From Thiomicrorhabdus arctica DSM 13458 (GTDB lineage: Bacteria > Pseudomonadota > Gammaproteobacteria > Thiomicrospirales > Thiomicrospiraceae): DNA of 64,000 nt. A model generated the notes under the pieces. That model was given only the letters and a program-made list of their open reading frames with translations. It had not been told where the DNA came from and did no database searches. Positions 1 to 64,000 of this stretch are shown in pieces (within the stretch, counting starts at the first letter, position 1; each line of letters starts with the position of its first letter). The DNA is taken from assembly GCF_000381085.1 (NCBI RefSeq), contig NZ_KB905899.1, forward strand, positions 372,001 through 436,000. The letters are read 5' to 3'. The position numbers were made by a program, and so were the translations under genes.

Positions 1-2183
1 TGAAGGGGTGTGTCCAAAGACTGATTTTTATTGAAGTCAAGTAAACCATTGATGAGCTGTTCAAGACGTCCACAGTTTTCATAAGAGATGGCCAACATCT
101 CTTTCAACTTTTCAGGGCTTTTATCGAGTATACCTCCCAAGATAAGTCCCAATGACCCTTTAATAGACGTGAGTGGGGTGCGAAGTTCATGACTGACCGT
201 AGAGATAAATTCATCCTTCATACGGTCTACTTTTGTACGCTCGGTCAAGTCATGAATGATGACGGTATAAAGGGTTTTATCGTTAACGTCTAAGGTACTG
301 ATGGCGAGCTCAACAGGGAGTCTAGTGCTGTCTTTTCGGACGGCATATGAATCACGTCGACTGCCTGAAAGAGTGAATAACCTTGAAACATCGCTTTCGC
401 TCTCCGATTGAGGCAGAAGTTCAGGCACAATCATACTGATTGACTGTCCAGAAATTTCAACAGATGAGTAGCCAAAAAGGGCTTCACCCGCAGGGTTAAT
501 CGATTCAATATGACCGTTTTCATTGATGGTCATAATGGCCTCAATCGCACTGTTTAGAATGCCGCTGAGCTCAGCGGTTCGGCGAGTTACTAAGTTTTCA
601 ATTTGAAAAGACCGCCCACTCATTGCAAGCAAAAATGCACCAAATATGCTTGTAAATACTAGACCGCTAGCCAGTGCCGCCCATGCTTGCCAACCACGAT
701 GAGTCGTTAAAAAAGAGGGGGAGGCCCAATAATTAACTCTCCATTGTCGGCCGCCAACGTCAAGCGTATTGGTTATTTTAAATACCGCTTTTTCAAATTG
801 CTGTGACGTATCAGGTCCATAAAGATGCGTGGACGTTTTAGTATTCACGTCATTGATGCTGACAATAAACTGATCATCTGAGTGATCCTGTAACACGGCA
901 TTTACAATATCATCAACTCGAAAGACACCCACCACAAACCCGATCAGGTTTTTTTTACGCTCTTCGAGTGTGGCGTGCCTGCCTCCTTTATATACCGGTT
1001 GCGAAAGTAAAAATCCTGCTTGATTGCCATTTTCTTGAACTAATGTAATGCGTTCTGTAGCGATAATTTTTCCGCTCAGTTGTGCCTGTAATAACGCCGC
1101 ACGGCGTGCAGAATTAGACGCTACATCAAATCCAAATGCCTTTTCATTGCCAGACATCGGCTCGATATACTTAACGGGGATATATTCATCTCGGTTGTTC
1201 GCCGTGATTAATTGACCTTGATTGTTGCGCTGGGTAATTTTAAAGTCTGCAAAACCTTCTTCTCGAATATTTTTCTCAAACTGTTCACGTTGAGTCTCGG
1301 AAACAATGGGGTTCCAACTAAAGCCATTAATACCGGGTTTAGTATTTAAGGTATGGTCAACAAAGTTACGAAAATCGACTCTTGAAACATTTGAAGAGCT
1401 CGAAAAAAAGCGTTCTATATAAATAACGGAATCTTGGTAATTTTCAAAGCTAGAACGTAATTTTTCGTGGGTGTCATTTGATACTTCCTTAAAATCCGCT
1501 TTCGCTTTCCCCGACTCTAATTCACTCACCCAAAAAAAGAGGACAATAATAATCGTCAACATAAATAACAATGGCAGTGCGACTGAGTATATACGTCCTC
1601 GCCAAAGGGGTTTTGGTTGAGCAAAAGCGATGAGAATGAGTGGCACAGTGATCAGTACCCCAATGGTGTCACCGATCCACCAGGTAAGCCAGCTGTAGGT
1701 ATAATCGGACAGCGAAATAATACCCGTTGCATATAAGCCCGTGACGCCAAAAATCGCACTGATGATCGAGGCCACAGGGCCGGTCAATATCATAAACGAT
1801 ACAATATCTTTTCCTTTTGATAAGGTCGTTGGGAAGCCGACGAAGCGACGAACCAACCAGGCGCCAGCCAGCGCTTGCAGGGTGGCACCTATTGAGGCGC
1901 TCGTAATAAATTCTAAGTTGGTCAGTGTTAGAGGTGAGTGTTCTAGCGTAACCCAGAGGTTTAACAAGAGGGAGCCGAGAAAGACTCCTGGTAACAGACG
2001 ATAGCCCCAAAGTAACAAGGCGGCCAGCGCAATACCTGCAGAGGGGAAAATAGCGGTAGCGTAACCCGGAGGAATCGCCAATAGCAAGGATATATAGCCT
2101 ACTAGCGCATAGCTAAGCCCTAGTGCTAGAATGCCAACCACTCCAAGCGGTATTGTTTTTATAAGACTTATTTTGTATTTAAT
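1..2183 (-). CDS. Membrane sensor histidine kinase, MASE1-CHASE-PAS-HisKA (3' end outside window)
   Basis: Reading the minus strand from about 2180 to 1 gives one uninterrupted frame. Its N-terminal part (about 2150-1540) is a run of hydrophobic helices of MASE1 type, with motifs such as PPGYATAIFPSAGIA and WWIGDTIGVL. It is followed by a periplasmic CHASE-like sensor (about 1490-760), another membrane helix, a PAS domain (about 600-250, with the typical GYSSVEISG segment) and a HisKA box (HELRTPLTSIKG, about 200-165). The ATPase domain lies beyond base 1. No ATG or TTG is available: an in-frame TAA lies just upstream. The only candidates are ATT at 2183 (GAGG 8 nt upstream) or a GTG at 2141. 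I chose 2183 because the extra residues look like a natural cytoplasmic N-terminus. It sits 50 bp downstream of the next kinase in the same direction, so the two may be co-transcribed. The signal sensed is unknown. Confidence 0.8.
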   Translation of the reverse strand, partial: MKYKISLIKTIPLGVVGILALGLSYALVGYISLLLAIPPGYATAIFPSAGIALAALLLWGYRLLPGVFLGSLLLNLWVTLEHSPLTLTNLEFITSASIGATLQALAGAWLVRRFVGFPTTLSKGKDIVSFMILTGPVASIISAIFGVTGLYATGIISLSDYTYSWLTWWIGDTIGVLITVPLILIAFAQPKPLWRGRIYSVALPLLFMLTIIIVLFFWVSELESGKAKADFKEVSNDTHEKLRSSFENYQDSVIYIERFFSSSSNVSRVDFRNFVDHTLNTKPGINGFSWNPIVSETQREQFEKNIREEGFADFKITQRNNQGQLITANNRDEYIPVKYIEPMSGNEKAFGFDVASNSARRAALLQAQLSGKIIATERITLVQENGNQAGFLLSQPVYKGGRHATLEERKKNLIGFVVGVFRVDDIVNAVLQDHSDDQFIVSINDVNTKTSTHLYGPDTSQQFEKAVFKITNTLDVGGRQWRVNYWASPSFLTTHRGWQAWAALASGLVFTSIFGAFLLAMSGRSFQIENLVTRRTAELSGILNSAIEAIMTINENGHIESINPAGEALFGYSSVEISGQSISMIVPELLPQSESESDVSRLFTLSGSRRDSYAVRKDSTRLPVELAISTLDVNDKTLYTVIIHDLTERTKVDRMKDEFISTVSHELRTPLTSIKGSLGLILGGILDKSPEKLKEMLAISYENCGRLEQLINGLLDFNKNQSLDTPL

Positions 2184-2233
2184 TCTAATGCCCTCGTAGC
2201 TAATTTAATGTCTTTGGTCTGAACAAGACTGTG

Positions 2234-4018
2234 TCAGTCAAGCTTTACAGGGTCGCTCTCATGCTCAATTTGCATGGTATCAAGTTCAAAATAGAAGCTT
2301 GCACCTTCTCCAGGTGTACTGGTAAAGCCAATGCGGCCACCTAAGCGTTCAATAATTTCTTTAGAGATGGCTAAACCAAGACCCGTACCACCTTTTTCAC
2401 GCGTGTCGGAAGAATCCGCTTGCGAAAAATGTGAAAAAATATGTTTCTGAAAGTCGGCTGGAACGCCTTTTCCTTGATCGGTTACCGAGACACGTACCTT
2501 CTGGTTTTTACAGATGAGGTCGATGTGGACAGAATCACCTTTAGGTGAATACTTAATCGCATTTGAGAGCAGGTTCGCAAAAACCTGCATTAAACGGTTT
2601 TCATCGGTGAAAACCATTGCCGACTCACAGTCATTCATTGCGACATCAAATGATACGCCAAACTGATCGGCATAATCTTGATTAGAGCTGATTGCGTATC
2701 GGACAAGATCGCCAATGATGACGTTTTCATTGTGAAAATCCATTTTGCCAGCAAGCAATTTTTCAATGTCCAAAATGTCATTAATAAGTATGATCAATCG
2801 ATCACTATTTCGGTTAGCGATGTTAAGCATCCCCAAGACGTTTTCAGGCAGGTCTGCAACTCGACCACTCACCAATAACCCCAGTGCACCCTTAATTGAG
2901 GTGAGTGGGGTACGTAATTCGTGGCTCATGACAGAGAGAAATTCTGATTTGGCCTGATTGGCTCTATCGGCTTCATTTCGAGCTGTTATAGCCGATTTTT
3001 CGGCTCGTTTTCTCTGGTTGACTTCTCGCGCTAGTTTGCGGATGTAGAAATAGAATAAACCTATAATAAGTGCAAAAATGGCGAGACTTTTCAAAAATAA
3101 ATCGTAATTCAAGCTATGCTCATACCTAACTCCGATCCATTTATTATGGATTTCCTTACGTTGTTTACTGGTAATGGAATCAAGTGCTTTTTGTAAAATG
3201 GGAATGAATTCTGGCCAGTCCTTGCGCACCGCCATGCCGAGTTCATATCGTATTGGCATCTCACCGGAAATTTTAAGATTGGTCAGGCCTTTGGTCTGCA
3301 TGAGACTGGTTGCCGTCGCGATATTGTCTACAAAAACTTGAATTTTTCCTTGTGAAACCGCTTTTAAGCCTTCTTCAGCATTATCGAAAAGCGTTAATGG
3401 GATGGTGGGTCGGTTTGTCTTAAAATATTCGTGGGTGGCATAGTCTTTAACGACACCCACTTGCAAGTCAAGCAAACCTTTGATGCCATCAATATGACTA
3501 ATTTCAGTAGTTGTCACCATGACCATTGGAAAAGAAAGGTAGGGACGAGTAAAATTAACGTATTCTAGCCGGTCTGAATTCTTTGCCACACATGAGAACA
3601 TATCCAATTGATGGGTTTTAACCGCGGCAACGACTTCTGACCAGGGTTTTTCTCTCTCAACGACAAACTCAATGCCCAACTTTTTTTCTACCAAGTGTAT
3701 ATAGTCTGCAGCAATCCCTTGATATTGTTGGTCACCGTCGACCCATTCAAAGGGTGGCCAGGCGATATCTGGTGCAAGTCGAATGATGGAATGATTCTCT
3801 AACCAGAGTTGTTCGGTCTCACTCAGACCTAACTCAGGGCTGGGTTTTGCAAACACGATACTTGAAAACAGCGTGATAATGAAAAATGTTGTCAACAGGC
3901 TGTTTAGAGTACGTAAGTGCAAATGAATAACGTCCTTATAAATTGATGTATAAACATACTTGAACAAAATCCATTTTGCTTGAAGATAAGTTGTACTTTT
4001 AACGGTGTTTACCAGCAC
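2234..4018 (-). CDS. Sensor histidine kinase with periplasmic solute-binding (SBP_bac_3) input domain
   Basis: The protein of up to 594 residues has a hydrophobic signal-anchor segment around residues 37-57. A complete family-3 solute-binding domain follows (about 65-310; PDIAWPPFEW near its start is the usual entry motif). Then come a single membrane helix (about 317-337), a short coiled segment, HisKA with phospho-acceptor MSHELRTP (about 372-380) and a HATPase_c domain with N, G1 (DQGKGVP) and G2 (GGTGLGLAI) boxes. There is no receiver domain. Families of this layout sense small amino-acid-like ligands through a venus-flytrap fold. The first ~30 residues are poorly conserved in character, so the true start may be an internal TTG nearer the signal segment. 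No response regulator is adjacent, and its HisKA box is nearly the same as that of the downstream kinase, suggesting a shared partner. Confidence 0.85.
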   Translation of the reverse strand: MLVNTVKSTTYLQAKWILFKYVYTSIYKDVIHLHLRTLNSLLTTFFIITLFSSIVFAKPSPELGLSETEQLWLENHSIIRLAPDIAWPPFEWVDGDQQYQGIAADYIHLVEKKLGIEFVVEREKPWSEVVAAVKTHQLDMFSCVAKNSDRLEYVNFTRPYLSFPMVMVTTTEISHIDGIKGLLDLQVGVVKDYATHEYFKTNRPTIPLTLFDNAEEGLKAVSQGKIQVFVDNIATATSLMQTKGLTNLKISGEMPIRYELGMAVRKDWPEFIPILQKALDSITSKQRKEIHNKWIGVRYEHSLNYDLFLKSLAIFALIIGLFYFYIRKLAREVNQRKRAEKSAITARNEADRANQAKSEFLSVMSHELRTPLTSIKGALGLLVSGRVADLPENVLGMLNIANRNSDRLIILINDILDIEKLLAGKMDFHNENVIIGDLVRYAISSNQDYADQFGVSFDVAMNDCESAMVFTDENRLMQVFANLLSNAIKYSPKGDSVHIDLICKNQKVRVSVTDQGKGVPADFQKHIFSHFSQADSSDTREKGGTGLGLAISKEIIERLGGRIGFTSTPGEGASFYFELDTMQIEHESDPVKLD

Positions 4019-4056
4019 CTACATACAAAATATCATACATATTTTTTATTGGGTAC

Positions 4057-4062
4057 TATAAT
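4057..4062 (+). promoter_or_regulatory. Candidate -10 box
   Basis: A perfect TATAAT lies at 4057-4062, about 30 nt before the short ORF at 4092 and 250 nt before the DUF808 gene. I see no good -35 hexamer 16-18 nt upstream, so this is a weak prediction. Confidence 0.3.
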
Positions 4063-4091
4063 CATTATTAAACATGTTTATTAGGGAGTCA

Positions 4092-4151
4092 ATGTTTCTT
4101 AAATTAGAGCTGTATGCTTCTGTATATGAGGCTTTTCGTATGCAGCCATAA
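4092..4151 (+). CDS. Possible 19-codon leader ORF
   Basis: ATG at 4092 is preceded by GGGAG (4084-4088) at fair ribosome-binding distance and opens a 19-codon frame ending in TAA at 4149-4151. It starts about 30 nt downstream of the TATAAT at 4057. The peptide (MFLKLELYASVYEAFRMQP) has no recognisable family and is not enriched in one amino acid, so a classical attenuation role is not indicated. It could be a chance ORF in the 291-bp spacer between the divergent kinase and DUF808 genes. Confidence 0.2.
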   Translation: MFLKLELYASVYEAFRMQP

Positions 4152-4309
4152 AAATAAATAATGGTTTATTCACATAATATTTGAGACCTCTTATTAGCGT
4201 TAGAGCAGACCTGATTATTCTGAAAATAACTATTATAGTATGATGCTGATAGGCGATTAAATTTCGAATGTGCACTTAATTTAACGAAGATGTTATTTAA
4301 AGGAATGAT

Positions 4310-5200
4310 ATGGCAACCGGTTTTTTTGTAATTTTAGATGACATAACGGCGATTTTTGATGATGTTGCAACCATGGCAAAAGTGGCGACCAAGAAGACGG
4401 CCGGTGTATTAGGGGATGATCTGGCAGTCAATGCCGAAAAAGCTTCAGGATTTAATGCTACCAGAGAGCTGCCCGTTTTATGGAAGATCACCAAAGGCTC
4501 TTTGCTAAATAAACTCATTATCCTGCCGTTTGCCTTTATCCTTTCCGCGTTTGCACCGTGGTTAATCGTGCCTATTTTGATGATCGGTGGCATTTACCTG
4601 AGTTATGAAGGTGCAGAGAAAATTTACGAAGTATTGTTCCATAAGGGTTCCAAAAGCCCTGACAATATGAATGATTCGATCGATGATGACGTGAAACAGG
4701 CATTAGAAACCAAAAAAATTAAATCGGCGATTATGACCGATTTTATTCTCTCGATTGAAATTATTATGATTGCACTGGGTGCGGTGGCACAAGAGCCTAT
4801 TTTAGTGCAAATTGCGGCGGTCACCTTCGTCGCGATTTTAGCGACCATCGGTGTTTACGGCATAGTCGCTTTACTGGTGCGCCTGGATGATGCTGGCTTT
4901 AGCTTGATTGAAAGCGCCCATAGACTCAGCGGTTTTAAAAAAACCATGATGGAAAAAACGGGTTTACTGCTGGTGGCATCACTGCCCAAAATCATTAAAA
5001 CACTTTCAGTGGTGGGTACCATCGCCATGCTGTTAGTGGGGGGCGGTATTTTTGTCCATAATGTCGAGGCCATTCATCATGCCATTGAATTCATGCCTCC
5101 ACTGCTCGGAGAGTTGATCATTGGTTTTGTGGTGGGTCTGCTTGCCTTGGGCGTTGAGAAATTAGCGCATCCACTGGTTCAGAAAATCAAGAATCGTTAA
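4310..5200 (+). CDS. DUF808 / YedI-family inner-membrane protein
   Basis: The 296-residue product matches the DUF808 (YedI) family from end to end: the family start MATGFFVILDDITAIFDD, a conserved soluble stretch, then about six to eight hydrophobic segments (near residues 68-105, 140-185, 220-245 and 265-285). The family is a widespread inner-membrane protein of unknown function. A ribosome-binding site (AAAGGAA, 4299-4305) sits just before the ATG. It is a single-gene unit, divergent from the kinases and convergent with the parvulin gene. No function can be assigned beyond membrane localisation. Confidence 0.85.
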   Translation: MATGFFVILDDITAIFDDVATMAKVATKKTAGVLGDDLAVNAEKASGFNATRELPVLWKITKGSLLNKLIILPFAFILSAFAPWLIVPILMIGGIYLSYEGAEKIYEVLFHKGSKSPDNMNDSIDDDVKQALETKKIKSAIMTDFILSIEIIMIALGAVAQEPILVQIAAVTFVAILATIGVYGIVALLVRLDDAGFSLIESAHRLSGFKKTMMEKTGLLLVASLPKIIKTLSVVGTIAMLLVGGGIFVHNVEAIHHAIEFMPPLLGELIIGFVVGLLALGVEKLAHPLVQKIKNR

Positions 5201-5331
5201 TCATTTTGAGCGCATGGTTAGGCGAGCCGTTTGAATCAACTGATGTTTTGATTGGTTGTTGGGCATTAGGTCCCATAAAAATAAAGGCTATGGCCATGGA
5301 TAAAGGGCTGACGCTTATTTTTTACTGCAAA

Positions 5332-5646
5332 TTAGGCACTTGATTCAGGAGGGATCAAAAGACGTTTTTTAATCCACAGCAGGTGATAGCCATGTACTGT
5401 TTTAATTGGGCCAATTAACGTTTCGAGTGGTTCATTAAAAATAGCCTGTTCCAATTCCTCAACCACAACACCGGGTTTAGTGAGCCCTAAGTCGCCACCG
5501 ATTTTGGCAGAAGGACAGGTAGAATGGGTTTTGGCCTTCTGCTGAAAATCGTCAAGACTATTGATTTCAGACATGAGTTTTAAGCACTCGGCTTCGCTTG
5601 CCAACAAAATGTGATGTGCCTTGGCACGTGAGTCAGGGTGGAGCAT
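5332..5646 (-). CDS. Small parvulin-type peptidyl-prolyl isomerase
   Basis: The 104-residue protein is a single PpiC/rotamase domain: AHHILLASEAE at the start, SAKIGGDLGLTKPG in the middle and VHGYHLLWI at the end. These are the usual parvulin landmarks, including the conserved HHIL and GYHL histidines. There is no signal peptide, so it should act in the cytoplasm, like PpiC. The frame extends upstream to a TTG at 5661, but the ATG at 5646 gives the family-typical length. It lies 33 bp downstream of an unknown small gene in the same direction, with which it may form an operon. Confidence 0.8.
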   Translation of the reverse strand: MLHPDSRAKAHHILLASEAECLKLMSEINSLDDFQQKAKTHSTCPSAKIGGDLGLTKPGVVVEELEQAIFNEPLETLIGPIKTVHGYHLLWIKKRLLIPPESSA

Positions 5647-5679
5647 ATTTTTCTCAATCAAAGGGCTTGGTTAGTCATT

Positions 5680-5994
5680 TCAACTATTCGGTAAACGTTT
5701 ACCATTCGGATTAGGGCGCATCGTTAACAAGTTTTCAACTTCATGTTCAGCATACCCACGAGTCAGGGCATAACGTGCTAAATCATTGGCTCGAGTCTGT
5801 AAGTCTTGAACGTCCATGCCGTTCTCAATCGCTTCTTCCAAACAGCTAGACAACATCTCTAACGTATCAGTTTCAATTTCATCGGCATATAAACCGCTCT
5901 CATTTAAGCGCGTAAGATTCAGGTCAAAGCGTTCCAGTAACTGGCGTGCTTTTAAAGTTTGTTTGATATCAATGACCGTTTCGTTGTGCTGCAT
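5680..5994 (-). CDS. Conserved-looking small hypothetical protein
   Basis: A 104-residue acidic, mainly helical protein with no membrane segment or signal peptide. I do not recognise the family. The start at 5994 is chosen because GAGG lies 5 nt upstream. A longer frame to 6012 has no such site. The C-terminal NPNGKRLPNS is polar and probably disordered. It is followed after 33 bp by the parvulin gene on the same strand, so the two may be expressed together. Confidence 0.55.
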   Translation of the reverse strand: MQHNETVIDIKQTLKARQLLERFDLNLTRLNESGLYADEIETDTLEMLSSCLEEAIENGMDVQDLQTRANDLARYALTRGYAEHEVENLLTMRPNPNGKRLPNS

Positions 5995-6098
5995 AAAAAC
6001 CTCGATAAACAAATGTGAACGTTAAGTTTTTTGTAAAAGTGTGAACCAATTTATAGTTTAACTTAATTGGCGAAGTTTTTTTAGCGCGGACTTTAAAG

Positions 6099-6114
6099 TG
6101 ACCAGGCCTGGTCA
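6099..6114. repeat. Palindrome TGACCAGGCCTGGTCA (perfect core copy)
   Basis: Perfect 16-bp dyad in the spacer upstream of the 5680-5994 gene. It is the longest perfect version of the ACCAGGCCTGGT family seen throughout the window. No T-tract follows on either strand, so here it is not an obvious terminator. Confidence 0.8.
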
Positions 6115-6217
6115 AATTTAAAAGCCTGCAACAACACAAACTATAAAACATAAGCTGACGTATAAAACCTCCCTCCTGAAAGCAATCGTCATTGAACTTA
6201 GTGAAGAACGCGTTTAA

Positions 6218-6337
6218 ACATTCCCTATGTTTGAGCGTAGCGAGTTTAGGGAATGTCAGCGGACAAGCTTAGTGAAATAGAGGGCATCAGCAGGGTGCCC
6301 TTGTTTGGTTACTTTATTAGGCAAGTAATAAAGTGAC
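6218..6337. repeat. Two inverted repeats, likely decayed repetitive element
   Basis: The 519-bp spacer between 5994 and 6514 carries a 9-bp perfect inverted repeat, ACATTCCCT (6218-6226) with AGGGAATGT (6248-6256). About 50 bp on is a near-perfect 12-bp pair, GTTACTTTATTA (6308-6319) with TAATAAAGTGAC (6326-6337). The second pair resembles intergenic repeat remnants I have seen in other proteobacteria. No coding frame of note is present. The rest of the spacer holds only the palindrome at 6099. Confidence 0.4.
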
Positions 6338-6513
6338 GGGAAGCCGAATAAAGGAATTTAGAAAGAATTATTGAGATAAAAAGGCTTCTCAACAACACAT
6401 GAAAATTAACTAATAAAGCTACGAGACTCTGTCTTGTCGAATGATATTGATAGTGTTGTACTTAGTGCTTGAATCTAAGGCGTCCCTTGTTTACTTCTTT
6501 TTTACTAAGTGTT

Positions 6514-6984
6514 TTAGAAGATTAAGACCTGAGAGCCTGTACCTATATTATTTACGCTTACTTGCTTTGCTATTGTCTTTGCTAGAGATAACTGTGCACC
6601 TGTTCCTGATAAGTTGATGAATAATTTCTGATTTCTAGGCAAGTAAATAACCTGCTCAGCACCAGTTGATGATATTGTTCCACCTCCAAATGGGAAATTT
6701 AGTTCACCTTCTTCAATTCTTACGTTTGCCCCAGTTGCAGAAATATCCAGATTCACTGTGTCTCGGGTGTGGAGGGCTGATACAACCAAATTACTTTTAG
6801 GTAAGCTATATACTGTTGAAATTTTGGGCTTCATCATTGAATAAACAGATGAACTCAAATTTGATGCGGTAATGTTTTTAGGATAGCTTTCATTAGGTTT
6901 TACTAAAGAATAAACCCCAACTGTAATGCCTATTACGGTGACGAGTATACTTATGACCGTCACTTTGAATTCGACTGTCTTCAT
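6514..6984 (-). CDS. Membrane-anchored beta-repeat protein of unknown function
   Basis: The 156-residue protein has one N-terminal membrane helix (about residues 8-28) with a short cytoplasmic tail, so the rest should be periplasmic. The C-terminal half holds three spaced repeats of the form (I/L)SxTGAxxxI: ISATGANVRI, LSGTGAQLSL and IGTGSQVLIF. Such repeats suggest a small right-handed beta structure reminiscent of DUF3060-type proteins; this comparison is tentative. A poor ribosome-binding site (GGAAA) precedes the ATG at 6984. It is AT-rich, stands alone and has no informative neighbour. Confidence 0.5.
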   Translation of the reverse strand: MKTVEFKVTVISILVTVIGITVGVYSLVKPNESYPKNITASNLSSSVYSMMKPKISTVYSLPKSNLVVSALHTRDTVNLDISATGANVRIEEGELNFPFGGGTISSTGAEQVIYLPRNQKLFINLSGTGAQLSLAKTIAKQVSVNNIGTGSQVLIF

Positions 6985-7484
6985 GGCATTTCCTTTTGTC
7001 TAACTTAGGCATGTAAACCCGTATTCAAAATAGGTTAACTATTTTTAAAAATCTTAATATAAACTTATTGTGGATTGTAATTTAGTATTTTTTCGACGTT
7101 TCATGTAAATAATTAGTATTTAATGTCATGAAGCTTTTATGGTAAGTGATTGATTATTGTTGTATTAATGTTGATAGATTGTTTTTTATGTGTATCAAGT
7201 AAAACTGGATAAAACTATGTTTTACATTATAGGGTTTAGTTGAGTGATTTAAGCCACGTTGCATATGAAAAAGTCGGTTTTTATAGGCAGAAATCAGCGT
7301 TTAGCGTTCAAAAGTTTGAGGGTTTGGATTTATATTTAATCGTATGGTATCAGTGGCTTTGTTATTAAATAAGGCAAAAGATTAATATGCTATAATTCGC
7401 ACTATTTATGCCACCCTAAAATAATCGCGTTAAACGCGGGTTTTAGAGGGCAATTTCACACGATATTTATAGGTTCTATCAAGC
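6985..7484. other. 500-bp AT-rich intergenic region before glnS
   Basis: No convincing gene is present. The region is very AT-rich up to about 7250. Near glnS it contains TATAAT at 7391 and a small CGCG-TTAAA-CGCG hairpin around 7426-7438. Nothing else stands out. Confidence 0.5.
7391..7396 (+). promoter_or_regulatory. Candidate -10 box for glnS
   Basis: TATAAT at 7391-7396 lies 88 nt before the glnS start. The best -35 position (about 7368) matches the consensus poorly. Confidence 0.45.
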
Positions 7485-9155
7485 ATGAGCAAAGTCGAAA
7501 CAGTCGGGCGTCCCGCCAATTTTATTCGTAATATCATCAACGATGATTTGGCGAATCATAAGCATGAGATGGTGCATACCCGTTTTCCACCAGAGCCAAA
7601 TGGTTACCTGCATATCGGCCATGCAAAATCCATCTGTTTAAACTTTGGGTTGGCTGAAGATTACCAAGGCCAATGTAATCTACGTTTTGATGACACGAAT
7701 CCAAGCAAAGAAGATATGGAGTATGTCGATTCCATCAAGAAAGATGTTGCTTGGTTGGGTTTTGAGTGGGCGGGGGATATCCGTTATTCGTCTAACTATT
7801 TTGATCAGTTCTACGGTTACGCTTGTGAATTGATTGAAAAAGGCTTGGCGTATGTCTGTTTCTTAAACGCCGAAGAGTCGCGTGAGTTTCGTGGTACTTT
7901 GCGTGAAGCGGGCAAAAATAGCCCTCACCGTGACAGTTCACCTGCGGAGAACCTAGATCTGTTTGCCAAGATGAAAAATGGCGATCTCAAAGAGGGCGAG
8001 TGTGTTTTAAGAGCTAAGATTGATATGACCTCATCGTTCATGTGTCTGCGTGATCCAACCTTATACCGCGTGCGTTTTGAGACGCATCACCAAACGGGCG
8101 ACAAGTGGTGCATCTACCCGATGTATGACTTTGCCCACTGTATTTCGGACGCGATTGAAAACATTACTCATTCTTTATGTACGTTAGAGTTCCAAGACAA
8201 CCGTCGTTTGTATGACTGGGTACTGGATAACCTGAATGACTTTAATAAACCAGATCGTCCGCATCAGTATGAGTTCTCGCGTTTGAACTTGGAATATACG
8301 GTGATGTCGAAACGCAAATTACATCAGTTAGTCGATGATAACTTGGTCTCAGGTTGGGATGATCCACGTATGCCGACCATTTCTGGCTTGCGTCGCCGTG
8401 GTTATACCGCTGCCGCTTTACGTGACTTTGCCGAGCGTATCGGTATCTCTAAAGTCGATAGTATGACAGGCATGGATATTTTAGAAGCGGTGATTCGCGA
8501 TGACCTCAACAAGATTGCGCCGCGCACAATGGCGGTGATGGACCCGATTAAGGTCGTAATTGAAAATTACGAAGGTGAGTGTGAATCTATCCAAGCGCCG
8601 ATTCATCCACAGAACGAAGCCATGGGCAAACGCGAGATTTTCTTCGGTAAAGAGTTGTATATTGACCGTGCGGATTTTGCAGAAGTCGCGCCAAACGGTA
8701 AATATCAGCGTTTAGCGTTAGACAAAGAAGTGCGTCTACGTAATGCCTATATCGTGAAAGCGGTCAGAGCCGATACGGATGCCGAGGGTAATTTCACTAC
8801 GATTTACTGTACTTATGACCCTGAAACCTTGGGTAAAAACCCGGCAGATGGCCGTAAGGTTAAGGGGGTAATTCACTTTGTCGAAGCCAGCAAAGCATTA
8901 CCCGCCGTCTTTAGAATTTATGATCGTTTGTTCAGCGTGGAAAATCCCGTGAAAGCAGACGATTTTGAATCGGTTTTAAATACCGATTCGTTAGCCGTAA
9001 AACAGGGGTTTGTAGAACCAGGCCTGGCCAATTCAGAAGCAGAGAAAGCTTATCAGTTTGAACGTGAAGGCTATTTCTGTCGAGATAACCAATCGGGCGA
9101 CGTGCAGGTGTATAACCGTACCGTTGCTCTTAGAGATACTTGGGGAACAAAATGA
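7485..9155 (+). CDS. glnS: Glutaminyl-tRNA synthetase
   Basis: Class I aminoacyl-tRNA synthetase that charges tRNA-Gln with glutamine in the cytoplasm. The 556-residue length is normal. The HIGH-type motif is [11 protein letters not shown] (residues 36-46), the KMSKS-type loop is VMSKRKL (about 272-278), and the C-terminal half has the beta-barrel anticodon-binding domains ending in [10 protein letters not shown]. The GlnRS-specific [13 protein letters not shown] segment separates it from GltX. It overlaps the next gene by 4 nt (ATGA). A one-mismatch copy of the window's recurrent palindrome is embedded at 9017-9028, where it encodes the E-P-G-L-A stretch. Confidence 0.97.
9017..9028. repeat. 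ACCAGGCCTGGc (one mismatch) inside glnS
   Basis: One-mismatch copy of the palindromic core, within the coding region near the glnS 3' end. It is read in the frame E-P-G-L-A, unlike most coding copies. Confidence 0.6.
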
Positions 9156-9604
9156 TTGAGAGTAAAGCGCAAAGAGTTTGTGGGGTTGAGATCGCCGGTA
9201 ACGAAGCCATTATTACGATTTTATTGATGGAAGATGATATGTTCTTTTTGCCAGAATGCCGTGTCAACCGCATTGCTTGCAAAGATCCTGACAATGTCAG
9301 TGAATTGAAATATTTTCAAAAGACTTTTATGAAGTTGGCAGAAGATTACAAAATTAATCACATCGTCATTCGTGAACGCCAGAAAAAAGGCAAGTTTGCC
9401 GGTGGTGCCAATGGCTTTAAATTAGAAGCCGTTTTACAAGTCGCCCCTGGTTTAGATGTGGTTTTAATGAACCCAACAATTCAAAAACAGCATTTAAAGC
9501 ATTATCCAATGCCGATTACCTTTGCTGAAACCGGTTTGAAGAAATTTCAAGAGCCATCTTACACAACGGCCTTTGCTTTTTTTGCCGGCAAGCACGAGTG
9601 GTAA
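9152..9604 (+). CDS. DUF3010 family protein
   Basis: About 150 residues, matching the DUF3010 family: N-terminal [16 protein letters not shown], the central [21 protein letters not shown] block and the C-terminal [11 protein letters not shown]. The family is soluble and uncharacterised, and the fold suggests an RNase H-like start (VEIAGNEAI). I start it at the ATG overlapping the glnS stop (ATGA at 9152-9155), which implies translational coupling; an alternative start 12 nt upstream lies inside glnS. A terminator follows at 9633. Confidence 0.8.
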
Positions 9605-9632
9605 TAAGCGATTTAGCTTTGAACTACCAATA

Positions 9633-9659
9633 AAAGGGTGCTTTACAGCGCCTTTTTTT
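9633..9659 (+). terminator. Rho-independent terminator after DUF3010 gene
   Basis: An imperfect stem AAGGGTGCT / AGCGCCTT is followed by a run of T (TTTTTTT), between the DUF3010 gene and dbpA. Confidence 0.65.
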
Positions 9660-9699
9660 AACCCCCATTTATTTGTACCTTTTGAACATTGAGAACCTT

Positions 9700-11130
9700 A
9701 TGTCTAACTCTGACAAAAAACCTTCTAAGCCTTTAGCGGATATTCCATCGAACGACTCTTTTTCACATTTGGATTTGCCTTTAGCGCAACTGAATAACTT
9801 AGAGTCCCTGGGGTATACCAGCATGACGCCGATTCAAGCGGCGGCTTTGCCATTGGGATTAGGCGGTAAAGATTTGATTGCCCAAGCCAAAACGGGCAGT
9901 GGTAAAACTGCTGCCTTTGGTATTCCCGCATTGAATAAAGTGGATGTCAGCAATTTTGCAGTTCAAGTCTTGGTGATTTCGCCAACGCGTGAATTGAGTA
10001 ATCAGGTGGCAGACGAATTAAGACGTTTGGCGCGTTTTCAAGCCAACCTTAAAATCGTAACGTTATGTGGTGGTGTGCCAATGCGCCCACAAATCAACTC
10101 GTTAGAGCATGGTGCACATGTGGCCGTTGGTACGCCAGGTCGTTTGCGAGATCATATAGAGAAAGGCCATTTAGACTTAAGTCAAGTACATACCGTCGTG
10201 TTGGATGAAGCGGACCGTATGTTGGAGATGGGTTTTGTCAACGAGATGGTTCATATTTTGGGCTTTACTCCAGAGAGTCGTCAAACTTTATTGTTCTCAG
10301 CGACGTTTCCAGAAGATATTGCGGGGTTGAGTCGCCGTTTTCAAAAAAATCCAATGCAGATTGCGGTGGAATCCCATCATGATATGGCCACCATTGATCA
10401 GCAGTTTTATATTTGTCATCATAAAGAAAAGCTGGAAGGTTTGGTGAAGATATTAAGCTTTAACGCCTTTGAGCACGGTATTATTTTCTGTAATACCAAG
10501 AAGCTGGTACAAGAGGTTACGGACTATCTTGAAGATCGTGGTTTCAGCGCTTTGGCGTTACATGGTGATATGGAACAGCGAGAGCGTGAGCAGGTGTTGA
10601 TTCAGTTCAAACATCACAGTGCGAACTTATTAGTTGCCACCGATGTTGCGGCGCGTGGCTTGGACATAGAAGCGTTGCCTGTGGTGATTAACTATGAATT
10701 ACCTTATGAGAAAGACACTTATGTGCACCGTATTGGTCGTACAGGGCGTGCTGGACTGGAAGGGGTTGCGATCACCTTATTTACTGAAAAAGAGAGCTAT
10801 AAATTGGCGCGTTTAGGGGAGCATCAAGGACAGGCTTTGTCTTATGAGTCGATTGACTTGATTCCGAATAGCCGTAATAAACGGGTGCAGCCTAAGTATG
10901 TGACGTTATATATTTCGGGTGGCCGTAAAGATAAGGTCCGTCGAGGCGATGTCTTAGGTGCAATCACGCAAGGTGCAGGCATTGATGGTAAACATATCGG
11001 TAAAATCGATGTGGTTGAACATTCAACCTATGTGGCGATTGAACCTGAATTTGCACAAGAAGCGGTCAGTAAAATGAACCAAGGAAAAATTAAGGGACGT
11101 AAGTTTAAAGTCGGTCGTTTAATTGCTTAA
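9700..11130 (+). CDS. dbpA: ATP-dependent RNA helicase DbpA
   Basis: DEAD-box helicase with all the usual motifs: Q motif (GYTSMTPIQ), Walker A AKTGSGKT near residue 65, PTRELSNQ, GTPGR, VLDEADRM near 168, SAT, and HRIGRTGRAG. What identifies DbpA is the C-terminal RNA-binding domain (TLYISGGRKDKVRRGDVLGAI, then the GIDGKHIGKIDV block). In characterised relatives this domain docks on hairpin 92 of 23S rRNA during 50S subunit assembly. The frame opens at 9673, but the ATG at 9700 gives the normal N-terminus (MSNSDKK). It is flanked by terminators on both sides and so is probably monocistronic. Confidence 0.93.
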   Translation: MSNSDKKPSKPLADIPSNDSFSHLDLPLAQLNNLESLGYTSMTPIQAAALPLGLGGKDLIAQAKTGSGKTAAFGIPALNKVDVSNFAVQVLVISPTRELSNQVADELRRLARFQANLKIVTLCGGVPMRPQINSLEHGAHVAVGTPGRLRDHIEKGHLDLSQVHTVVLDEADRMLEMGFVNEMVHILGFTPESRQTLLFSATFPEDIAGLSRRFQKNPMQIAVESHHDMATIDQQFYICHHKEKLEGLVKILSFNAFEHGIIFCNTKKLVQEVTDYLEDRGFSALALHGDMEQREREQVLIQFKHHSANLLVATDVAARGLDIEALPVVINYELPYEKDTYVHRIGRTGRAGLEGVAITLFTEKESYKLARLGEHQGQALSYESIDLIPNSRNKRVQPKYVTLYISGGRKDKVRRGDVLGAITQGAGIDGKHIGKIDVVEHSTYVAIEPEFAQEAVSKMNQGKIKGRKFKVGRLIA

Positions 11131-11192
11131 ATTTGCAGATAAACTGATTTAAGGATTGTATTTCAATCACGAATCTAACGTTTTAAATGTAC

Positions 11193-11268
11193 AAACCCAA
11201 ATGACCCTACGCTTACATGGTTTTGCAAAATCGCAAGACATGCCAGTACTGGTCATTTGGGTTTTTTT
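11193..11268. terminator. Large hairpin terminator after dbpA, member of the repeat family
   Basis: A 14-bp perfect inverted repeat, AAACCCAAATGACC (11193-11206) with GGTCATTTGGGTTT (11251-11264), ends in seven T. The 44-nt interior can form its own imperfect hairpin (CATGGTTTTGC / GCAAGACATG). The stretch from about 11203 to 11254 aligns with 17750-17809 (shared CGCAAGRCATGYCAG). Lying between convergent dbpA and bcp, it probably ends both. Confidence 0.75.
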
Positions 11269-11314
11269 ATCTCTCAATATAAGTCGTTGAAGCGTATTAC
11301 AATCTAAATAGCAT

Positions 11315-11779
11315 TTATAGGGCTTGAACGGCTTCTAGCATCGCTTGCGCATGTCCATCCGGTGAAACGCCATAAAGTGCTGCTTCTAACATCCCGGCCT
11401 TATTGATAATAAAAGTCGAGCGAACAATGCCCATCTTTTTCTCACCATTTTTCTCTTTCTCTTGCCATACGCCATAATCTTCACAGACTTGCCCAGAAGT
11501 ATCTGCCAGTAAATCGACTTTTAAACCAAACTTGTCAATAAAGGCTTGATGACTTGCACATGAATCTTTGCTGACGCCGATGACCACAGAATCGGCCGCG
11601 GCAAACTGCGAGGCCAGCTTGGTAAACTCATTGGCTTCAATGGTGCAACCTGGCGTATCGTCTTTTGGATAGAAATAGAGCACAACATTTTTTTGGCCCT
11701 TAAATTGACTTAATGTAATCATTTCATTGTTTTGATTAGGGCTGCTGAATTCAGGTGCCGTTTGATTTTTGTCTAACAT
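11315..11779 (-). CDS. bcp: Peroxiredoxin, Bcp/PrxQ subfamily
   Basis: Thiol peroxidase that reduces hydrogen peroxide and organic hydroperoxides with thioredoxin-type donors. The 154-residue length is normal, and the peroxidatic cysteine is C45 in DTPGCTIEAN. In many PrxQ proteins the resolving cysteine sits five residues later; here that position is N50. Two other cysteines, C74 and C99, are present and one of them may resolve. The conserved YGVW.EK block near residue 103 and the C-terminal region support the assignment. It is a single gene on the minus strand, convergent with dbpA, with an upstream AAGGA-type ribosome-binding site. Confidence 0.92.
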   Translation of the reverse strand: MLDKNQTAPEFSSPNQNNEMITLSQFKGQKNVVLYFYPKDDTPGCTIEANEFTKLASQFAAADSVVIGVSKDSCASHQAFIDKFGLKVDLLADTSGQVCEDYGVWQEKEKNGEKKMGIVRSTFIINKAGMLEAALYGVSPDGHAQAMLEAVQAL

Positions 11780-12030
11780 GATAGAGTCCTTGCTTAATAA
11801 TAATGATGAACGTGTCTTAGCATCATAACCAAACTGACGCTAAATTTCTTCCATGAATCGAGTAAGGTAATTTAGTAGAATAAGCTAAAAGTCTTAGTTA
11901 TTGCAAATAATCACTTATTTAAGTGTTATTTTAAACGCTTAAGGCAAAGCATTGAGGTAAAATGAAATCCTACTTTTAGGCCTGCTTGTCGTCATTAATT
12001 ACCCATTCAATCCGTTGTGAGTCATTGTAA

Positions 12031-14634
12031 ATGCTAGCATCATTAGATTTTAAAAAAATTATTCTGGCCAGTTTTTTGGTATTTATATTGGGTCTAGTCA
12101 TTACGAACCAGCGCTATCAGGCACAATCAGATAGTTATATTCATTCCCTAGAAAAGCAGTTTCAAGAGTATTCTGTCAATGCCCATTTTTCTTTTCAACA
12201 ATCGGTCCAGCGCGAATTACAGCGTTTACAAAGTCTGGCGATGGTTTTTAAACTCTCAGAGACCGTATCATACCAAGCATTTGTACAGTCCTCCAAAGTA
12301 TTACTAGCGGCTGATGAAGGGGTCTGCATTTTAGAATGGGTTGAAAATGTTGATGATAAAAATCGTCAAGCGTTTGAAGAGTCCATGAGTATTGAGGGCA
12401 ATAAGTTTGAAATTCAGAACTTGAAAGATGGTCGGTTTGTCAGGTCTCCAGAAGCACCGAAATATGCCGTTATTAAGTATATTTATCCTCTGAAAGGAAA
12501 TGCGGAGGAGTTAGGTCTAAACCTCTATTCCACAGGCATTTTGGATGCGACAAGTGCTTTGAAAAAACCCATTAAAGACACGGTGGCATCCATGCCTTTT
12601 AAATGGGGTGAAGAACCAATTTCGGGCCGCTCAATTCTTTTTTACCATCCTGTCATGAATACAAAGGGTTCCATCAAAGGGTATGTCGCTTTGGTTTTTC
12701 ACATGAATGATTTTTTGGACTTCGTGCGTAAGAATGCAAATTTAGAACCGAGTCTTAAGTACAGCTTGAAAGACACCCACACTAATGAACAGCCCTTTGC
12801 AACCCTAGGCCCTGACTTCAGTTCCACTCTGCCTTCCAATATGCGTGAGTTAACGTTTAACATCCAAGCCGCTGGACGCACATGGGAGTTGACCACTGAA
12901 GTGGATTTAACCCAACTTCCAGGTTATGACGCTGATCAATTGTATAAACGTCATTGGCCACTGTGGATTGGGTTAGGGTTGAGTTTATTATTGGCATTTT
13001 TTACCTATTTTATTTTACGATTGAGATGCGAAAAAAAACAAAATAAACAGTATCTTAGAGACCAAGCAAATCGCTATGAAGAGCTGATTGAACAAGGCTC
13101 AGATGCCTTTTTCTTACTGAATTATGAAGGTGAATTTGTTAAATTCAATTCACAAGCGATCAAACGCTTAGGCTATTCAAAAAATGAATTATTAGGCATG
13201 AATATCAATCAAATTGATACGGGCTTGGTACCTTGTGAACTCAAGGATATCTGTGCTGATGTTAAAAATGGTAACAAACGCATTTTTGAAAGTCGTTATC
13301 GGCGTAAAGATGGAACGACTTTTCCAGTCGAGGTCAGTGCTGCTAAATTTATTCTGGGCGACAAAGAGGTCTGTAGCGCATTTGTCCGCGATTTAACCGA
13401 CCGATTCATAAAAAAAGCCCTCAGATTAGACAATACAGAAATGCAGCAAGCCTTAAAAAAGTATACCCATGAATTAGAAGAACAGAAATTAGCCTTTGAG
13501 ATGGTATTTGTAAAATCAGCCGATGGAATTTTTATATCCGAAGGCCGTCATGTGATCGACTGTAACGAAGCTACGATTCGTATATTTGGCTTTGAGTCAA
13601 AAGCAGACTTATTACGTGCGCCTAATAGTGTCTTTGCTCCGAAGTTTCAGCCTGATGGAGAGAGTTCACTGCGTAAGGGTTATAGAATGCTACAAATATG
13701 TTTAGAGAAGGGGCGTCATCGTTATGAGTGGGTCAATAAAAGACTGAATGGAGAAGAGTTTTGGTCGGATGTCGTTCTGACACGTATTGAATATCTTGGT
13801 CGTTCTGTGATCCATATTGCTTTTCGCGAGATATCGAAAAGAAAGAAGTTGCAAGCTGAATTGGTTGCGGCAAAAGAAGTAGCTTTGCAAGCCAATCAGG
13901 CAAAAATTGAATTTTTGGCTAAAATATCTCACGAAATACGCACACCTTTACATGGTATTTTGAGTTATAGCCAAATGGGAATGACTCGGTTTGATAAAGT
14001 GGATGTAGAAAAATTAAAACGTTATTTTACGAATATAGAGACCAGTGCCGACAAGCTACTATTACTCTTTAACGACCTTCTGGACGCTTCGAAATTAGAA
14101 GCGGGGATGATGCGCTTTGATTTTGTCTGCCAAGACCTTAGACCCGTCATTAAAAATTGCGTTCAGGAACAGGCGGTTTTAGCCAGTGAAAAACAAGTTG
14201 AGATTATCTTGGTAGGTCATGCGCTGATGGCCTATTTTGATGCAGCAAGGGTGTCTCAAGTGATCTGTAATTTATTGAGTAACGCGATTCGTCTGACAGA
14301 GCCAAATAAAAGTATCCTCGTTAAAATTGAAGGTCTTGACTCAACACAAGTTCAAGTGACGGTTTCAGATGAAGGTCCTGGAATTCTAAAAGATGAAATG
14401 AACGACATTTTTAATCAGTTTGTCCAAAGTCGTCAGAAAGAGTTGAATACGGGCGGTACAGGCTTGGGTTTAGCCATTAGTCGTGAAATAATTTCTGCGC
14501 ATCGCAGCCATATCTGGGCTGAAAACAGAATTGTGTTAGGGCACTTATTAGGGGCCAACTTTAAGTTTACCTTACCTATTCATAAAGACGATTGGGTCAA
14601 TAATGCCACGATAGAACCGATGGGCGAAGTATGA
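12031..14634 (+). CDS. Membrane sensor histidine kinase, CHASE-PAS-PAS-HisKA-HATPase
   Basis: The 867-residue protein starts with a membrane helix (about 10-27) and has a periplasmic CHASE domain (about 60-260; family-like ILEWVENVDDKNRQAFE). A second helix (about 308-330) precedes two cytoplasmic PAS domains (about 345-465 and 485-600), HisKA with the acceptor histidine in ISHEIRTPLHG (about 630) and HATPase_c (NLLSNAIRL, DEGPGI, GGTGLGLAI). There is no receiver domain. The stop overlaps the start of the REC-SpoIIE gene by 4 nt (ATGA), so that regulator is its obvious phosphorylation target. The ribosome-binding site is weak. The ligand is unknown. Confidence 0.88.
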   Translation: MLASLDFKKIILASFLVFILGLVITNQRYQAQSDSYIHSLEKQFQEYSVNAHFSFQQSVQRELQRLQSLAMVFKLSETVSYQAFVQSSKVLLAADEGVCILEWVENVDDKNRQAFEESMSIEGNKFEIQNLKDGRFVRSPEAPKYAVIKYIYPLKGNAEELGLNLYSTGILDATSALKKPIKDTVASMPFKWGEEPISGRSILFYHPVMNTKGSIKGYVALVFHMNDFLDFVRKNANLEPSLKYSLKDTHTNEQPFATLGPDFSSTLPSNMRELTFNIQAAGRTWELTTEVDLTQLPGYDADQLYKRHWPLWIGLGLSLLLAFFTYFILRLRCEKKQNKQYLRDQANRYEELIEQGSDAFFLLNYEGEFVKFNSQAIKRLGYSKNELLGMNINQIDTGLVPCELKDICADVKNGNKRIFESRYRRKDGTTFPVEVSAAKFILGDKEVCSAFVRDLTDRFIKKALRLDNTEMQQALKKYTHELEEQKLAFEMVFVKSADGIFISEGRHVIDCNEATIRIFGFESKADLLRAPNSVFAPKFQPDGESSLRKGYRMLQICLEKGRHRYEWVNKRLNGEEFWSDVVLTRIEYLGRSVIHIAFREISKRKKLQAELVAAKEVALQANQAKIEFLAKISHEIRTPLHGILSYSQMGMTRFDKVDVEKLKRYFTNIETSADKLLLLFNDLLDASKLEAGMMRFDFVCQDLRPVIKNCVQEQAVLASEKQVEIILVGHALMAYFDAARVSQVICNLLSNAIRLTEPNKSILVKIEGLDSTQVQVTVSDEGPGILKDEMNDIFNQFVQSRQKELNTGGTGLGLAISREIISAHRSHIWAENRIVLGHLLGANFKFTLPIHKDDWVNNATIEPMGEV

Positions 14635-15773
14635 AAATAGCTGAATTACCGAAAAATAAACCTTATGTTTTAGCGATTGATGACGAATTGATTAATCGTT
14701 TAGTCTTGGAAGATTTGTTAGAAGATTATTATGAGGTGACCTTACTCGATAATGGTAAGAGTTGTTTTGCCAGTATTGCAAAACGTCGTCCAGAATTGAT
14801 TTTATTGGATGTCAATATGCCTGATCTAACTGGCTTTGATCTTTGTCGGCAATTAAAATCACATCCGGGTACGGCCAATATTCCTGTTATTTTTTTGACG
14901 GCTAAAGTGGCTATGAATGATGAACGCTTAGGTCTGGAGTTAGGAGCCGTTGATTACATTACCAAACCTTTCTCGGAAAGTATTTTATTAGCGCGTATGA
15001 GAACCCATTTGAGTTTATCTCAGACCCAGAAGTTACTTGAAAAAAGCCACGCAAAATTGAAAAGAGAGCGTGATTATATCGAGTATATTATCATGTCGAT
15101 GCGAGATGACCGCCGCTATCAAACCGATCATTTGACGACCTTGGTTGCACCGGTTGAGAAAAGTAATGGCGATTTAGTGTTGTCCGCGTCTACTCATAAG
15201 GGTCATCGACACATTTTATTAGGTGATTTTACGGGACATGGCCTATCTGCTGCGGTGGCAGGGCCTTTAGTGAGTTCACTTTTTTACTCACGAGCCGAGC
15301 AGAATTTTCCGTTAGGTGAAACCGCCGCATTGATTAACTATGAACTGTCTCAAAAGTTACCTCCCGAAATTTTTATGGCGGCACTTCTGATTGAATGGAA
15401 TTTGGAAACGAATAAATTAAATGTTTGGAATTGCGGTATGCCGCCTCTGCTGCATTATCGTAATGGCTCATATGTACAAGAACTTAAGTCGGATGGATTG
15501 GCATTAGGGATCATCGACCGTTTTCCTCGAGAGAATGAACCGAAAGTAATTGAGCTCTGTACAGGTGATCTATTTTTTGGCTACTCAGATGGCGTGCAGG
15601 ATGTGGTCACTCAAGGTCGTGAACATTTTGGCGACACTCGAATTCGCAAAGTATTACAGACGATCGCTAAGGATAAACTGTCGTTAAAACATCTGTTATA
15701 TACACTTGAAAGTTATGCCGGGACATTAGATTTTTCGGATGATGTAACCCTTATTCAGTTAAAAATCCCTTAA
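14631..15773 (+). CDS. Response regulator with SpoIIE-type PP2C phosphatase output
   Basis: The 380-residue protein has an N-terminal receiver domain with phospho-acceptor D60 (LILLDVNMPD), a K near 110 (YITKPFS) and acidic D17/D18. A short coiled linker (about 133-160) and a SpoIIE/RsbU-like phosphatase domain (about 170-378) follow; the latter has the metal-binding aspartates in GDFTGHG and DFSDDVT. Such proteins dephosphorylate STAS anti-anti-sigma factors. It resembles HsbR of Pseudomonas but lacks a C-terminal HATPase kinase domain. It is translationally coupled to the upstream kinase. The STAS protein at 26807 is the only candidate substrate in the window. Confidence 0.9.
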   Translation: MKIAELPKNKPYVLAIDDELINRLVLEDLLEDYYEVTLLDNGKSCFASIAKRRPELILLDVNMPDLTGFDLCRQLKSHPGTANIPVIFLTAKVAMNDERLGLELGAVDYITKPFSESILLARMRTHLSLSQTQKLLEKSHAKLKRERDYIEYIIMSMRDDRRYQTDHLTTLVAPVEKSNGDLVLSASTHKGHRHILLGDFTGHGLSAAVAGPLVSSLFYSRAEQNFPLGETAALINYELSQKLPPEIFMAALLIEWNLETNKLNVWNCGMPPLLHYRNGSYVQELKSDGLALGIIDRFPRENEPKVIELCTGDLFFGYSDGVQDVVTQGREHFGDTRIRKVLQTIAKDKLSLKHLLYTLESYAGTLDFSDDVTLIQLKIP

Positions 15774-15840
15774 AACGTGAGAGTTTAAGAATCGAGAGAC
15801 GATTTTCGTTGCAGCACTACGTTTTGGTCGTTGTTATTTA

Positions 15841-16350
15841 CTAATGGTTCTGACTTAAACGGTTCATCACTGCTTCGCGGGCCAAGCCATCAGCAATGGC
15901 ATTGCCTTTATTACCACTATGGCCTTTAACCCATTGCCAAACGACTTGGTATTGATGAGTCAACCGTTCGAGCGTTTCCCAGAGAGTTTGGTATTTCACC
16001 GGGTTACCGGATTTATGAATCCAGTGGTTCTGACGCCACAAGTGGATTTTTTGAGTGAGGCCTTCTATCAATATCCGCGAGTCGGTATAGAGTGTGACCT
16101 GGTAGGGTGTCTGGATTGGCTCGATTTTAGTCTGCAATACATCAAGAGCATTAACGGCCGCTTTAAGTTCCATTTCTAAACTAGAGGTCTTCTTTTGCCA
16201 GTCTGAGACGCGTTCAATCTCCACATTTTGTTGAAAAATAACCGACCCCCAACCACCGACATCCCATTTCTCAAAATAGCCACCGTCAGTATAGATTTCA
16301 ATGTTTACCACGTTTGACTTACTCGACTCTTGGTTGGAAGATAACTTCAT
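15841..16350 (-). CDS. rnhA: Ribonuclease HI
   Basis: Degrades the RNA strand of RNA-DNA hybrids. The 169-residue protein shows the full active site: D22 (YTDGG), E61 (MEL), D90 (YTDSR), H144 (VKGHSG) and D154 (AIADGLA). About 14 N-terminal residues precede the usual start of the domain. Its ATG overlaps the stop of the upstream rhodanese gene (TAATG), so the two are co-translated. The 67-bp gap to the convergent REC-SpoIIE gene holds only a weak 5-bp hairpin. Confidence 0.92.
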   Translation of the reverse strand: MKLSSNQESSKSNVVNIEIYTDGGYFEKWDVGGWGSVIFQQNVEIERVSDWQKKTSSLEMELKAAVNALDVLQTKIEPIQTPYQVTLYTDSRILIEGLTQKIHLWRQNHWIHKSGNPVKYQTLWETLERLTHQYQVVWQWVKGHSGNKGNAIADGLAREAVMNRLSQNH

Positions 16351-17267
16351 TAAGGCTTTTCCCCAACACGCAGTGGCAAGCTCTTATCAATCGCATACTC
16401 TTGCATCGAACCATCGTAGAGTTTAACGCGAGTAAACCCAAGGCTGTCTAGCATTAAAAACAGTCGCGCGGCACGATGTCCGGTGTGGCAGTAGGTGATA
16501 ATAGGTTGGTTTTTATCTTTAATGCCCAGTGTTTTTAAATGAGCCAATAAGGTATCAGATTCAACTTGGCGAAACCCATTTTTGATATCAACTGCCCACG
16601 ACCATTCAAAGAAAATTGCGTTGGGGATATGGCCCGAACGTTTCTGTTTGGGATCTCCGACATATTCATCAAAAGAACGTGTATCAATCAATACAATAGA
16701 TGGGTTTTGAATGGCCGCACGTATATCCGTTTTATCTGCGGTCAAGCTGTTTGTGAGAGGGAGTGTCGCTTGAGGGTAAATCGTTTTAGTAGGATGTTGA
16801 GGTTGTGTTTGAGTCACTTTGAACCCCTTTAAAATCCACGATACAATGCCGCCATCTAAAATATTGACCTTATTGTGCTTGAGTTTTCTAAGCTCCCAGT
16901 AGAGTCTACTGGCGTTGAGGTTGCCCATATCATCATAGAGCACGAGGTGCACGTCAGGGGTAATGCCTTGTTGGGAGAGCAATTTGCTTATATACGCCAC
17001 ACCGCCACTTAACGCCAGACCATTTTGCGGTTTGATGAGCCAGTTATAGTTTATCCACTGAGCATTCTCGATATGCAGTTTTTGATAACTCGCGTGTGAA
17101 CTTAAATCGATAAAAAGGATGTTTTTCTGGTTTTTTTGTGCCCATTCAGGCGTGACAAAAACTGAATTTAGACTGTTTGAAGTGGGAGCCGCATTGGCGG
17201 TCAATATAAAGCTGCTAAGCAAGGTGAACGCTAACATTGAGAGTAACGATAGACGTCTGCTTAGCAT
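16350..17267 (-). CDS. Exported two-domain rhodanese-like sulfurtransferase
   Basis: The 305-residue protein has a cleavable signal peptide (about 1-27, ending TANA). An inactive-type rhodanese domain (about 35-150) and a second rhodanese domain (about 175-298) follow, the latter with catalytic cysteine in TYCHTGHRAA. Known relatives move sulfane sulfur from thiosulfate or 3-mercaptopyruvate to cyanide or thiols. The export signal and the CHTGHR loop leave the donor undecided. A periplasmic sulfurtransferase would suit a sulfur-metabolising bacterium, but that is inference. It is coupled to rnhA downstream and lies 16 bp after the DUF1841 gene. Confidence 0.85.
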   Translation of the reverse strand: MLSRRLSLLSMLAFTLLSSFILTANAAPTSNSLNSVFVTPEWAQKNQKNILFIDLSSHASYQKLHIENAQWINYNWLIKPQNGLALSGGVAYISKLLSQQGITPDVHLVLYDDMGNLNASRLYWELRKLKHNKVNILDGGIVSWILKGFKVTQTQPQHPTKTIYPQATLPLTNSLTADKTDIRAAIQNPSIVLIDTRSFDEYVGDPKQKRSGHIPNAIFFEWSWAVDIKNGFRQVESDTLLAHLKTLGIKDKNQPIITYCHTGHRAARLFLMLDSLGFTRVKLYDGSMQEYAIDKSLPLRVGEKP

Positions 17268-17283
17268 ATTAATTTTGATCTCT

Positions 17284-17715
17284 TTATTTAAGGAGTAGCT
17301 GTTGTAAGTGGCGCAGATACGCTTGCTCGTCTGGTTCTACTTGATCACGCTGGGCAATCCAAAGAGATTCACCTAAGCATTCCATCATCGCATGCTCCGT
17401 TTCATGGACGTCACGCAGTTTTTCACCGAGTTGCTGATACACGGCTTGAATACCAAGCGGACGGTCCATAGAGACTTGCTCTTGTAGCCCTAAATGCATG
17501 CCCATGTGGAGAAATGGGTTAGTTTCGCCATCTTCGGGCTTATATTCATTACCCAAGTGTTTTTCATTGTTAAGCATTGAATGATATTCCGGGTGCAGTT
17601 CTATCACACGAGCCACCATCTGCTCCATGGCGTCCATTGGCAGATTAAAGCGGACTTTTTGCCAAGTATCTACATAAAACTGGCGTAACTTGTCTCTTTC
17701 TGAGGTATAAAACAT
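17284..17715 (-). CDS. DUF1841 family protein
   Basis: 143 residues covering the DUF1841 family: N-terminal FYTSERDKLRQFYVDTWQK, the NPFLHMGMHLGLQEQ core and a histidine-rich EVHETEHAMMECLGESLW-like block (here DVHETEHAMM). The family is soluble, common in beta- and gammaproteobacteria and of unknown function. The conserved histidines and glutamates hint at metal binding. It stands first in a minus-strand run with the rhodanese and rnhA (16 bp, then overlap). Confidence 0.82.
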   Translation of the reverse strand: MFYTSERDKLRQFYVDTWQKVRFNLPMDAMEQMVARVIELHPEYHSMLNNEKHLGNEYKPEDGETNPFLHMGMHLGLQEQVSMDRPLGIQAVYQQLGEKLRDVHETEHAMMECLGESLWIAQRDQVEPDEQAYLRHLQQLLLK

Positions 17716-17768
17716 AATCTACGTTCTTTAAATGTGATTAAAAATAAAGGGGCCTTCAGCTCACACAG

Positions 17769-17810
17769 TTGTGTAAAACCGCAAGGCATGTCAGACCTTG
17801 GCCTGGTCAA
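17769..17810. repeat. Second copy of the large hairpin element (nth 3' side)
   Basis: This segment aligns with the dbpA terminator interior: GTAAAACCGCAAGGCATG here against GCAAAATCGCAAGACATG at 11225-11242. It ends in a degenerate palindrome GACCttGGCCTGGTC (17794-17808). It lies downstream of nth and upstream of DUF1841 in their direction of transcription. Confidence 0.5.
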
Positions 17811-17930
17811 AGCAATTGTTTGCCTAAAAATTATATCATTTAGTGATTTTAATAAGGTAGCCAGTCAGACGAAACCAAGGCGAAAAAATGAGTTTACAAG
17901 GCAAGCAAGTGTTGTTGGTCGCTTAAAGCC

Positions 17931-18566
17931 CTAACCCTCGGTTTTGTCTTTATATTCACATAAGTCATAAATACAGCAGGCTCCGCAACGTGGTTTACGG
18001 GCAACGCACGTATATCGACCATGTAAAATCATTAAATGGTGTGCTGGAATAAGATATTGAGTTGGAATATTTTTAAGGAGTTTTTTTTCAACGTCTAAAA
18101 CGTTTTTACCGGGTGCCAATTTAGTACGGTTTGAGACCCGAAAGATATGCGTATCGACCGCCATAGTCGGGTGACCATAGGCCGTATTTAACACCACATT
18201 CGCGGTTTTTCGGCCAACGCCCGGCAGAGCTTCTAATGCTTCTCGATTATCCGGAACCACAGAATTATGCAGTTCTACCAGCATCTTACAGGTTTTAATC
18301 ACATTGGCGGCTTTGGTATTAAACAAGCCAATGGTTTTGATATAGTCCTTTAATCCTTCAACGCCTAATGCATAGATGGCTTCGGGTGTATTGGCAACCG
18401 GAAACAATTTATCGGTGGCAATGTTGACACCTTTATCAGTGGCTTGTGCCGATAAAATAACGGCAATCAATAATTCAAAGGGTGTGCTGTAATGCAGTTC
18501 CGTTTCTGGGTTTGGAATGGCAACACTTAGGCGTTCAAAAATTTCTAAACGGTTCTGCTTATTCAT
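17931..18566 (-). CDS. nth: Endonuclease III, DNA glycosylase/AP lyase
   Basis: Base-excision repair enzyme that removes oxidised pyrimidines. The 211-residue protein has the helix-hairpin-helix with catalytic lysine (LPGVGRKTANVVLN), the catalytic aspartate in MAVDTHIFRVSNR and the C-terminal 4Fe-4S loop with the C-X6-C-X2-C-X5-C spacing (CVARKPRCGACCIYDLC). Placement directly after rnfE is the normal gammaproteobacterial arrangement. Confidence 0.96.
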   Translation of the reverse strand: MNKQNRLEIFERLSVAIPNPETELHYSTPFELLIAVILSAQATDKGVNIATDKLFPVANTPEAIYALGVEGLKDYIKTIGLFNTKAANVIKTCKMLVELHNSVVPDNREALEALPGVGRKTANVVLNTAYGHPTMAVDTHIFRVSNRTKLAPGKNVLDVEKKLLKNIPTQYLIPAHHLMILHGRYTCVARKPRCGACCIYDLCEYKDKTEG

Positions 18567-18598
18567 AAGTAACTCATCAATAGATTAGAAAACATGAC

Positions 18599-19384
18599 TT
18601 ATTGACCTATTTTAATGGGTGAACTGACGGAGACTTGAATGTCGATGTCCTTCCCCAGAGGATTTTTTTGCTTAGCGACTCTCTTAGCATCTATATAGTT
18701 CTTAAGGGCAATTAACAATCCCAAACCAATGAAAGCACCGGGCGGTAGAACGACTAATAATACGCCTTGATATTGGTCGCTAAAATGCAGGGTCCAATTA
18801 CGCGCACCTTCTCCAAACATGAGATAGGCCTGGTCAAACAGCGTGCCGTTACCAATCATTTCACGCAATGCACCTAATAAGACCAAGATGAATAAGAAAC
18901 CAACCCCCATAAAGAAACCGTCGATGATGGCTTTATCGACACTATTTTTTGAAGCATAGGCTTCAGCACGGCCTAAAATGGCACAGTTGGTTACAATCAA
19001 AGGAATAAATATACCCAAAATACCGTGCAGAGTATGGAAGTAGGCATTCATTAACAGATCAATCGCGGTGACAGCAGTGGCGATAATGGCGATAAAGACC
19101 GGGATTCGAATTTCATTGGAGACATGATTACGAATCAGCGACACCAAAACATTTGATACCAGCAAAACAAACAATGTTGCCAGACCTAAACCCAGTCCAT
19201 TGACCGTATTGTTGGAAACGGCAAGTAGCGGGCATAGTCCTAATAAGGCCACCAATGCTTGGTTATTTTTCCACAAGCCGTTATCCATAATGGCTTTATA
19301 TTCTTGCCAACGAGAGTTTTCGACGTTGTCGGCTAGATCCGTTGTAGCATCATCAGTGGACGCCTTGTCTGATAAATTACTCAT
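18599..19384 (-). CDS. rnfE: Rnf complex subunit RnfE (membrane)
   Basis: Integral membrane subunit of the ion-pumping ferredoxin:NAD oxidoreductase. It has six hydrophobic helices and the paired [10 protein letters not shown] motif that binds an iron-sulfur centre with RnfA. The ATG at 19384 overlaps the rnfG stop and has GGAG 8 nt upstream; a start at 19405 is less likely. The polar N-terminus (about 25 residues before [16 protein letters not shown]) is longer than usual. The 3' half holds a partial copy of the recurrent palindrome (AGGCCTGGTCA, 18836-18846). Confidence 0.93.
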
Positions 19385-20036
19385 ATAAACTGTCTCCGTG
19401 TTCATTGATGAACATTAGGGCATTTTTCACTGCACCGATCACCGCGCGTGGCGTAATGGTCGCACCGGTAAATTGATCAAAATCTCCGCCATCTTTTTTC
19501 ACCGCCCAGTTAGAGTCATTATCATGCCTTACATTACGGCCATTGAATTCAAGTATCCATGGGTTTTTATTTAGTTCAATTTTATCGCCCAGGCCAGGTG
19601 TTTCTTTATGTTTTAAAACACGTACACCAGAGACGCGGCCGTCGGGCAAAACACCGATTAGTAGAGTGATATCGCCGCTATAACCATTTGGTGCTGTGAC
19701 AGTAAAAATAAGGCCAGCTGGCTGTTTGTTTTTTCGCGCTCTGTAAAAGGTGACCGGACTTTCAGCGCCTAATCGGGCTAACATAACAGGGTTCGTGATT
19801 TTTTTAGTATCAGTCAAAGGGTCATTATTATACAAGTCGATCGGCAACACCTGATTGAACGTATTGAGCAAAGTCTGGTTTTCGGCCAAGGTAATCACTG
19901 GCGAAGTGAAATAGCGAACCGTGAGTAACAGCATAATGCTGATCAAAACAAATAGGCTCAATTTATAGGCTGAGCCAAACATGCTTTTGATTAAGGCACT
20001 CACCATTGTTTGTTGCGAAGAGCTCGACTTATTCAT
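19377..20036 (-). CDS. rnfG: Rnf complex subunit RnfG (FMN-binding)
   Basis: Membrane-anchored periplasmic subunit that carries a covalently bound FMN. The 219-residue protein has an N-terminal helix (about 23-42) and the FMN-attachment motif GATITPRAV near residue 193. [13 protein letters not shown] is also family-typical. It sits 11 bp after rnfD and overlaps rnfE. A diverged copy of the palindromic core (CCAGGCCAGGT) occurs at 19592-19602. Confidence 0.95.
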
Positions 20037-20047
20037 TCGTCATTATC

Positions 20048-21100
20048 CTAGTGTTTGTGACCAAAGACACGCGGTTGAGTATATTGATCGATTAAAGGCA
20101 CGGCAATATTCATCAAGATAATTGCAAATGCGATACCATCTGGAAAAGCACCCCAGCTACGAATCACATAAACCAATACACCAATCCCACATGCATAAAT
20201 AAAGCGGCCTTTGGGGGTCGTGCTCGCCGTAACAGGATCCGTGATAATAAAGAAAGCGGCCAGCATTGTGCCGCCCGACAGCAGGACGAAGTCTACCGGC
20301 GGATAGGTGTTAGGATCGATTGCATGGAAAATAAACCCCATGAGAGCCAAACTGCCTAAAAAACCGACCGGAAACTGCCAGCGAATCGTGCGACTATACA
20401 GCATCCATAGTCCACCCAGTAGGAACGAGAGATTCACCCACTCCCAGCTACTAAACCCAAACATAAAATGTACCGATCTATCATTAGCACTCAATAGAGG
20501 GTTAAGGGTTTCTGCCACCGTCACGCCTTGAGAGATTCCAATACGCATTTCATTCAAGGGGGTAGCACCGGTAATAGCATCCATTGATATATCAGGGATG
20601 TGTCCCATGAAGACTAATTGGAGGGCATCCATAAACCCCATATAATAGCCTGCGATTTCAGAAGGGACGATCCATTGAGTCATTTGAACCGGGAAAGAGA
20701 TGAGCAGGAATGCATAACCGAGCATGGCCGGATTAAATGGGTTGTAACCTAATCCACCATAAAGGTGTTTCCCGAAAATCAAGGCAAAGGTGCTGCCGCT
20801 GACAATGATCCACCAAGGTGCTCCAGGTGGAATACAGAAGACCAGACCCGTGATGGTGATTAACGCACTCATATCGGTAATGAAAGGTATAACCGGGCGG
20901 CCTCTGAGTTTGAGCATGGTATATTCGACCACCAATAAAGTGGCTACGGCCAATAACCATTGCACCACAATACCAAAACCAAAAATATAGATATGCATTA
21001 GCAGTGCTGGGAAGGCTGCAATCTGAACCTGGAGCATCAACTTACGGACATTTTGATTATTATGTACGTACGGTGAGGATGAGCGTGTCGGTTGGTTCAC
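20048..21100 (-). CDS. rnfD: Rnf complex subunit RnfD (membrane, FMN-binding)
   Basis: 350-residue integral membrane subunit with about nine to ten helices. The conserved covalent-FMN threonine lies in AITGATPLNE near residue 176, and FFIITDPVTAST near residue 285 is another family landmark. The gene begins one base after the rnfC stop, indicating tight coupling. Confidence 0.95.
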   Translation of the reverse strand: MNQPTRSSSPYVHNNQNVRKLMLQVQIAAFPALLMHIYIFGFGIVVQWLLAVATLLVVEYTMLKLRGRPVIPFITDMSALITITGLVFCIPPGAPWWIIVSGSTFALIFGKHLYGGLGYNPFNPAMLGYAFLLISFPVQMTQWIVPSEIAGYYMGFMDALQLVFMGHIPDISMDAITGATPLNEMRIGISQGVTVAETLNPLLSANDRSVHFMFGFSSWEWVNLSFLLGGLWMLYSRTIRWQFPVGFLGSLALMGFIFHAIDPNTYPPVDFVLLSGGTMLAAFFIITDPVTASTTPKGRFIYACGIGVLVYVIRSWGAFPDGIAFAIILMNIAVPLIDQYTQPRVFGHKH

Positions 21101-23200
21101 TTAATTCGTCTCCGGTGGCTTAGCTTGGCGTTCACGAGCACGTTTACGAGCGGCTTCAATCGCTTTTTGACGTTTGTTTTGGGTAACATCATCAACCTCT
21201 TTGGTTAATTTTTCAGATGTTGAGTCTAGGGTTAAATCAGGCGTCTGTGTTGACTGTGACGCATCTGTTACGTCAGGAATGTTGGCTGCTCTTTGTTCTG
21301 TTGAGGTTGCCGTAGACGTTTCATTAGGTCTGTCATTAGACTCAAAAGGGGGGGCATCAACCTCTTGTTTTTTCGCCAATGCACGTTTTTTAGCGGCCGC
21401 CATCGCGGCATTTTTGGCCGCTGTCTTTGGATTTTTTTCAGTGCCAGCGGCTTCACTGGCTTTTTGAGCCGCTTCGATGGCTTTTCTACGCGCGGTAGGC
21501 ATCTTTTCTTGAACGGGCGTTTTCGGAGAGAGCTGATCAGACTCAGGCTCGTTATGATCCTTGGTAGAAGTCGCCTTCGACTTAGCCGCGCGACGAGCCG
21601 CGGCCGCTCGAGCCGCCAAAACAGCAGGGCTTGATTTTTGAGTGGGTGCAACAGCAGATTCAGGGGAGTCACCCGCCTGAGCTAACTTATCAGCCACTTG
21701 CTTTTTAACGGCATCTTTTTTGGCTTGAAGACGTGTTTCACGTTCTAGTTTTTCACGCTCAATTCGCGCCAATCTGAATTCATGGCGCTGTTTAGCGATT
21801 TCAGCTGCTTTGACCTCTGCATGAATGACTTTAATCTCGGATTTTGCATGGCGATAGTATTGCACTAAAGGAATATGGCTTGGACAAACATAACTACAAC
21901 AGCCGCACTCAATACAATCGGCAATATTGAGTTTTTCAACCTTATCAAATTCGTGTGATTGACTGTACCAATACAGTTGCTGTGGCAGTAAGTTAACAGG
22001 ACAAGCATCCATACACTCGCCACAACGAATACAAGGCATTTGCATTTCGATGGGCTCAGGCGGATTCGCCAGAATACAGTTCGTAGTTTTAATGACCGGT
22101 ACTTGATTGTCTTGGACTTGAAAGCCCATCATGGGTCCACCCATCACCAGAGGATAATCAATTTCAACTTTAGGTTGAGCGGCATTGGCAAGAACGGCGA
22201 ATGGCGTGCCTATTAAGGCTTGGATGTTAAAGGGTGATTCTAACCCTAAGCCTGAAACCGTCACCAGTCGTGAGGTTAGAGGTTCTCCAAAGGTGACTGC
22301 GCGATAAATTGCGGCATAGGTGGCTACATTCATCATTAACAGACCCAAATCGACGGAATGTAAATTATGAGGCACTTCAATACCCGTTAATTCTTGAATC
22401 AACTGTTTTTGACCGCCCATCGGGTAAACCGTTTGGACGATATGAATTTCTACCCGTGTCTTGGCGGCAGCAGTTTGCATCGCCTGAATGGCTTCTGGTT
22501 TATTTGATTCAATGCCACAAAGGAGTTTGTCCGCGCCTAATGCGTCGGCAACTATCACGGCACCTTGAATAATTTCATGCGCTTTGGTCTGCATAAGCAG
22601 ATCATCACACGTGATAAACGGTTCGCATTCTGCACCATTAATCAGCAGTGTATGTATCTTCCCTTTTTCTTTAGGCAGTTTTGCATAGGAGGGAAAACCA
22701 GCGCCTCCCATGCCAACAATACCCGCATGAAAAAGAATTTCTTTAATGGCTTGAGGCGTTTCTGGGAGGGCACCATTGACGTTTAAAACATTGTCGATAG
22801 CATTCTCTTTATGGTCTGGTTTGATGACGATTGACATCGCTTTAAGGCCTGAGGCATGCGGTAATGAGTAGGCTTCTATGGCCTCAACAAATCCCGACGT
22901 CGGTGCGTGAACAGGCACCACCAAATCTTTATTGGCATCTTTATGCGATTGTGCAAGCAGTTGATTCTTTTTAACATAACTACCTACTTCAACTAACAGC
23001 TCTGCTGGTTGCCCAACTTGTTGTTGCAGTGGCAGAATTAGGCGATCTGGGATGAGTTGTGGTCGTATCGGTTGACGCAAGGACAACGACTTATGATAGG
23101 GGGGAAAAACCCCACCATGAAATCGGTATAACCAACGTTTGGCTGTCGGATAAACTAAGGCAATTTTTTGGATGAACCGTTGCGCCAAGGAGGTGTTCAT
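21101..23200 (-). CDS. rnfC: Rnf complex subunit RnfC (NADH/ferredoxin side)
   Basis: Peripheral cytoplasmic subunit that binds NADH, FMN and two 4Fe-4S clusters. In order: an N-terminal barrel ([10 protein letters not shown]), the [14 protein letters not shown] flavin/NADH region (near 160) and clusters [15 protein letters not shown] and [12 protein letters not shown] (about 367-420). The C-terminal 260 residues are low-complexity, rich in Ala, Lys, Arg and Glu, with repeats such as [14 protein letters not shown]; this matches the long variable tail of gammaproteobacterial RnfC. The tail generates long open frames on both strands that are not genes. It overlaps rnfB by 4 nt. Confidence 0.95.
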
Positions 23201-23772
23201 TTTTCACTTCCTTGATCGGGAGTGATTGCCGCAATCGCAGCGTCGGCTGGGTCAGGCCATTGCCAGTTAACAGTAGTGGTTTCAGCAGGGCGCATTTCAA
23301 TGCAGTCTACTGGGCAGACAGGTACACACAAATCACAGCCAGTACACTCAGATTGAATCACGGTATGCATTAGCTTGGTTGCCCCTAAGATAGCATCCAC
23401 AGGGCAGGCTTTGATGCATAAAACACACCCAATACAGATGTCTTCATCAATAAAAGCGGTTGTTTTTATCTGAGTATCTTCATCCGGGGCATTCATCTCT
23501 TTGGGTTCACGGCCAGTGATCTCCGAGATGAGGATCATGACTTCTGTGCCCCCAGGAACGCACAAATTAACCTCGGCTTCACCCTTAGACAGAGCATCGG
23601 CATAAGGTTTACAGCCAGGATAACCACATTGACCGCATTGAGTTTGCGGTAGAACATTATCAATCTGGTTTGAAAGTGGATTGCCCTCTATCTTAAAACG
23701 GATAGCCGCATAGCCTAGCAGTAAACCAAATAGCAGTGCTAAACCAATAAATATAATAAGTGCTTCAATCAT
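23197..23772 (-). CDS. rnfB: Rnf complex subunit RnfB (ferredoxin-like)
   Basis: Membrane-anchored electron entry subunit. It has an N-terminal helix (about 4-24), the [14 protein letters not shown] Fe-S motif near residues 46-60 and two bacterial ferredoxin clusters ([12 protein letters not shown] and [12 protein letters not shown], about 115-155). At 191 residues it has a normal length with a short acidic tail. It lies 18 bp after rnfA and overlaps rnfC. Confidence 0.95.
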
Positions 23773-23790
23773 AGGATCTACCAGGTTCGC

Positions 23791-24366
23791 CTATACCAAC
23801 CCGCCAAAGCCCATAAAGGCCATGGACATGAGTCCGGCGGTAATCAATGCAATCGGGGCACCTTTAAAAGGGCCGGGTACATCGGCGACATCAATACGTT
23901 CACGAATAGAGGCGAAGAGCACCATGACGAGAGTGAATCCGATAGCGGCTCCAAACCCAAACACGGCCGATTCAATAAAATTATTTTTCTCGCCAACATT
24001 TAATAACGCCACACCCAGCACAGCACAGTTTGTGGTGATTAAAGGTAAGTAGATGCCGAGCACTTGGTAAAGCGCAGGACTGGTTTTATGAATCGCCATT
24101 TCAGTGAAGCCAACCACAGCGGCAATCGCCAGAATAAAGGCAATAGTTTGTAGGTATTCCAACCCGAAAGGTTGCAGTAAATAGGTGTAAATGACGTAAC
24201 TTAAGACCGAGGAAAGGGTCAGCACAAAAGTGGTCGCTAACCCCATACCTAATGCCGCATCGGTTTTTTTAGACACGCCCATAAAAGGGCAAAGTCCTAA
24301 GAACTTAACCAATACGAAGTTATTGACGAACACGGTGCTTATCAATATCAAAACGTAATCTTGCAT
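23791..24366 (-). CDS. rnfA: Rnf complex subunit RnfA (membrane)
   Basis: 191-residue integral membrane subunit with six helices, paired with RnfE. Family motifs [16 protein letters not shown] and [15 protein letters not shown] are present, each with the cysteine that ligates the intramembrane iron-sulfur centre. GGAGG lies just upstream of the ATG (24366). It is the first rnf gene, 69 bp after metG, so the cluster may be transcribed from metG or from its own promoter in that gap. Confidence 0.95.
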
Positions 24367-24435
24367 AGGTTATCCTCCTTTTATAAGCGAATTATAAGTT
24401 AGCGATAATGGCAGCGGTTAGCGAGTAAACTTGAA

Positions 24436-26523
24436 TTATTTAACACGCATACCTGGCGTTGCACCCTCGTCCGGAGACAAAATGTACAAATCATTGCCAC
24501 CTGGACCAGCGGCCAAAACCATGCCTTCCGACATCCCAAAACGCATTTTGCGCGGTGCTAAGTTAGCGACCATGACCGTCAACTTACCGATTAACGCTTC
24601 TGGTTCGTAGGCCGATTTAATGCCCGCAAACACCTGGCGCTGTTCAAAACCGATATCCAACGTTAATTTAAGCAATTTTTTCGCTTCAGGCACGGCTTCA
24701 GCATGGATTATTTTAGCGATACGTAAATCAATCTTGGCAAAATCATCAATATTGATTTCTTCAGCAAGCGCTTCAAACTCAGGCTTTACGGCTGTTTCTT
24801 TTGCAAGTTTGACTTTCTGATCTCCTTTTTTACCATCAGGTGCTGTACTTGCCCCATTAAGTGAGGAGGCTGAAGCATCAACCATTTTCTGGATAGGCTC
24901 CATCTCTAAACGTGTCAATAATGCTTTGAATTTGCTGATCTCATGGTTCATTAATGGCGTCTTAATATCATTCCACTGGCCATCTGGAAGATTTAAAAAG
25001 GCATTAGATTTCTCTGCTGTTACGGGCAATACGGGTGATAAATAACTCATCAGCACACGGAATAAATTAAGGCTGATACTAACACATTCATGTAACTCAG
25101 CTTCTTTCCCTTCGGTTTTAGCCAAGACCCAAGGAGCCGCCTCAGCAATGTATTCATTAGCCTTATCCGCGAGGGTCATAATTTCTCGCATGGCATGACC
25201 ATAATCACGTGACTCATATAAGTTGGCTATTTCTTCCGACTTATCGATAAAGCTTTGATATAAAACCGTTGTTTCTGGTGTCCACTTATTATTCAGCTTG
25301 CCATCAAATTTTTTCATGACAAAGCCTGCACTTCGGCTAGCAATATTGACGACCTTACCCACTAAGTCTGAATTGACACGTTGGGCAAAATCTTCCAAGT
25401 TCAAATCAATGTCATCAATGCGACTGGTTAATTTAGCGGCATAGTAATAACGTAAATATTCAGGATTTAGGTGATCTAAATAGGTTTTAGCCATGATAAA
25501 GGTGCCACGAGATTTAGACATCTTTTGGCCATCAACCGTTAAAAAACCATGTGCAAAAATGGCCGTTGGGGTTCTGTAATTGGCACCTGACAACATGGCT
25601 GGCCAGAATAGAGCGTGGAAGTTGATAATGTCTTTGCCAATGAAGTGATACAGTTCTGTCGTGGAGTCTTCTTGCCAATATTCATCAAAATTAAGGCCTG
25701 ATTTATCGCAGTAAGCTTTAAAACTCGACATATAACCAATCGGTGCATCTAACCAAACGTAGAAAAACTTACCGGTTTCACCCGGGATTTCAAAACCAAA
25801 ATAGGGTGCATCACGAGAAATATCCCAGCCACGTAGGCCACTTTCAAGCCACTCATCTAATTTATTGGCAATCTGCTCCTGTAGATGACCTTCACGTGTC
25901 CATGTTTTCAACATCTCTTCGAACTGACTCAGCTCAAAAAATAGATGGTCGGTGTCTTTTTCAATTGGAGTCGCGCCAGATACGGCCGATTTCGGGTCAA
26001 TTAAATCCGTCGGACTGTAAGTGGCACCACAGACTTCGCAGTTGTCTCCGTATTGGTCTACCGCTTTGCATTTTGGACAAGTCCCTTTAACAAAACGATC
26101 GGGTAAAAACATCTTTTTTTCTGGATCGTAATACTGAGAGATGGTTTTACGTGAAATGTAACCTTTGTCTTTTAAACGCAAGTAAATATGTTCTGCAAGT
26201 TCTTTGTTTTCAATTGAGTTGGTGCTGTGATAATGGTCAAATTCAACATTAAATCCAGCAAAATCAGCTTGGTGCTCTTCAGATGATTTGGCAATCAAAG
26301 CTTCTGGCGTAATGCCTTCAGCTTGAGCGCGTAACATGATGGGTGTCCCGTGCGCATCATCAGCACAAACATAAGTACATGTATTGCCGCGCATTTTTTG
26401 AAAGCGCGACCAGATATCAGTTTGGATATACTCCACCAAATGTCCTAAATGGATAGGGCCATTTGCATAAGGCAGGGCACTGGTGATCAAAATTTTTCTA
26501 GGCGTTGGTGCTATATCTGACAT
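24436..26523 (-). CDS. metG: Methionyl-tRNA synthetase
   Basis: Charges tRNA-Met. The 695-residue protein has the HIGH motif ([15 protein letters not shown]), the zinc-binding four-cysteine insert (CPKC...CEVC near 148-163), KMSKSRG near residue 336 and the C-terminal tRNA-binding/dimerisation domain ([12 protein letters not shown] to the end). The full-length long form with its C-terminal domain is typical of gammaproteobacteria. A charged low-complexity linker (about 560-590) separates the domains. Placement before rnfA suggests read-through. Confidence 0.97.
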
Positions 26524-26806
26524 CTGTTTTCTACTTTATTCGTAAGGGGCTTTTCTTGATGCGCGCTTGTCTATTTAAGGCGCTTAAATTAACCCATTAT
26601 TATAGTCGTTTTATACCCAAAGTGTGACTCTCTTGGCTTTGAAAAAGCAGGGTGTTCGATTTGTATTGTTGAGGGTGACTTTAGTGGTGATAAACTTTGG
26701 GAAATAAAGTGTTAGTATTTCGTCATTTCGCGCATTGTGCGATTTATCTCTGTGGACTATGATGAAACATAGTAAATGAATAATGCTCACTAATTAAGGT
26801 ATCGTT

Positions 26807-27115
26807 ATGAGTTTAAATACAATGGTCAATGGGAATGTCGTCACCCTCTCTATTAATGGGATTTTTGATGTCAGTGTTTATGAACAGTTTAAAGAGTATT
26901 GTCGTGTGCACTTAAACGATGACGTGCATTTTGTCATTGATATGGATAACACCACCTATATGGACAGTTCTGCTTTAGGAATGTTACTGTTATTGCGTGA
27001 AAAAACTCAGGGTGATAAAGATCGCGTAAAGCTGATTAATGTAGGTGAAAATGTCTTGAGTGTTTTAGAAGTTGCCCAGTTTCAGCAACTATTTGATATT
27101 CAAGCGAAAGACTAA
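26807..27115 (+). CDS. STAS-domain anti-sigma factor antagonist (HsbA-like)
   Basis: The 102-residue protein is a single STAS domain. The phospho-acceptor serine is S54 in YMDSSALGMLLLLRE, a sequence close to that of HsbA-type antagonists of Pseudomonas. Such proteins bind an anti-sigma partner when dephosphorylated by a PP2C phosphatase. No anti-sigma kinase is adjacent: the neighbours are metG (divergent) and mrp (convergent). The REC-SpoIIE protein at 14631 would be a fitting phosphatase. AAGG lies 7 nt before the ATG. Confidence 0.85.
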   Translation: MSLNTMVNGNVVTLSINGIFDVSVYEQFKEYCRVHLNDDVHFVIDMDNTTYMDSSALGMLLLLREKTQGDKDRVKLINVGENVLSVLEVAQFQQLFDIQAKD

Positions 27116-27184
27116 ACCGCTCTGTTTCTCGTGCTGTTGCCTCCCCCTTACCGCGAGAGGTCGACAAAAACGTTGGACTCGATT

Positions 27185-28309
27185 TTAAGTGTTCTGAATG
27201 ACAATATTAGGGAAGAGATTAGCGTAGTTGCGTTTTTGAATACCTACTGTGCTACTGATTTTGTGCGCCATCGTGCGGTACTTTTGTGCAATCTCACTGC
27301 TTGGCTCTGCCGTAACCGTTGGCTGACCTTGATCCGCTTCTTCACGAATTCGTTTGTTTAAAGGCAACGAGCCTAAAAAATCGACTGAATATTGTTTTGC
27401 CATAGCCTCCCCCCCATGTTCACCGAAAATAGCCTCTTCATGACCGCAGTTAGTGCAGATATGTGTGCTCATATTCTCGATAATGCCAATCACTGGAATT
27501 TCCACTTTCTCAAACATTTTGAGAGCCTTTTTGGCATCTATCAGTGAAACCTGCTGTGGTGTCGTGATAACCACCGCGCCCGTCACAGGGATTTGTTGTG
27601 CTAAGGTCAGTTGAACATCGCCTGTGCCTGGCGGTAAATCAATGACTAGGTAATCCAGGTCTTCCCATTTGGTTTCTTTGAGGAGTTGGGTGAGTGTTTG
27701 AGTGACGATCGGTCCACGCCAAATCATCGGGGAGTCTTCTTCAATGAGTACGCCGATTGACATGACTTGCAAACCATAGGCATTCAGTGGCTGCATGCTT
27801 TTCCCATCTTCAGAGTGCGGTTTTTCCTTGAGATTTAGCATCGTTGGAATACTTGGACCATAAATATCTGCATCTAAAATACCGACTTTGGCACCTTCTT
27901 GTTGTAATGCTAAAGCGAGGTTAACAGCAGTGGTGGATTTACCGACGCCGCCTTTGCCGGAGGCGATGGCAATGATGTTTTTAATGCCAGGAAGTGGTGC
28001 CACACCTTTTTGTGCATCGTGGCTGACAATGGCCGTTTCAAAGGTTGGATTGACGGATTCAATGCCTTCAACTTGCCCTAGATAATGTTTCAAAGATTGT
28101 TCTATGCTTGGCCACAAGCTTTTGCACGGGTAGGGCATGGAGACATTAAGGCTTAAAGCCCCTTTTTTAAGTTGCAGATCCGAAACCGCTTTAATGGCTA
28201 ATAAGTCTTTTTGGCTGGTAGGGTCAAGGCAGGCTTTTAATTGGAGCTCAATCTCTTTTTGCAGCGTTTCAGAAATGCCATTGCCAAATAGCGTATTAAA
28301 TAATCCCAT
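27185..28309 (-). CDS. apbC: Mrp/ApbC iron-sulfur cluster carrier ATPase
   Basis: P-loop scaffold that delivers Fe-S clusters to apoproteins. The 374-residue protein has an N-terminal MIP18-like domain (about 1-95) and the deviant Walker A motif GKGGVGKST near residue 121. DADIYGPSIP, LPPGTGDVQ and the cluster-ligating CXXC pair (CTNC near 285) follow. A strong AAGGA ribosome-binding site lies 4-5 nt before the ATG. Mrp next to metG is a common gene order, but here the STAS gene lies between them. Confidence 0.95.
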   Translation of the reverse strand: MGLFNTLFGNGISETLQKEIELQLKACLDPTSQKDLLAIKAVSDLQLKKGALSLNVSMPYPCKSLWPSIEQSLKHYLGQVEGIESVNPTFETAIVSHDAQKGVAPLPGIKNIIAIASGKGGVGKSTTAVNLALALQQEGAKVGILDADIYGPSIPTMLNLKEKPHSEDGKSMQPLNAYGLQVMSIGVLIEEDSPMIWRGPIVTQTLTQLLKETKWEDLDYLVIDLPPGTGDVQLTLAQQIPVTGAVVITTPQQVSLIDAKKALKMFEKVEIPVIGIIENMSTHICTNCGHEEAIFGEHGGEAMAKQYSVDFLGSLPLNKRIREEADQGQPTVTAEPSSEIAQKYRTMAHKISSTVGIQKRNYANLFPNIVIQNT

Positions 28310-28601
28310 GTAACTTCCTTTAGGTGGCCGCTATGCAACAGCGCATAGCTAAGTAATGGGAGTATTCTATCAGGTATGTCGGGTAGAAAAAATCCATAAA
28401 ATAAAAGGGATTTAGGGTGGGCAAGTAAGTCTTTAAACAATCAGGCTTAGTTGTCCTGAATCGTGCTTTTTAAAATAAAAAATTTAATGAGTGGTGAATA
28501 TTCGACGGGCAGGTCTATTAATTTTAAATAAAAAATACCGAATAGGACTTAAAATAGAAAAAGTATAAATTACAGATTTTAAATGGATAGGGGTAGAGCA
28601 C

Positions 28602-29588
28602 ATGATGAATGATATGGAAGCCACTGAAGGGCTTTTGCATGCTTATTTATTTGACGGTAAAGGTGGTGGCCGTTATTTAACTTGGTCAGAAGTGGAAGTT
28701 TGGGATGCCTCTATGGGACGAATTTGGCTGCATTTTGATTACACAAATGCAGAGGCTCAGGATTGGGTGAGGAACCGAAGTGGTTTAGAGTCGATTGTTA
28801 GCCATGCGTTATTGACAGAAGAAACTCGCCCACGTGTCGCGGCGATTGATGACGGTTTACTCATAGCCTTACGGGGTGTCAATCTAAACCCAGGATCAGA
28901 CCCCGAAGATATGGTTTCAATTCGTCTCTGGGCAACTGCTGATAGAGTCATTAGTACCCGTAAACGTGCTTTATTGTCAACCCAAGATGTTCTGTCAAAA
29001 TTAAAACGAGGCACCGGCCCTAAAGACAGTGCTGAGTTGATTGTTCAGCTGACCGATAGTTTGATTTGGCGTATGAGTGACACGGTGGATATGCTTGAAG
29101 ATAAAATGGCCGAGTTGGAAGATGGTTCACTGTCAGAAAGTAGATCTACTTTGCGGTTTGAGTTGGCCAGCTTGCGACGCCAAACCATTTCATTAAGGCG
29201 TTACCTTTCACCTGAAAGAGAAGCCTTGACTCGGTTGATGATTGAAAAAGTCAGCTGGTTTGATCATGATAATCATATTAAAGTTCGTGAAGTAAGTGAC
29301 CGGCTGATCCGACACCTTGAAGACATCGATGCGGTAAGAGAGCGTGCAGCCGTCACTCATGAAGAGCTTTTGAGTCGAATTTCTGAGCAACTTAATGAAC
29401 GGATGTATGTGCTCTCTATTCTGTCAGCTGTCTTCCTACCGCTTGGTTTTTTTACAGGTCTGTTAGGGGTTAATGTGGGCGGCATTCCGGGTGCGGAAAA
29501 TACAAGTGCTTTTATGATTTTTGTCGGTATCTTAGTCGTGATTGTCTTGTTTCAAGTGTGGTTGTTTAGACGTAATAAGTGGTTGTAA
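28602..29588 (+). CDS. zntB: ZntB-like CorA-family metal transporter
   Basis: Inner-membrane zinc transporter of the CorA superfamily. The 328-residue protein has the large N-terminal cytoplasmic funnel (LHAYLFDGKGGGRYL start), the long stalk helix (about 140-265), then two C-terminal helices with the GVN signature (LLGVNVGGIPG, about 292-302) and the basic end FRRNKWL. The GVN followed by GGIPG is typical of ZntB rather than Mg-transporting CorA (GMN). AGGGG lies upstream of the first of three clustered ATG codons. Confidence 0.85.
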   Translation: MMNDMEATEGLLHAYLFDGKGGGRYLTWSEVEVWDASMGRIWLHFDYTNAEAQDWVRNRSGLESIVSHALLTEETRPRVAAIDDGLLIALRGVNLNPGSDPEDMVSIRLWATADRVISTRKRALLSTQDVLSKLKRGTGPKDSAELIVQLTDSLIWRMSDTVDMLEDKMAELEDGSLSESRSTLRFELASLRRQTISLRRYLSPEREALTRLMIEKVSWFDHDNHIKVREVSDRLIRHLEDIDAVRERAAVTHEELLSRISEQLNERMYVLSILSAVFLPLGFFTGLLGVNVGGIPGAENTSAFMIFVGILVVIVLFQVWLFRRNKWL

Positions 29589-29716
29589 TCATACGCTGTC
29601 ATTATGATATGATGCGCGCTTTAAATGCCTGATTATCTGCTCAACAAGACTGCAAGATGATTTGTATAGGCGTCACATAAAGTCTTGATCGACACCTCTT
29701 TTAAGGATGTTTTGAA

Positions 29717-30277
29717 ATGTCGGATCTACCTCTTTTTCAATTTGTTTTAACGCTCGCAATTATGGTCACTTTCCTGATTGCGAATCGTTTAAATATTAAG
29801 ATAATGAATCGATTAGGAGCTTATAAAGGCGTACCGGAATCCCGAGTCATTAATGTTCAGAAGTATTTTAAAACACTTATGTTTTTGATTGCGCTCATTG
29901 GTGTCTTAGCGATTTGGGGCGTGGATTACCGTGGCGTATTGATATTTGCATCGTCGATCATCGCTGTATTAGGCGTTGCTTTATTTGCACAATGGTCACT
30001 TCTATCGAATATTACCGCGGGTGTGATTATCTTTTTTGCTTTTCCGGCGAGAATAGGCGATAAAATTGAAATCATTGATGGGAGTGATGTGATTACAGGA
30101 ACCATTATTGAAATCAATATTTTTCAAATGTTATTGAGAGATGAAAATGGTTTTGATATTTCCTATCCCAATAACCTGGTTTTGCAACGTCCAGTCCGTC
30201 GACTATTAGCGACCAGAGAGGTTCAAAAAGATCACAAAACATCTGTCTTGAAATCCCGCTTTAAAGGCCGTGGCTAA
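29717..30277 (+). CDS. Small MscS-family mechanosensitive channel
   Basis: 186 residues. There are two to three N-terminal helices (about 8-25, 52-70 and 75-110), with the third carrying the pore-like ALFAQWSLLSNITAGVIIF segment. The MscS beta domain follows (FPARIGDKIEI to ISYPNNLVLQRPV). The C-terminal alpha-beta domain of full-size MscS is missing, so this is a short-form family member. Single gene with AAGGA before the ATG. A role in osmotic relief is inferred from the family. Confidence 0.82.
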   Translation: MSDLPLFQFVLTLAIMVTFLIANRLNIKIMNRLGAYKGVPESRVINVQKYFKTLMFLIALIGVLAIWGVDYRGVLIFASSIIAVLGVALFAQWSLLSNITAGVIIFFAFPARIGDKIEIIDGSDVITGTIIEINIFQMLLRDENGFDISYPNNLVLQRPVRRLLATREVQKDHKTSVLKSRFKGRG

Positions 30278-30475
30278 CATCACGTTTATAACATGGTATT
30301 CCGTTATATTATCTCACCTTGGTTTTACTCATAGCTCTCAGAGTTTTATCGAAATAATGTAATCCAGGAGACTCATGATGGACAGCTGTTCAAGCTAATT
30401 TAGTTTTGATGCTATAATTCCACTCCTTAATTTTAACCGTTTTAAATAACTCGACTCTAAGATGAACACACTTAA

Positions 30476-32404
30476 ATGAATTCAGTCACTCGACAGTCTA
30501 TTGAACAGCTTCCGTCTTATTTAGCGGATCAGATCGCCGCCGGTGAGGTCGTTGAGCGGCCAGCCTCGGTGGTAAAAGAGCTATTAGAAAACGCATTGGA
30601 TTCCGATGCGACCCAAATCGACATTATGATTGAGGAGGGAGGAGAGAAGTCGATTGTGGTGATCGATAACGGCAGCGGCATCCCGAAGCAAGAGTTGTTA
30701 TTGGCGGTCAGTCGACATGCCACCAGTAAAATCAAAACCGGTGAAGATTTGGCCGCTGTGGCAACACTTGGATTTAGAGGTGAGGCGCTGGCGAGTATTA
30801 GTTCGGTTTCTCGATTTGAGATGAGTAGTCGACATCCGTCGGAGAAGGCTGCGTGGCAGCTTAATTCAGAAGGCGAGGGTCGTTGGAGTGAACTAAAGCC
30901 CGCTGCGGGTACGATGGGTACACGTGTCAGTGTGATCGATCTGTTTTTCAATACCCCGGCTCGAAAGAAATTTTTGAGAACCGCTCGGGCTGAGTTTATG
31001 CAGATCGATCAACTGGTCAAACGGGTAATGTTAAGTCGGCCTGAGGTGAGTTTTAAACTCATTCATAATCACAAAGTCACACGCCATGTTCTTGCCGTAA
31101 CCGATGAATTGAGCCTCAAAAAAAGATTAGCGCAATTGATGGGCGCACCTTTTGTCCAACAGTCATTAGAGATCAGCTTTGAAACGCAAGATATTAAAAT
31201 ATCGGGTTGGCTCGGTCAGCCGACGTTTAATCGCAGTCAGGCTGATATGCAGTATCTGTTTGTGAACGGCAGAATTGTTCGTGATCGCTTGCTCTCTTAT
31301 GCCGTCAAACAGGCCTATGCAGATGTGCTATATAATGGTCGACACCCTGCTTATTTACTGTTTTTAGAGATTCCGCATGAGCTGGTGGATGTCAATGTGC
31401 ATCCGTCAAAATATGAAGTGCGTTTTGCCAATGGCCGCTGGGTATATGATTTTTTACGTCGTTCAGTACGCGAGTCTGTAGCGCGTCCGATTGCAGCCGA
31501 AACGGGCAGTGGTGTCCAGCTAGATTCGTCAATGAATCCAGTTTTGGAAGGCCGCGCAAGGCAAGCCTATTTTGGCACTGGTTTTTCACCCGATGGACGT
31601 TCACAAATAGATGTGCAAACCGCCATGGCGTTTCAACAGCCTTATGAGGCTGATCAGAATTTAAGCCAGAATTCGCAGCAAAATGCACAGCATCAGGCCG
31701 TTTTACCGAGTGGTAATAGCTTTAACCGTAATCTACAAGATATTATTAATCAACGCCGTCAACCGACCAGGCCTGGTGAAGTTCATGAAGCCTCATCCGA
31801 ATATGATATCAATCAAGGAATGCCTAGACTCGGGTTTGCCAAGGCGCAAATTCACGGTGTTTACATTCTGTCTGAGAACCAACACGGTCTGGTTCTGGTG
31901 GATATGCACGCCGCACATGAGCGTGTGGTGTATGAACGTTTCAAAAAACAGTGGGCTACGGATCGTTTGGTCAGTCAACCATTATTAGTCCCGATTGCAA
32001 TGGCATTGGATGAATCCCAGGTCGAGGTGTGGCAGATCAATGAAGCGGGCTTCAGTAAATTGGGCTTTGAGATTGAGCCATTAGGGCCAGAGCAATTAAA
32101 GATAACCGCTGTGCCGGCATTATTAGTTAAAAGTGATGTCGTCGGTTTATTGAACGATATGATTGCCGACTTAGCGATTGCTGGACAGACCCAACAGGTG
32201 GAAGAGCGCGTTAATGAGATGTTATCGACCATGGCTTGCCATGGTTCGGTGAGAGCGAACCGCCAATTAACGATTCCTGAAATGAACGCGCTGTTAAGAG
32301 AGATGGAAGTGACTGAGCGTTCGGACCAATGTAATCATGGTCGTCCGACCTGGGTGCAGATGTCGATGGGTCAATTAGACAATCTATTTATGCGTGGACA
32401 GTAA
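30476..32404 (+). CDS. mutL: DNA mismatch repair protein MutL
   Basis: Links MutS mismatch recognition to strand removal. The 642-residue protein has the GHKL ATPase motifs (ELLENALDS, DNGSGIP and GFRGEALASI), a long disordered linker (about 340-440) and the C-terminal dimerisation domain. That domain carries DMHAAHERVVYE (about 478-489), which fits the endonuclease motif DxHAxxExxxxE found in MutL proteins of bacteria that lack MutH. The linker encodes a perfect copy of the palindromic core (31766-31777). First gene of the conserved mutL-miaA-hfq block. Confidence 0.96.
   Translation: MNSVTRQSIEQLPSYLADQIAAGEVVERPASVVKELLENALDSDATQIDIMIEEGGEKSIVVIDNGSGIPKQELLLAVSRHATSKIKTGEDLAAVATLGFRGEALASISSVSRFEMSSRHPSEKAAWQLNSEGEGRWSELKPAAGTMGTRVSVIDLFFNTPARKKFLRTARAEFMQIDQLVKRVMLSRPEVSFKLIHNHKVTRHVLAVTDELSLKKRLAQLMGAPFVQQSLEISFETQDIKISGWLGQPTFNRSQADMQYLFVNGRIVRDRLLSYAVKQAYADVLYNGRHPAYLLFLEIPHELVDVNVHPSKYEVRFANGRWVYDFLRRSVRESVARPIAAETGSGVQLDSSMNPVLEGRARQAYFGTGFSPDGRSQIDVQTAMAFQQPYEADQNLSQNSQQNAQHQAVLPSGNSFNRNLQDIINQRRQPTRPGEVHEASSEYDINQGMPRLGFAKAQIHGVYILSENQHGLVLVDMHAAHERVVYERFKKQWATDRLVSQPLLVPIAMALDESQVEVWQINEAGFSKLGFEIEPLGPEQLKITAVPALLVKSDVVGLLNDMIADLAIAGQTQQVEERVNEMLSTMACHGSVRANRQLTIPEMNALLREMEVTERSDQCNHGRPTWVQMSMGQLDNLFMRGQ
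31766..31777. repeat. ACCAGGCCTGGT perfect core copy inside mutL
   Basis: Lies in the poorly conserved linker of mutL, encoding T-R-P-G. The disordered linker is a permissive place for an inserted motif. Confidence 0.75.
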
Positions 32405-32466
32405 AAACCACCACACATTTGATGCCTATAATCAGTGCACTTAAACGAGTAAAAAGTTAACTAAAG

Positions 32467-33429
32467 ATGATCGAGTTAGTCGAAAAATTAATCGAAAACA
32501 AACAGTGTTTGGCGCTCATGGGGCCTACGGCCTCTGGTAAAAGTCAGTTATCTATGGATTTAGCCAAGGTCTTACCGATAGAGATTATCAGTGTCGATTC
32601 GGCATTGATCTATCGTCAGATGGATATTGGCACCGCTAAACCAAATGCCGAAGAGATGCTCGCGGTGCCACATCATCTGATTAATACCCTTGATCCTATC
32701 GAAGCTTATTCAGCTTCTGAATTTGTAGAGGATGTACATCGATTGGTTGAAGCGATTTTTGCACGAGGGCGTTTGCCAGTATTAGTCGGTGGCACCATGA
32801 TGTATTACAATGCTTTACAGCAAGGGATGAATGATTTGCCGCCAGCGGATGAAACGATTCGAGCGTCTTTGCAAGCGGTTTGGCAAACCCACCCCGAAAG
32901 CCTGCATGAGCGATTGACAGAGATCGATCCTGTCTCTGCGTTACGTATTCACCCTAATGATCCACAGCGTGTGATTCGCGCCTTGGAAGTCTATGACGTT
33001 TCGGGGAAAACCTTAACAGAACTGCGGGCAGAGCCTAAGTCTCATTTGACCGCATTTAAATTGATAAAGGTAGCCTTAATACCTGATGATCGAGCCAAAT
33101 TACATAAGCAAATCGGTAAGCGTTTTGACCTTATGCTGCATTCTGGTTTTTTACGAGAAGTGAAAACCCTGTATGAACGTGGAGATTTAAATGGGGATAT
33201 GACTTCAATGCGTTCCGTTGGATATCGCCAGGCCTGGTTGTTTTTAGAAGGTGAATACGATTATGAAACCTTTGTCTATAAGGGGTTAGTCGCCACCCGT
33301 CAGTTGGCAAAAAGACAGTTAACGTGGCTTAGAAAAGAAACAGATGTTACCGTGGTAGATCCTTTTCAAACCACACCAAAAGAGCGATTGGATCAATTGT
33401 TGGTTTTATTAAAACAGAGATGCCAGTAG
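32467..33429 (+). CDS. miaA: tRNA dimethylallyltransferase
   Basis: Transfers dimethylallyl to A37 of tRNAs reading UNN codons. The 320-residue protein has the P-loop GPTASGKS (about residues 18-25), the D in SVDSALIYRQMDIGTAKP and the VGGTMMYYNAL and SVGYRQAWLFL blocks. Standard location 62 bp after mutL and upstream of hfq. The conserved GYRQAWL stretch contains a one-mismatch copy of the recurrent palindrome (33227-33238). Confidence 0.97.
   Translation: MIELVEKLIENKQCLALMGPTASGKSQLSMDLAKVLPIEIISVDSALIYRQMDIGTAKPNAEEMLAVPHHLINTLDPIEAYSASEFVEDVHRLVEAIFARGRLPVLVGGTMMYYNALQQGMNDLPPADETIRASLQAVWQTHPESLHERLTEIDPVSALRIHPNDPQRVIRALEVYDVSGKTLTELRAEPKSHLTAFKLIKVALIPDDRAKLHKQIGKRFDLMLHSGFLREVKTLYERGDLNGDMTSMRSVGYRQAWLFLEGEYDYETFVYKGLVATRQLAKRQLTWLRKETDVTVVDPFQTTPKERLDQLLVLLKQRCQ
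33227..33238. repeat. gCCAGGCCTGGT (one mismatch) inside miaA
   Basis: Encodes the R-Q-A-W-L stretch, which is conserved in MiaA; the DNA match may partly follow from protein constraint. Confidence 0.5.
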
Positions 33430-33499
33430 GGGCACTGATAAATAAAATGGCTTGATAAAAAGAATTGAAGTCGCTAAGGTATGCTTCTTCCGAGATTCG

Positions 33500-33528
33500 A
33501 CCCTGAGTAAGGTTAAAATGCTTAGGGT
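33500..33528 (+). promoter_or_regulatory. Stem-loop in the hfq leader
   Basis: ACCCTGAG (33500-33507) can pair with CTTAGGGT (33521-33528), with one mismatch. No T-tract follows. The leader then becomes an A/T-rich stretch of AATAATAAAAA repeats up to the hfq ribosome-binding site (AAAAGGA). Confidence 0.35.
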
Positions 33529-33585
33529 ATAGACTTTAAATAATAATAAAAATGACAATAATAAAAATAATAAAAAGGAATCATT

Positions 33586-33858
33586 ATGGACAACAATAAA
33601 CCGACTAAAGCCCTTCCAATTCAAGACCCATATTTAAACGCACTGCGTAAAGAGCGTATCAGTGTCTCTGTATACCTGGTGAATGGCGTAAAGTTACAAG
33701 GTAAAGTAGATTCATTTGATCAATTTGTCGTATTGTTAAGAAGTACTGTGACCCAGATGGTTTATAAACATGCCATCTCGACTATTGTCCCAATGCGCGA
33801 TCCTAAACCATATGAGTCCTCAGCTGAAGATCGCGAAAGACCAGAAGCTGAACACTGA
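33586..33858 (+). CDS. hfq: RNA chaperone Hfq
   Basis: Sm-like hexameric chaperone for small RNAs. The 90-residue protein has the Sm1 core ([20 protein letters not shown], then [16 protein letters not shown]) and the Sm2 motif YKHAISTI. The C-terminal tail is short (about 20 residues, charged). Standard neighbours miaA and hflX. A-rich leader with an AAAAGGA ribosome-binding site. Confidence 0.97.
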
Positions 33859-33970
33859 AATCTCTGAATCATTCAAAATAGTTACTCTGCTATTTTTAGA
33901 CGGTGATAGGTGATCGTTCTCGCCCAAGTTTGCTCGATTTTAAATCGACTTTAAGTCTGTTTAAGGTACT

Positions 33971-35308
33971 ATGTCACTCCCTGAGTTAAGTTCTAAAGGA
34001 GAAAACGCTTATATGGAATTATTTGATCGTCTTGAACGACGTGAACTCGAACGTGCCGTGCTGGTCCATGTTGATTTCTACCATGAATCAGATCGCGAAG
34101 ATATTGATGAATTTTATGAATTGGTCGATTCTGCTGGTGCAGAAGCTTGTACGCTCCTAACCACTAAACGCCAAAGACCCGACCCAAAATATTTTGTCGG
34201 TAAAGGTAAAGCGGAAGAAATTCAAGCGGCCGTCGAACTCCATGAAGCGGATGTGGTTATTTTCAATCACGCTCTAACGCCTGCCCAAGAGCGTAACCTA
34301 TCCACTCTATTTGATTGCCAGGTGTTAGATCGGGTCGGGCTCATTCTCGATATTTTTGCGCAACGTGCACGTTCTCATGAAGGTAAACTTCAGGTTGAAT
34401 TGGCGCAAATGAAGCGTATGTCGACCCGGTTAGTCAAAGGGTGGACGCATCTCGATAGACAAGGTGGCATTGGCGCTCGTGGTCCAGGTGAAACCCAGTT
34501 AGAATCGGATAGACGTCTAGTTCAGGTACGGATTAAATCTTTAGAAGCTAAAATTGAGAAAGTGCGTAAGCAGCGTGGTCTCGGTCAACGGGCACGTAAA
34601 CGTTCAGAAATTCCTATTATTACTATCATCGGGTATACCAATGCCGGCAAGTCGACACTGTTTAATCAAATGACCTCTGCTAATGTCTATGCAGAAGATC
34701 GCCTGTTTGCAACCTTAGATTCTACTTTACGCCGCGTTCACCTTCCGGGTGCGGGTAAGGTTATTTTTGCAGATACCGTCGGTTTTATTCGTCATATTCC
34801 ACACGACTTAGTGACGGCGTTTCGTTCAACGCTAGAAGAGACAAGAGAAGCAGATCTGTTAGTCCATTTGGTGGACGCTTCTGATCCGCATAGAACTGAA
34901 AAAATTAGGGATGTGCATGAGGTTATCGCCGAAGTCGGAGCGGAGTCTGTCCCCCAATTACTGGTCTTTAATAAGATCGATCGACTCGAGCCGGCGGTCA
35001 TGCCTAAAATCGATCGTGATGAGGCGGGCGTGCCGCAACGGGTGTGGGTTTCAGCGAAAGATGGTGCTGGAATAGAGATGTTGCTTGAAGCCGTGGCCTC
35101 ATTCTTTAAAGGGGCATTTTTAACGGTGTCATTGACTCTGAATGTTGATGCCGGTAAAAAAAGAGCAGATCTTTATTCATTAGGGACGATCTTAGATGAA
35201 GGTTTTGATGATGAAGGAAACAGCCTGTTTAAAATGTCATTGACGCATCAAGAGTGGGGCGCGATTCAGGGTTGGCCGGAACTATTGAAGGCAGAAGTCT
35301 TAAGTTAG
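33971..35308 (+). CDS. hflX: GTPase HflX
   Basis: Ribosome-associated GTPase thought to split stalled ribosomes. The 445-residue protein has the N-terminal HflX domain (RQRPDPKYFVGKGKAEE), a coiled linker (about 165-200), the G1 motif GYTNAGKS near residue 218, DTVGFIRHIPHDLV as G3 and NKID as G4. The ATG at 33971 has AAGG 5 nt upstream. A second ATG at 34013 matches the usual family start (AVLVHVDF close behind) and has AAGGAG 11 nt upstream, so the shorter form is possible. A weak hairpin ending in TTTTT (33875-33897) precedes it. Confidence 0.95.
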   Translation: MSLPELSSKGENAYMELFDRLERRELERAVLVHVDFYHESDREDIDEFYELVDSAGAEACTLLTTKRQRPDPKYFVGKGKAEEIQAAVELHEADVVIFNHALTPAQERNLSTLFDCQVLDRVGLILDIFAQRARSHEGKLQVELAQMKRMSTRLVKGWTHLDRQGGIGARGPGETQLESDRRLVQVRIKSLEAKIEKVRKQRGLGQRARKRSEIPIITIIGYTNAGKSTLFNQMTSANVYAEDRLFATLDSTLRRVHLPGAGKVIFADTVGFIRHIPHDLVTAFRSTLEETREADLLVHLVDASDPHRTEKIRDVHEVIAEVGAESVPQLLVFNKIDRLEPAVMPKIDRDEAGVPQRVWVSAKDGAGIEMLLEAVASFFKGAFLTVSLTLNVDAGKKRADLYSLGTILDEGFDDEGNSLFKMSLTHQEWGAIQGWPELLKAEVLS

Positions 35309-35372
35309 GATTTTGACTCGATGAGTAATAGAACTAATTCATAGAATTATATTGTCTATAAATTATTTTAAT

Positions 35373-35520
35373 AGGTGACTTTTAGAGTCAACCTAACTAG
35401 AATGATTAAATTGTGTCTGCAAAAAATTGATTCAAAAGTCAGGTGTAAGATTTGAATCTAATCAGCAGGTAAGTTTTTTTTATAAAGCGAAAAACAAAAT
35501 GAATATTTATTTATTTTGTT
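35373..35520 (+). promoter_or_regulatory. Hairpins in the hflX-hflK spacer
   Basis: The 231-bp spacer holds AGGTGACT (35373-35380) facing AGTCAACCT (35386-35394), and AACAAAAT (35493-35500) facing ATTTTGTT (35513-35520), the latter directly before the hflK translation start. They may act as a partial terminator and a translation-affecting structure, respectively. No clear promoter was found. Confidence 0.3.
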
Positions 35521-35539
35521 AAAGCATGGAGATGTTTGA

Positions 35540-36775
35540 ATGGCTTGGAATGAACCAGGTAAGTCCGGACAAGATCCTTGGGGTAACTCAGGAAACAATG
35601 GCGGAGGCGGTGATAAAAAACCACCTAAAAAACAGAATGATGATATTGATGTGTTGTTGAAAAAAGCTCAAAGCATCTTTGGTGGTGCGAGTAAAAAATT
35701 CGGCAATAACAGTGGCGGTGGTATCGGCGGCATTGGTGGCTCGGTCATTGTGGGTGTTGTTGGTATTGTTTGGTTATTGTCTGGTATCTACATTGTTGAT
35801 CCTGCAGAACGTGGTGTTGTGACGCAGTTCGGTGCGTATGTCGAAGAAACCAAAGCGGGTCCCCATTGGCACATTCCTTATCCTATTGAATCGGTACGAA
35901 TCGTCAACGTCGACCAAATCAGAACTGCTGAAATCGGTTACCGCTCTGACGGTAACCGAAATGGCAGCGTGCCAACAGAATCGTTGATGCTGACAAAAGA
36001 TGAAAATATTGTTGATTTGAAAATTGCCGTTCAGTATCAAGTTGCAAGTGCGCACCAATATCTATTTGATGTCTCAGATCCAGATTTAACATTACGCGCA
36101 GTAATAGAAAGTACGCTTCGTGAAGTTGTGGGTCAAAACACAATGGATTTCGTCTTGACAGAAGGTCGTAATGAAGTTGTCTCTCGTGTGCAAAGTTTAT
36201 CGCAAGAGCGATTATCAGCCTATAAGTCAGGTTTGATTGTCACCAGTGTTAACTTACAGGATGCTCAGCCACCTGAGCAAGTTCAGTCTGCATTTGCCGA
36301 TGTGGTTAAGGCGCGTGAAGACAGAGAGCGTGTTATTAATGAAGCGGAAACGTATTCAAATGACATCTTGCCTAAGTCTCGTGGTTTAGCGGCGCGTGAA
36401 TTGGAAGAAGCCAGTGCTTATCACGATCGTGTGATTGCTCAAGCAACGGGTGAAGCGTCACGTTTTACCAGTATTGTAAAAGAGTACAAAAAAGCACCTG
36501 AAGTCACACGTAATCGTCTTTATATTGATGCTGTTTCTCAAGTGTTAAGTAACACCAGTAAAGTTTTTGTTGGTTCTGATAGCAGTAACAACCTGTTATA
36601 TCTTCCTTTAGATAAAATGATCAGCCAAGGTTCAGCGGCACCTACTCAGGCACCTCAACAGGTGACACCGACACCCGCAACCACTTCAAACAAGACTAAT
36701 CAAAACCGTAATGCGAATAATTCAGGTCAAAAAACCAATATTCGTGATTACTTAAAAAATAGGGAGCTACGTTAA
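35540..36775 (+). CDS. hflK: FtsH-associated protease modulator HflK
   Basis: SPFH/prohibitin-family membrane protein that forms the HflKC cage around FtsH. The 411-residue protein has a Gly/Asn/Lys-rich cytoplasmic start, one membrane helix (about 63-85), an SPFH domain (GVVTQFGAYVEETKAGPHWHIPYP) and a coiled region (about 245-300). A Pro/Thr/Gln/Asn-rich tail closes it. It overlaps hflC by one base (TAATG). AAGCATGGAGATG before the ATG gives GGAG as the ribosome-binding site. Confidence 0.96.
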   Translation: MAWNEPGKSGQDPWGNSGNNGGGGDKKPPKKQNDDIDVLLKKAQSIFGGASKKFGNNSGGGIGGIGGSVIVGVVGIVWLLSGIYIVDPAERGVVTQFGAYVEETKAGPHWHIPYPIESVRIVNVDQIRTAEIGYRSDGNRNGSVPTESLMLTKDENIVDLKIAVQYQVASAHQYLFDVSDPDLTLRAVIESTLREVVGQNTMDFVLTEGRNEVVSRVQSLSQERLSAYKSGLIVTSVNLQDAQPPEQVQSAFADVVKAREDRERVINEAETYSNDILPKSRGLAARELEEASAYHDRVIAQATGEASRFTSIVKEYKKAPEVTRNRLYIDAVSQVLSNTSKVFVGSDSSNNLLYLPLDKMISQGSAAPTQAPQQVTPTPATTSNKTNQNRNANNSGQKTNIRDYLKNRELR

Positions 36776-37632
36776 TGAAAGCGGTCTTTTCAATATTAGT
36801 AGCTGCAATTTTATTTGTAGCCAGTAGTTCAGTTTATATTGTCAATCAGTGGGAAACCGGTGTTGTGCTTCGATTAGGTGAAATCGTTGAAGCGGATGTT
36901 GGACCTGGGTTACATTTTAAAACGCCTTTTATCAATAACGTACGTAAGTTTGATTCACGTCTGCAGACATTAGATGCTGCGCCTGAACGTTATTTAACCA
37001 GCGAAAAGAAAAACTTAATCGTTGATTCATTTGTCAAATGGCGAATCAAAGATGTCAAAAAATTCTATACCACTATGAATGGTGATAACCGTCAAGCTGG
37101 TATTAAGTTAGGTCAGATCATTAAAGATGGTTTACGTGCAGAATTTGGTAATCGTTCTGTGAAAGAGGTTATCTCTGGTGAGCGTGTTGAGATCGCACAA
37201 AAGATCAAAGCCACATCAGAAAGTGCAGCCAGTTCATTTGGTATTGAGATTGAAGATATTCGTATTAAACGAATTGATTTAGCAAAAGATATCAGTGAGT
37301 CGGTTTACCGTCGAATGGAAGCAGAGCGTAATCGTGTCGCTAAAGATTTAAGATCTAAAGGGTCTGAGTCCGCTGAAAAGATTAAAGCCGATGCCGATCG
37401 TCAAAGAGTTGTTATTTTGGCAGATGCGTATAGTGAAGCTGAAATTTTACGAGGTAAAGGGGATGCAACTGCCGCAGAGATATATGCAAAAGCGTATAAC
37501 CTTGATGCAGAGTTCTACTCTTTTTACCATAGTATCAATGCTTACAAAAACTCGTTTACCGACAAGTCTGATATTATGCTAGTTGATCCAAAGTCTGATT
37601 TCTTTAAGTACTTTAACCGGTCGACAAAGTAA
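36775..37632 (+). CDS. hflC: FtsH-associated protease modulator HflC
   Basis: Partner of HflK in the SPFH membrane complex. The 285-residue protein has an N-terminal signal-anchor (about 5-22), SPFH domain starting NQWETGVVLRLGEIVEADVG, and a C-terminal coiled segment (RVAKDLRSKGSESAEKIKADA and on). It is translationally coupled to hflK and followed by a terminator at 37650. Confidence 0.96.
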   Translation: MKAVFSILVAAILFVASSSVYIVNQWETGVVLRLGEIVEADVGPGLHFKTPFINNVRKFDSRLQTLDAAPERYLTSEKKNLIVDSFVKWRIKDVKKFYTTMNGDNRQAGIKLGQIIKDGLRAEFGNRSVKEVISGERVEIAQKIKATSESAASSFGIEIEDIRIKRIDLAKDISESVYRRMEAERNRVAKDLRSKGSESAEKIKADADRQRVVILADAYSEAEILRGKGDATAAEIYAKAYNLDAEFYSFYHSINAYKNSFTDKSDIMLVDPKSDFFKYFNRSTK

Positions 37633-37649
37633 AATAACTCAATAAAAGG

Positions 37650-37673
37650 AAGGTGGGGTAACCCACCTTTTTT
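37650..37673 (+). terminator. Terminator between hflC and DUF2065 gene
   Basis: Perfect 8-bp stem AAGGTGGG (37650-37657) / CCCACCTT (37662-37669) with loop GTAA, followed by TTTTT. The DUF2065 start lies only a few bases beyond, so some read-through is likely. Confidence 0.8.
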
Positions 37674-37681
37674 GTGGAACT

Positions 37682-37873
37682 ATGTTCGAAACAGCTTTAA
37701 TTTCAGCCCTCGCTTTAGTGTTTATCATTGAAGGCTTATTGCCTTTTATGTTTCCGAAATTATGGCAAAAGATGATGTCAGAGGCCATTTTATTAACCGA
37801 AAAGCAGTTACGGTTAATGGGTTTAGTCTCAATTTCTCTTGGCCTGGCTGTCTTAATGCTTTTTACCACGTAG
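37682..37873 (+). CDS. DUF2065 (YjeT-like) small membrane protein
   Basis: 63 residues with two hydrophobic helices (about 4-24 and 44-62) separated by a basic loop. FIIEGLLPFMFPKLWQKMM and RLMGLVSISLGLAVL are the family landmarks. Function unknown; it is regularly found between hflC and hisZ/purA. A terminator sits immediately upstream. Confidence 0.82.
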   Translation: MFETALISALALVFIIEGLLPFMFPKLWQKMMSEAILLTEKQLRLMGLVSISLGLAVLMLFTT

Positions 37874-38031
37874 AGCCCCTTTCAGTGTATTTAAACGTGT
37901 CCGGGAGAATATTACCTTACACGTTATATGACAAATCCGAACGATTGAACGCGTTCAAAGATGATGGGTTTCACGATGAGTCATCTGACTATCGTTCATC
38001 AAAATTTAAGTGATTAGAAAGAAGTTTTAAA

Positions 38032-39207
38032 ATGCAGCAATCAACTTGGTTTACTCCTGAAGGTTTAGAAGACCTTCTTCCAGCACAAGCTCTAAAATTA
38101 GAATATTATCGACGTCAGTTAATCGATGGTTTTCACCTTTCAGGCTATGATTTAGTGTTACCGCCACTTGCCGAATTTACGGATTCACTGTTGACTGGCA
38201 CAGCCCGCCATATGGCGGGTGATACCTGTCGTTTTACCGATCAAGAAAGCGGTAGAATGATGGGGGTTCGTGCAGACATGACACCTCAGGTGGCACGTAT
38301 TGTCAGTAATCGATTGAAAGCATCAGACACTGTTTCGCGGTTATGTTATGCCGGCGAAGTTCTAAAGACCCGTAATAACAAGGCCAAAGGTTCACGTAGT
38401 CCGATTCAAGTCGGTGCTGAACTTTTTGGCCACTCGGGTGTTGAAAGCGATATCGAAATCATAGAACTGATGCTTGAAAGTATGCAGGCTATGAATCTAA
38501 ATGACATCAAGTTAAGTTTGGGTCATGTCGGTATTGTCGATGAACTAATCGTGTTATCGGGCTTAGATGAACATAAAGCCATCGAATTGATTAGTATCTT
38601 AGAGCGAAAGGCCATTCCTGAATATGATATTTTTATTGCGAATACTCCGGTACAAAGCAATGTAAATCAGGTTTTTAAGCTTTTACTGACCTATTGCGGC
38701 GATGCTGAAGCCGTCATTGCTATCGCGCAAAAGCAGCTGTCTCCTTTATCCTCCGGTTTAAGCGATGCGGTAACCCGACTCGCCACGGTGGTCGATCATT
38801 TGAAAACCACCCACTCAATAGCCATTCACTTGGATTTAGCAGACATTCGAGGATACCAATACCATACAGGTGTTATTTTCGGCTGTTACGCGGCGGGTGG
38901 ACAGCTTCTACCCATCGCTAAAGGTGGACGTTATGATAATATCGGTTCAGATTTTGGTTTAGCGCTACCCGCGACGGGATTCAGTCTGGATCTGCGAGGG
39001 GCCTTAGATTTATTAACCTCGGTAAGCAGCTTAGAAAAAAAGACTGTTTATGCCCCTTATCAAGCGGATAAGGCACTGCAAAACAAAATTATAGAATTGA
39101 AATCTCAAGGCGTTAAGGTCATTAAATCGTATGACTTAACCGAATTGCAAGAGGGTGACCAATGGTTGTCTAATGCGTCCAGTAAATGGACTGTTGAGTG
39201 CGTTTAA
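38032..39207 (+). CDS. hisZ: ATP phosphoribosyltransferase regulatory subunit HisZ
   Basis: Histidyl-tRNA synthetase paralog that combines with short-form HisG to catalyse the first step of histidine synthesis. The 391-residue protein has the class II synthetase-like core (FTDQESGRMMGVRADMTPQVARI, and YAGEVLK). It lacks the catalytic signatures of HisS and the anticodon-binding domain. Its usual position directly before purA supports the call. It implies a HisGS elsewhere. Confidence 0.93.
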   Translation: MQQSTWFTPEGLEDLLPAQALKLEYYRRQLIDGFHLSGYDLVLPPLAEFTDSLLTGTARHMAGDTCRFTDQESGRMMGVRADMTPQVARIVSNRLKASDTVSRLCYAGEVLKTRNNKAKGSRSPIQVGAELFGHSGVESDIEIIELMLESMQAMNLNDIKLSLGHVGIVDELIVLSGLDEHKAIELISILERKAIPEYDIFIANTPVQSNVNQVFKLLLTYCGDAEAVIAIAQKQLSPLSSGLSDAVTRLATVVDHLKTTHSIAIHLDLADIRGYQYHTGVIFGCYAAGGQLLPIAKGGRYDNIGSDFGLALPATGFSLDLRGALDLLTSVSSLEKKTVYAPYQADKALQNKIIELKSQGVKVIKSYDLTELQEGDQWLSNASSKWTVECV

Positions 39208-39240
39208 AACGTCTACGTCTTGTGATATAGAATGTATTAA

Positions 39241-40590
<1,350 letters not shown>

Positions 40591-40622
40591 AAAGCAGAGT
40601 TCAAACAGCGTTTGATTCGACG

Positions 40623-40652
40623 AAAAACCGAGTGTTAAAACTCGGTTTTTTT
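40623..40652 (+). terminator. Rho-independent terminator after purA
   Basis: Perfect 10-bp stem AAAAACCGAG / CTCGGTTTTT with an 8-nt loop and a T-run, ending the mutL-purA block. Confidence 0.88.
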
Positions 40653-40895
40653 ATGTCTACCATTTAGCTATTCACCCATCAAGAGCATAATTAATCGACC
40701 AAATTCTTCTCAGTCAGATTCATTGTCAAAGGCTTCTCCAACCTTGTCATTTGCTCTGAATTACACTCAATATATTTACCCAGTGCTGATGAAGACAAAT
40801 AATGCACTTGAATTGGATGAAATAGGTGAAAGAAGGCGCTGACATTGGTATCATAGCCTCTATTTTATCGTTAACCAGAACACAAAGGATTCATC

Positions 40896-42800
40896 ATGTT
40901 GCAAAGTATTCGTAGTCACGCTCAGGGGTGGATTGCTTGGGTGATTGTCGGATTGATTATATTAACCTTCGCGTTATTTGGTATTGATCAATACGCGCGT
41001 GGCGACAAGGCGGTTGTCGTGGCCGAAGTGAATGGCGAGAACATTACTGGGAATGCTTTTATGTCTCTGTACAATCGCCAAAAATCACGTCTTCAAGAGC
41101 AGTTTGGTGAGATGTATGATCAAGTTGTCAAAGACGAAGAGTTACGTGACCAAGTATTGGACTCCTTAATCGAATCAGAAGTGATGCGCCAATGGGCAAA
41201 TGACAATGGTATGACGATCAGCAACCAACAGTTGGCCTCTGCGATTCATTCGGCCAGTGTTTTTCAGCAAGATGGCGAGTTTTCAGAAAAAATTTATGAA
41301 GAAGTCTTACTGCGGAATGGTTTGAATATTGCGCGTTTTGAGTATGAACAACGCCAATTTCTTTTAGAAAACCAGTTTCGCTCATTGATTAACGGTTCTA
41401 GTTTTGCAACGGACTACGAAGTAAACCAACTTGCAAAGTTACAAGGTCAAGAACGTGAAGTAAGCTATTTGCGTATTGACCAACGTCCTTTCTTGAAAAC
41501 CGTTAAGATCACCGATGAGCAAATCAATACAGTCTATCAAGCCCATTTGGCTGACTATGTTGAGCCTGAAAAAGTATCGGTTGATTACATAGATTTGTCG
41601 CAAGCGGAAATTGCGAAAGGTATTGCGGTGAATGATAAAATTCTAGCGGGATACTATGAAGCAAATAAGTCACTGTTTACCTTGCCTGAGAAACGTCATG
41701 CAAAACATATCCTGATCCCTTTAGCGGCGAATACCAAAAAAGCCGAAGCGGCAGCACAACTGACTTTATCAGAAGTTCAGGCTAAGATCGCCGCGGGTGA
41801 GTCTTTTGAAGAGTTGGCTAAAACCTATTCCAAAGACCCTGGTTCAGCTCCTTCAGGAGGCGATTTAGGCACATTTTCACAAGGCATGATGGTGCCTGAG
41901 TTTGATGAAGCGGTTTTCTCTATGAAAGTCGGTGAAGTCAGTCAACCGATCAAAACCGAGTTTGGTTATCATTTGATCAAGCTTGTGGGTATTTCGCCTA
42001 AAAAAGCGCAACCATTCGAGAGTGTAAAAGCTGAAGTGACTCAGCAATATAAGATGCAGGAAGCGGAACGTAAGTATTTTGAACTGTTAGAGCAGCTTAA
42101 CACCATTGTTTATGAACAGACAGACAGTCTAGAGCCCGCGGCTGATGCGCTTGGTTTAAAGGTTCAGACCTCTGAAATGTTCAGTCGTACTGGTGGACCG
42201 GGTGATATATTGTCCAATGCTAAGGTACAACTCGCGGCCTTTTCGGATGAGCTTTTAAAAGAGCATCTAAACAGTGTTGCGATTGAGCTGTCTGCTAAGC
42301 GTTCGGTCGCAATACGAGTCAATCAGCACCAAGCAACACGTCAGAAGACTCTGGCTGAAGTATCCGCGAGTATAAAAGATCAGTTGGTACGTGAAGCGGC
42401 GATCAAGCAAGCCGCTGCTTTGGGTCAAACGTTGATGGCTAAGGTACAAGCCGGTGAGAATCCAGAGTCACTGATGCAAGATGGCGTAGAGTGGAACAGT
42501 GCAGGTTGGATCGCACGTGATTCACAGACGTTACTGCCACAAATGGTTTCAGAAGTCTTTAAAGTCACTAAACCAGAAACAGGGAAAACCTCTTGGGGTT
42601 CATTCCAATTGTCGACGGGTGATACTGTTCTGCTTCGTGTTTCAGACCTTCGTGTTGCTCCGCTAGATGATAAGCAGAAAGCTCCGCTTAAAGCCGCTTT
42701 CAGTGAGTTGTTTGCCAATGCTCAAAATGAGGCGCACCTTAAAGCGTTGGTTGCTAAGGCAGAAGTGATTAAAAAGCCACTATATGAAACGATTAAATAA
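40896..42800 (+). CDS. ppiD: Periplasmic folding chaperone PpiD
   Basis: Membrane-anchored SurA/PpiC-type chaperone acting at the Sec exit. The 634-residue protein has one N-terminal helix (about 13-31), a SurA_N-like region (about 35-180) and a parvulin domain with HAKHILIPL, GGDLGTFSQGMMVPEFDEAVF and FGYHLIKL (about 266-362). A second, diverged C-terminal domain completes it. Single gene ending at the terminator 42881. Confidence 0.94.
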   Translation: MLQSIRSHAQGWIAWVIVGLIILTFALFGIDQYARGDKAVVVAEVNGENITGNAFMSLYNRQKSRLQEQFGEMYDQVVKDEELRDQVLDSLIESEVMRQWANDNGMTISNQQLASAIHSASVFQQDGEFSEKIYEEVLLRNGLNIARFEYEQRQFLLENQFRSLINGSSFATDYEVNQLAKLQGQEREVSYLRIDQRPFLKTVKITDEQINTVYQAHLADYVEPEKVSVDYIDLSQAEIAKGIAVNDKILAGYYEANKSLFTLPEKRHAKHILIPLAANTKKAEAAAQLTLSEVQAKIAAGESFEELAKTYSKDPGSAPSGGDLGTFSQGMMVPEFDEAVFSMKVGEVSQPIKTEFGYHLIKLVGISPKKAQPFESVKAEVTQQYKMQEAERKYFELLEQLNTIVYEQTDSLEPAADALGLKVQTSEMFSRTGGPGDILSNAKVQLAAFSDELLKEHLNSVAIELSAKRSVAIRVNQHQATRQKTLAEVSASIKDQLVREAAIKQAAALGQTLMAKVQAGENPESLMQDGVEWNSAGWIARDSQTLLPQMVSEVFKVTKPETGKTSWGSFQLSTGDTVLLRVSDLRVAPLDDKQKAPLKAAFSELFANAQNEAHLKALVAKAEVIKKPLYETIK

Positions 42801-42880
42801 GTTACTTTAACCCATTTTCTAGGGTGCTTGTGTACACAACTTCCTAGATATAGTGGCTTAAAAAGTTCGTTTTAAAGAAC

Positions 42881-42921
42881 AAAAAACCCGATTGACCAGG
42901 CATGGTCAATCGGGTTTTTTG
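42881..42921. terminator. Bidirectional terminator with near-perfect palindromic core
   Basis: An 18-bp perfect stem, AAAAAACCCGATTGACCA facing TGGTCAATCGGGTTTTTT, with a 4-nt GGCA loop. A-run on the left and T-run on the right serve the convergent ppiD and hflD. Its apex, ACCAGGCATGGT (42895-42906), is a one-mismatch copy of the recurrent palindrome. Confidence 0.92.
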
Positions 42922-43000
42922 TTGGCTTAAAGAAGGATAGGGTCTATAAACCTGTGCTTTAGTCGTTATCTAAATAGGGTATGTTTATGACGAGGCTAAC

Positions 43001-43708
43001 TTAGTCTTTTTTAAACAGGCTAATCGGTTCATTGTTTTTGCGATCCGTTGTTCCGTCACTGTCATCAGTATCGTTGTTGTTTTGCTGCAGTGCTAAGGCA
43101 TCATGCAAATACTTTTTCCGTGACCAAAGAAGTCCCCAGCGGGAACCGCCAACTTGATTCCACAGCAGGGCACTGCGGATTCCTGTCAGGAGTAGAGCGC
43201 GAATTTTATTCGCGATTCTTGAGTTTTGTAAATGACCATGTTGGCCATTGATCATTATTTTAGGGCGAACCGGACTCACATTTTCTGTGTAAGCCCGGGC
43301 AATCGAGGCGATGACATTATCATGTTCTTCGCCAAAATGGGCTTGTTGGCTTTGGGCCGTTTCAAGAATCTTGGATATTTTCTGCAAAGGTTCACCCTGT
43401 TCCAAAAGCTTCTTTTGCAAAATAATCAGGCTTAGCACATAACGAGTGACTTCAACATTCCGCGATTCCATCGCTTGCTCTGATGTCATCTGTCTCAGTA
43501 GTGTTTTAACCCCCAGTTGAATATTGGCGATATCCCCACCGTAGACTTCCAGGGTATTACTGGGATTAGTACAGAACAGAGACTGTATACACGTATGATA
43601 AGCCACCTCATCAGCTTTCCCCGTTGTTGCCAGATCATAAATCAGCTGGGATGCTTGGTAAATGCCAATGAGTGCTAGGGTGCGATCTTGTTGAGTGTAT
43701 TCCGACAT
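43001..43708 (-). CDS. hflD: HflD family protein
   Basis: 235-residue, mainly helical protein matching HflD (YcfC): DRTLALIGIYQASQLIYDLA at the start, the SLFCTNPSN segment and the GHLQNSRIANKIRALLLTGIRSALLW block. In E. coli it is a peripheral membrane protein affecting phage lambda lysogeny via CII; its normal role is unclear. It follows mnmA by 70 bp on the same strand, as in most gammaproteobacteria. The C-terminal tail is Asp/Asn-rich. Confidence 0.88.
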   Translation of the reverse strand: MSEYTQQDRTLALIGIYQASQLIYDLATTGKADEVAYHTCIQSLFCTNPSNTLEVYGGDIANIQLGVKTLLRQMTSEQAMESRNVEVTRYVLSLIILQKKLLEQGEPLQKISKILETAQSQQAHFGEEHDNVIASIARAYTENVSPVRPKIMINGQHGHLQNSRIANKIRALLLTGIRSALLWNQVGGSRWGLLWSRKKYLHDALALQQNNNDTDDSDGTTDRKNNEPISLFKKD

Positions 43709-43778
43709 GCTATCTAAGCGCCTTTAGTTGGTTTTTATCTCTAAAAATAATGCGTTTCAATTTTACTTTAATCGTCGG

Positions 43779-44903
43779 TTATTGACGTTCTGCCAGTGTG
43801 TGTAAGCGTTGGTCAATAATGCCGCCACCAAGGCAGTCATCGCCTTGATAAAACACCACTGATTGCCCTGGGGCAACGGCAGATTGAGGTTCATCAAATA
43901 ACACCACGATCTTACCATTTTGGCTCTCGGTAATCTGACAAGGTTGTTCTGTCTGACGATAACGGATTTTGGCTTTAAGCGGTGTATTCAAAGCAGGGCA
44001 CTCTCCTGAAACCCAGTCCAAGGTATCTGCTATCAAAAGAGGGTGGAGCAGTAATGGGTGTTGACTACCTTGCACGGCGACCAATTGGTTCGTTATTAAG
44101 TTTTTATCCGCGGCATACCAAGGGTCATTGCCTTGCCCATGACCGCCACCCACGCCTAACCCTTTACGTTGTCCTAAGGTGTGATACATCAAGCCATCAT
44201 GTTTTCCAATCACATTGCCCTGGTCATCCACAATGTCGCCAGGTTGTGCGGGCAGAAACTTTTGCAAAAAATCCTTAAATTTACGCTCACCGATAAAGCA
44301 AATACCCGTGCTGTCTTTTTTATCAAACGTCACCAGGCCAGCCTCTTCAGCCATTTGGCGAACCAAAGGTTTTTCTAACTCACCGACTGGGAACAGAGAC
44401 TTCTGCAATTGGTGTTGCTGTAAAGTGTATAAAAAGTAACTCTGGTCTTTATTCTCATCCAACCCTTTTAGCAGGTGACAAGTGCCGTCTTCATCACGAC
44501 TGATTCGCGCATAATGTCCCGTGGCGATATAGTCTGCCCCCAGTTCCATCGCATGTTGTAAAAAGGCCTTAAATTTCACCTCTTTATTACACAAAATATC
44601 TGGGTTAGGGGTTTTGCCTGTTTTGTATTCCGCGAGGAAATGCTCAAAAACATTGTCCCAATATTCGCCAGAGAAGTTCTCAATGAGTACCGGAATGTCC
44701 AGTTTTTCAGCCACCATCATGGCGTCTTTCAAATCTTCGGCCGCCGGGCAATACTCATCGGTATCATCGCCTTCCCAGTTTTTCATAAACAGGCCTTCCA
44801 CATCATAACCCTGCTGTTTTAGCAGTAGGGCCGCAACCGAAGAATCTACGCCGCCTGAAAGGCCGACAATGACTTTAATTTTTGAGTTATCGATGGTGTC
44901 CAT
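43779..44903 (-). CDS. mnmA: tRNA-specific 2-thiouridylase MnmA
   Basis: Thiolates U34 of tRNA-Lys, -Glu and -Gln. The 374-residue protein has the PP-loop [10 protein letters not shown] (about 14-23), the first catalytic cysteine in [12 protein letters not shown] near residue 105 and the second in [12 protein letters not shown] near 203. The C-terminal beta domain ([17 protein letters not shown]) is also present. Upstream of hflD in the same direction. Confidence 0.96.
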
Positions 44904-45061
44904 ATTGGAAAAATTGCCTGAATTATGAGTGAAAACGAGAATCGGAGTATTTTAACAGAGGCTTTAAAGCCAACCTGTAATAATCTCATTCTGGTATTGG
45001 GTTTATTGCTAGAAGTTAAAATGATTAATAGGGATAAATTGCCTAAATTTCAAGTGCATTA

Positions 45062-45619
45062 TTACTGATCATGTAACAACTCACATTCACCTGATTGCAG
45101 ATTGCCGAGTTTCCACTTGCCAATACGCGCTCGAATCAAACGTAAGGTCGGAAAACCCACCGCTGCTGTCATACGACGTACTTGACGATTTTTACCTTCC
45201 GTTATGGTCAACTCAACCCAGCTGGTTGGAATATTTTGGCGTTGACGTATGGGCGAATTTCTTTCCCAAAGTCGCATGGGTTGAGAAATTTTCTTGCACT
45301 GAGCAGGTCGGGTCATACCGTCTTTGAGTTTGACACCGGTTTGCAATTGTTTAATCGCCTCTTTAGTCACATCGCCTTCCACTTGTGCCCAGTAGGTTTT
45401 GGGCATTTTGTGTTCAGGGTCAGAAATCTTGTGTTGTAACTTACCGTCATTGGTCAGCAGTAGCAGGCCTTCGCTGTCGCGATCCAATCGTCCAGCGGCA
45501 TAAAATCCTTTATGATCGATATAGCTTGCAAGGGTTTCGCGTGTTTCGGCTTGCTCGCTTTCATCGGTAAATTGGCAAAGCACATTAAAAGGCTTATTGA
45601 ATAAAATTAAATCGCTCAT
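45062..45619 (-). CDS. rluE: 23S rRNA pseudouridine synthase, RluE-like
   Basis: 185-residue RsuA/RluB/E/F-family synthase lacking the N-terminal S4 domain, which suits RluE (pseudouridine 2457 in E. coli 23S rRNA). The catalytic aspartate is in GRLDRDSEGLLLLTNDG. EHKMPKTYWAQVEG and TEGKNRQVRRMTAAVGFPTLRL are further family blocks. The exact target base cannot be read from the sequence. Confidence 0.88.
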   Translation of the reverse strand: MSDLILFNKPFNVLCQFTDESEQAETRETLASYIDHKGFYAAGRLDRDSEGLLLLTNDGKLQHKISDPEHKMPKTYWAQVEGDVTKEAIKQLQTGVKLKDGMTRPAQCKKISQPMRLWERNSPIRQRQNIPTSWVELTITEGKNRQVRRMTAAVGFPTLRLIRARIGKWKLGNLQSGECELLHDQ

Positions 45620-45746
45620 GAATTTGTAACCTGCTGAAAGCTGTCGTTCTCTTATATTTTATGCGTGAGTGCGGTAAAATGGCTGCCATTCTAACATTTT
45701 TTAATTTTTAGAGATTTTTAACCTTTTTTACTTTTCCATTAAGTGA

Positions 45747-48077
<2,331 letters not shown>

Positions 48078-48099
48078 AACACAACTAAAGTACTTTAAA

Positions 48100-48124
48100 A
48101 CCCGTTAATAAGAATTTAACGGGT
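48100..48124 (+). terminator. First hairpin after icd
   Basis: Perfect 9-bp stem ACCCGTTAA / TTAACGGGT. No T-run follows, so on its own it is a weak terminator or a 3' end stabiliser. The stronger hairpin lies 10 bp on. Confidence 0.55.
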
Positions 48125-48133
48125 GTTACAACT

Positions 48134-48184
48134 AAAAGCCCGCAAGCAGTTACCAGGTCTGGTAACTGCTTGCGGGCTTTTTTA
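48134..48184. terminator. Long terminator with palindromic core, icd/EamA convergent
   Basis: A perfect 22-bp arm (AAAGCCCGCAAGCAGTTACC and onward) folds around ACCAGGTCTGGT (48152-48163), a one-mismatch core copy, and ends in TTTTT. Left-hand A residues allow function on the minus strand too, ending the phosphonate operon. Confidence 0.92.
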
Positions 48185-48245
48185 TGCGTGGCTAAAGTCT
48201 GCTTAAAAAAGTTAACCTAATGCATCCGCTCCTGCCCGTTTTAGG

Positions 48246-49118
48246 TTATCCGAAAACTCCTAACATCGACAAACCCCCTATAATGAATAGCGTTGCCACT
48301 AATTTCTGCTTGAGATGTCCTCGGTCTTTAAAAAACAGCATGGATAAAACGACGGCGAATAAAATACCAATATTCGTCATTGAAACCACATAAGCGGTGG
48401 GTAAGGTTTGCATCGCGAGTATCACTAATGCATAAGCCGTTCCAATAAACAGGCTGCCTGCTAACCAGATACCTAAATGCGGACGGACTTCAGGAATAAT
48501 GGTTCCGTAATGTTTTTTTCGGTACACGGATAAGGTAATCCATGCGGAAAAATAACCAATAGTGACGACGCCTAGTAAGGCAGAAAAGCTATCTACCTGC
48601 TGGCTAATTGCTTTATCAGATAGCGAATAGATACTGGTAAAAAAAGCGGCCGATAATGTCCATAACAGCACTTTAGGATTGTGGGTATGTTTAACGGTAC
48701 TGCCCAAGATCCACAAGCCGATAATACTGATTAAAATCCCAAGCCAAGCTAAGTTTGAAAGCGACTCGTCAAAAATCCACAATGCCCAAATAGCAACCAG
48801 AATAGGGGAGCTTCGGGCAATAGGATAGACAAAAGCGACGGGGGCTAAAGCGTAAGCTTGACGCAGAGACAGAAAGTAAAGACTGTTGGCAAAGGCGGTG
48901 ATTGTAATGAGACCGACCAGTGTCCAGCTCCATTCGATTTGTACTAAGTGATACAAACCATAACTGCCTAATAAGACAATATGACCGAGTAATCCCCACC
49001 ATAAAAAATCGGCTTTGGGATTAACTTGTCGAGCCATAATGTTCCAGCTGACGTGCATGAATACTGAAAGGATTATAAACAGCCAGGCCTGTTGAAAGCT
49101 AGAAAGGGTTTCTAGCAT
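48246..49118 (-). CDS. EamA/DMT-family transporter at the end of the phosphonate operon
   Basis: 290-residue membrane protein with ten hydrophobic helices in two EamA halves (typical PIARSSPILVAIWALWIFDE at the end of the first). Members of the drug/metabolite superfamily export or exchange small metabolites; no substrate can be read. The ATG at 49118 overlaps the phnP stop (TAATG), so it is the last gene of the operon and co-regulated with phosphonate use. An in-frame GTG at 49130 is less likely. It could export a dephosphonated product or import a phosphonate. Confidence 0.8.
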   Translation of the reverse strand: MLETLSSFQQAWLFIILSVFMHVSWNIMARQVNPKADFLWWGLLGHIVLLGSYGLYHLVQIEWSWTLVGLITITAFANSLYFLSLRQAYALAPVAFVYPIARSSPILVAIWALWIFDESLSNLAWLGILISIIGLWILGSTVKHTHNPKVLLWTLSAAFFTSIYSLSDKAISQQVDSFSALLGVVTIGYFSAWITLSVYRKKHYGTIIPEVRPHLGIWLAGSLFIGTAYALVILAMQTLPTAYVVSMTNIGILFAVVLSMLFFKDRGHLKQKLVATLFIIGGLSMLGVFG

Positions 49119-49885
49119 TACAATTGCCACGATTGGTCGTCATAACCTATGGCAACGCCCTCTGGAAGACAGTCTGGATGATTGATGAAGTACTCATCTA
49201 AATTATGGCTAATATGGGTGAGAACCAGTTGTTTGGGCTTAGTTTTTTTAAATATTTCTAAGGCTCGGGTTAAATCATTGTGATTTCGAGGCGCATCTTT
49301 AAGTGGAGGTTGGTCGCAATCTAAAATCATTAGTTCGATTGGATTGTCGATTAAGTATTGCTCTACATCACGGCGTAGCAAACCGGAATCACATAAATAC
49401 GCCAAACGTTTACCGTTTAACTCAATGACATAACCCATTGTGAGCTTTGAATGGACGAGCGGAACAGGGGTAATAAGAAGATCTTTAAACTCAAAAGTCT
49501 TAAATGGCCGTGATTTTTGCGAGAAATCAAAAATGCCTGGATACTTAAGCAGGTCGTCACAGCCATTTGGATCGTCTGGTGAAAAGACCGGAATCGTTTG
49601 CCCCATTCCCCAGCGTATTGGAAATAAACCTTGCACATGATCCATGTGGAAGTGCGTCAGTAATACGGCGTCTAGACTGCCGGGTGGAAACTTTTGTTCA
49701 ATATTATGATAGCCAGCGTCAATCAATAAACGCACATTTCCAAACTGGCCTGCTACCTCTAATACACCGCATGCGGGGTTACGGCGAAAATCGGTATTAG
49801 CGAGTGCTCTTTGACAAACAGGGCATTCACACCCATAAACGGGTGCTGCTTTAACTGAACCAGTGCCTAAAAATGTAAATTTCAT
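49118..49885 (-). CDS. phnP: Cyclic ribose phosphate phosphodiesterase PhnP
   Basis: Opens 5-phosphoribosyl-1,2-cyclic phosphate, the product of C-P lyase, to ribose 1,5-bisphosphate. The 255-residue protein has the metallo-beta-lactamase signature THFHMDHVQGL (about 75-85). The zinc-binding cysteines CECPVCQRA near residues 19-27 are characteristic of PhnP, and HISHNLDEY lies near the C-terminus. ATGA overlap with phnN. Confidence 0.94.
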   Translation of the reverse strand: MKFTFLGTGSVKAAPVYGCECPVCQRALANTDFRRNPACGVLEVAGQFGNVRLLIDAGYHNIEQKFPPGSLDAVLLTHFHMDHVQGLFPIRWGMGQTIPVFSPDDPNGCDDLLKYPGIFDFSQKSRPFKTFEFKDLLITPVPLVHSKLTMGYVIELNGKRLAYLCDSGLLRRDVEQYLIDNPIELMILDCDQPPLKDAPRNHNDLTRALEIFKKTKPKQLVLTHISHNLDEYFINHPDCLPEGVAIGYDDQSWQL

Positions 49886-50493
49886 AGCGTGTTTACGACC
49901 TTATTTTTGAGTAGTGCGACCAAGGCTTCTCCAGCAACTGAGAGTTCGGTGCTGTTTTCAATAATCTGCATGTTGCGTGCAGTGAGTCCAGTAAAGGCTT
50001 CTGAACGTTGAATGCGTTCTTCAATTTGTTCTGGGGTTTCGCGGCCGCGATTTAGTAAGCGTTCTCGTAATAAATTTGAATCCACTTGAATCAATACTGG
50101 CACTATCCCGGGATGGTGTTTAATGGCCGTATTGAGAAAGGCACGAGAGCCGTTCATCACCACATTTAAGCCTTGGTTTAACCAAACGTCTACTTCGATC
50201 CCAATCCCATAATCCAACTCATGTGAATGCCAGTGAAATTTAAAACAACCTCTTTTCAAACGGTTCGCAAACTCCTCGGTAGAAAGCTGGATATGATTTT
50301 CACCACTCAATTCCACCGGGCGAGTGATATAGCGATGTGCAAAGACCACGGCTTCACTCGCAAGTTGTTGACGTGCATAGTGTAGTAAAGAGTCTTTGCC
50401 AACCCCCGAAGCACCAATCACATAAAACAATTTGCCTTTAGAGTGACGGTCCTTAGATTGATCGTCTATAACGGTAGAATTAGGTATGATCAT
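49882..50493 (-). CDS. phnN: Ribose 1,5-bisphosphate phosphokinase PhnN
   Basis: Converts ribose 1,5-bisphosphate to PRPP, returning the C-P lyase ribose to metabolism. The 203-residue protein is guanylate-kinase-like with the P-loop VIGASGVGKDSLL (about 25-37) and the HRYITRPVELSGENH substrate loop. It overlaps phnM by 14 nt. The first ~18 residues are not typical and the true start may be slightly downstream. Confidence 0.93.
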   Translation of the reverse strand: MIIPNSTVIDDQSKDRHSKGKLFYVIGASGVGKDSLLHYARQQLASEAVVFAHRYITRPVELSGENHIQLSTEEFANRLKRGCFKFHWHSHELDYGIGIEVDVWLNQGLNVVMNGSRAFLNTAIKHHPGIVPVLIQVDSNLLRERLLNRGRETPEQIEERIQRSEAFTGLTARNMQIIENSTELSVAGEALVALLKNKVVNTL

Positions 50494-51643
50494 AACTGGC
50501 TTTAAAGGCTAAAACACCTGCAACAAATACGTCAGAAACTTGTACTAAGCCCTCTAAATTGGCAACCATAATGATATCGGCACGTTTACCCACTTCAATG
50601 ACACCACGGTCATGGAGTTTAGCCGCTTCTGCTGGATTTTTAGTCACTAACTGCACCGCTTGAGCAAGCGTTAAGTCTGAAGTTTCAGCAAGCTTGAAAA
50701 CCGCAACAATCAAAGCCGCTGGCGCGTAATCCGCGCAAAGGCAATCGCATACACCAGCATTAACCGCATCTAAGGCGCGCATAGAACCTGACTGGCTCTT
50801 ACCACGTATAATGTTGGGTGCCCCCATAATGGTTTTCATGCCTTTTTCGTGAGCGTATAAGGCTGTTTCCATGTTGATAGGGAATTCTGCAATATCCACT
50901 CCCAGAGCGGTCATGGTATCCACTCGTTCTTTACAGTCATCATCATGCGATGCGACGGCAATCCCTTGAGCATGTGCGGTTTTAACTAGCTGTTCGACAC
51001 GCTCCATTGCCCCTTCAGCTTGTTGTTGTTTTTTGGCAATCATCTCATCTAACTCGCGATCAGATTTTTGATAACTTTTACCAAAATAGGCTTTATAAGC
51101 CGCCAAATCTTTAAACTGTCCTTGCCCAGGAGTGTGATCCATTAGTGAAACCAAGTGCATCGACTGGTTGTGCATCAGTTCTATTAAAATAGGCAGGCCT
51201 GTCGGATCGGTAATTTCATAACGGCAATGCACACGGTTGTCGACTAAAGCGTGGGGTTGAAAGTGATGTACCGCTTCGGCAATTTCTTTCGCAAATTGAT
51301 TGTTTCTGACGCCCAATTCTTCATTGGCAAAGGAGAGGGCATGAAATACCGTAGTAATCCCGGCACCCGCGTTACGTTTGTCGGCTTGTGCACAAGCAAA
51401 ATCTAACGGAAAATGCACATTCGGACGCGGCTCGACTTCTTTTTCTAGAGAGTCACAATGCAAATCAATCATACCAGGCATCACCGTTTTGCCTTTAGCA
51501 TCGATGATTTGAGCATCTTCAGGAACGGTTTCAGGATTAATGGCAGAGATTTTGCCGTTTTCAATCAGTAGGCTCGCATTGTTTAGAATTTCGTCAGCCA
51601 ATACGAGATTTGTGTTTGTAATAACGATAGGTTGAGTGTTCAT
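50480..51643 (-). CDS. phnM: Ribose triphosphate diphosphohydrolase PhnM
   Basis: Amidohydrolase-fold enzyme that removes diphosphate from ribose-1-phosphonate 5-triphosphate. The 387-residue protein has the metal-binding GMIDLHCDSLEKEVEPRP (about 56-73), MDHTPGQGQF and ASHDDDCKERVD blocks. These are the PhnM forms of the amidohydrolase metal motifs. It lies two bases downstream of phnL. Confidence 0.95.
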   Translation of the reverse strand: MNTQPIVITNTNLVLADEILNNASLLIENGKISAINPETVPEDAQIIDAKGKTVMPGMIDLHCDSLEKEVEPRPNVHFPLDFACAQADKRNAGAGITTVFHALSFANEELGVRNNQFAKEIAEAVHHFQPHALVDNRVHCRYEITDPTGLPILIELMHNQSMHLVSLMDHTPGQGQFKDLAAYKAYFGKSYQKSDRELDEMIAKKQQQAEGAMERVEQLVKTAHAQGIAVASHDDDCKERVDTMTALGVDIAEFPINMETALYAHEKGMKTIMGAPNIIRGKSQSGSMRALDAVNAGVCDCLCADYAPAALIVAVFKLAETSDLTLAQAVQLVTKNPAEAAKLHDRGVIEVGKRADIIMVANLEGLVQVSDVFVAGVLAFKASYDHT

Positions 51644-51645
51644 GG

Positions 51646-52383
51646 TTATGCGTTCTCGTTTGTATCTGAATTAAAGAAGTTTTCGGTACCAATAGGGGGT
51701 GCAAGCTCCACCACGTCATCGGCGAGTTTTTCAACTAAATCCATATCGTGGAAGATGGCAATCATCGCGGTACCCGTTTGTTTTAAGTTGTTAATCAGTT
51801 CAACCACTCGATCCGTGGTTTTTGGGTCTAAGCTAGCAGTAGGCTCATCGAGTAACAATAACCTTGGCTGTGCCAATAACCCACGTGCCAAGTTGACACG
51901 TTGTTTTTCGCCACCTGAAAAAGTAGCTGGGGAAACCGCCCATAATCTTTCTGGTAGGTTAAGTTGGCCTAAGATTTCTCGAGCTTTTTCAAGTGCGATC
52001 TCTCGTGAGATGCCTTTCTTGATTAAAGGCATTGCCACCACATCTTCAGTGGACTGGCGAGGCAGAGTGTGTAAAAACTGGGTAACAAAGCCAATTTCTT
52101 CTTTACGCAACTCTAAAATTTGGTGTTCGTCAGCCGTCGCTAAATCTATTTGTTGGCCTTGTTCCGTCGTGAACATCATGCGTCCACTGGTTGGCAAATA
52201 GGTACGGTAAATACCTTTTAATACAGTGGATTTTCCGGCACCCGTTGGACCGATTAAGGCGGTTAAACGTCCAGGGTATGCTTTTAAAAATACGCTGTGT
52301 GACGAAGGCAGTTCTTTGCCTTGTTCATGCAACATAAATGTTTTAGAAAAGTCTTCGACTTCTAAAATAGGTTGAATACTCAT
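51646..52383 (-). CDS. phnL: C-P lyase system ATP-binding protein PhnL
   Basis: ABC-type ATPase associated with the lyase core. The 245-residue protein has Walker A GPTGAGKST, signature FSGGEKQRVNLARGL and Walker B LLLLDEPTASLD. TFMLHEQGKELP near residue 15 is typical of PhnL. It functions with PhnI to attach ribose to phosphonate, as established for the E. coli system. 15 bp after phnK. Confidence 0.95.
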   Translation of the reverse strand: MSIQPILEVEDFSKTFMLHEQGKELPSSHSVFLKAYPGRLTALIGPTGAGKSTVLKGIYRTYLPTSGRMMFTTEQGQQIDLATADEHQILELRKEEIGFVTQFLHTLPRQSTEDVVAMPLIKKGISREIALEKAREILGQLNLPERLWAVSPATFSGGEKQRVNLARGLLAQPRLLLLDEPTASLDPKTTDRVVELINNLKQTGTAMIAIFHDMDLVEKLADDVVELAPPIGTENFFNSDTNENA

Positions 52384-52398
52384 AAGTTCATGGTCTCT

Positions 52399-53235
52399 TT
52401 ATAACGCTGATGCCACAAGGCGTTGGGTATAAGCATCTTGCGGATCTTCTAATATTTGATCCGTTAAGCCTGTTTCAATAATGCGCCCGTACTTCATGAC
52501 AATGGTGCGACCCGCTAATAGGCGAATCACCCCTAAATCATGGGTCACAACAATCATGGCCGTTTGGCTTTCACGTTGAATTTCCATAATCAAATCCAGT
52601 ATGGCGGCTTGTACAGATAGATCTAAACCGGTGGTCACTTCATCTAAAAACAGCAAAGGCGGGTTAGTGGCCAAGGCTTTGGCAATTTGCACACGTTGCT
52701 GCATACCGCCAGAGAAGTTCTTTGGCATCTCATCCATACGTTCGGTCAAGACTTCGGTACGACGCAGTAATTCAATCGCTCTTTCTCTAATTTCACTATA
52801 GTTAGTTAGATTACTCATGAGTAGGCGTTCAGCAATGTTACCGCCCGCAGAAACATTGAAGTTCAAACCTAATACTGGGTTTTGATAGACCATGCCAAAT
52901 CGGTGGTTACGCAAGTGACGTTTTTGCTGAGCGTTTAGGCTAAACAAATCATATTGCTTACCATCGTCAAAAAACGTCGCTTGACCTGAGGTTGGAATTT
53001 CATCAAAAAACAGGTTCTTAACCGAAGTTGATTTACCCGAACCTGACTCACCCATAATCCCTAAAATTTCACCTTTATAAAGGTCAAAACTGATATCGTG
53101 GGCCGCCACAATAGAGCCACAATGAGGGCAGATATTAGTGTTGTGTTCTGGACCCGTTGACTCAAAACACTTAGCACAACCTTTACCGTAAACCTTTGAT
53201 AGATTGCGGACTTCTAATACTTTTTCGTTAGACAT
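52399..53235 (-). CDS. phnK: C-P lyase system ATP-binding protein PhnK
   Basis: ABC-type ATPase that docks on PhnJ. The 278-residue protein has Walker A GESGSGKST, signature FSGGMQQRVQIAKAL and Walker B LLFLDEVTTGLD. It carries a small four-cysteine insert near residues 18-40 (GCAKC...ICPHCG), a zinc-ribbon-like loop absent from E. coli PhnK but present in PhnK of some other bacteria. It starts one base after the phnJ stop. Confidence 0.95.
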   Translation of the reverse strand: MSNEKVLEVRNLSKVYGKGCAKCFESTGPEHNTNICPHCGSIVAAHDISFDLYKGEILGIMGESGSGKSTSVKNLFFDEIPTSGQATFFDDGKQYDLFSLNAQQKRHLRNHRFGMVYQNPVLGLNFNVSAGGNIAERLLMSNLTNYSEIRERAIELLRRTEVLTERMDEMPKNFSGGMQQRVQIAKALATNPPLLFLDEVTTGLDLSVQAAILDLIMEIQRESQTAMIVVTHDLGVIRLLAGRTIVMKYGRIIETGLTDQILEDPQDAYTQRLVASAL

Positions 53236-53236
53236 G

Positions 53237-54157
53237 TTATCCCTCCAAACCTTGCTTAACTGATCGTGCTTTTAACTGTTCATCACAGTAATCGGAATCA
53301 GAGCATTGATAGAGTTTTTCACCACTTATAGCATCCACAAATTCATCTAAGAAACTGTGATCACAGCCACAACGGTGGCAGGTACGACGCTTGTCAGTTT
53401 CGTCATCAAAGCTTTCGACACGGAAAGGTACATCATCAAACTCGAGCGGCTCGGCTAAGGTATAAGGTGGTACGGCATAAATTTTCTTTTCACGCCCAGC
53501 GCCCAATAAAATGAGGGCTCTTGAGTCATTCATTTTGGGGACATCCCAACGCGGGATAGGCGAAGAATCTATTACATAATGGCGGTTGATACGGGTTGGG
53601 TAACGATGTGAAATGGTGATTTCATCAAACTTCACAATGTCTTCGTAGAGCTTGACCAATAAGCGCGAGTAATCCGCTTCACCGTGCATGATTTTACGTT
53701 TGTCTTCCGACGGTTCAACCACCACTAAGGCATCAGGGTAGGGAACCTGCAACACAAGCACCTGATCTTCACGCAGTGCCTGTTCAGGAATACGGTGGCG
53801 AGATTGAATCAGATTCGCTTCAGAAACTTTAGTCGTGGTATCAATGCCAGGACAGGTCATTTCAATAAAGCTGCGTAAATTCACGGCATTGACTGAATCA
53901 TCGGAGCCTTGGTCTATGACTTTTAAGGTGTCTTGTTTACCAATTAACGAAAGCGTTAATTGCAAACCACCTGTTCCGAAACCACGACCCATCGGCATTT
54001 CACGACTCGAATAAGGCACTTGATAACCGGGGATTGCAATGGCTTTTAAGACACTACGGCGTACTTCCTTTTTGGCGTACTCATCTAAAAATCCAAAGTT
54101 ATATTCGACAGAAGCTTGTCTGAACTGAATGTCTGAAGTGTTTGCTTGATTAGGCAT
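53237..54157 (-). CDS. phnJ: Carbon-phosphorus lyase core protein PhnJ
   Basis: Radical-SAM enzyme that cleaves the C-P bond. The cluster cysteines follow the PhnJ spacing C-X2-C-X21-C-X5-C near the C-terminus (CHRCGC...YQCSDSDYC). FLDEYAKKEVRRSVLKAIAI and PGYQVPYSSREMPMGRGFGT mark the N-terminal domain. The ATG at 54157 has AGGAG 6 nt upstream and matches the family start, so the in-frame codon at 54184 (inside phnI) is rejected. Confidence 0.96.
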   Translation of the reverse strand: MPNQANTSDIQFRQASVEYNFGFLDEYAKKEVRRSVLKAIAIPGYQVPYSSREMPMGRGFGTGGLQLTLSLIGKQDTLKVIDQGSDDSVNAVNLRSFIEMTCPGIDTTTKVSEANLIQSRHRIPEQALREDQVLVLQVPYPDALVVVEPSEDKRKIMHGEADYSRLLVKLYEDIVKFDEITISHRYPTRINRHYVIDSSPIPRWDVPKMNDSRALILLGAGREKKIYAVPPYTLAEPLEFDDVPFRVESFDDETDKRRTCHRCGCDHSFLDEFVDAISGEKLYQCSDSDYCDEQLKARSVKQGLEG

Positions 54158-55274
54158 TGTCAGCTCCTGGGTTCTTATCGTCATGTTTATCTTGGGTGGT
54201 TCTTAAACGATCCATATCCGATTGGAAAGTGACATAGTGCGGCATTTTGTAGTGCGTACAGAAGCCCATAGAGTCGATACCATCAATGTGTAGTAATACA
54301 AACTCTGGGTCTTCTGAAGGATTAGTCGGCCCATTTTTCATGCCAGACTGTAAAGCTCGATCTAGAATCGACATTGAGATGGCTTTCACTTCGTTATGCC
54401 CAAAGCAAGCGCCGTAACCGAGACTGAAGGTCGGTTTACCGCCATCTTCTTCATCTTCGTACATGGCAACCACTTCACACTCTGTCATTAACACTTCACC
54501 GACTTCGATCAGTTCACCAGTGATAGGGTGGGGCAGCATCACCGGTAAATAGCCGACTCTAAGCTCGGCAACCGTTGGGTGAATGTCTCCATAACCCCGC
54601 ATATTGGAATACGCAATGGCAAGAATAGAGCCCGTTTCAGAACGCGCCATGGTCGATAATGCAGCAGAGCGTGGTACAGGAAAAACCAGTGGCTCACGCG
54701 TAATATCAAACGGCTTTTTTTCTGCAGCCGCTTCGTCAACAGGGGGCAGCAATCCTTCTTCACGTAAGGCATCCAATACTTTTGGAAAGGTATCCGGAAT
54801 ATCATCATGACGATTTTCATCCAACCATTTAGCCGCCACAGCTTTAAAGGCTTCTGGTGATTCATCAAGCAATTCAGTTCGCATCAAACGCAGGGCATAA
54901 TCACTGCTAGCACCTAACATTTGACCACCAGGAATATCCTTAAATGAAGCTGAAATACGACGAATAACGCGCATACTGCTGGTATCTAGGACAGGTGATT
55001 CAACGAGACGTGGTTTGGTTGAACGATAAGCACGTAAAGCAAATGATGCTTCTAGAGTATCGCCCAAGCTTTGTTTAATCGCTAAAGAGGCCAGTTTTGG
55101 GTGGAACAGGCCACCTTCAGACATAATTCGGCTATGTAAAAAATACAACTGGTTTTCAATGGTGTCTAAATCTAAGGGTTCAGCCGATTGGCCTTGACGC
55201 GTACGCACGAATTCTAATAATTTTTCAGCACCGGAGATGGCTTTACCACCGCCTTTAATTGCAACGTAACCCAT
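54150..55274 (-). CDS. phnI: C-P lyase core protein PhnI
   Basis: Nucleosidase/transferase of the C-P lyase core that, with PhnG, PhnH and PhnL, swaps adenine of ATP for phosphonate. The 374-residue protein has the start MGYVAIKGGGKAISGAEKLL, the SLGYGACFGHNEVKAISMSI block and the HYKMPHYVTFQSDMDR end block. Its start overlaps the phnH stop (TAATG). Confidence 0.95.
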   Translation of the reverse strand: MGYVAIKGGGKAISGAEKLLEFVRTRQGQSAEPLDLDTIENQLYFLHSRIMSEGGLFHPKLASLAIKQSLGDTLEASFALRAYRSTKPRLVESPVLDTSSMRVIRRISASFKDIPGGQMLGASSDYALRLMRTELLDESPEAFKAVAAKWLDENRHDDIPDTFPKVLDALREEGLLPPVDEAAAEKKPFDITREPLVFPVPRSAALSTMARSETGSILAIAYSNMRGYGDIHPTVAELRVGYLPVMLPHPITGELIEVGEVLMTECEVVAMYEDEEDGGKPTFSLGYGACFGHNEVKAISMSILDRALQSGMKNGPTNPSEDPEFVLLHIDGIDSMGFCTHYKMPHYVTFQSDMDRLRTTQDKHDDKNPGADNA

Positions 55275-55882
55275 TAGTTTAGATCCTCATTTTGAGTCGT
55301 TTCGATGAGCTCAATTTTAGTGGTGCGTGGTAGTCCCATAATTTGAGTGTCATCCACTAAAATACAGTCAATCCCTAACGGAAAAGCGGAACACCATTCA
55401 TTACGCTGTTCTAACCAGGCCTGGTCAATCCCAGAAACAGACACTTGAGTCTCACCATTGACACCTGGCCCAGTTAATTTCAGACGAATATCGCCGTGAT
55501 GAGTATCTAATTTAGAGACTTTTAAAATGATCGTCGTCGCAAAATCAGGTGACGATAGAGTCCCTAGTTTTGGTTGGAAGCTAATGGCTTTAGCGCCATC
55601 ACATAATGCATAATGTGCTTGTTCAGAATGCACGTTCTGAGCTTGTAATAGCGGCCAGTGGTCATCCTTTAGTAATCCGTCCACATCGGCTAAAGAGACT
55701 TCACCATCCAGTAAGGTTGCCAAAACCGCTAAATAGACAGGGCTGTTTTCTAGCCACTTTGTCCAATTCTCTAATTGGCCAGGGCGAGAGAGGGCTTGCA
55801 TCAGACTATTAAACAGAGCTTGTTGCGTGTCTGCTAACCAAATAGGGTTGACGTGTGCACCGAGTAAGTCTTGTTTAAGCAC
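55274..55882 (-). CDS. phnH: C-P lyase core protein PhnH
   Basis: Structural subunit of the PhnGHI complex. 202 residues, with family blocks ALSRPGQLENW, LTGPGVNGE near residue 135 and FPLGIDCILVD. It overlaps phnG by 8 nt. A perfect copy of the recurrent palindrome lies at 55414-55425, encoding D-Q-A-W-L. Confidence 0.94.
   Translation of the reverse strand: MLKQDLLGAHVNPIWLADTQQALFNSLMQALSRPGQLENWTKWLENSPVYLAVLATLLDGEVSLADVDGLLKDDHWPLLQAQNVHSEQAHYALCDGAKAISFQPKLGTLSSPDFATTIILKVSKLDTHHGDIRLKLTGPGVNGETQVSVSGIDQAWLEQRNEWCSAFPLGIDCILVDDTQIMGLPRTTKIELIETTQNEDLN
55414..55425. repeat. ACCAGGCCTGGT perfect core copy inside phnH
   Basis: Extended on one side (GTCAATC). Read on the gene strand it spans the D-Q-A-W-L codons. 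Confidence 0.75.
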
Positions 55883-56366
55883 TTTTATCCTCCTTATTTT
55901 CTTCGTTAGTTGCCCCTAGCAATGAGAAATCAACGGCTGTTGAACCCAACATGGCTTTACGTGTCAGCGCTTCTTTTTTAAACTGAAAGTCGCCCATTTC
56001 AACTAGGTCAGCCAGTTTGCAACACGCCATTAAGTCATTTTCCAAAATGGCATCACAGACCGCAAACAGAGATGCTAAGTTCTCATCGTCATCCATTAGC
56101 TGAGCCGCACCTTCAAAGGTATTGCCTTGTTTATCGGTTAAAGCGACCCAACTGGTTGCGATTGGAATTTCGCCTAAAAAATAAGGTTCATGCATTGCAG
56201 TATCTTTGGTTTGTAATACGCCAAGTCCTGATTGTGGAATGGACTTATAAGACACGTCGTATTCATGAATAACGGAATCAATTACCGCTTTAACTTCATC
56301 TACGGGAACCAACTTTAATGCACGAATCCATAGGCTGCGAGGTATTTTGCAACAAGTTCTATTCAT
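55875..56366 (-). CDS. phnG: C-P lyase core protein PhnG
   Basis: Small subunit of the PhnGHI complex. 163 residues with the family blocks PQSGLGVLQTKDTA, YFLGEIPIATSWV and the C-terminal TAVDFSLLG. It follows phnE by 12 bp and has AAAGGAA before its ATG. Confidence 0.93.
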   Translation of the reverse strand: MNRTCCKIPRSLWIRALKLVPVDEVKAVIDSVIHEYDVSYKSIPQSGLGVLQTKDTAMHEPYFLGEIPIATSWVALTDKQGNTFEGAAQLMDDDENLASLFAVCDAILENDLMACCKLADLVEMGDFQFKKEALTRKAMLGSTAVDFSLLGATNEENKEDKSA

Positions 56367-56378
56367 TTTGGATTCCTT

Positions 56379-57386
56379 TTAAAGTGTTTTGTTACGTAGC
56401 TTCTGTGAGAAAAATTCAAGCACGACTACTGTGATAAAAATGATTAATAAAATAGTGGCAACATGGTCGTAATCGAATAGATCCCAACGACCTTTTAGTT
56501 CCATACCAATCCCACCTGCGCCCACAATACCGAGCACAGTTGCTGTACGGATATTGCGTTCAAAAATATATTGAATATAAGCAATCCAGGCAGGTAATAC
56601 GTGTGGGAAGACCGCATAACGTAAAACTTTAAGTGAGTTAGCACCTGCTGAACTCAGCGCCATTTGCGGGCCTTTAGGCGCATTTTCAATTTCATCGGCA
56701 AAGAATTTACCTAATACCCCTGAGGTATGAATCGCTAATGCTAAGACACCCGCAATCGGACCAAAGCCATAGATAAGCACTAAAAATAGCGCCACAATCA
56801 GTTCAGGCATTGAGCGATGGAAGCTTAACCAACCACGTGCGATTTGATAAACAATCGGGTGTGGTGAGTAATTACGCGCCGCCAAAATACCTAAAGGCAA
56901 TGAGATAATGATAGAAATCATGGTGCCCCAGAAGCCCATTTCAATGGTTTCCCACATCATCCAAAGCACTTTTTTTAAGTAACCAATAGGTTCAACTAAG
57001 TATTCGGCTTTCTCTTCTGTCCAACTGTCGGTGTCTACATCATATTCACGAGAAACGCCTTCCTCGACATAAGAAAACCATGGTAAATGTTGTAGGTCAA
57101 CGCCTTCAAGACGGCTTAGTTCAGTACGAGCTGAAAACTGAATTGGAAAGGCTTGGCGACCAAACTTAGACACGCCATTTAATACATTAGAATCGCCAAT
57201 GCCTACGGCAGACAGAACGGCTTTACTTGTTTCGACAGCTGCTCTATCCATCTCGGTATTGTGTCCAGACCAAGCGAGGAGTACAAAGGCGAAAAATAAA
57301 AATAGGATGGTTTTTGGCGTAATCGCTTGATAGGTTTGCCATTCACGCCAATCACGTTTTTTATTGATTTGAGAGACTGTATTCAT
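56379..57386 (-). CDS. phnE: Phosphonate ABC transporter permease PhnE
   Basis: Inner-membrane permease of the phosphonate importer. The 335-residue protein has an N-terminal helix (about 27-42), a roughly 100-residue periplasmic segment, then five helices with the EAA-type loop SAGANSLKVLRYAVFPHVLP (about 245-264) that contacts PhnC. ATGA overlap with phnC. Confidence 0.95.
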   Translation of the reverse strand: MNTVSQINKKRDWREWQTYQAITPKTILFLFFAFVLLAWSGHNTEMDRAAVETSKAVLSAVGIGDSNVLNGVSKFGRQAFPIQFSARTELSRLEGVDLQHLPWFSYVEEGVSREYDVDTDSWTEEKAEYLVEPIGYLKKVLWMMWETIEMGFWGTMISIIISLPLGILAARNYSPHPIVYQIARGWLSFHRSMPELIVALFLVLIYGFGPIAGVLALAIHTSGVLGKFFADEIENAPKGPQMALSSAGANSLKVLRYAVFPHVLPAWIAYIQYIFERNIRTATVLGIVGAGGIGMELKGRWDLFDYDHVATILLIIFITVVVLEFFSQKLRNKTL

Positions 57387-58198
57387 GCGACGGCTTCCTT
57401 AATATCAACGAGGAGTGGTCGAGTTGGCTTTTCAACTGGTTCAGCCTGTTGTTTTTCTAAATTGTCATGCTCAATTTCATATAGTCTTCTTTGTACATCG
57501 GCATCCATGGCAGAAGGTGGGCCATCAAAAAAGACTTCGCCATCACGTAATGCAATGATTCGGTCAGCAAACTCTAAGGCATAGTCCATCTGATGCAAGG
57601 TACAAAGCACGGTTGCCCCATTAGTTTGAGCGGCTGTTTTAAGACTGTTTAACACGCTACGACTCATAGTAGGGTCTAAGCTGGCAACGGGTTCATCCGC
57701 TAATACCAATTTAGGGCTGGCCATAAATGCACGTGCAATGGCCACACGTTGTTGCTGTCCGCCTGAAAGTTCAGACGCGCGACGCATCAGATGTTTCTCT
57801 TTCAGGCCCACTTCGCTTAACAGTTCGTAAGCACGCCGTTGATCTTTAATAGGGAAAGACTTAACCATGCTTCGCCAGAATCCCGCTAAAGGTAAAATAC
57901 CGGTTAGCACATTGTGTAATACACTTAAACGCGGCACTAAATACAATTGTTGGTGAATCATGCTCACGCTACGCTGAATCATTTGTAGGTTTTTCTTAGT
58001 TAATAATTCACCGTCTAAAATGATCTTTCCAGAAGTCGGTTCAACTAAACCATTAACCATATTCATTAAGGTTGATTTACCCGCACCAGATGGCCCAAGC
58101 AGCACACAAAATTCGCCTTGTTTAAGCTGTACGGAAACATCTTTTACGGCCTGCGTCCCATCAGGGTAAATGCGGCTGACATGGTCAAAAATTAACAT
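57383..58198 (-). CDS. phnC: Phosphonate ABC transporter ATP-binding protein PhnC
   Basis: ATPase of the phosphonate importer. It has Walker A GPSGAGKST, signature LSGGQQQRVAIARAF and Walker B LVLADEPVASLD. The frame runs up to 58315 through the hairpin region, but the ATG at 58198 has GGAG 8 nt upstream and gives the family start MLIFDHVSRIYPDG; I use it. Three stem-loops separate it from phnD. Confidence 0.95.
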   Translation of the reverse strand: MLIFDHVSRIYPDGTQAVKDVSVQLKQGEFCVLLGPSGAGKSTLMNMVNGLVEPTSGKIILDGELLTKKNLQMIQRSVSMIHQQLYLVPRLSVLHNVLTGILPLAGFWRSMVKSFPIKDQRRAYELLSEVGLKEKHLMRRASELSGGQQQRVAIARAFMASPKLVLADEPVASLDPTMSRSVLNSLKTAAQTNGATVLCTLHQMDYALEFADRIIALRDGEVFFDGPPSAMDADVQRRLYEIEHDNLEKQQAEPVEKPTRPLLVDIKEAVA

Positions 58199-58218
58199 GG
58201 TTTTTTCTCCAAAAATAA

Positions 58219-58327
58219 AGATCTTTGCAAACTGACCTGGTAAAGCTGGTTTGCAAAGATCTCTTAAAAGCACCTCAAAAATTTGAGGTGCAATTAAAAT
58301 AGGTTGAGACCTCATGCAAAGGTCTCA
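58219..58327 (-). terminator. Three consecutive hairpins between phnD and phnC
   Basis: In transcription order: an 8-bp stem at 58327-58305 directly after the phnD stop; a 10-bp stem GCACCTCAAA/TTTGAGGTGC (58291-58270) followed by TTTT; and a 14-bp stem AGATCTTTGCAAAC/GTTTGCAAAGATCT (58262-58219) followed by TTTATTTTT. All are perfect inverted repeats. They look like successive partial terminators or 3' end stabilisers that favour phnD mRNA. Confidence 0.8.
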
Positions 58328-58336
58328 GATTAAAAA

Positions 58337-59254
58337 TTAACGCTGACCTGCTTTTTCAATCATTTCTGCTTTCACTGTATCTGTGACAGTATTTAGTTTT
58401 TTCAAAGCATCAAAGATTTTTTGCTCATCAAAGTGAGTGTCATAACGATCCACTTTTTTACCGCCGTAACCACGGATTTTTGAAGGGTCAATCTTGGTGT
58501 GAATTTCACCAAATGCTTTACGAAGTTCTGCTTTTAACTCAGACGTTAAACCTTTGTTCATGGCGAGAGGAGGGTTAGGGATTGGCTGAGACTTAGCTAA
58601 AGGCATAAATTTAGCTGGATCAATCGCGCCTTTTTTAGCGGCTTTAGCAAAAGAGTTATATGAAGAGGCTGCTGCATCTACTTTTCCTGCTGATAATGCG
58701 GCTAAAGAAGCTGAGTGAGAGCCTGAAATAATGACTTTCTTAAGGTCTTTAACAGGATCAACCTTGGCTGCAATTAACATGGCAACTGGGAAGTTGAATG
58801 AAGACGTTGAGTTTGGGCTACCGAATGCCATGCTTTTACCCTTAAGGTCTGAAAGCGTTTTGATGCCACTGTCTTTACGGACGAAAATACCAGAGTAGTA
58901 AGATGCGTCACCTTTTTTAACGTCAACCGCTAAAAGATCAACACCACATTTTTCGTTTGCTTGACCGTAAGTAACGGCACCAAACCAAGCGATATCCGCT
59001 TTATCGTTACACATACCTTCAACCACGGCCGCATAGCTTGCGCCTGCTTTTATATCAAAGTGAATGCCATAGTTATCCGTGATTCCTTGGAATACTGGGC
59101 CGTAATCTTTAGTGATATCGTTTGTGCCTGTATCAGCAGGAACCATAAGGACACGTAATGGATGCTCTTTTGATCCATCAGGAAGTGCGAAAGCGACTAG
59201 AGGCGTTAAAGTAACGGCTGTAACTGCTGCTAAGAACAAGTTCTTAAGTTTCAT
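58337..59254 (-). CDS. phnD: Phosphonate-binding periplasmic protein PhnD
   Basis: Solute-binding protein of the PhnCDE importer. The 305-residue protein has a signal peptide (about 1-23, ending AFA), the family core KAGASYAAVVEGMCNDKADI and WFGAVTYGQA. The phosphonate-binding segment GSPNSTSSFNFPVAML lies near residue 145. GGAGAAAGACC provides the ribosome-binding site. Confidence 0.95.
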   Translation of the reverse strand: MKLKNLFLAAVTAVTLTPLVAFALPDGSKEHPLRVLMVPADTGTNDITKDYGPVFQGITDNYGIHFDIKAGASYAAVVEGMCNDKADIAWFGAVTYGQANEKCGVDLLAVDVKKGDASYYSGIFVRKDSGIKTLSDLKGKSMAFGSPNSTSSFNFPVAMLIAAKVDPVKDLKKVIISGSHSASLAALSAGKVDAAASSYNSFAKAAKKGAIDPAKFMPLAKSQPIPNPPLAMNKGLTSELKAELRKAFGEIHTKIDPSKIRGYGGKKVDRYDTHFDEQKIFDALKKLNTVTDTVKAEMIEKAGQR

Positions 59255-59353
59255 TGGTCTTTCTCCAAAAATATAAAAAATAAAGTTAAAAAATTAAATA
59301 AAACGTTTAAACAATCCAGCCAAAAGAGTGATTAGACGGATTGCGTAAAGGTC

Positions 59354-60088
59354 TCAAGGTTGATTTTTAGGGTTCATTAAAATCTCAAGTTGAATCATGT
59401 CGGACCTAAACCGAGTGATGGAGTATTCGATTCTTCTGCCTGTTTTTGTATCTTCGTTAATTGTTTTCACTTTCAAGATAGGTTGGCTATTTGCCAAACC
59501 CAGTCTGAAACCGTCTTCTGCATTTGGCATTGCTGAAGAAACTAAGCTTGAAATTCTTTTTGCTTGAATGCCACACTCTGTTTTTAGAAATGCGCCTAAT
59601 GAACCCGATTCATATTTATCTAATGCCGTTGGGCAAATATCTTTTGGTAGAAAGTGGCTAATTAATGCGGCTGCTTTGCCTTCAACCTTTCTAAGCGTGT
59701 CAATTTGAAAGACTTCTTCGCCATTCTTTAATTGCAATTTTTCGGCAACCCCACCACAAGCGGCAATGACCTTTTTATCCCAAAGAATGCTTTCAACCTG
59801 TAAATTATTAGCCTCTACAGATTCCGTAAAACGCTCATAGCCTTTGATGCGGTAGGCCAATCTTTTTTCGGCAATAAAAGTGCCGAATCCATGACGTTTT
59901 TCTAAAATACCTTGCTTAACAAGCTCTTCAACCGCTCTGCGAACGGTGTGACGATTAACCCCAAATTTATCAGTCAGGATTTTTTCTGATAGATACAAAT
60001 CACCAGGCTCAAAGACATCTTGAATATCCGCCTCAATCGCATTGGCAATTTGTGTGTAAATTTTTTCTGGGCTGTATCGATCAATCAT
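59354..60088 (-). CDS. phnF: GntR/HutC-family transcriptional regulator PhnF
   Basis: Predicted repressor of the phn genes. The 244-residue protein has an N-terminal GntR winged helix (DKFGVNRHTVRRAVEELVKQ, about 36-55) and a C-terminal UTRA ligand-binding domain (GYERFTESVEANNLQ to the end). First gene of the locus, 99 bp before phnD. Two TGTCTA-type dyads immediately upstream suggest it controls itself and, by read-through, phnD. Confidence 0.9.
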   Translation of the reverse strand: MIDRYSPEKIYTQIANAIEADIQDVFEPGDLYLSEKILTDKFGVNRHTVRRAVEELVKQGILEKRHGFGTFIAEKRLAYRIKGYERFTESVEANNLQVESILWDKKVIAACGGVAEKLQLKNGEEVFQIDTLRKVEGKAAALISHFLPKDICPTALDKYESGSLGAFLKTECGIQAKRISSLVSSAMPNAEDGFRLGLANSQPILKVKTINEDTKTGRRIEYSITRFRSDMIQLEILMNPKNQP

Positions 60089-60094
60089 TTCACT

Positions 60095-60143
60095 TGTCTA
60101 GATGTCTAAAACTGTTGCTAAGTTTAGATAAGGTAAATGTCTA
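60095..60143 (-). promoter_or_regulatory. Candidate PhnF operators
   Basis: TGTCTAGATGTCTA at 60095-60108 and the spaced pair TTTAGATA (60123-60130) with TGTCTA (60138-60143) lie within 55 bp of the phnF start. HutC/PhnF-type regulators bind such short dyads. The match to TGTCTAGACA at 61377 supports a shared site. Confidence 0.5.
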
Positions 60144-60494
60144 CCAACGGTCAGTTTTGTGAAGGTTTTGTTGCGGATGTCGACATCCATCAAACAGTCA
60201 TCGTATGAAAGTAGTTGGATAAGGCGTTAAGAAGGTTTGAAAACAAATTGGGACAGGGTTATGCTTGACGCTAATTTACAATTAGATATTGAGTGGTGGG
60301 TGTATCGTGTTTTGATTAACAGACCGATATAGCTAAAAGCCCGCCACAAGTTACCATACCCTGTAAGAGAGTATAAATGCCTGGTAAGCGTGGTGTTTAT
60401 CCAGAGAAAAGGGGTTTGACGCCTTTTTTATAGTGTCAACTTGGATCGGCCGGATAATTAAACCGCCAAATGAATAGAGAGTGAGACTTAAAAC
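60144..60494. other. phnF/DNAJ-related divergent spacer
   Basis: Besides the operators, this spacer contains a broken copy of the terminator-type repeat: AAAAGCCCGCCACAAGTTACC at 60334-60354 with a partly matching right arm, GCCTGGTAAGCGTGG, at 60379-60393. No coding frame is convincing. Confidence 0.4.
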
Positions 60495-61133
60495 ATGAGA
60501 GAGACTCCTGAATTACCACCGTTGCCAGAGCGGTTTGAATCTTTGATATGGGAGTGTTTAAAAACACGGCAAACCATCAGTGAATATCAGTTAATGCGCT
60601 ATTTAGCAGAGGAAGGGTTAACAGAGTTTAAACCTGATCTGGACCCATTAATCATGTTCCGCGCTCACTTTTTACTGTTTCATCTACTGTATCGTTTGCA
60701 AGATCACTGGATTTTAGAAAGTCGCGGTTGGCTGAGCATTTATACGACGGATATTCACCTGAAAGCAATGGACAGTGTTATGAGCTCACAAGAGGGTTCT
60801 GGACAAGAGTTGTTTCAAGATGATCCTGTGAAATCTTATTATCTAGATTACAGTGAGTTTTTAAACACCCAAGAAGAGGACGTACTGAGTTTATTAGACG
60901 ATTTCTGGCGCAAGATGGCAGGGAGTCCTATTCACGCCATTGGTCCAGAAGACAGATTACAAGCCCAGCAAAGACTCGGTTTGGAAGGTCAGACACTGTC
61001 TATGCAAAGCGTAAAAGTGCAATTCCGTACTTTGTGTCAGTTACATCATCCCGATAAGGGTGGTGATCCTCTGGTATTTAGACAGATTTGTGATGCCAAA
61101 GAGCTTTTAATCCAGAGTTTGAAAGTCATGTAG
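60495..61133 (+). CDS. DNAJ-related protein
   Basis: 212-residue protein with an N-terminal domain of the DNAJ_related type (SEYQLMRYLAEEG and FRAHFLLFHLLYRL) and a C-terminal partial J domain carrying the HPD tripeptide (LHHPDKGGDP, about 185-194). In this family the J domain sits at the end and is short. It may recruit DnaK to an unknown client. Divergent from phnF. A decayed copy of its last 20 codons lies at 63740. Confidence 0.8.
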   Translation: MRETPELPPLPERFESLIWECLKTRQTISEYQLMRYLAEEGLTEFKPDLDPLIMFRAHFLLFHLLYRLQDHWILESRGWLSIYTTDIHLKAMDSVMSSQEGSGQELFQDDPVKSYYLDYSEFLNTQEEDVLSLLDDFWRKMAGSPIHAIGPEDRLQAQQRLGLEGQTLSMQSVKVQFRTLCQLHHPDKGGDPLVFRQICDAKELLIQSLKVM

Positions 61134-61179
61134 AAACGATGTATCTTTTTCACTTAACGTTTTAATGGATTTTAAAACT

Positions 61180-61228
61180 TAAAGCTCGCAAGAAGTGACC
61201 AGGCCTGGTTAGTTCTTGCGGGCTTTTT
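61180..61228 (+). terminator. Terminator with palindromic core after the DNAJ-related gene
   Basis: Imperfect long stem (AAAGCTCGCAAGAAGTGACC facing GGTTAGTTCTTGCGGGCTTT) around a perfect ACCAGGCCTGGT core, ending in TTTTTT. Confidence 0.88.
61198..61209. repeat. ACCAGGCCTGGT perfect core copy at terminator apex
   Basis: Apex of the terminator following the DNAJ-related gene. Confidence 0.8.
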
Positions 61229-61266
61229 TGTGTCTGCTGATTTACTTTAACCCCATCTATAAAATG

Positions 61267-61278
61267 ACCAGGCCTGGT
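61267..61278. repeat. ACCAGGCCTGGT perfect core copy, isolated
   Basis: Only 58 bp from the previous core copy, in non-coding DNA with no long flanking stem or T-run. Confidence 0.75.
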
Positions 61279-61376
61279 AAGTTATATTTAGAATCAGTGT
61301 ATTACATTAAATCAGCTGTAAAAAGTTAGCTGCGGGGAAAAAGTAACCAAGTAAATCTGATTCGAACTCATAACAC

Positions 61377-61386
61377 TGTCTAGACA
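61377..61386. promoter_or_regulatory. Perfect dyad TGTCTAGACA upstream of the MHS transporter
   Basis: A 10-bp perfect palindrome identical in half-site to the TGTCTA elements before phnF. It lies 196 bp before the transporter start. Confidence 0.45.
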
Positions 61387-61473
61387 ATATGAACAAATAT
61401 GACCATTTTATTGAGATGGGCAAAAGTCGTTATCTTAAGTGTTACATTACTAACATAAAATTGTTTTTTTGTA

Positions 61474-61498
61474 CAAACCACCGAGTTAAGGTGGTTTG
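61474..61498 (+). promoter_or_regulatory. 9-bp perfect hairpin in the MHS transporter leader
   Basis: CAAACCACC (61474-61482) pairs with GGTGGTTTG (61490-61498) around GAGTTAA. No T-run follows, so it is more likely an RNA structure than a terminator. A GC-rich GCGGCCGCGGG stretch just downstream marks a base-composition change. Confidence 0.4.
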
Positions 61499-61581
61499 GA
61501 ACAAAGCCCAAAAGGCGCATGGTTTTAATGCAAAGTAGGCGCGGCCGCGGGTAAGGGTTCGTTATTCACAGGGAGAATGTC

Positions 61582-62853
61582 ATGGATGTCAGTAAACGTC
61601 ATACGGTATTAATGGCCGGTTTTATCGGTAATGTCGTCGAGTGGTATGACTTTGCGCTGTATGGCTACATGGCCGGAATCCTTTCTACGTTGTTCTTCCC
61701 CGGCATTGATCCGCTCACCTCTTTGATCGCTACCTACGGTGTATTTGCGGCCGGTTTCTTGATGCGACCTTTGGGCGCGGGCTTATTTGGCTGGCTGGGT
61801 GATACGGTGGGGCGTACCAAGACCATGCTGATTTCCGTCTCGATGATGGCCGTACCCACGGTGGCGTTGGGTTGCCTGCCAACTTATGAGACCGTCGGTA
61901 TCTGGGCGCCGGTTCTGCTGGTGGTCATCCGTCTGATCCAAGGGTTGTCGGTCGGTGGTGAATTCAGTAGTTCCGTGGCCTACCTGGTGGAATCGGCGCC
62001 GGATGGCAAGCGTGGATTCTCCGGGAGCTGGGCCAATACCGGCAGCATGGTCGGTATGTTACTGGGGGCCGGTATTGCCGCCGCAACGACCAGCTTTCTG
62101 TCCGATGCCACCGTGCAGGACTGGGGTTGGCGGCTGCCGTTTCTGGTTGGCGGCGTGATCGGCGGTATCGCTATCCTGATGCGACGCAATCTACCGGAAT
62201 CGGAGCATTTCAAGCGCCACCACCGTGTTCGTGGCGAGACCTCTCCGCTGTTACAGGCGTTCACCACGGATCGACTAAAGATGATTCAGGCCATCCTATT
62301 TGCATCCGCCTATGGCGTGATTTTCTACCTTCCGTTAGTGTATTTGCCTGAGTGGCTACATTCCCAGGCCGGGATGCCGCTCCATACCGCTTTGCAGATC
62401 AACACCGCCGCCACCGCGCTACTGCTGATCCTGGTGCCATTTATGGGGATGATCAGTGATCGCCTGATACGCAGAACACATTTCATCGCCGGGGCGATGC
62501 TCGTGATGACACTGGCTTCTTACCCTCTCTACACATTGTTGGCAAGTAACGGATACTGGGGCGCTATTGTGGTGCAGTTTGCTCTGGTGATCTTACTGGC
62601 CGTTCCGCTGGGCGCTGCGCCAGCCATGTTTGTCGAGCTGTTTCCAGCGCGGGATCGATTGTCTGGCTATTCGGTAGCCTATAACCTTGGACTGGGCGTT
62701 GTCGGCGGTGCCACACCGATGTTAGCCACCTGGATGATTAAAGTCAGCGGTGTTTCTGCCGCACCTGCTGCGCTGCTAGCGGTGGCCGCAGCGCTCGCTT
62801 TTGTGGTCGTCTTGTGGATCAAGGATGGCAGTCGAGAACCGCTACCAGAGTGA
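61582..62853 (+). CDS. MHS-family (ProP-like) metabolite:proton symporter, probably acquired
   Basis: 423-residue major facilitator with 12 helices. The start GFIGNVVEWYDFALYGYMAG, the GDTVGRTKTML loop between helices 2 and 3 and RLIQGLSVGGEFSSSVAYL are signatures of the metabolite:H+ symporter family (relatives carry betaine/proline, 2-oxoglutarate, citrate or shikimate). The substrate cannot be read. GC content and codon use (CTG, GCC, GGC frequent) are clearly higher than in neighbouring genes, and a dead IS3-family transposase lies behind it, both pointing to horizontal transfer. GGGAGA precedes the ATG. Confidence 0.88.
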   Translation: MDVSKRHTVLMAGFIGNVVEWYDFALYGYMAGILSTLFFPGIDPLTSLIATYGVFAAGFLMRPLGAGLFGWLGDTVGRTKTMLISVSMMAVPTVALGCLPTYETVGIWAPVLLVVIRLIQGLSVGGEFSSSVAYLVESAPDGKRGFSGSWANTGSMVGMLLGAGIAAATTSFLSDATVQDWGWRLPFLVGGVIGGIAILMRRNLPESEHFKRHHRVRGETSPLLQAFTTDRLKMIQAILFASAYGVIFYLPLVYLPEWLHSQAGMPLHTALQINTAATALLLILVPFMGMISDRLIRRTHFIAGAMLVMTLASYPLYTLLASNGYWGAIVVQFALVILLAVPLGAAPAMFVELFPARDRLSGYSVAYNLGLGVVGGATPMLATWMIKVSGVSAAPAALLAVAAALAFVVVLWIKDGSREPLPE

Positions 62854-62895
62854 TCCAATTGCCGATGATTCAATCAACTCCGCTTTGAAGGTAAA

Positions 62896-62922
62896 GGGGG
62901 CTTCGCTCTGACCCTTTTTCTC
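62896..62922. repeat. Left copy of a 27-bp direct repeat
   Basis: Matches 63346-63372 at 23 of 27 positions (shared CTTC.CT.TG.CCCTTTTTCTC). The copies lie exactly 450 bp apart and bracket the transposase remnant. Confidence 0.6.
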
Positions 62923-62942
62923 GTAAAGTAAATAGCTGGGAT

Positions 62943-63285
62943 ATGGGTAAACGTAATGATACAAAGCTTGTTTCAACAGCGCTTAATATAGCGCTTAAAA
63001 ATAAACATCCAAACCAGTAGGTGTTATTACACTCAGATAAAGGGTCTACTTATTGATCTGATGCTTACGTAGCATTGTTTAAACGTAATGGAATAATACA
63101 AAGTATGAGTAGAACGGCAGAATGCCGTAAGACTGCCGAAAACTTTTTAGCACCTTGAAATCAGAGTGGGTCTAGCAGACAAGCTACTTAACAAGAGAAG
63201 AAGTTCAAAGCAGCATATTTGAATATATTGAAGTCTTTGATAACAAGATATTGCAAGATAGGAAGGCATTCATATATCCATTATG
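62943..63285 (+). pseudogene. IS3-family transposase (OrfB) remnant
   Basis: Translation gives an integrase-core fragment: DTKLVSTALNIALKNKHPN, stop, LLHSDKGSTY, stop, SDAYVALFKRNGIIQSMSR and AENFLAP. After a frameshift it continues LKSEWV, stop, YLTREEVQSSIFEYIEVFDN. HSDKGSTY carries the second catalytic aspartate and the AEN..LK block the glutamate, as in IS3-family OrfB. At least four in-frame stops or shifts, and loss of the N-terminal half, make it dead. Confidence 0.8.
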
Positions 63286-63345
63286 AATCGCCTTCAAATT
63301 ACGAAATGGTTTTTTACGAAAAAGTCTAACTGGCCAGTTTATTGA

Positions 63346-63372
63346 GGGAGCTTCACTTTGCCCCTTTTTCTC
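63346..63372. repeat. Right copy of the 27-bp direct repeat
   Basis: See 62896-62922. It lies just downstream of the next gene's stop (63388, minus strand). Confidence 0.6.
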
Positions 63373-63387
63373 AAATGCTGAACATTA

Positions 63388-63609
63388 TTAAGCTGTTAAG
63401 TTAATATTGTTACCAACGGCCCCTAACATTGGAGGCGCGCTATTAACTGGCGTCGTAGGATTTGTTGCATTCACCGTATTAGCTACTTTAACAGCATCAT
63501 CCTTATCATTATCAGCATCCGGCTTATTGCCTTCAACTTTACCTTCTGTCTTGTTAGTGTTAAAGATCGCTTGCTGAGAAAGCGTATTTATACTTGATGA
63601 AATATCCAT
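63388..63609 (-). CDS. Small Asn/Asp/Thr-rich protein, possibly motility-associated
   Basis: 73-residue polar protein starting MDISSSINTLSQQAIFN and ending PPMLGAVGNNINLTA. The start and the end loosely recall the YjfB-type putative motility proteins (MDvSSia... and ...lGqnvD..A), but the centre is a low-complexity Lys/Asp/Asn linker, so the assignment is weak. The ATG at 63609 is chosen because AGAGGAAA lies 6 nt upstream. No signal peptide or membrane helix. Confidence 0.5.
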   Translation of the reverse strand: MDISSSINTLSQQAIFNTNKTEGKVEGNKPDADNDKDDAVKVANTVNATNPTTPVNSAPPMLGAVGNNINLTA

Positions 63610-63739
63610 TCTAATTTCCTCTTCATTACTTAACGGGTTGAAAATAACTTTCAACTTTAATCATAGGCTTAAATAGAATGACAAATCTTAAGACAGTATG
63701 AACTTTTAATTTGATTCTAAGCTAACCCTTTTTTTTCAG

Positions 63740-63798
63740 GTTTTGGGCAGGTTTGTGATGTCAAAGAGGTTTTGGTTGAGAGTTTTCAGGCGTTGTAG
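63740..63798 (+). pseudogene. Decayed copy of the DNAJ-related gene 3' end
   Basis: This stretch aligns with 61074-61133, the last codons of the DNAJ-related gene, with a one-base gap. In frame it reads QVCDVKEVLVESFQAL-stop against QICDAKELLIQSLKVM-stop. The homology continues past the stop (to about 63880) through the non-coding segment and into the core palindrome. Upstream of 63740 the match is lost. Confidence 0.7.
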
Positions 63799-63850
63799 AA
63801 ACCACTCGTCTTTTTCGCTTCGTGTTTTAATTAGCTTAAAACCTAAAACC

Positions 63851-63890
63851 AAAAGCCCGCAAGAAATGACCAGGCCTGGTCGTTTGGTAT
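63851..63890. repeat. Half terminator with perfect palindromic core
   Basis: AAAAGCCCGCAAGAAATGACC followed by a perfect ACCAGGCCTGGT (63869-63880). The right arm is missing: after GGTCGTTTGG the match to CTTGCGGGCTTTT is lost, so the hairpin has been broken. Confidence 0.7.
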
Positions 63891-64000
63891 TTTTCTATTA
63901 AACTTATTCGTAAACTAACGACTTTCTGGTTATAGTGATTTATAAATATTGTTTATATGGTTTACGTAGTGATTTAGTAAACCTAAACCATTGCAGGTCG

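Follow-up and report, generated by a model that had tools for sequence, protein, structure and literature searches.

Three hairpins between phnD and phnC of a Thiomicrorhabdus-type C-P lyase operon: a putative 3'-protective block for the binding-protein message

The element that separates malE from malF in the malEFG operon of Escherichia coli is a REP sequence. Passages of one account (PMC5927463) give the malE message a half-life of 3.5 min versus 1 min for malFG, and describe stabilisation of other binding-protein mRNAs too; a REP at malE is also mentioned in an excerpt of PMC4942690. The other closely comparable systems are the internal terminators of cellulolytic Clostridia (Wu 2022, PMC9045158), where a stem-loop, often with a low-U tail, follows a binding-protein gene; that article also predicts at least 15 such stem-loops in E. 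coli.

The operon studied here lies in a 64,000-nucleotide stretch of contig NZ_KB905899.1 of Thiomicrorhabdus arctica DSM 13458 (the window). Its phnD-phnC gap resembles the malE-malF stabiliser, as portrayed in sections of PMC5927463, in that hairpins immediately follow the gene for the binding protein of an ABC importer, an arrangement from which an excess of binding protein would be expected. It differs in that the gap holds no REP-like repeat; it consists of one stem with paired changes and two hairpins with the ends of IS5-type MITEs, and is known here from sequence. Unlike the single, Northern-tested stem-loops of Wu 2022 (PMC9045158), it brings together three stems, all scoring below zero as terminators, in the C-P lyase operon of a proteobacterium. 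The principle of a hairpin block after a binding-protein gene is known, and MITE stubs in the place of REP elements would be new; a literature search for a stem-loop between phnD and phnC in phosphonate operons found none.

The gap is probably an intercistronic 3'-protective block, through which the phnD segment would outlive the segment from phnC onward and PhnD would be made in excess. The phn transcript would end, by cleavage or termination, at the hairpins or past them; the stems of the gap would block 3'-to-5' exonucleases; and the longer life of the phnD segment would lead to surplus binding protein, as happens with malE in the malEFG operon. Some leaky termination, at hairpin 2 and perhaps also hairpin 3, may contribute. 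RNA processing, stability and protein excess are what we infer for phnD, and the most likely effect of the hairpin block would be to raise phnD mRNA above that of the other operon genes.

The gap and its three hairpins

On the minus strand of the window, to which all features below belong, the operon runs phnF, phnD, phnC, phnE, phnG and then the remaining lyase genes. Located 5' of phnD, phnF (59354-60088) encodes a GntR-type regulator (TIGR02325, 195.8 bits, above cut-off). The product of phnD (58337-59254) is a PhnD-like binding protein of the phosphonate/phosphite type (TIGR01098, 187.2 bits, above cut-off), which in a profile search scores 185.7 bits against TIGR03431 PhnD, below the cut-off of 261.1. 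The transporter ATPase gene phnC (57383-58198; TIGR02315, 282.8 bits, above cut-off) has phnE and then the C-P lyase genes behind it. Few genomes hold a close PhnD relative: at E 1e-40, 4 of 62 in the family, 3 of 369 in the class and 8 of 398 in the phylum do (own genome included each time); the closest named loci by PhnD identity are L052, from a Thiomicrorhabdus MAG (95%), and L039, from a Thiomicrospira MAG (91%).

Between the phnD stop at 58337 and the phnC start at 58198 lie 138 nt, one fewer than the original prediction had counted. No other mapped junction of the operon is as long: 99 nt precede phnD, and the other genes overlap or are separated by 15 nt at most. A nearly identical leader, made up of a U-rich stretch and a Shine-Dalgarno sequence, precedes both phnD and phnC, that of phnC being at 58207-58220 (Shine-Dalgarno TTTATTTTTGGAG). 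A promoter search listed none within the gap, two 9-of-12 sites falling inside the end of phnD.

The three stem-loops of 8, 10 and 14 bp that had been predicted were all recovered in place by an inverted-repeat search of the gap. Hairpin 1, also present in the RNA fold, pairs 58305-58312 with 58320-58327 (8 bp) around a 7-nt loop. Hairpin 2 (58270-58291), of sequence GCACCTCAAA-TT-TTTGAGGTGC, pairs 58270-58279 with 58282-58291 (10 bp), and its 2-nt loop leaves 9 of the 10 bp paired in the computed fold. Hairpin 3 (58219-58262) pairs 58219-58232 with 58249-58262 (14 bp) around a 16-nt loop. The T-rich tracts said to follow two of the hairpins on the mRNA-like strand are found after hairpin 2 (TTTTAAG) and hairpin 3 (TTATTTTTGG), the latter running into the phnC Shine-Dalgarno sequence. 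The RNA fold of the gap reaches -54.6 kcal/mol, versus -24.9 +/- 3.5 for shuffled sequences (z -8.5), and none of 200 shuffles was as stable; as in stabilisers of the malE-malF type, a stable hairpin lies between the gene for the binding protein and the transporter gene that follows it. The gap as a whole does not recur elsewhere in its own genome (best other match, E 0.35 over 21 nt) and in this respect does not qualify as a REP element.

A regulated attenuator, or a site for a protein such as PhnF, could open phnC and the genes after it only when phosphonate is available, and a GAGACCTTTRC-like motif found here also begins the conserved phnF-phnD block. Such regulation is nevertheless very improbable: the computed fold consists of three separate hairpins with no competing pairing, the gap has no match in Rfam at gathering threshold, and the hairpin sequences vary between lineages. 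Two matches to known RNA families, at 24.3 and 20.6 bits, were rejected, their gathering scores being 48.7 and 50. The loop of hairpin 1 also contains an ATG that shares the phnC reading frame across the remaining hairpins (58199-58315, minus strand), probably by chance, because L052 reads ATA there.

The hairpins were aligned among the window, L052, L039 and a fourth locus, L106, with the tested structure taken from the window. In that order, hairpin 2 keeps 9, 9, 7 and 9 of 9 pairs, with two-sided changes at columns 53/67 (CG, AT) and 57/63 (AT, GT, GC); hairpin 2, with these paired changes among relatives in four sequences, looks like the older stem. Hairpin 3 keeps 15, 13, 15 and 13 of 15 pairs, with TA, TG and CG at 84/122; in L106 it has two mismatches and is missing from the minimum-energy fold. 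Its stem is kept in L052 and L039 while the third codon positions of phnD are 85% and 69% identical, respectively. Hairpin 1 is present in the window and L052 only; L039 and L106, which lack it in this alignment, are not letter-perfect empty sites, because the sequence around it differs as well.

Stems after phnD in other loci

Genes were mapped by tblastn in a comparative set of 40 loci, and folds were computed for all same-strand gaps of 25-400 nt and for their shuffled versions. The mapping left out L095 and L096 (the same places as L052 and L039) and L102-L104, and L106 stands outside the 40 loci; L081, L084 and L101 have no row for the gene next to phnD, and that of L085, at 3,161 nt, was excluded. 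A script picked the start codons, and in L098 and L105 at least they disagree with the record annotation.

A perfect stem of at least 8 bp is found in 19 of the 30 usable gaps after phnD (0.67 expected) versus a single one of the 52 junctions elsewhere (0.41 expected, with 60 shuffles per gap). Folds beaten by at most 2 of 200 shuffles occur in 16 of 30 gaps after phnD versus 5 of 52 others (Fisher p 2e-5, kinship ignored) and, among gaps of 40-140 nt only, in 16/28 versus 5/32 (p 9e-4, kinship again ignored); near relatives among the loci are L040/L045, L043/L044/L046, L082/L083, L092/L093 and window/L052/L039. The five significant folds at other junctions belong to phnF-phnD in the window, L052 and L039, to phnK-phnL in E. 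coli and to phnE-phnM in L105. In the other 14 of the 30 gaps after phnD, the fold is not significantly better than the shuffles.

Stems follow phnD in both the D-C-E and C-D-E gene orders, and 3 of 5 D-E gaps are significant; D-C stems number 15/25 or 16/25, because the stem was chosen differently in two analyses. The E. coli gap after phnD, which carries a REP element, has a significant fold and a 7-bp perfect stem. The hairpins recur in distant lineages, mostly with unrelated sequence; the stems of L042, L045, L047, L049, L051, L053, L080, L082, L097 and L098, for example, are unlike one another. Six of 32 phnD-phnC rows are shorter than 25 nt or overlapping (L048, L054, L055, L089, L091, L094), and seven longer gaps have no strong stem (L041, L050, L086, L088, L092, L093, L105); therefore, the hairpin is not required. 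If the protective reading is true, unrelated sequences have repeatedly given rise to the same expression device at one position of phosphonate operons.

The recurrence of stems after phnD and their rarity at other junctions leave graded expression with an excess of PhnD, as originally proposed, the best reading of the block, while the route to it through termination appears weak. Terminator scores were computed with a version of the d'Aubenton-Carafa formula, taking a single hairpin from each gap, trimmed to its perfect stem. Those of the window are -0.6 for hairpin 2 (borderline), -7.6 (or -18.0) for hairpin 3 and -53.0 for hairpin 1, and a terminator pattern scan of the gap flagged hairpin 1 only. 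Among the best hairpins after phnD, 1 of 30 is positive by this formula (L087, +48, with seven T) and 29 are negative, a tally that could miss a second hairpin in any gap.

The scores bear on the rival view that these are leaky intrinsic terminators, at which some polymerases would stop (at hairpin 2 or 3 in the window) and which would set the ratio by termination and not by decay. We consider this unlikely, though the likeliest of the alternatives. Stem-loops after binding-protein genes do terminate in Clostridia, some of them with few U: in Ruminiclostridium cellulolyticum, PMC9045158 reports termination efficiencies of 20.7-96.1%, with several low-U examples below 50%. The same paper reports that a stem stripped of its U tract did not terminate. 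Besides the borderline hairpin 2 of the window and the positive L087 hairpin, the short-stem reading of hairpin 2 in L106, with six T after it, scores +13.3; however, its long-stem reading falls to -16.8 and the pattern scan passed it over, and three T follow hairpin 2 in L052. The single positive score among 30 favours 3'-end protection of the malE-malF type over termination, and the property shared by the gaps is a strong stem and not a U-tail, which fits 3'-end protection as for malE and other binding-protein genes. Counting against a protective block in a gap, the portion of PMC5927463 that deals with E. coli places protective structures mostly within coding regions.

Mobile-element ends in hairpins 1 and 3

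Searched with up to one mismatch, the own genome contains GAGACCTTTGCA, a 12-mer of hairpin 1, at 33 places, 6 of them exact (reversed control, 9). Three GAGACCTTTGCA matches form inverted pairs about 150 bp apart, which are copies of a MITE of about 160 bp. At E 1e-6 or lower, this MITE occupies 9 places in its own genome (including, with GAGACCTTTGCA-like ends, G000:C4:151810-151969, C1:42304-42463, C1:732420-732578 and C1:1318489-1318646) and has matches in 35 of 62 family genomes; a family with such ends, end-only stubs among them, extends across Thiomicrospira relatives. The target duplication is 5 bp: an exact flanking 5-bp repeat accompanies 13 of 37 end pairs spaced at MITE distance, a set that includes doubtful pairings, and a 6-bp repeat none, versus 0.5% for flanks of different copies. 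Of the stub rows, 2/16 match over 5 bp, one being a T-run (control, 2.5%). The stub pattern GAGACCTTT-N2-32-GGTCTC, limited to a length of 17-47 nt, occurs at 43 sites in 16 of the 62 genomes (66 matches; 4 in the control), including hairpin 1, its sole match in its own genome, and hairpin 3 of L039. A near-stub at C1:1682763 has TTTAA on both sides.

Within hairpin 1, the element GAGACCTTTGCAT-GAGGTCTC (58306-58326) is read as an IS5-type MITE stub: its left end matches the terminal inverted repeat of the family at 12/12 positions, and its right end is GGTCTC. A putative 5-bp target duplication flanks it, the upstream copy (58327-58331) reading AATCT in the window and AACCT in L052, and the downstream copy (58301-58305) AACCT; read by eye, the repeat is exact in L052 and 4/5 in the window. 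Hairpin 1 is filed as a stub and not as a MITE copy because only 21 bp of the ~160-bp body remain. The arms of hairpin 3 are exact MITE/IS ends (GAGACCTTTGCAAAC) in L039 and carry one change each in the window; its flanks match at 2/5 and 1/5 bases (rows L153 and L164), and in the absence of a flanking repeat its origin from the MITE family is read from the end sequence.

Genome G007 contains a 1,244-bp IS that has such ends, matching at 12 and 11 of 12 positions, with an IS5-family transposase (NF033581, E 7.6e-78) and no exact 5-bp repeat. A search of the own genome for an autonomous IS gave no PF01609 match at 1e-5, and among 22 PF01609 matches in G016 none had both ends at IS distance in the loci examined. 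An excerpt of PMC4596501 gives the ISNme1 end as GAGACCTTTGCAAAA; the exact 12-mer terminates some MITE copies here as well as the G007 IS. GAGACCTTTGCA-like ends are common to the present MITE, ISNme1 and its proposed MITE ATR, and those of BrickBuilt are near-identical; the present MITE differs from all three in its 5-bp target duplication, ~160-bp body and end-only stubs. A literature search for the 12-mer returned 2 papers, and one for MITEs with Thiomicrospira-type names gave no title on this family among the matches listed.

The block looks composite by origin: hairpin 2 seems to be an old stem, hairpin 3 a palindrome, likewise old, that has MITE-type ends, and hairpin 1 a MITE stub inserted later. 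The MITE and its stubs are so widespread in the family that hairpins 1 and 3 could be neutral debris, tolerated in gaps and without effect on expression. Of 20 examined stub sites, none falls within a predicted ORF; 18 could be classified, and 12 of these lie between same-strand genes, possibly mere background; a passive relic suits hairpin 1 as well as a protective block does. We judge this improbable for the block, however, as the hairpin 3 stem is kept in L052 and L039 despite the third-position divergence of phnD, other loci have stems of different origin in this position, and hairpin 2 is left unexplained.

Returning to the protective block, we tentatively propose that end-only IS5-type MITE stubs, made by repeated internal deletion, might constitute a micro-palindrome class among relatives of Thiomicrospira, recruited in the manner of enterobacterial REP elements to cap binding-protein messages; the phn gap would then combine an older stem with two stubs, one of them recent and the other domesticated. 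If so, it offers a traceable case of mobile-element ends turning into mRNA hairpins, with sisters that have no stub, a recent stub or an older conserved stem.

Terminator repeats and conserved blocks near phnF

A link of the hairpins to a repeat family had been suggested through a degenerate core in the last loop. The core is there (ACCAGGTCA, 58233-58241), so that the loop of hairpin 3 shares bases with palindromic terminator repeats of the window, but it is not kept in L052 or L039; the resemblance of hairpins 1 and 3 is to IS5-type MITE ends and not to the terminator repeats. With one mismatch allowed, ACCAGGTCA is not clearly enriched (15 versus 9.6 +/- 3.6; 8 of 100 shuffles had as many). 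Hairpin 3 was rejected as an ACCAGG-centre palindromic terminator repeat, its CCCGCAAG..CTTGCGGG stem being absent and the centre lost in L052 and L039.

Self-comparison of the window places the palindromic repeats, which resemble bidirectional terminators and have a ACCAGGYCTGGT-like centre, at 48134-48181 and 61181-61227, with partial matches at 63851-63881 and, weakly, 60335-60366; another palindrome lies at 42878-42923. L052 has a similar repeat upstream of phnF.

Between phnF and phnD, a hairpin-capable block of 56 nt (59299-59354, minus strand) is identical in the window, L052 and L039 and has 4 differences in L106, while the third codon positions of phnD are 67-85% identical. Its 5' end (GAGACCTTTAC) resembles a MITE end. 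The block may be an operator, a promoter or a leader RNA; a search for plasmid relatives of the phnF-phnD gap found none. The end of the same block, with a phn operon near the Thiomicrorhabdus one, also occurs in L041, a contig labelled Methyloprofundus, and would be either mis-binned or transferred. Directly 5' of phnF (about 60089-60150, minus strand), CTAAAC..GTTTTAG followed by TCTAGACAA is common, with small changes, to the window, L052, L039 and L107 and is a candidate PhnF operator.
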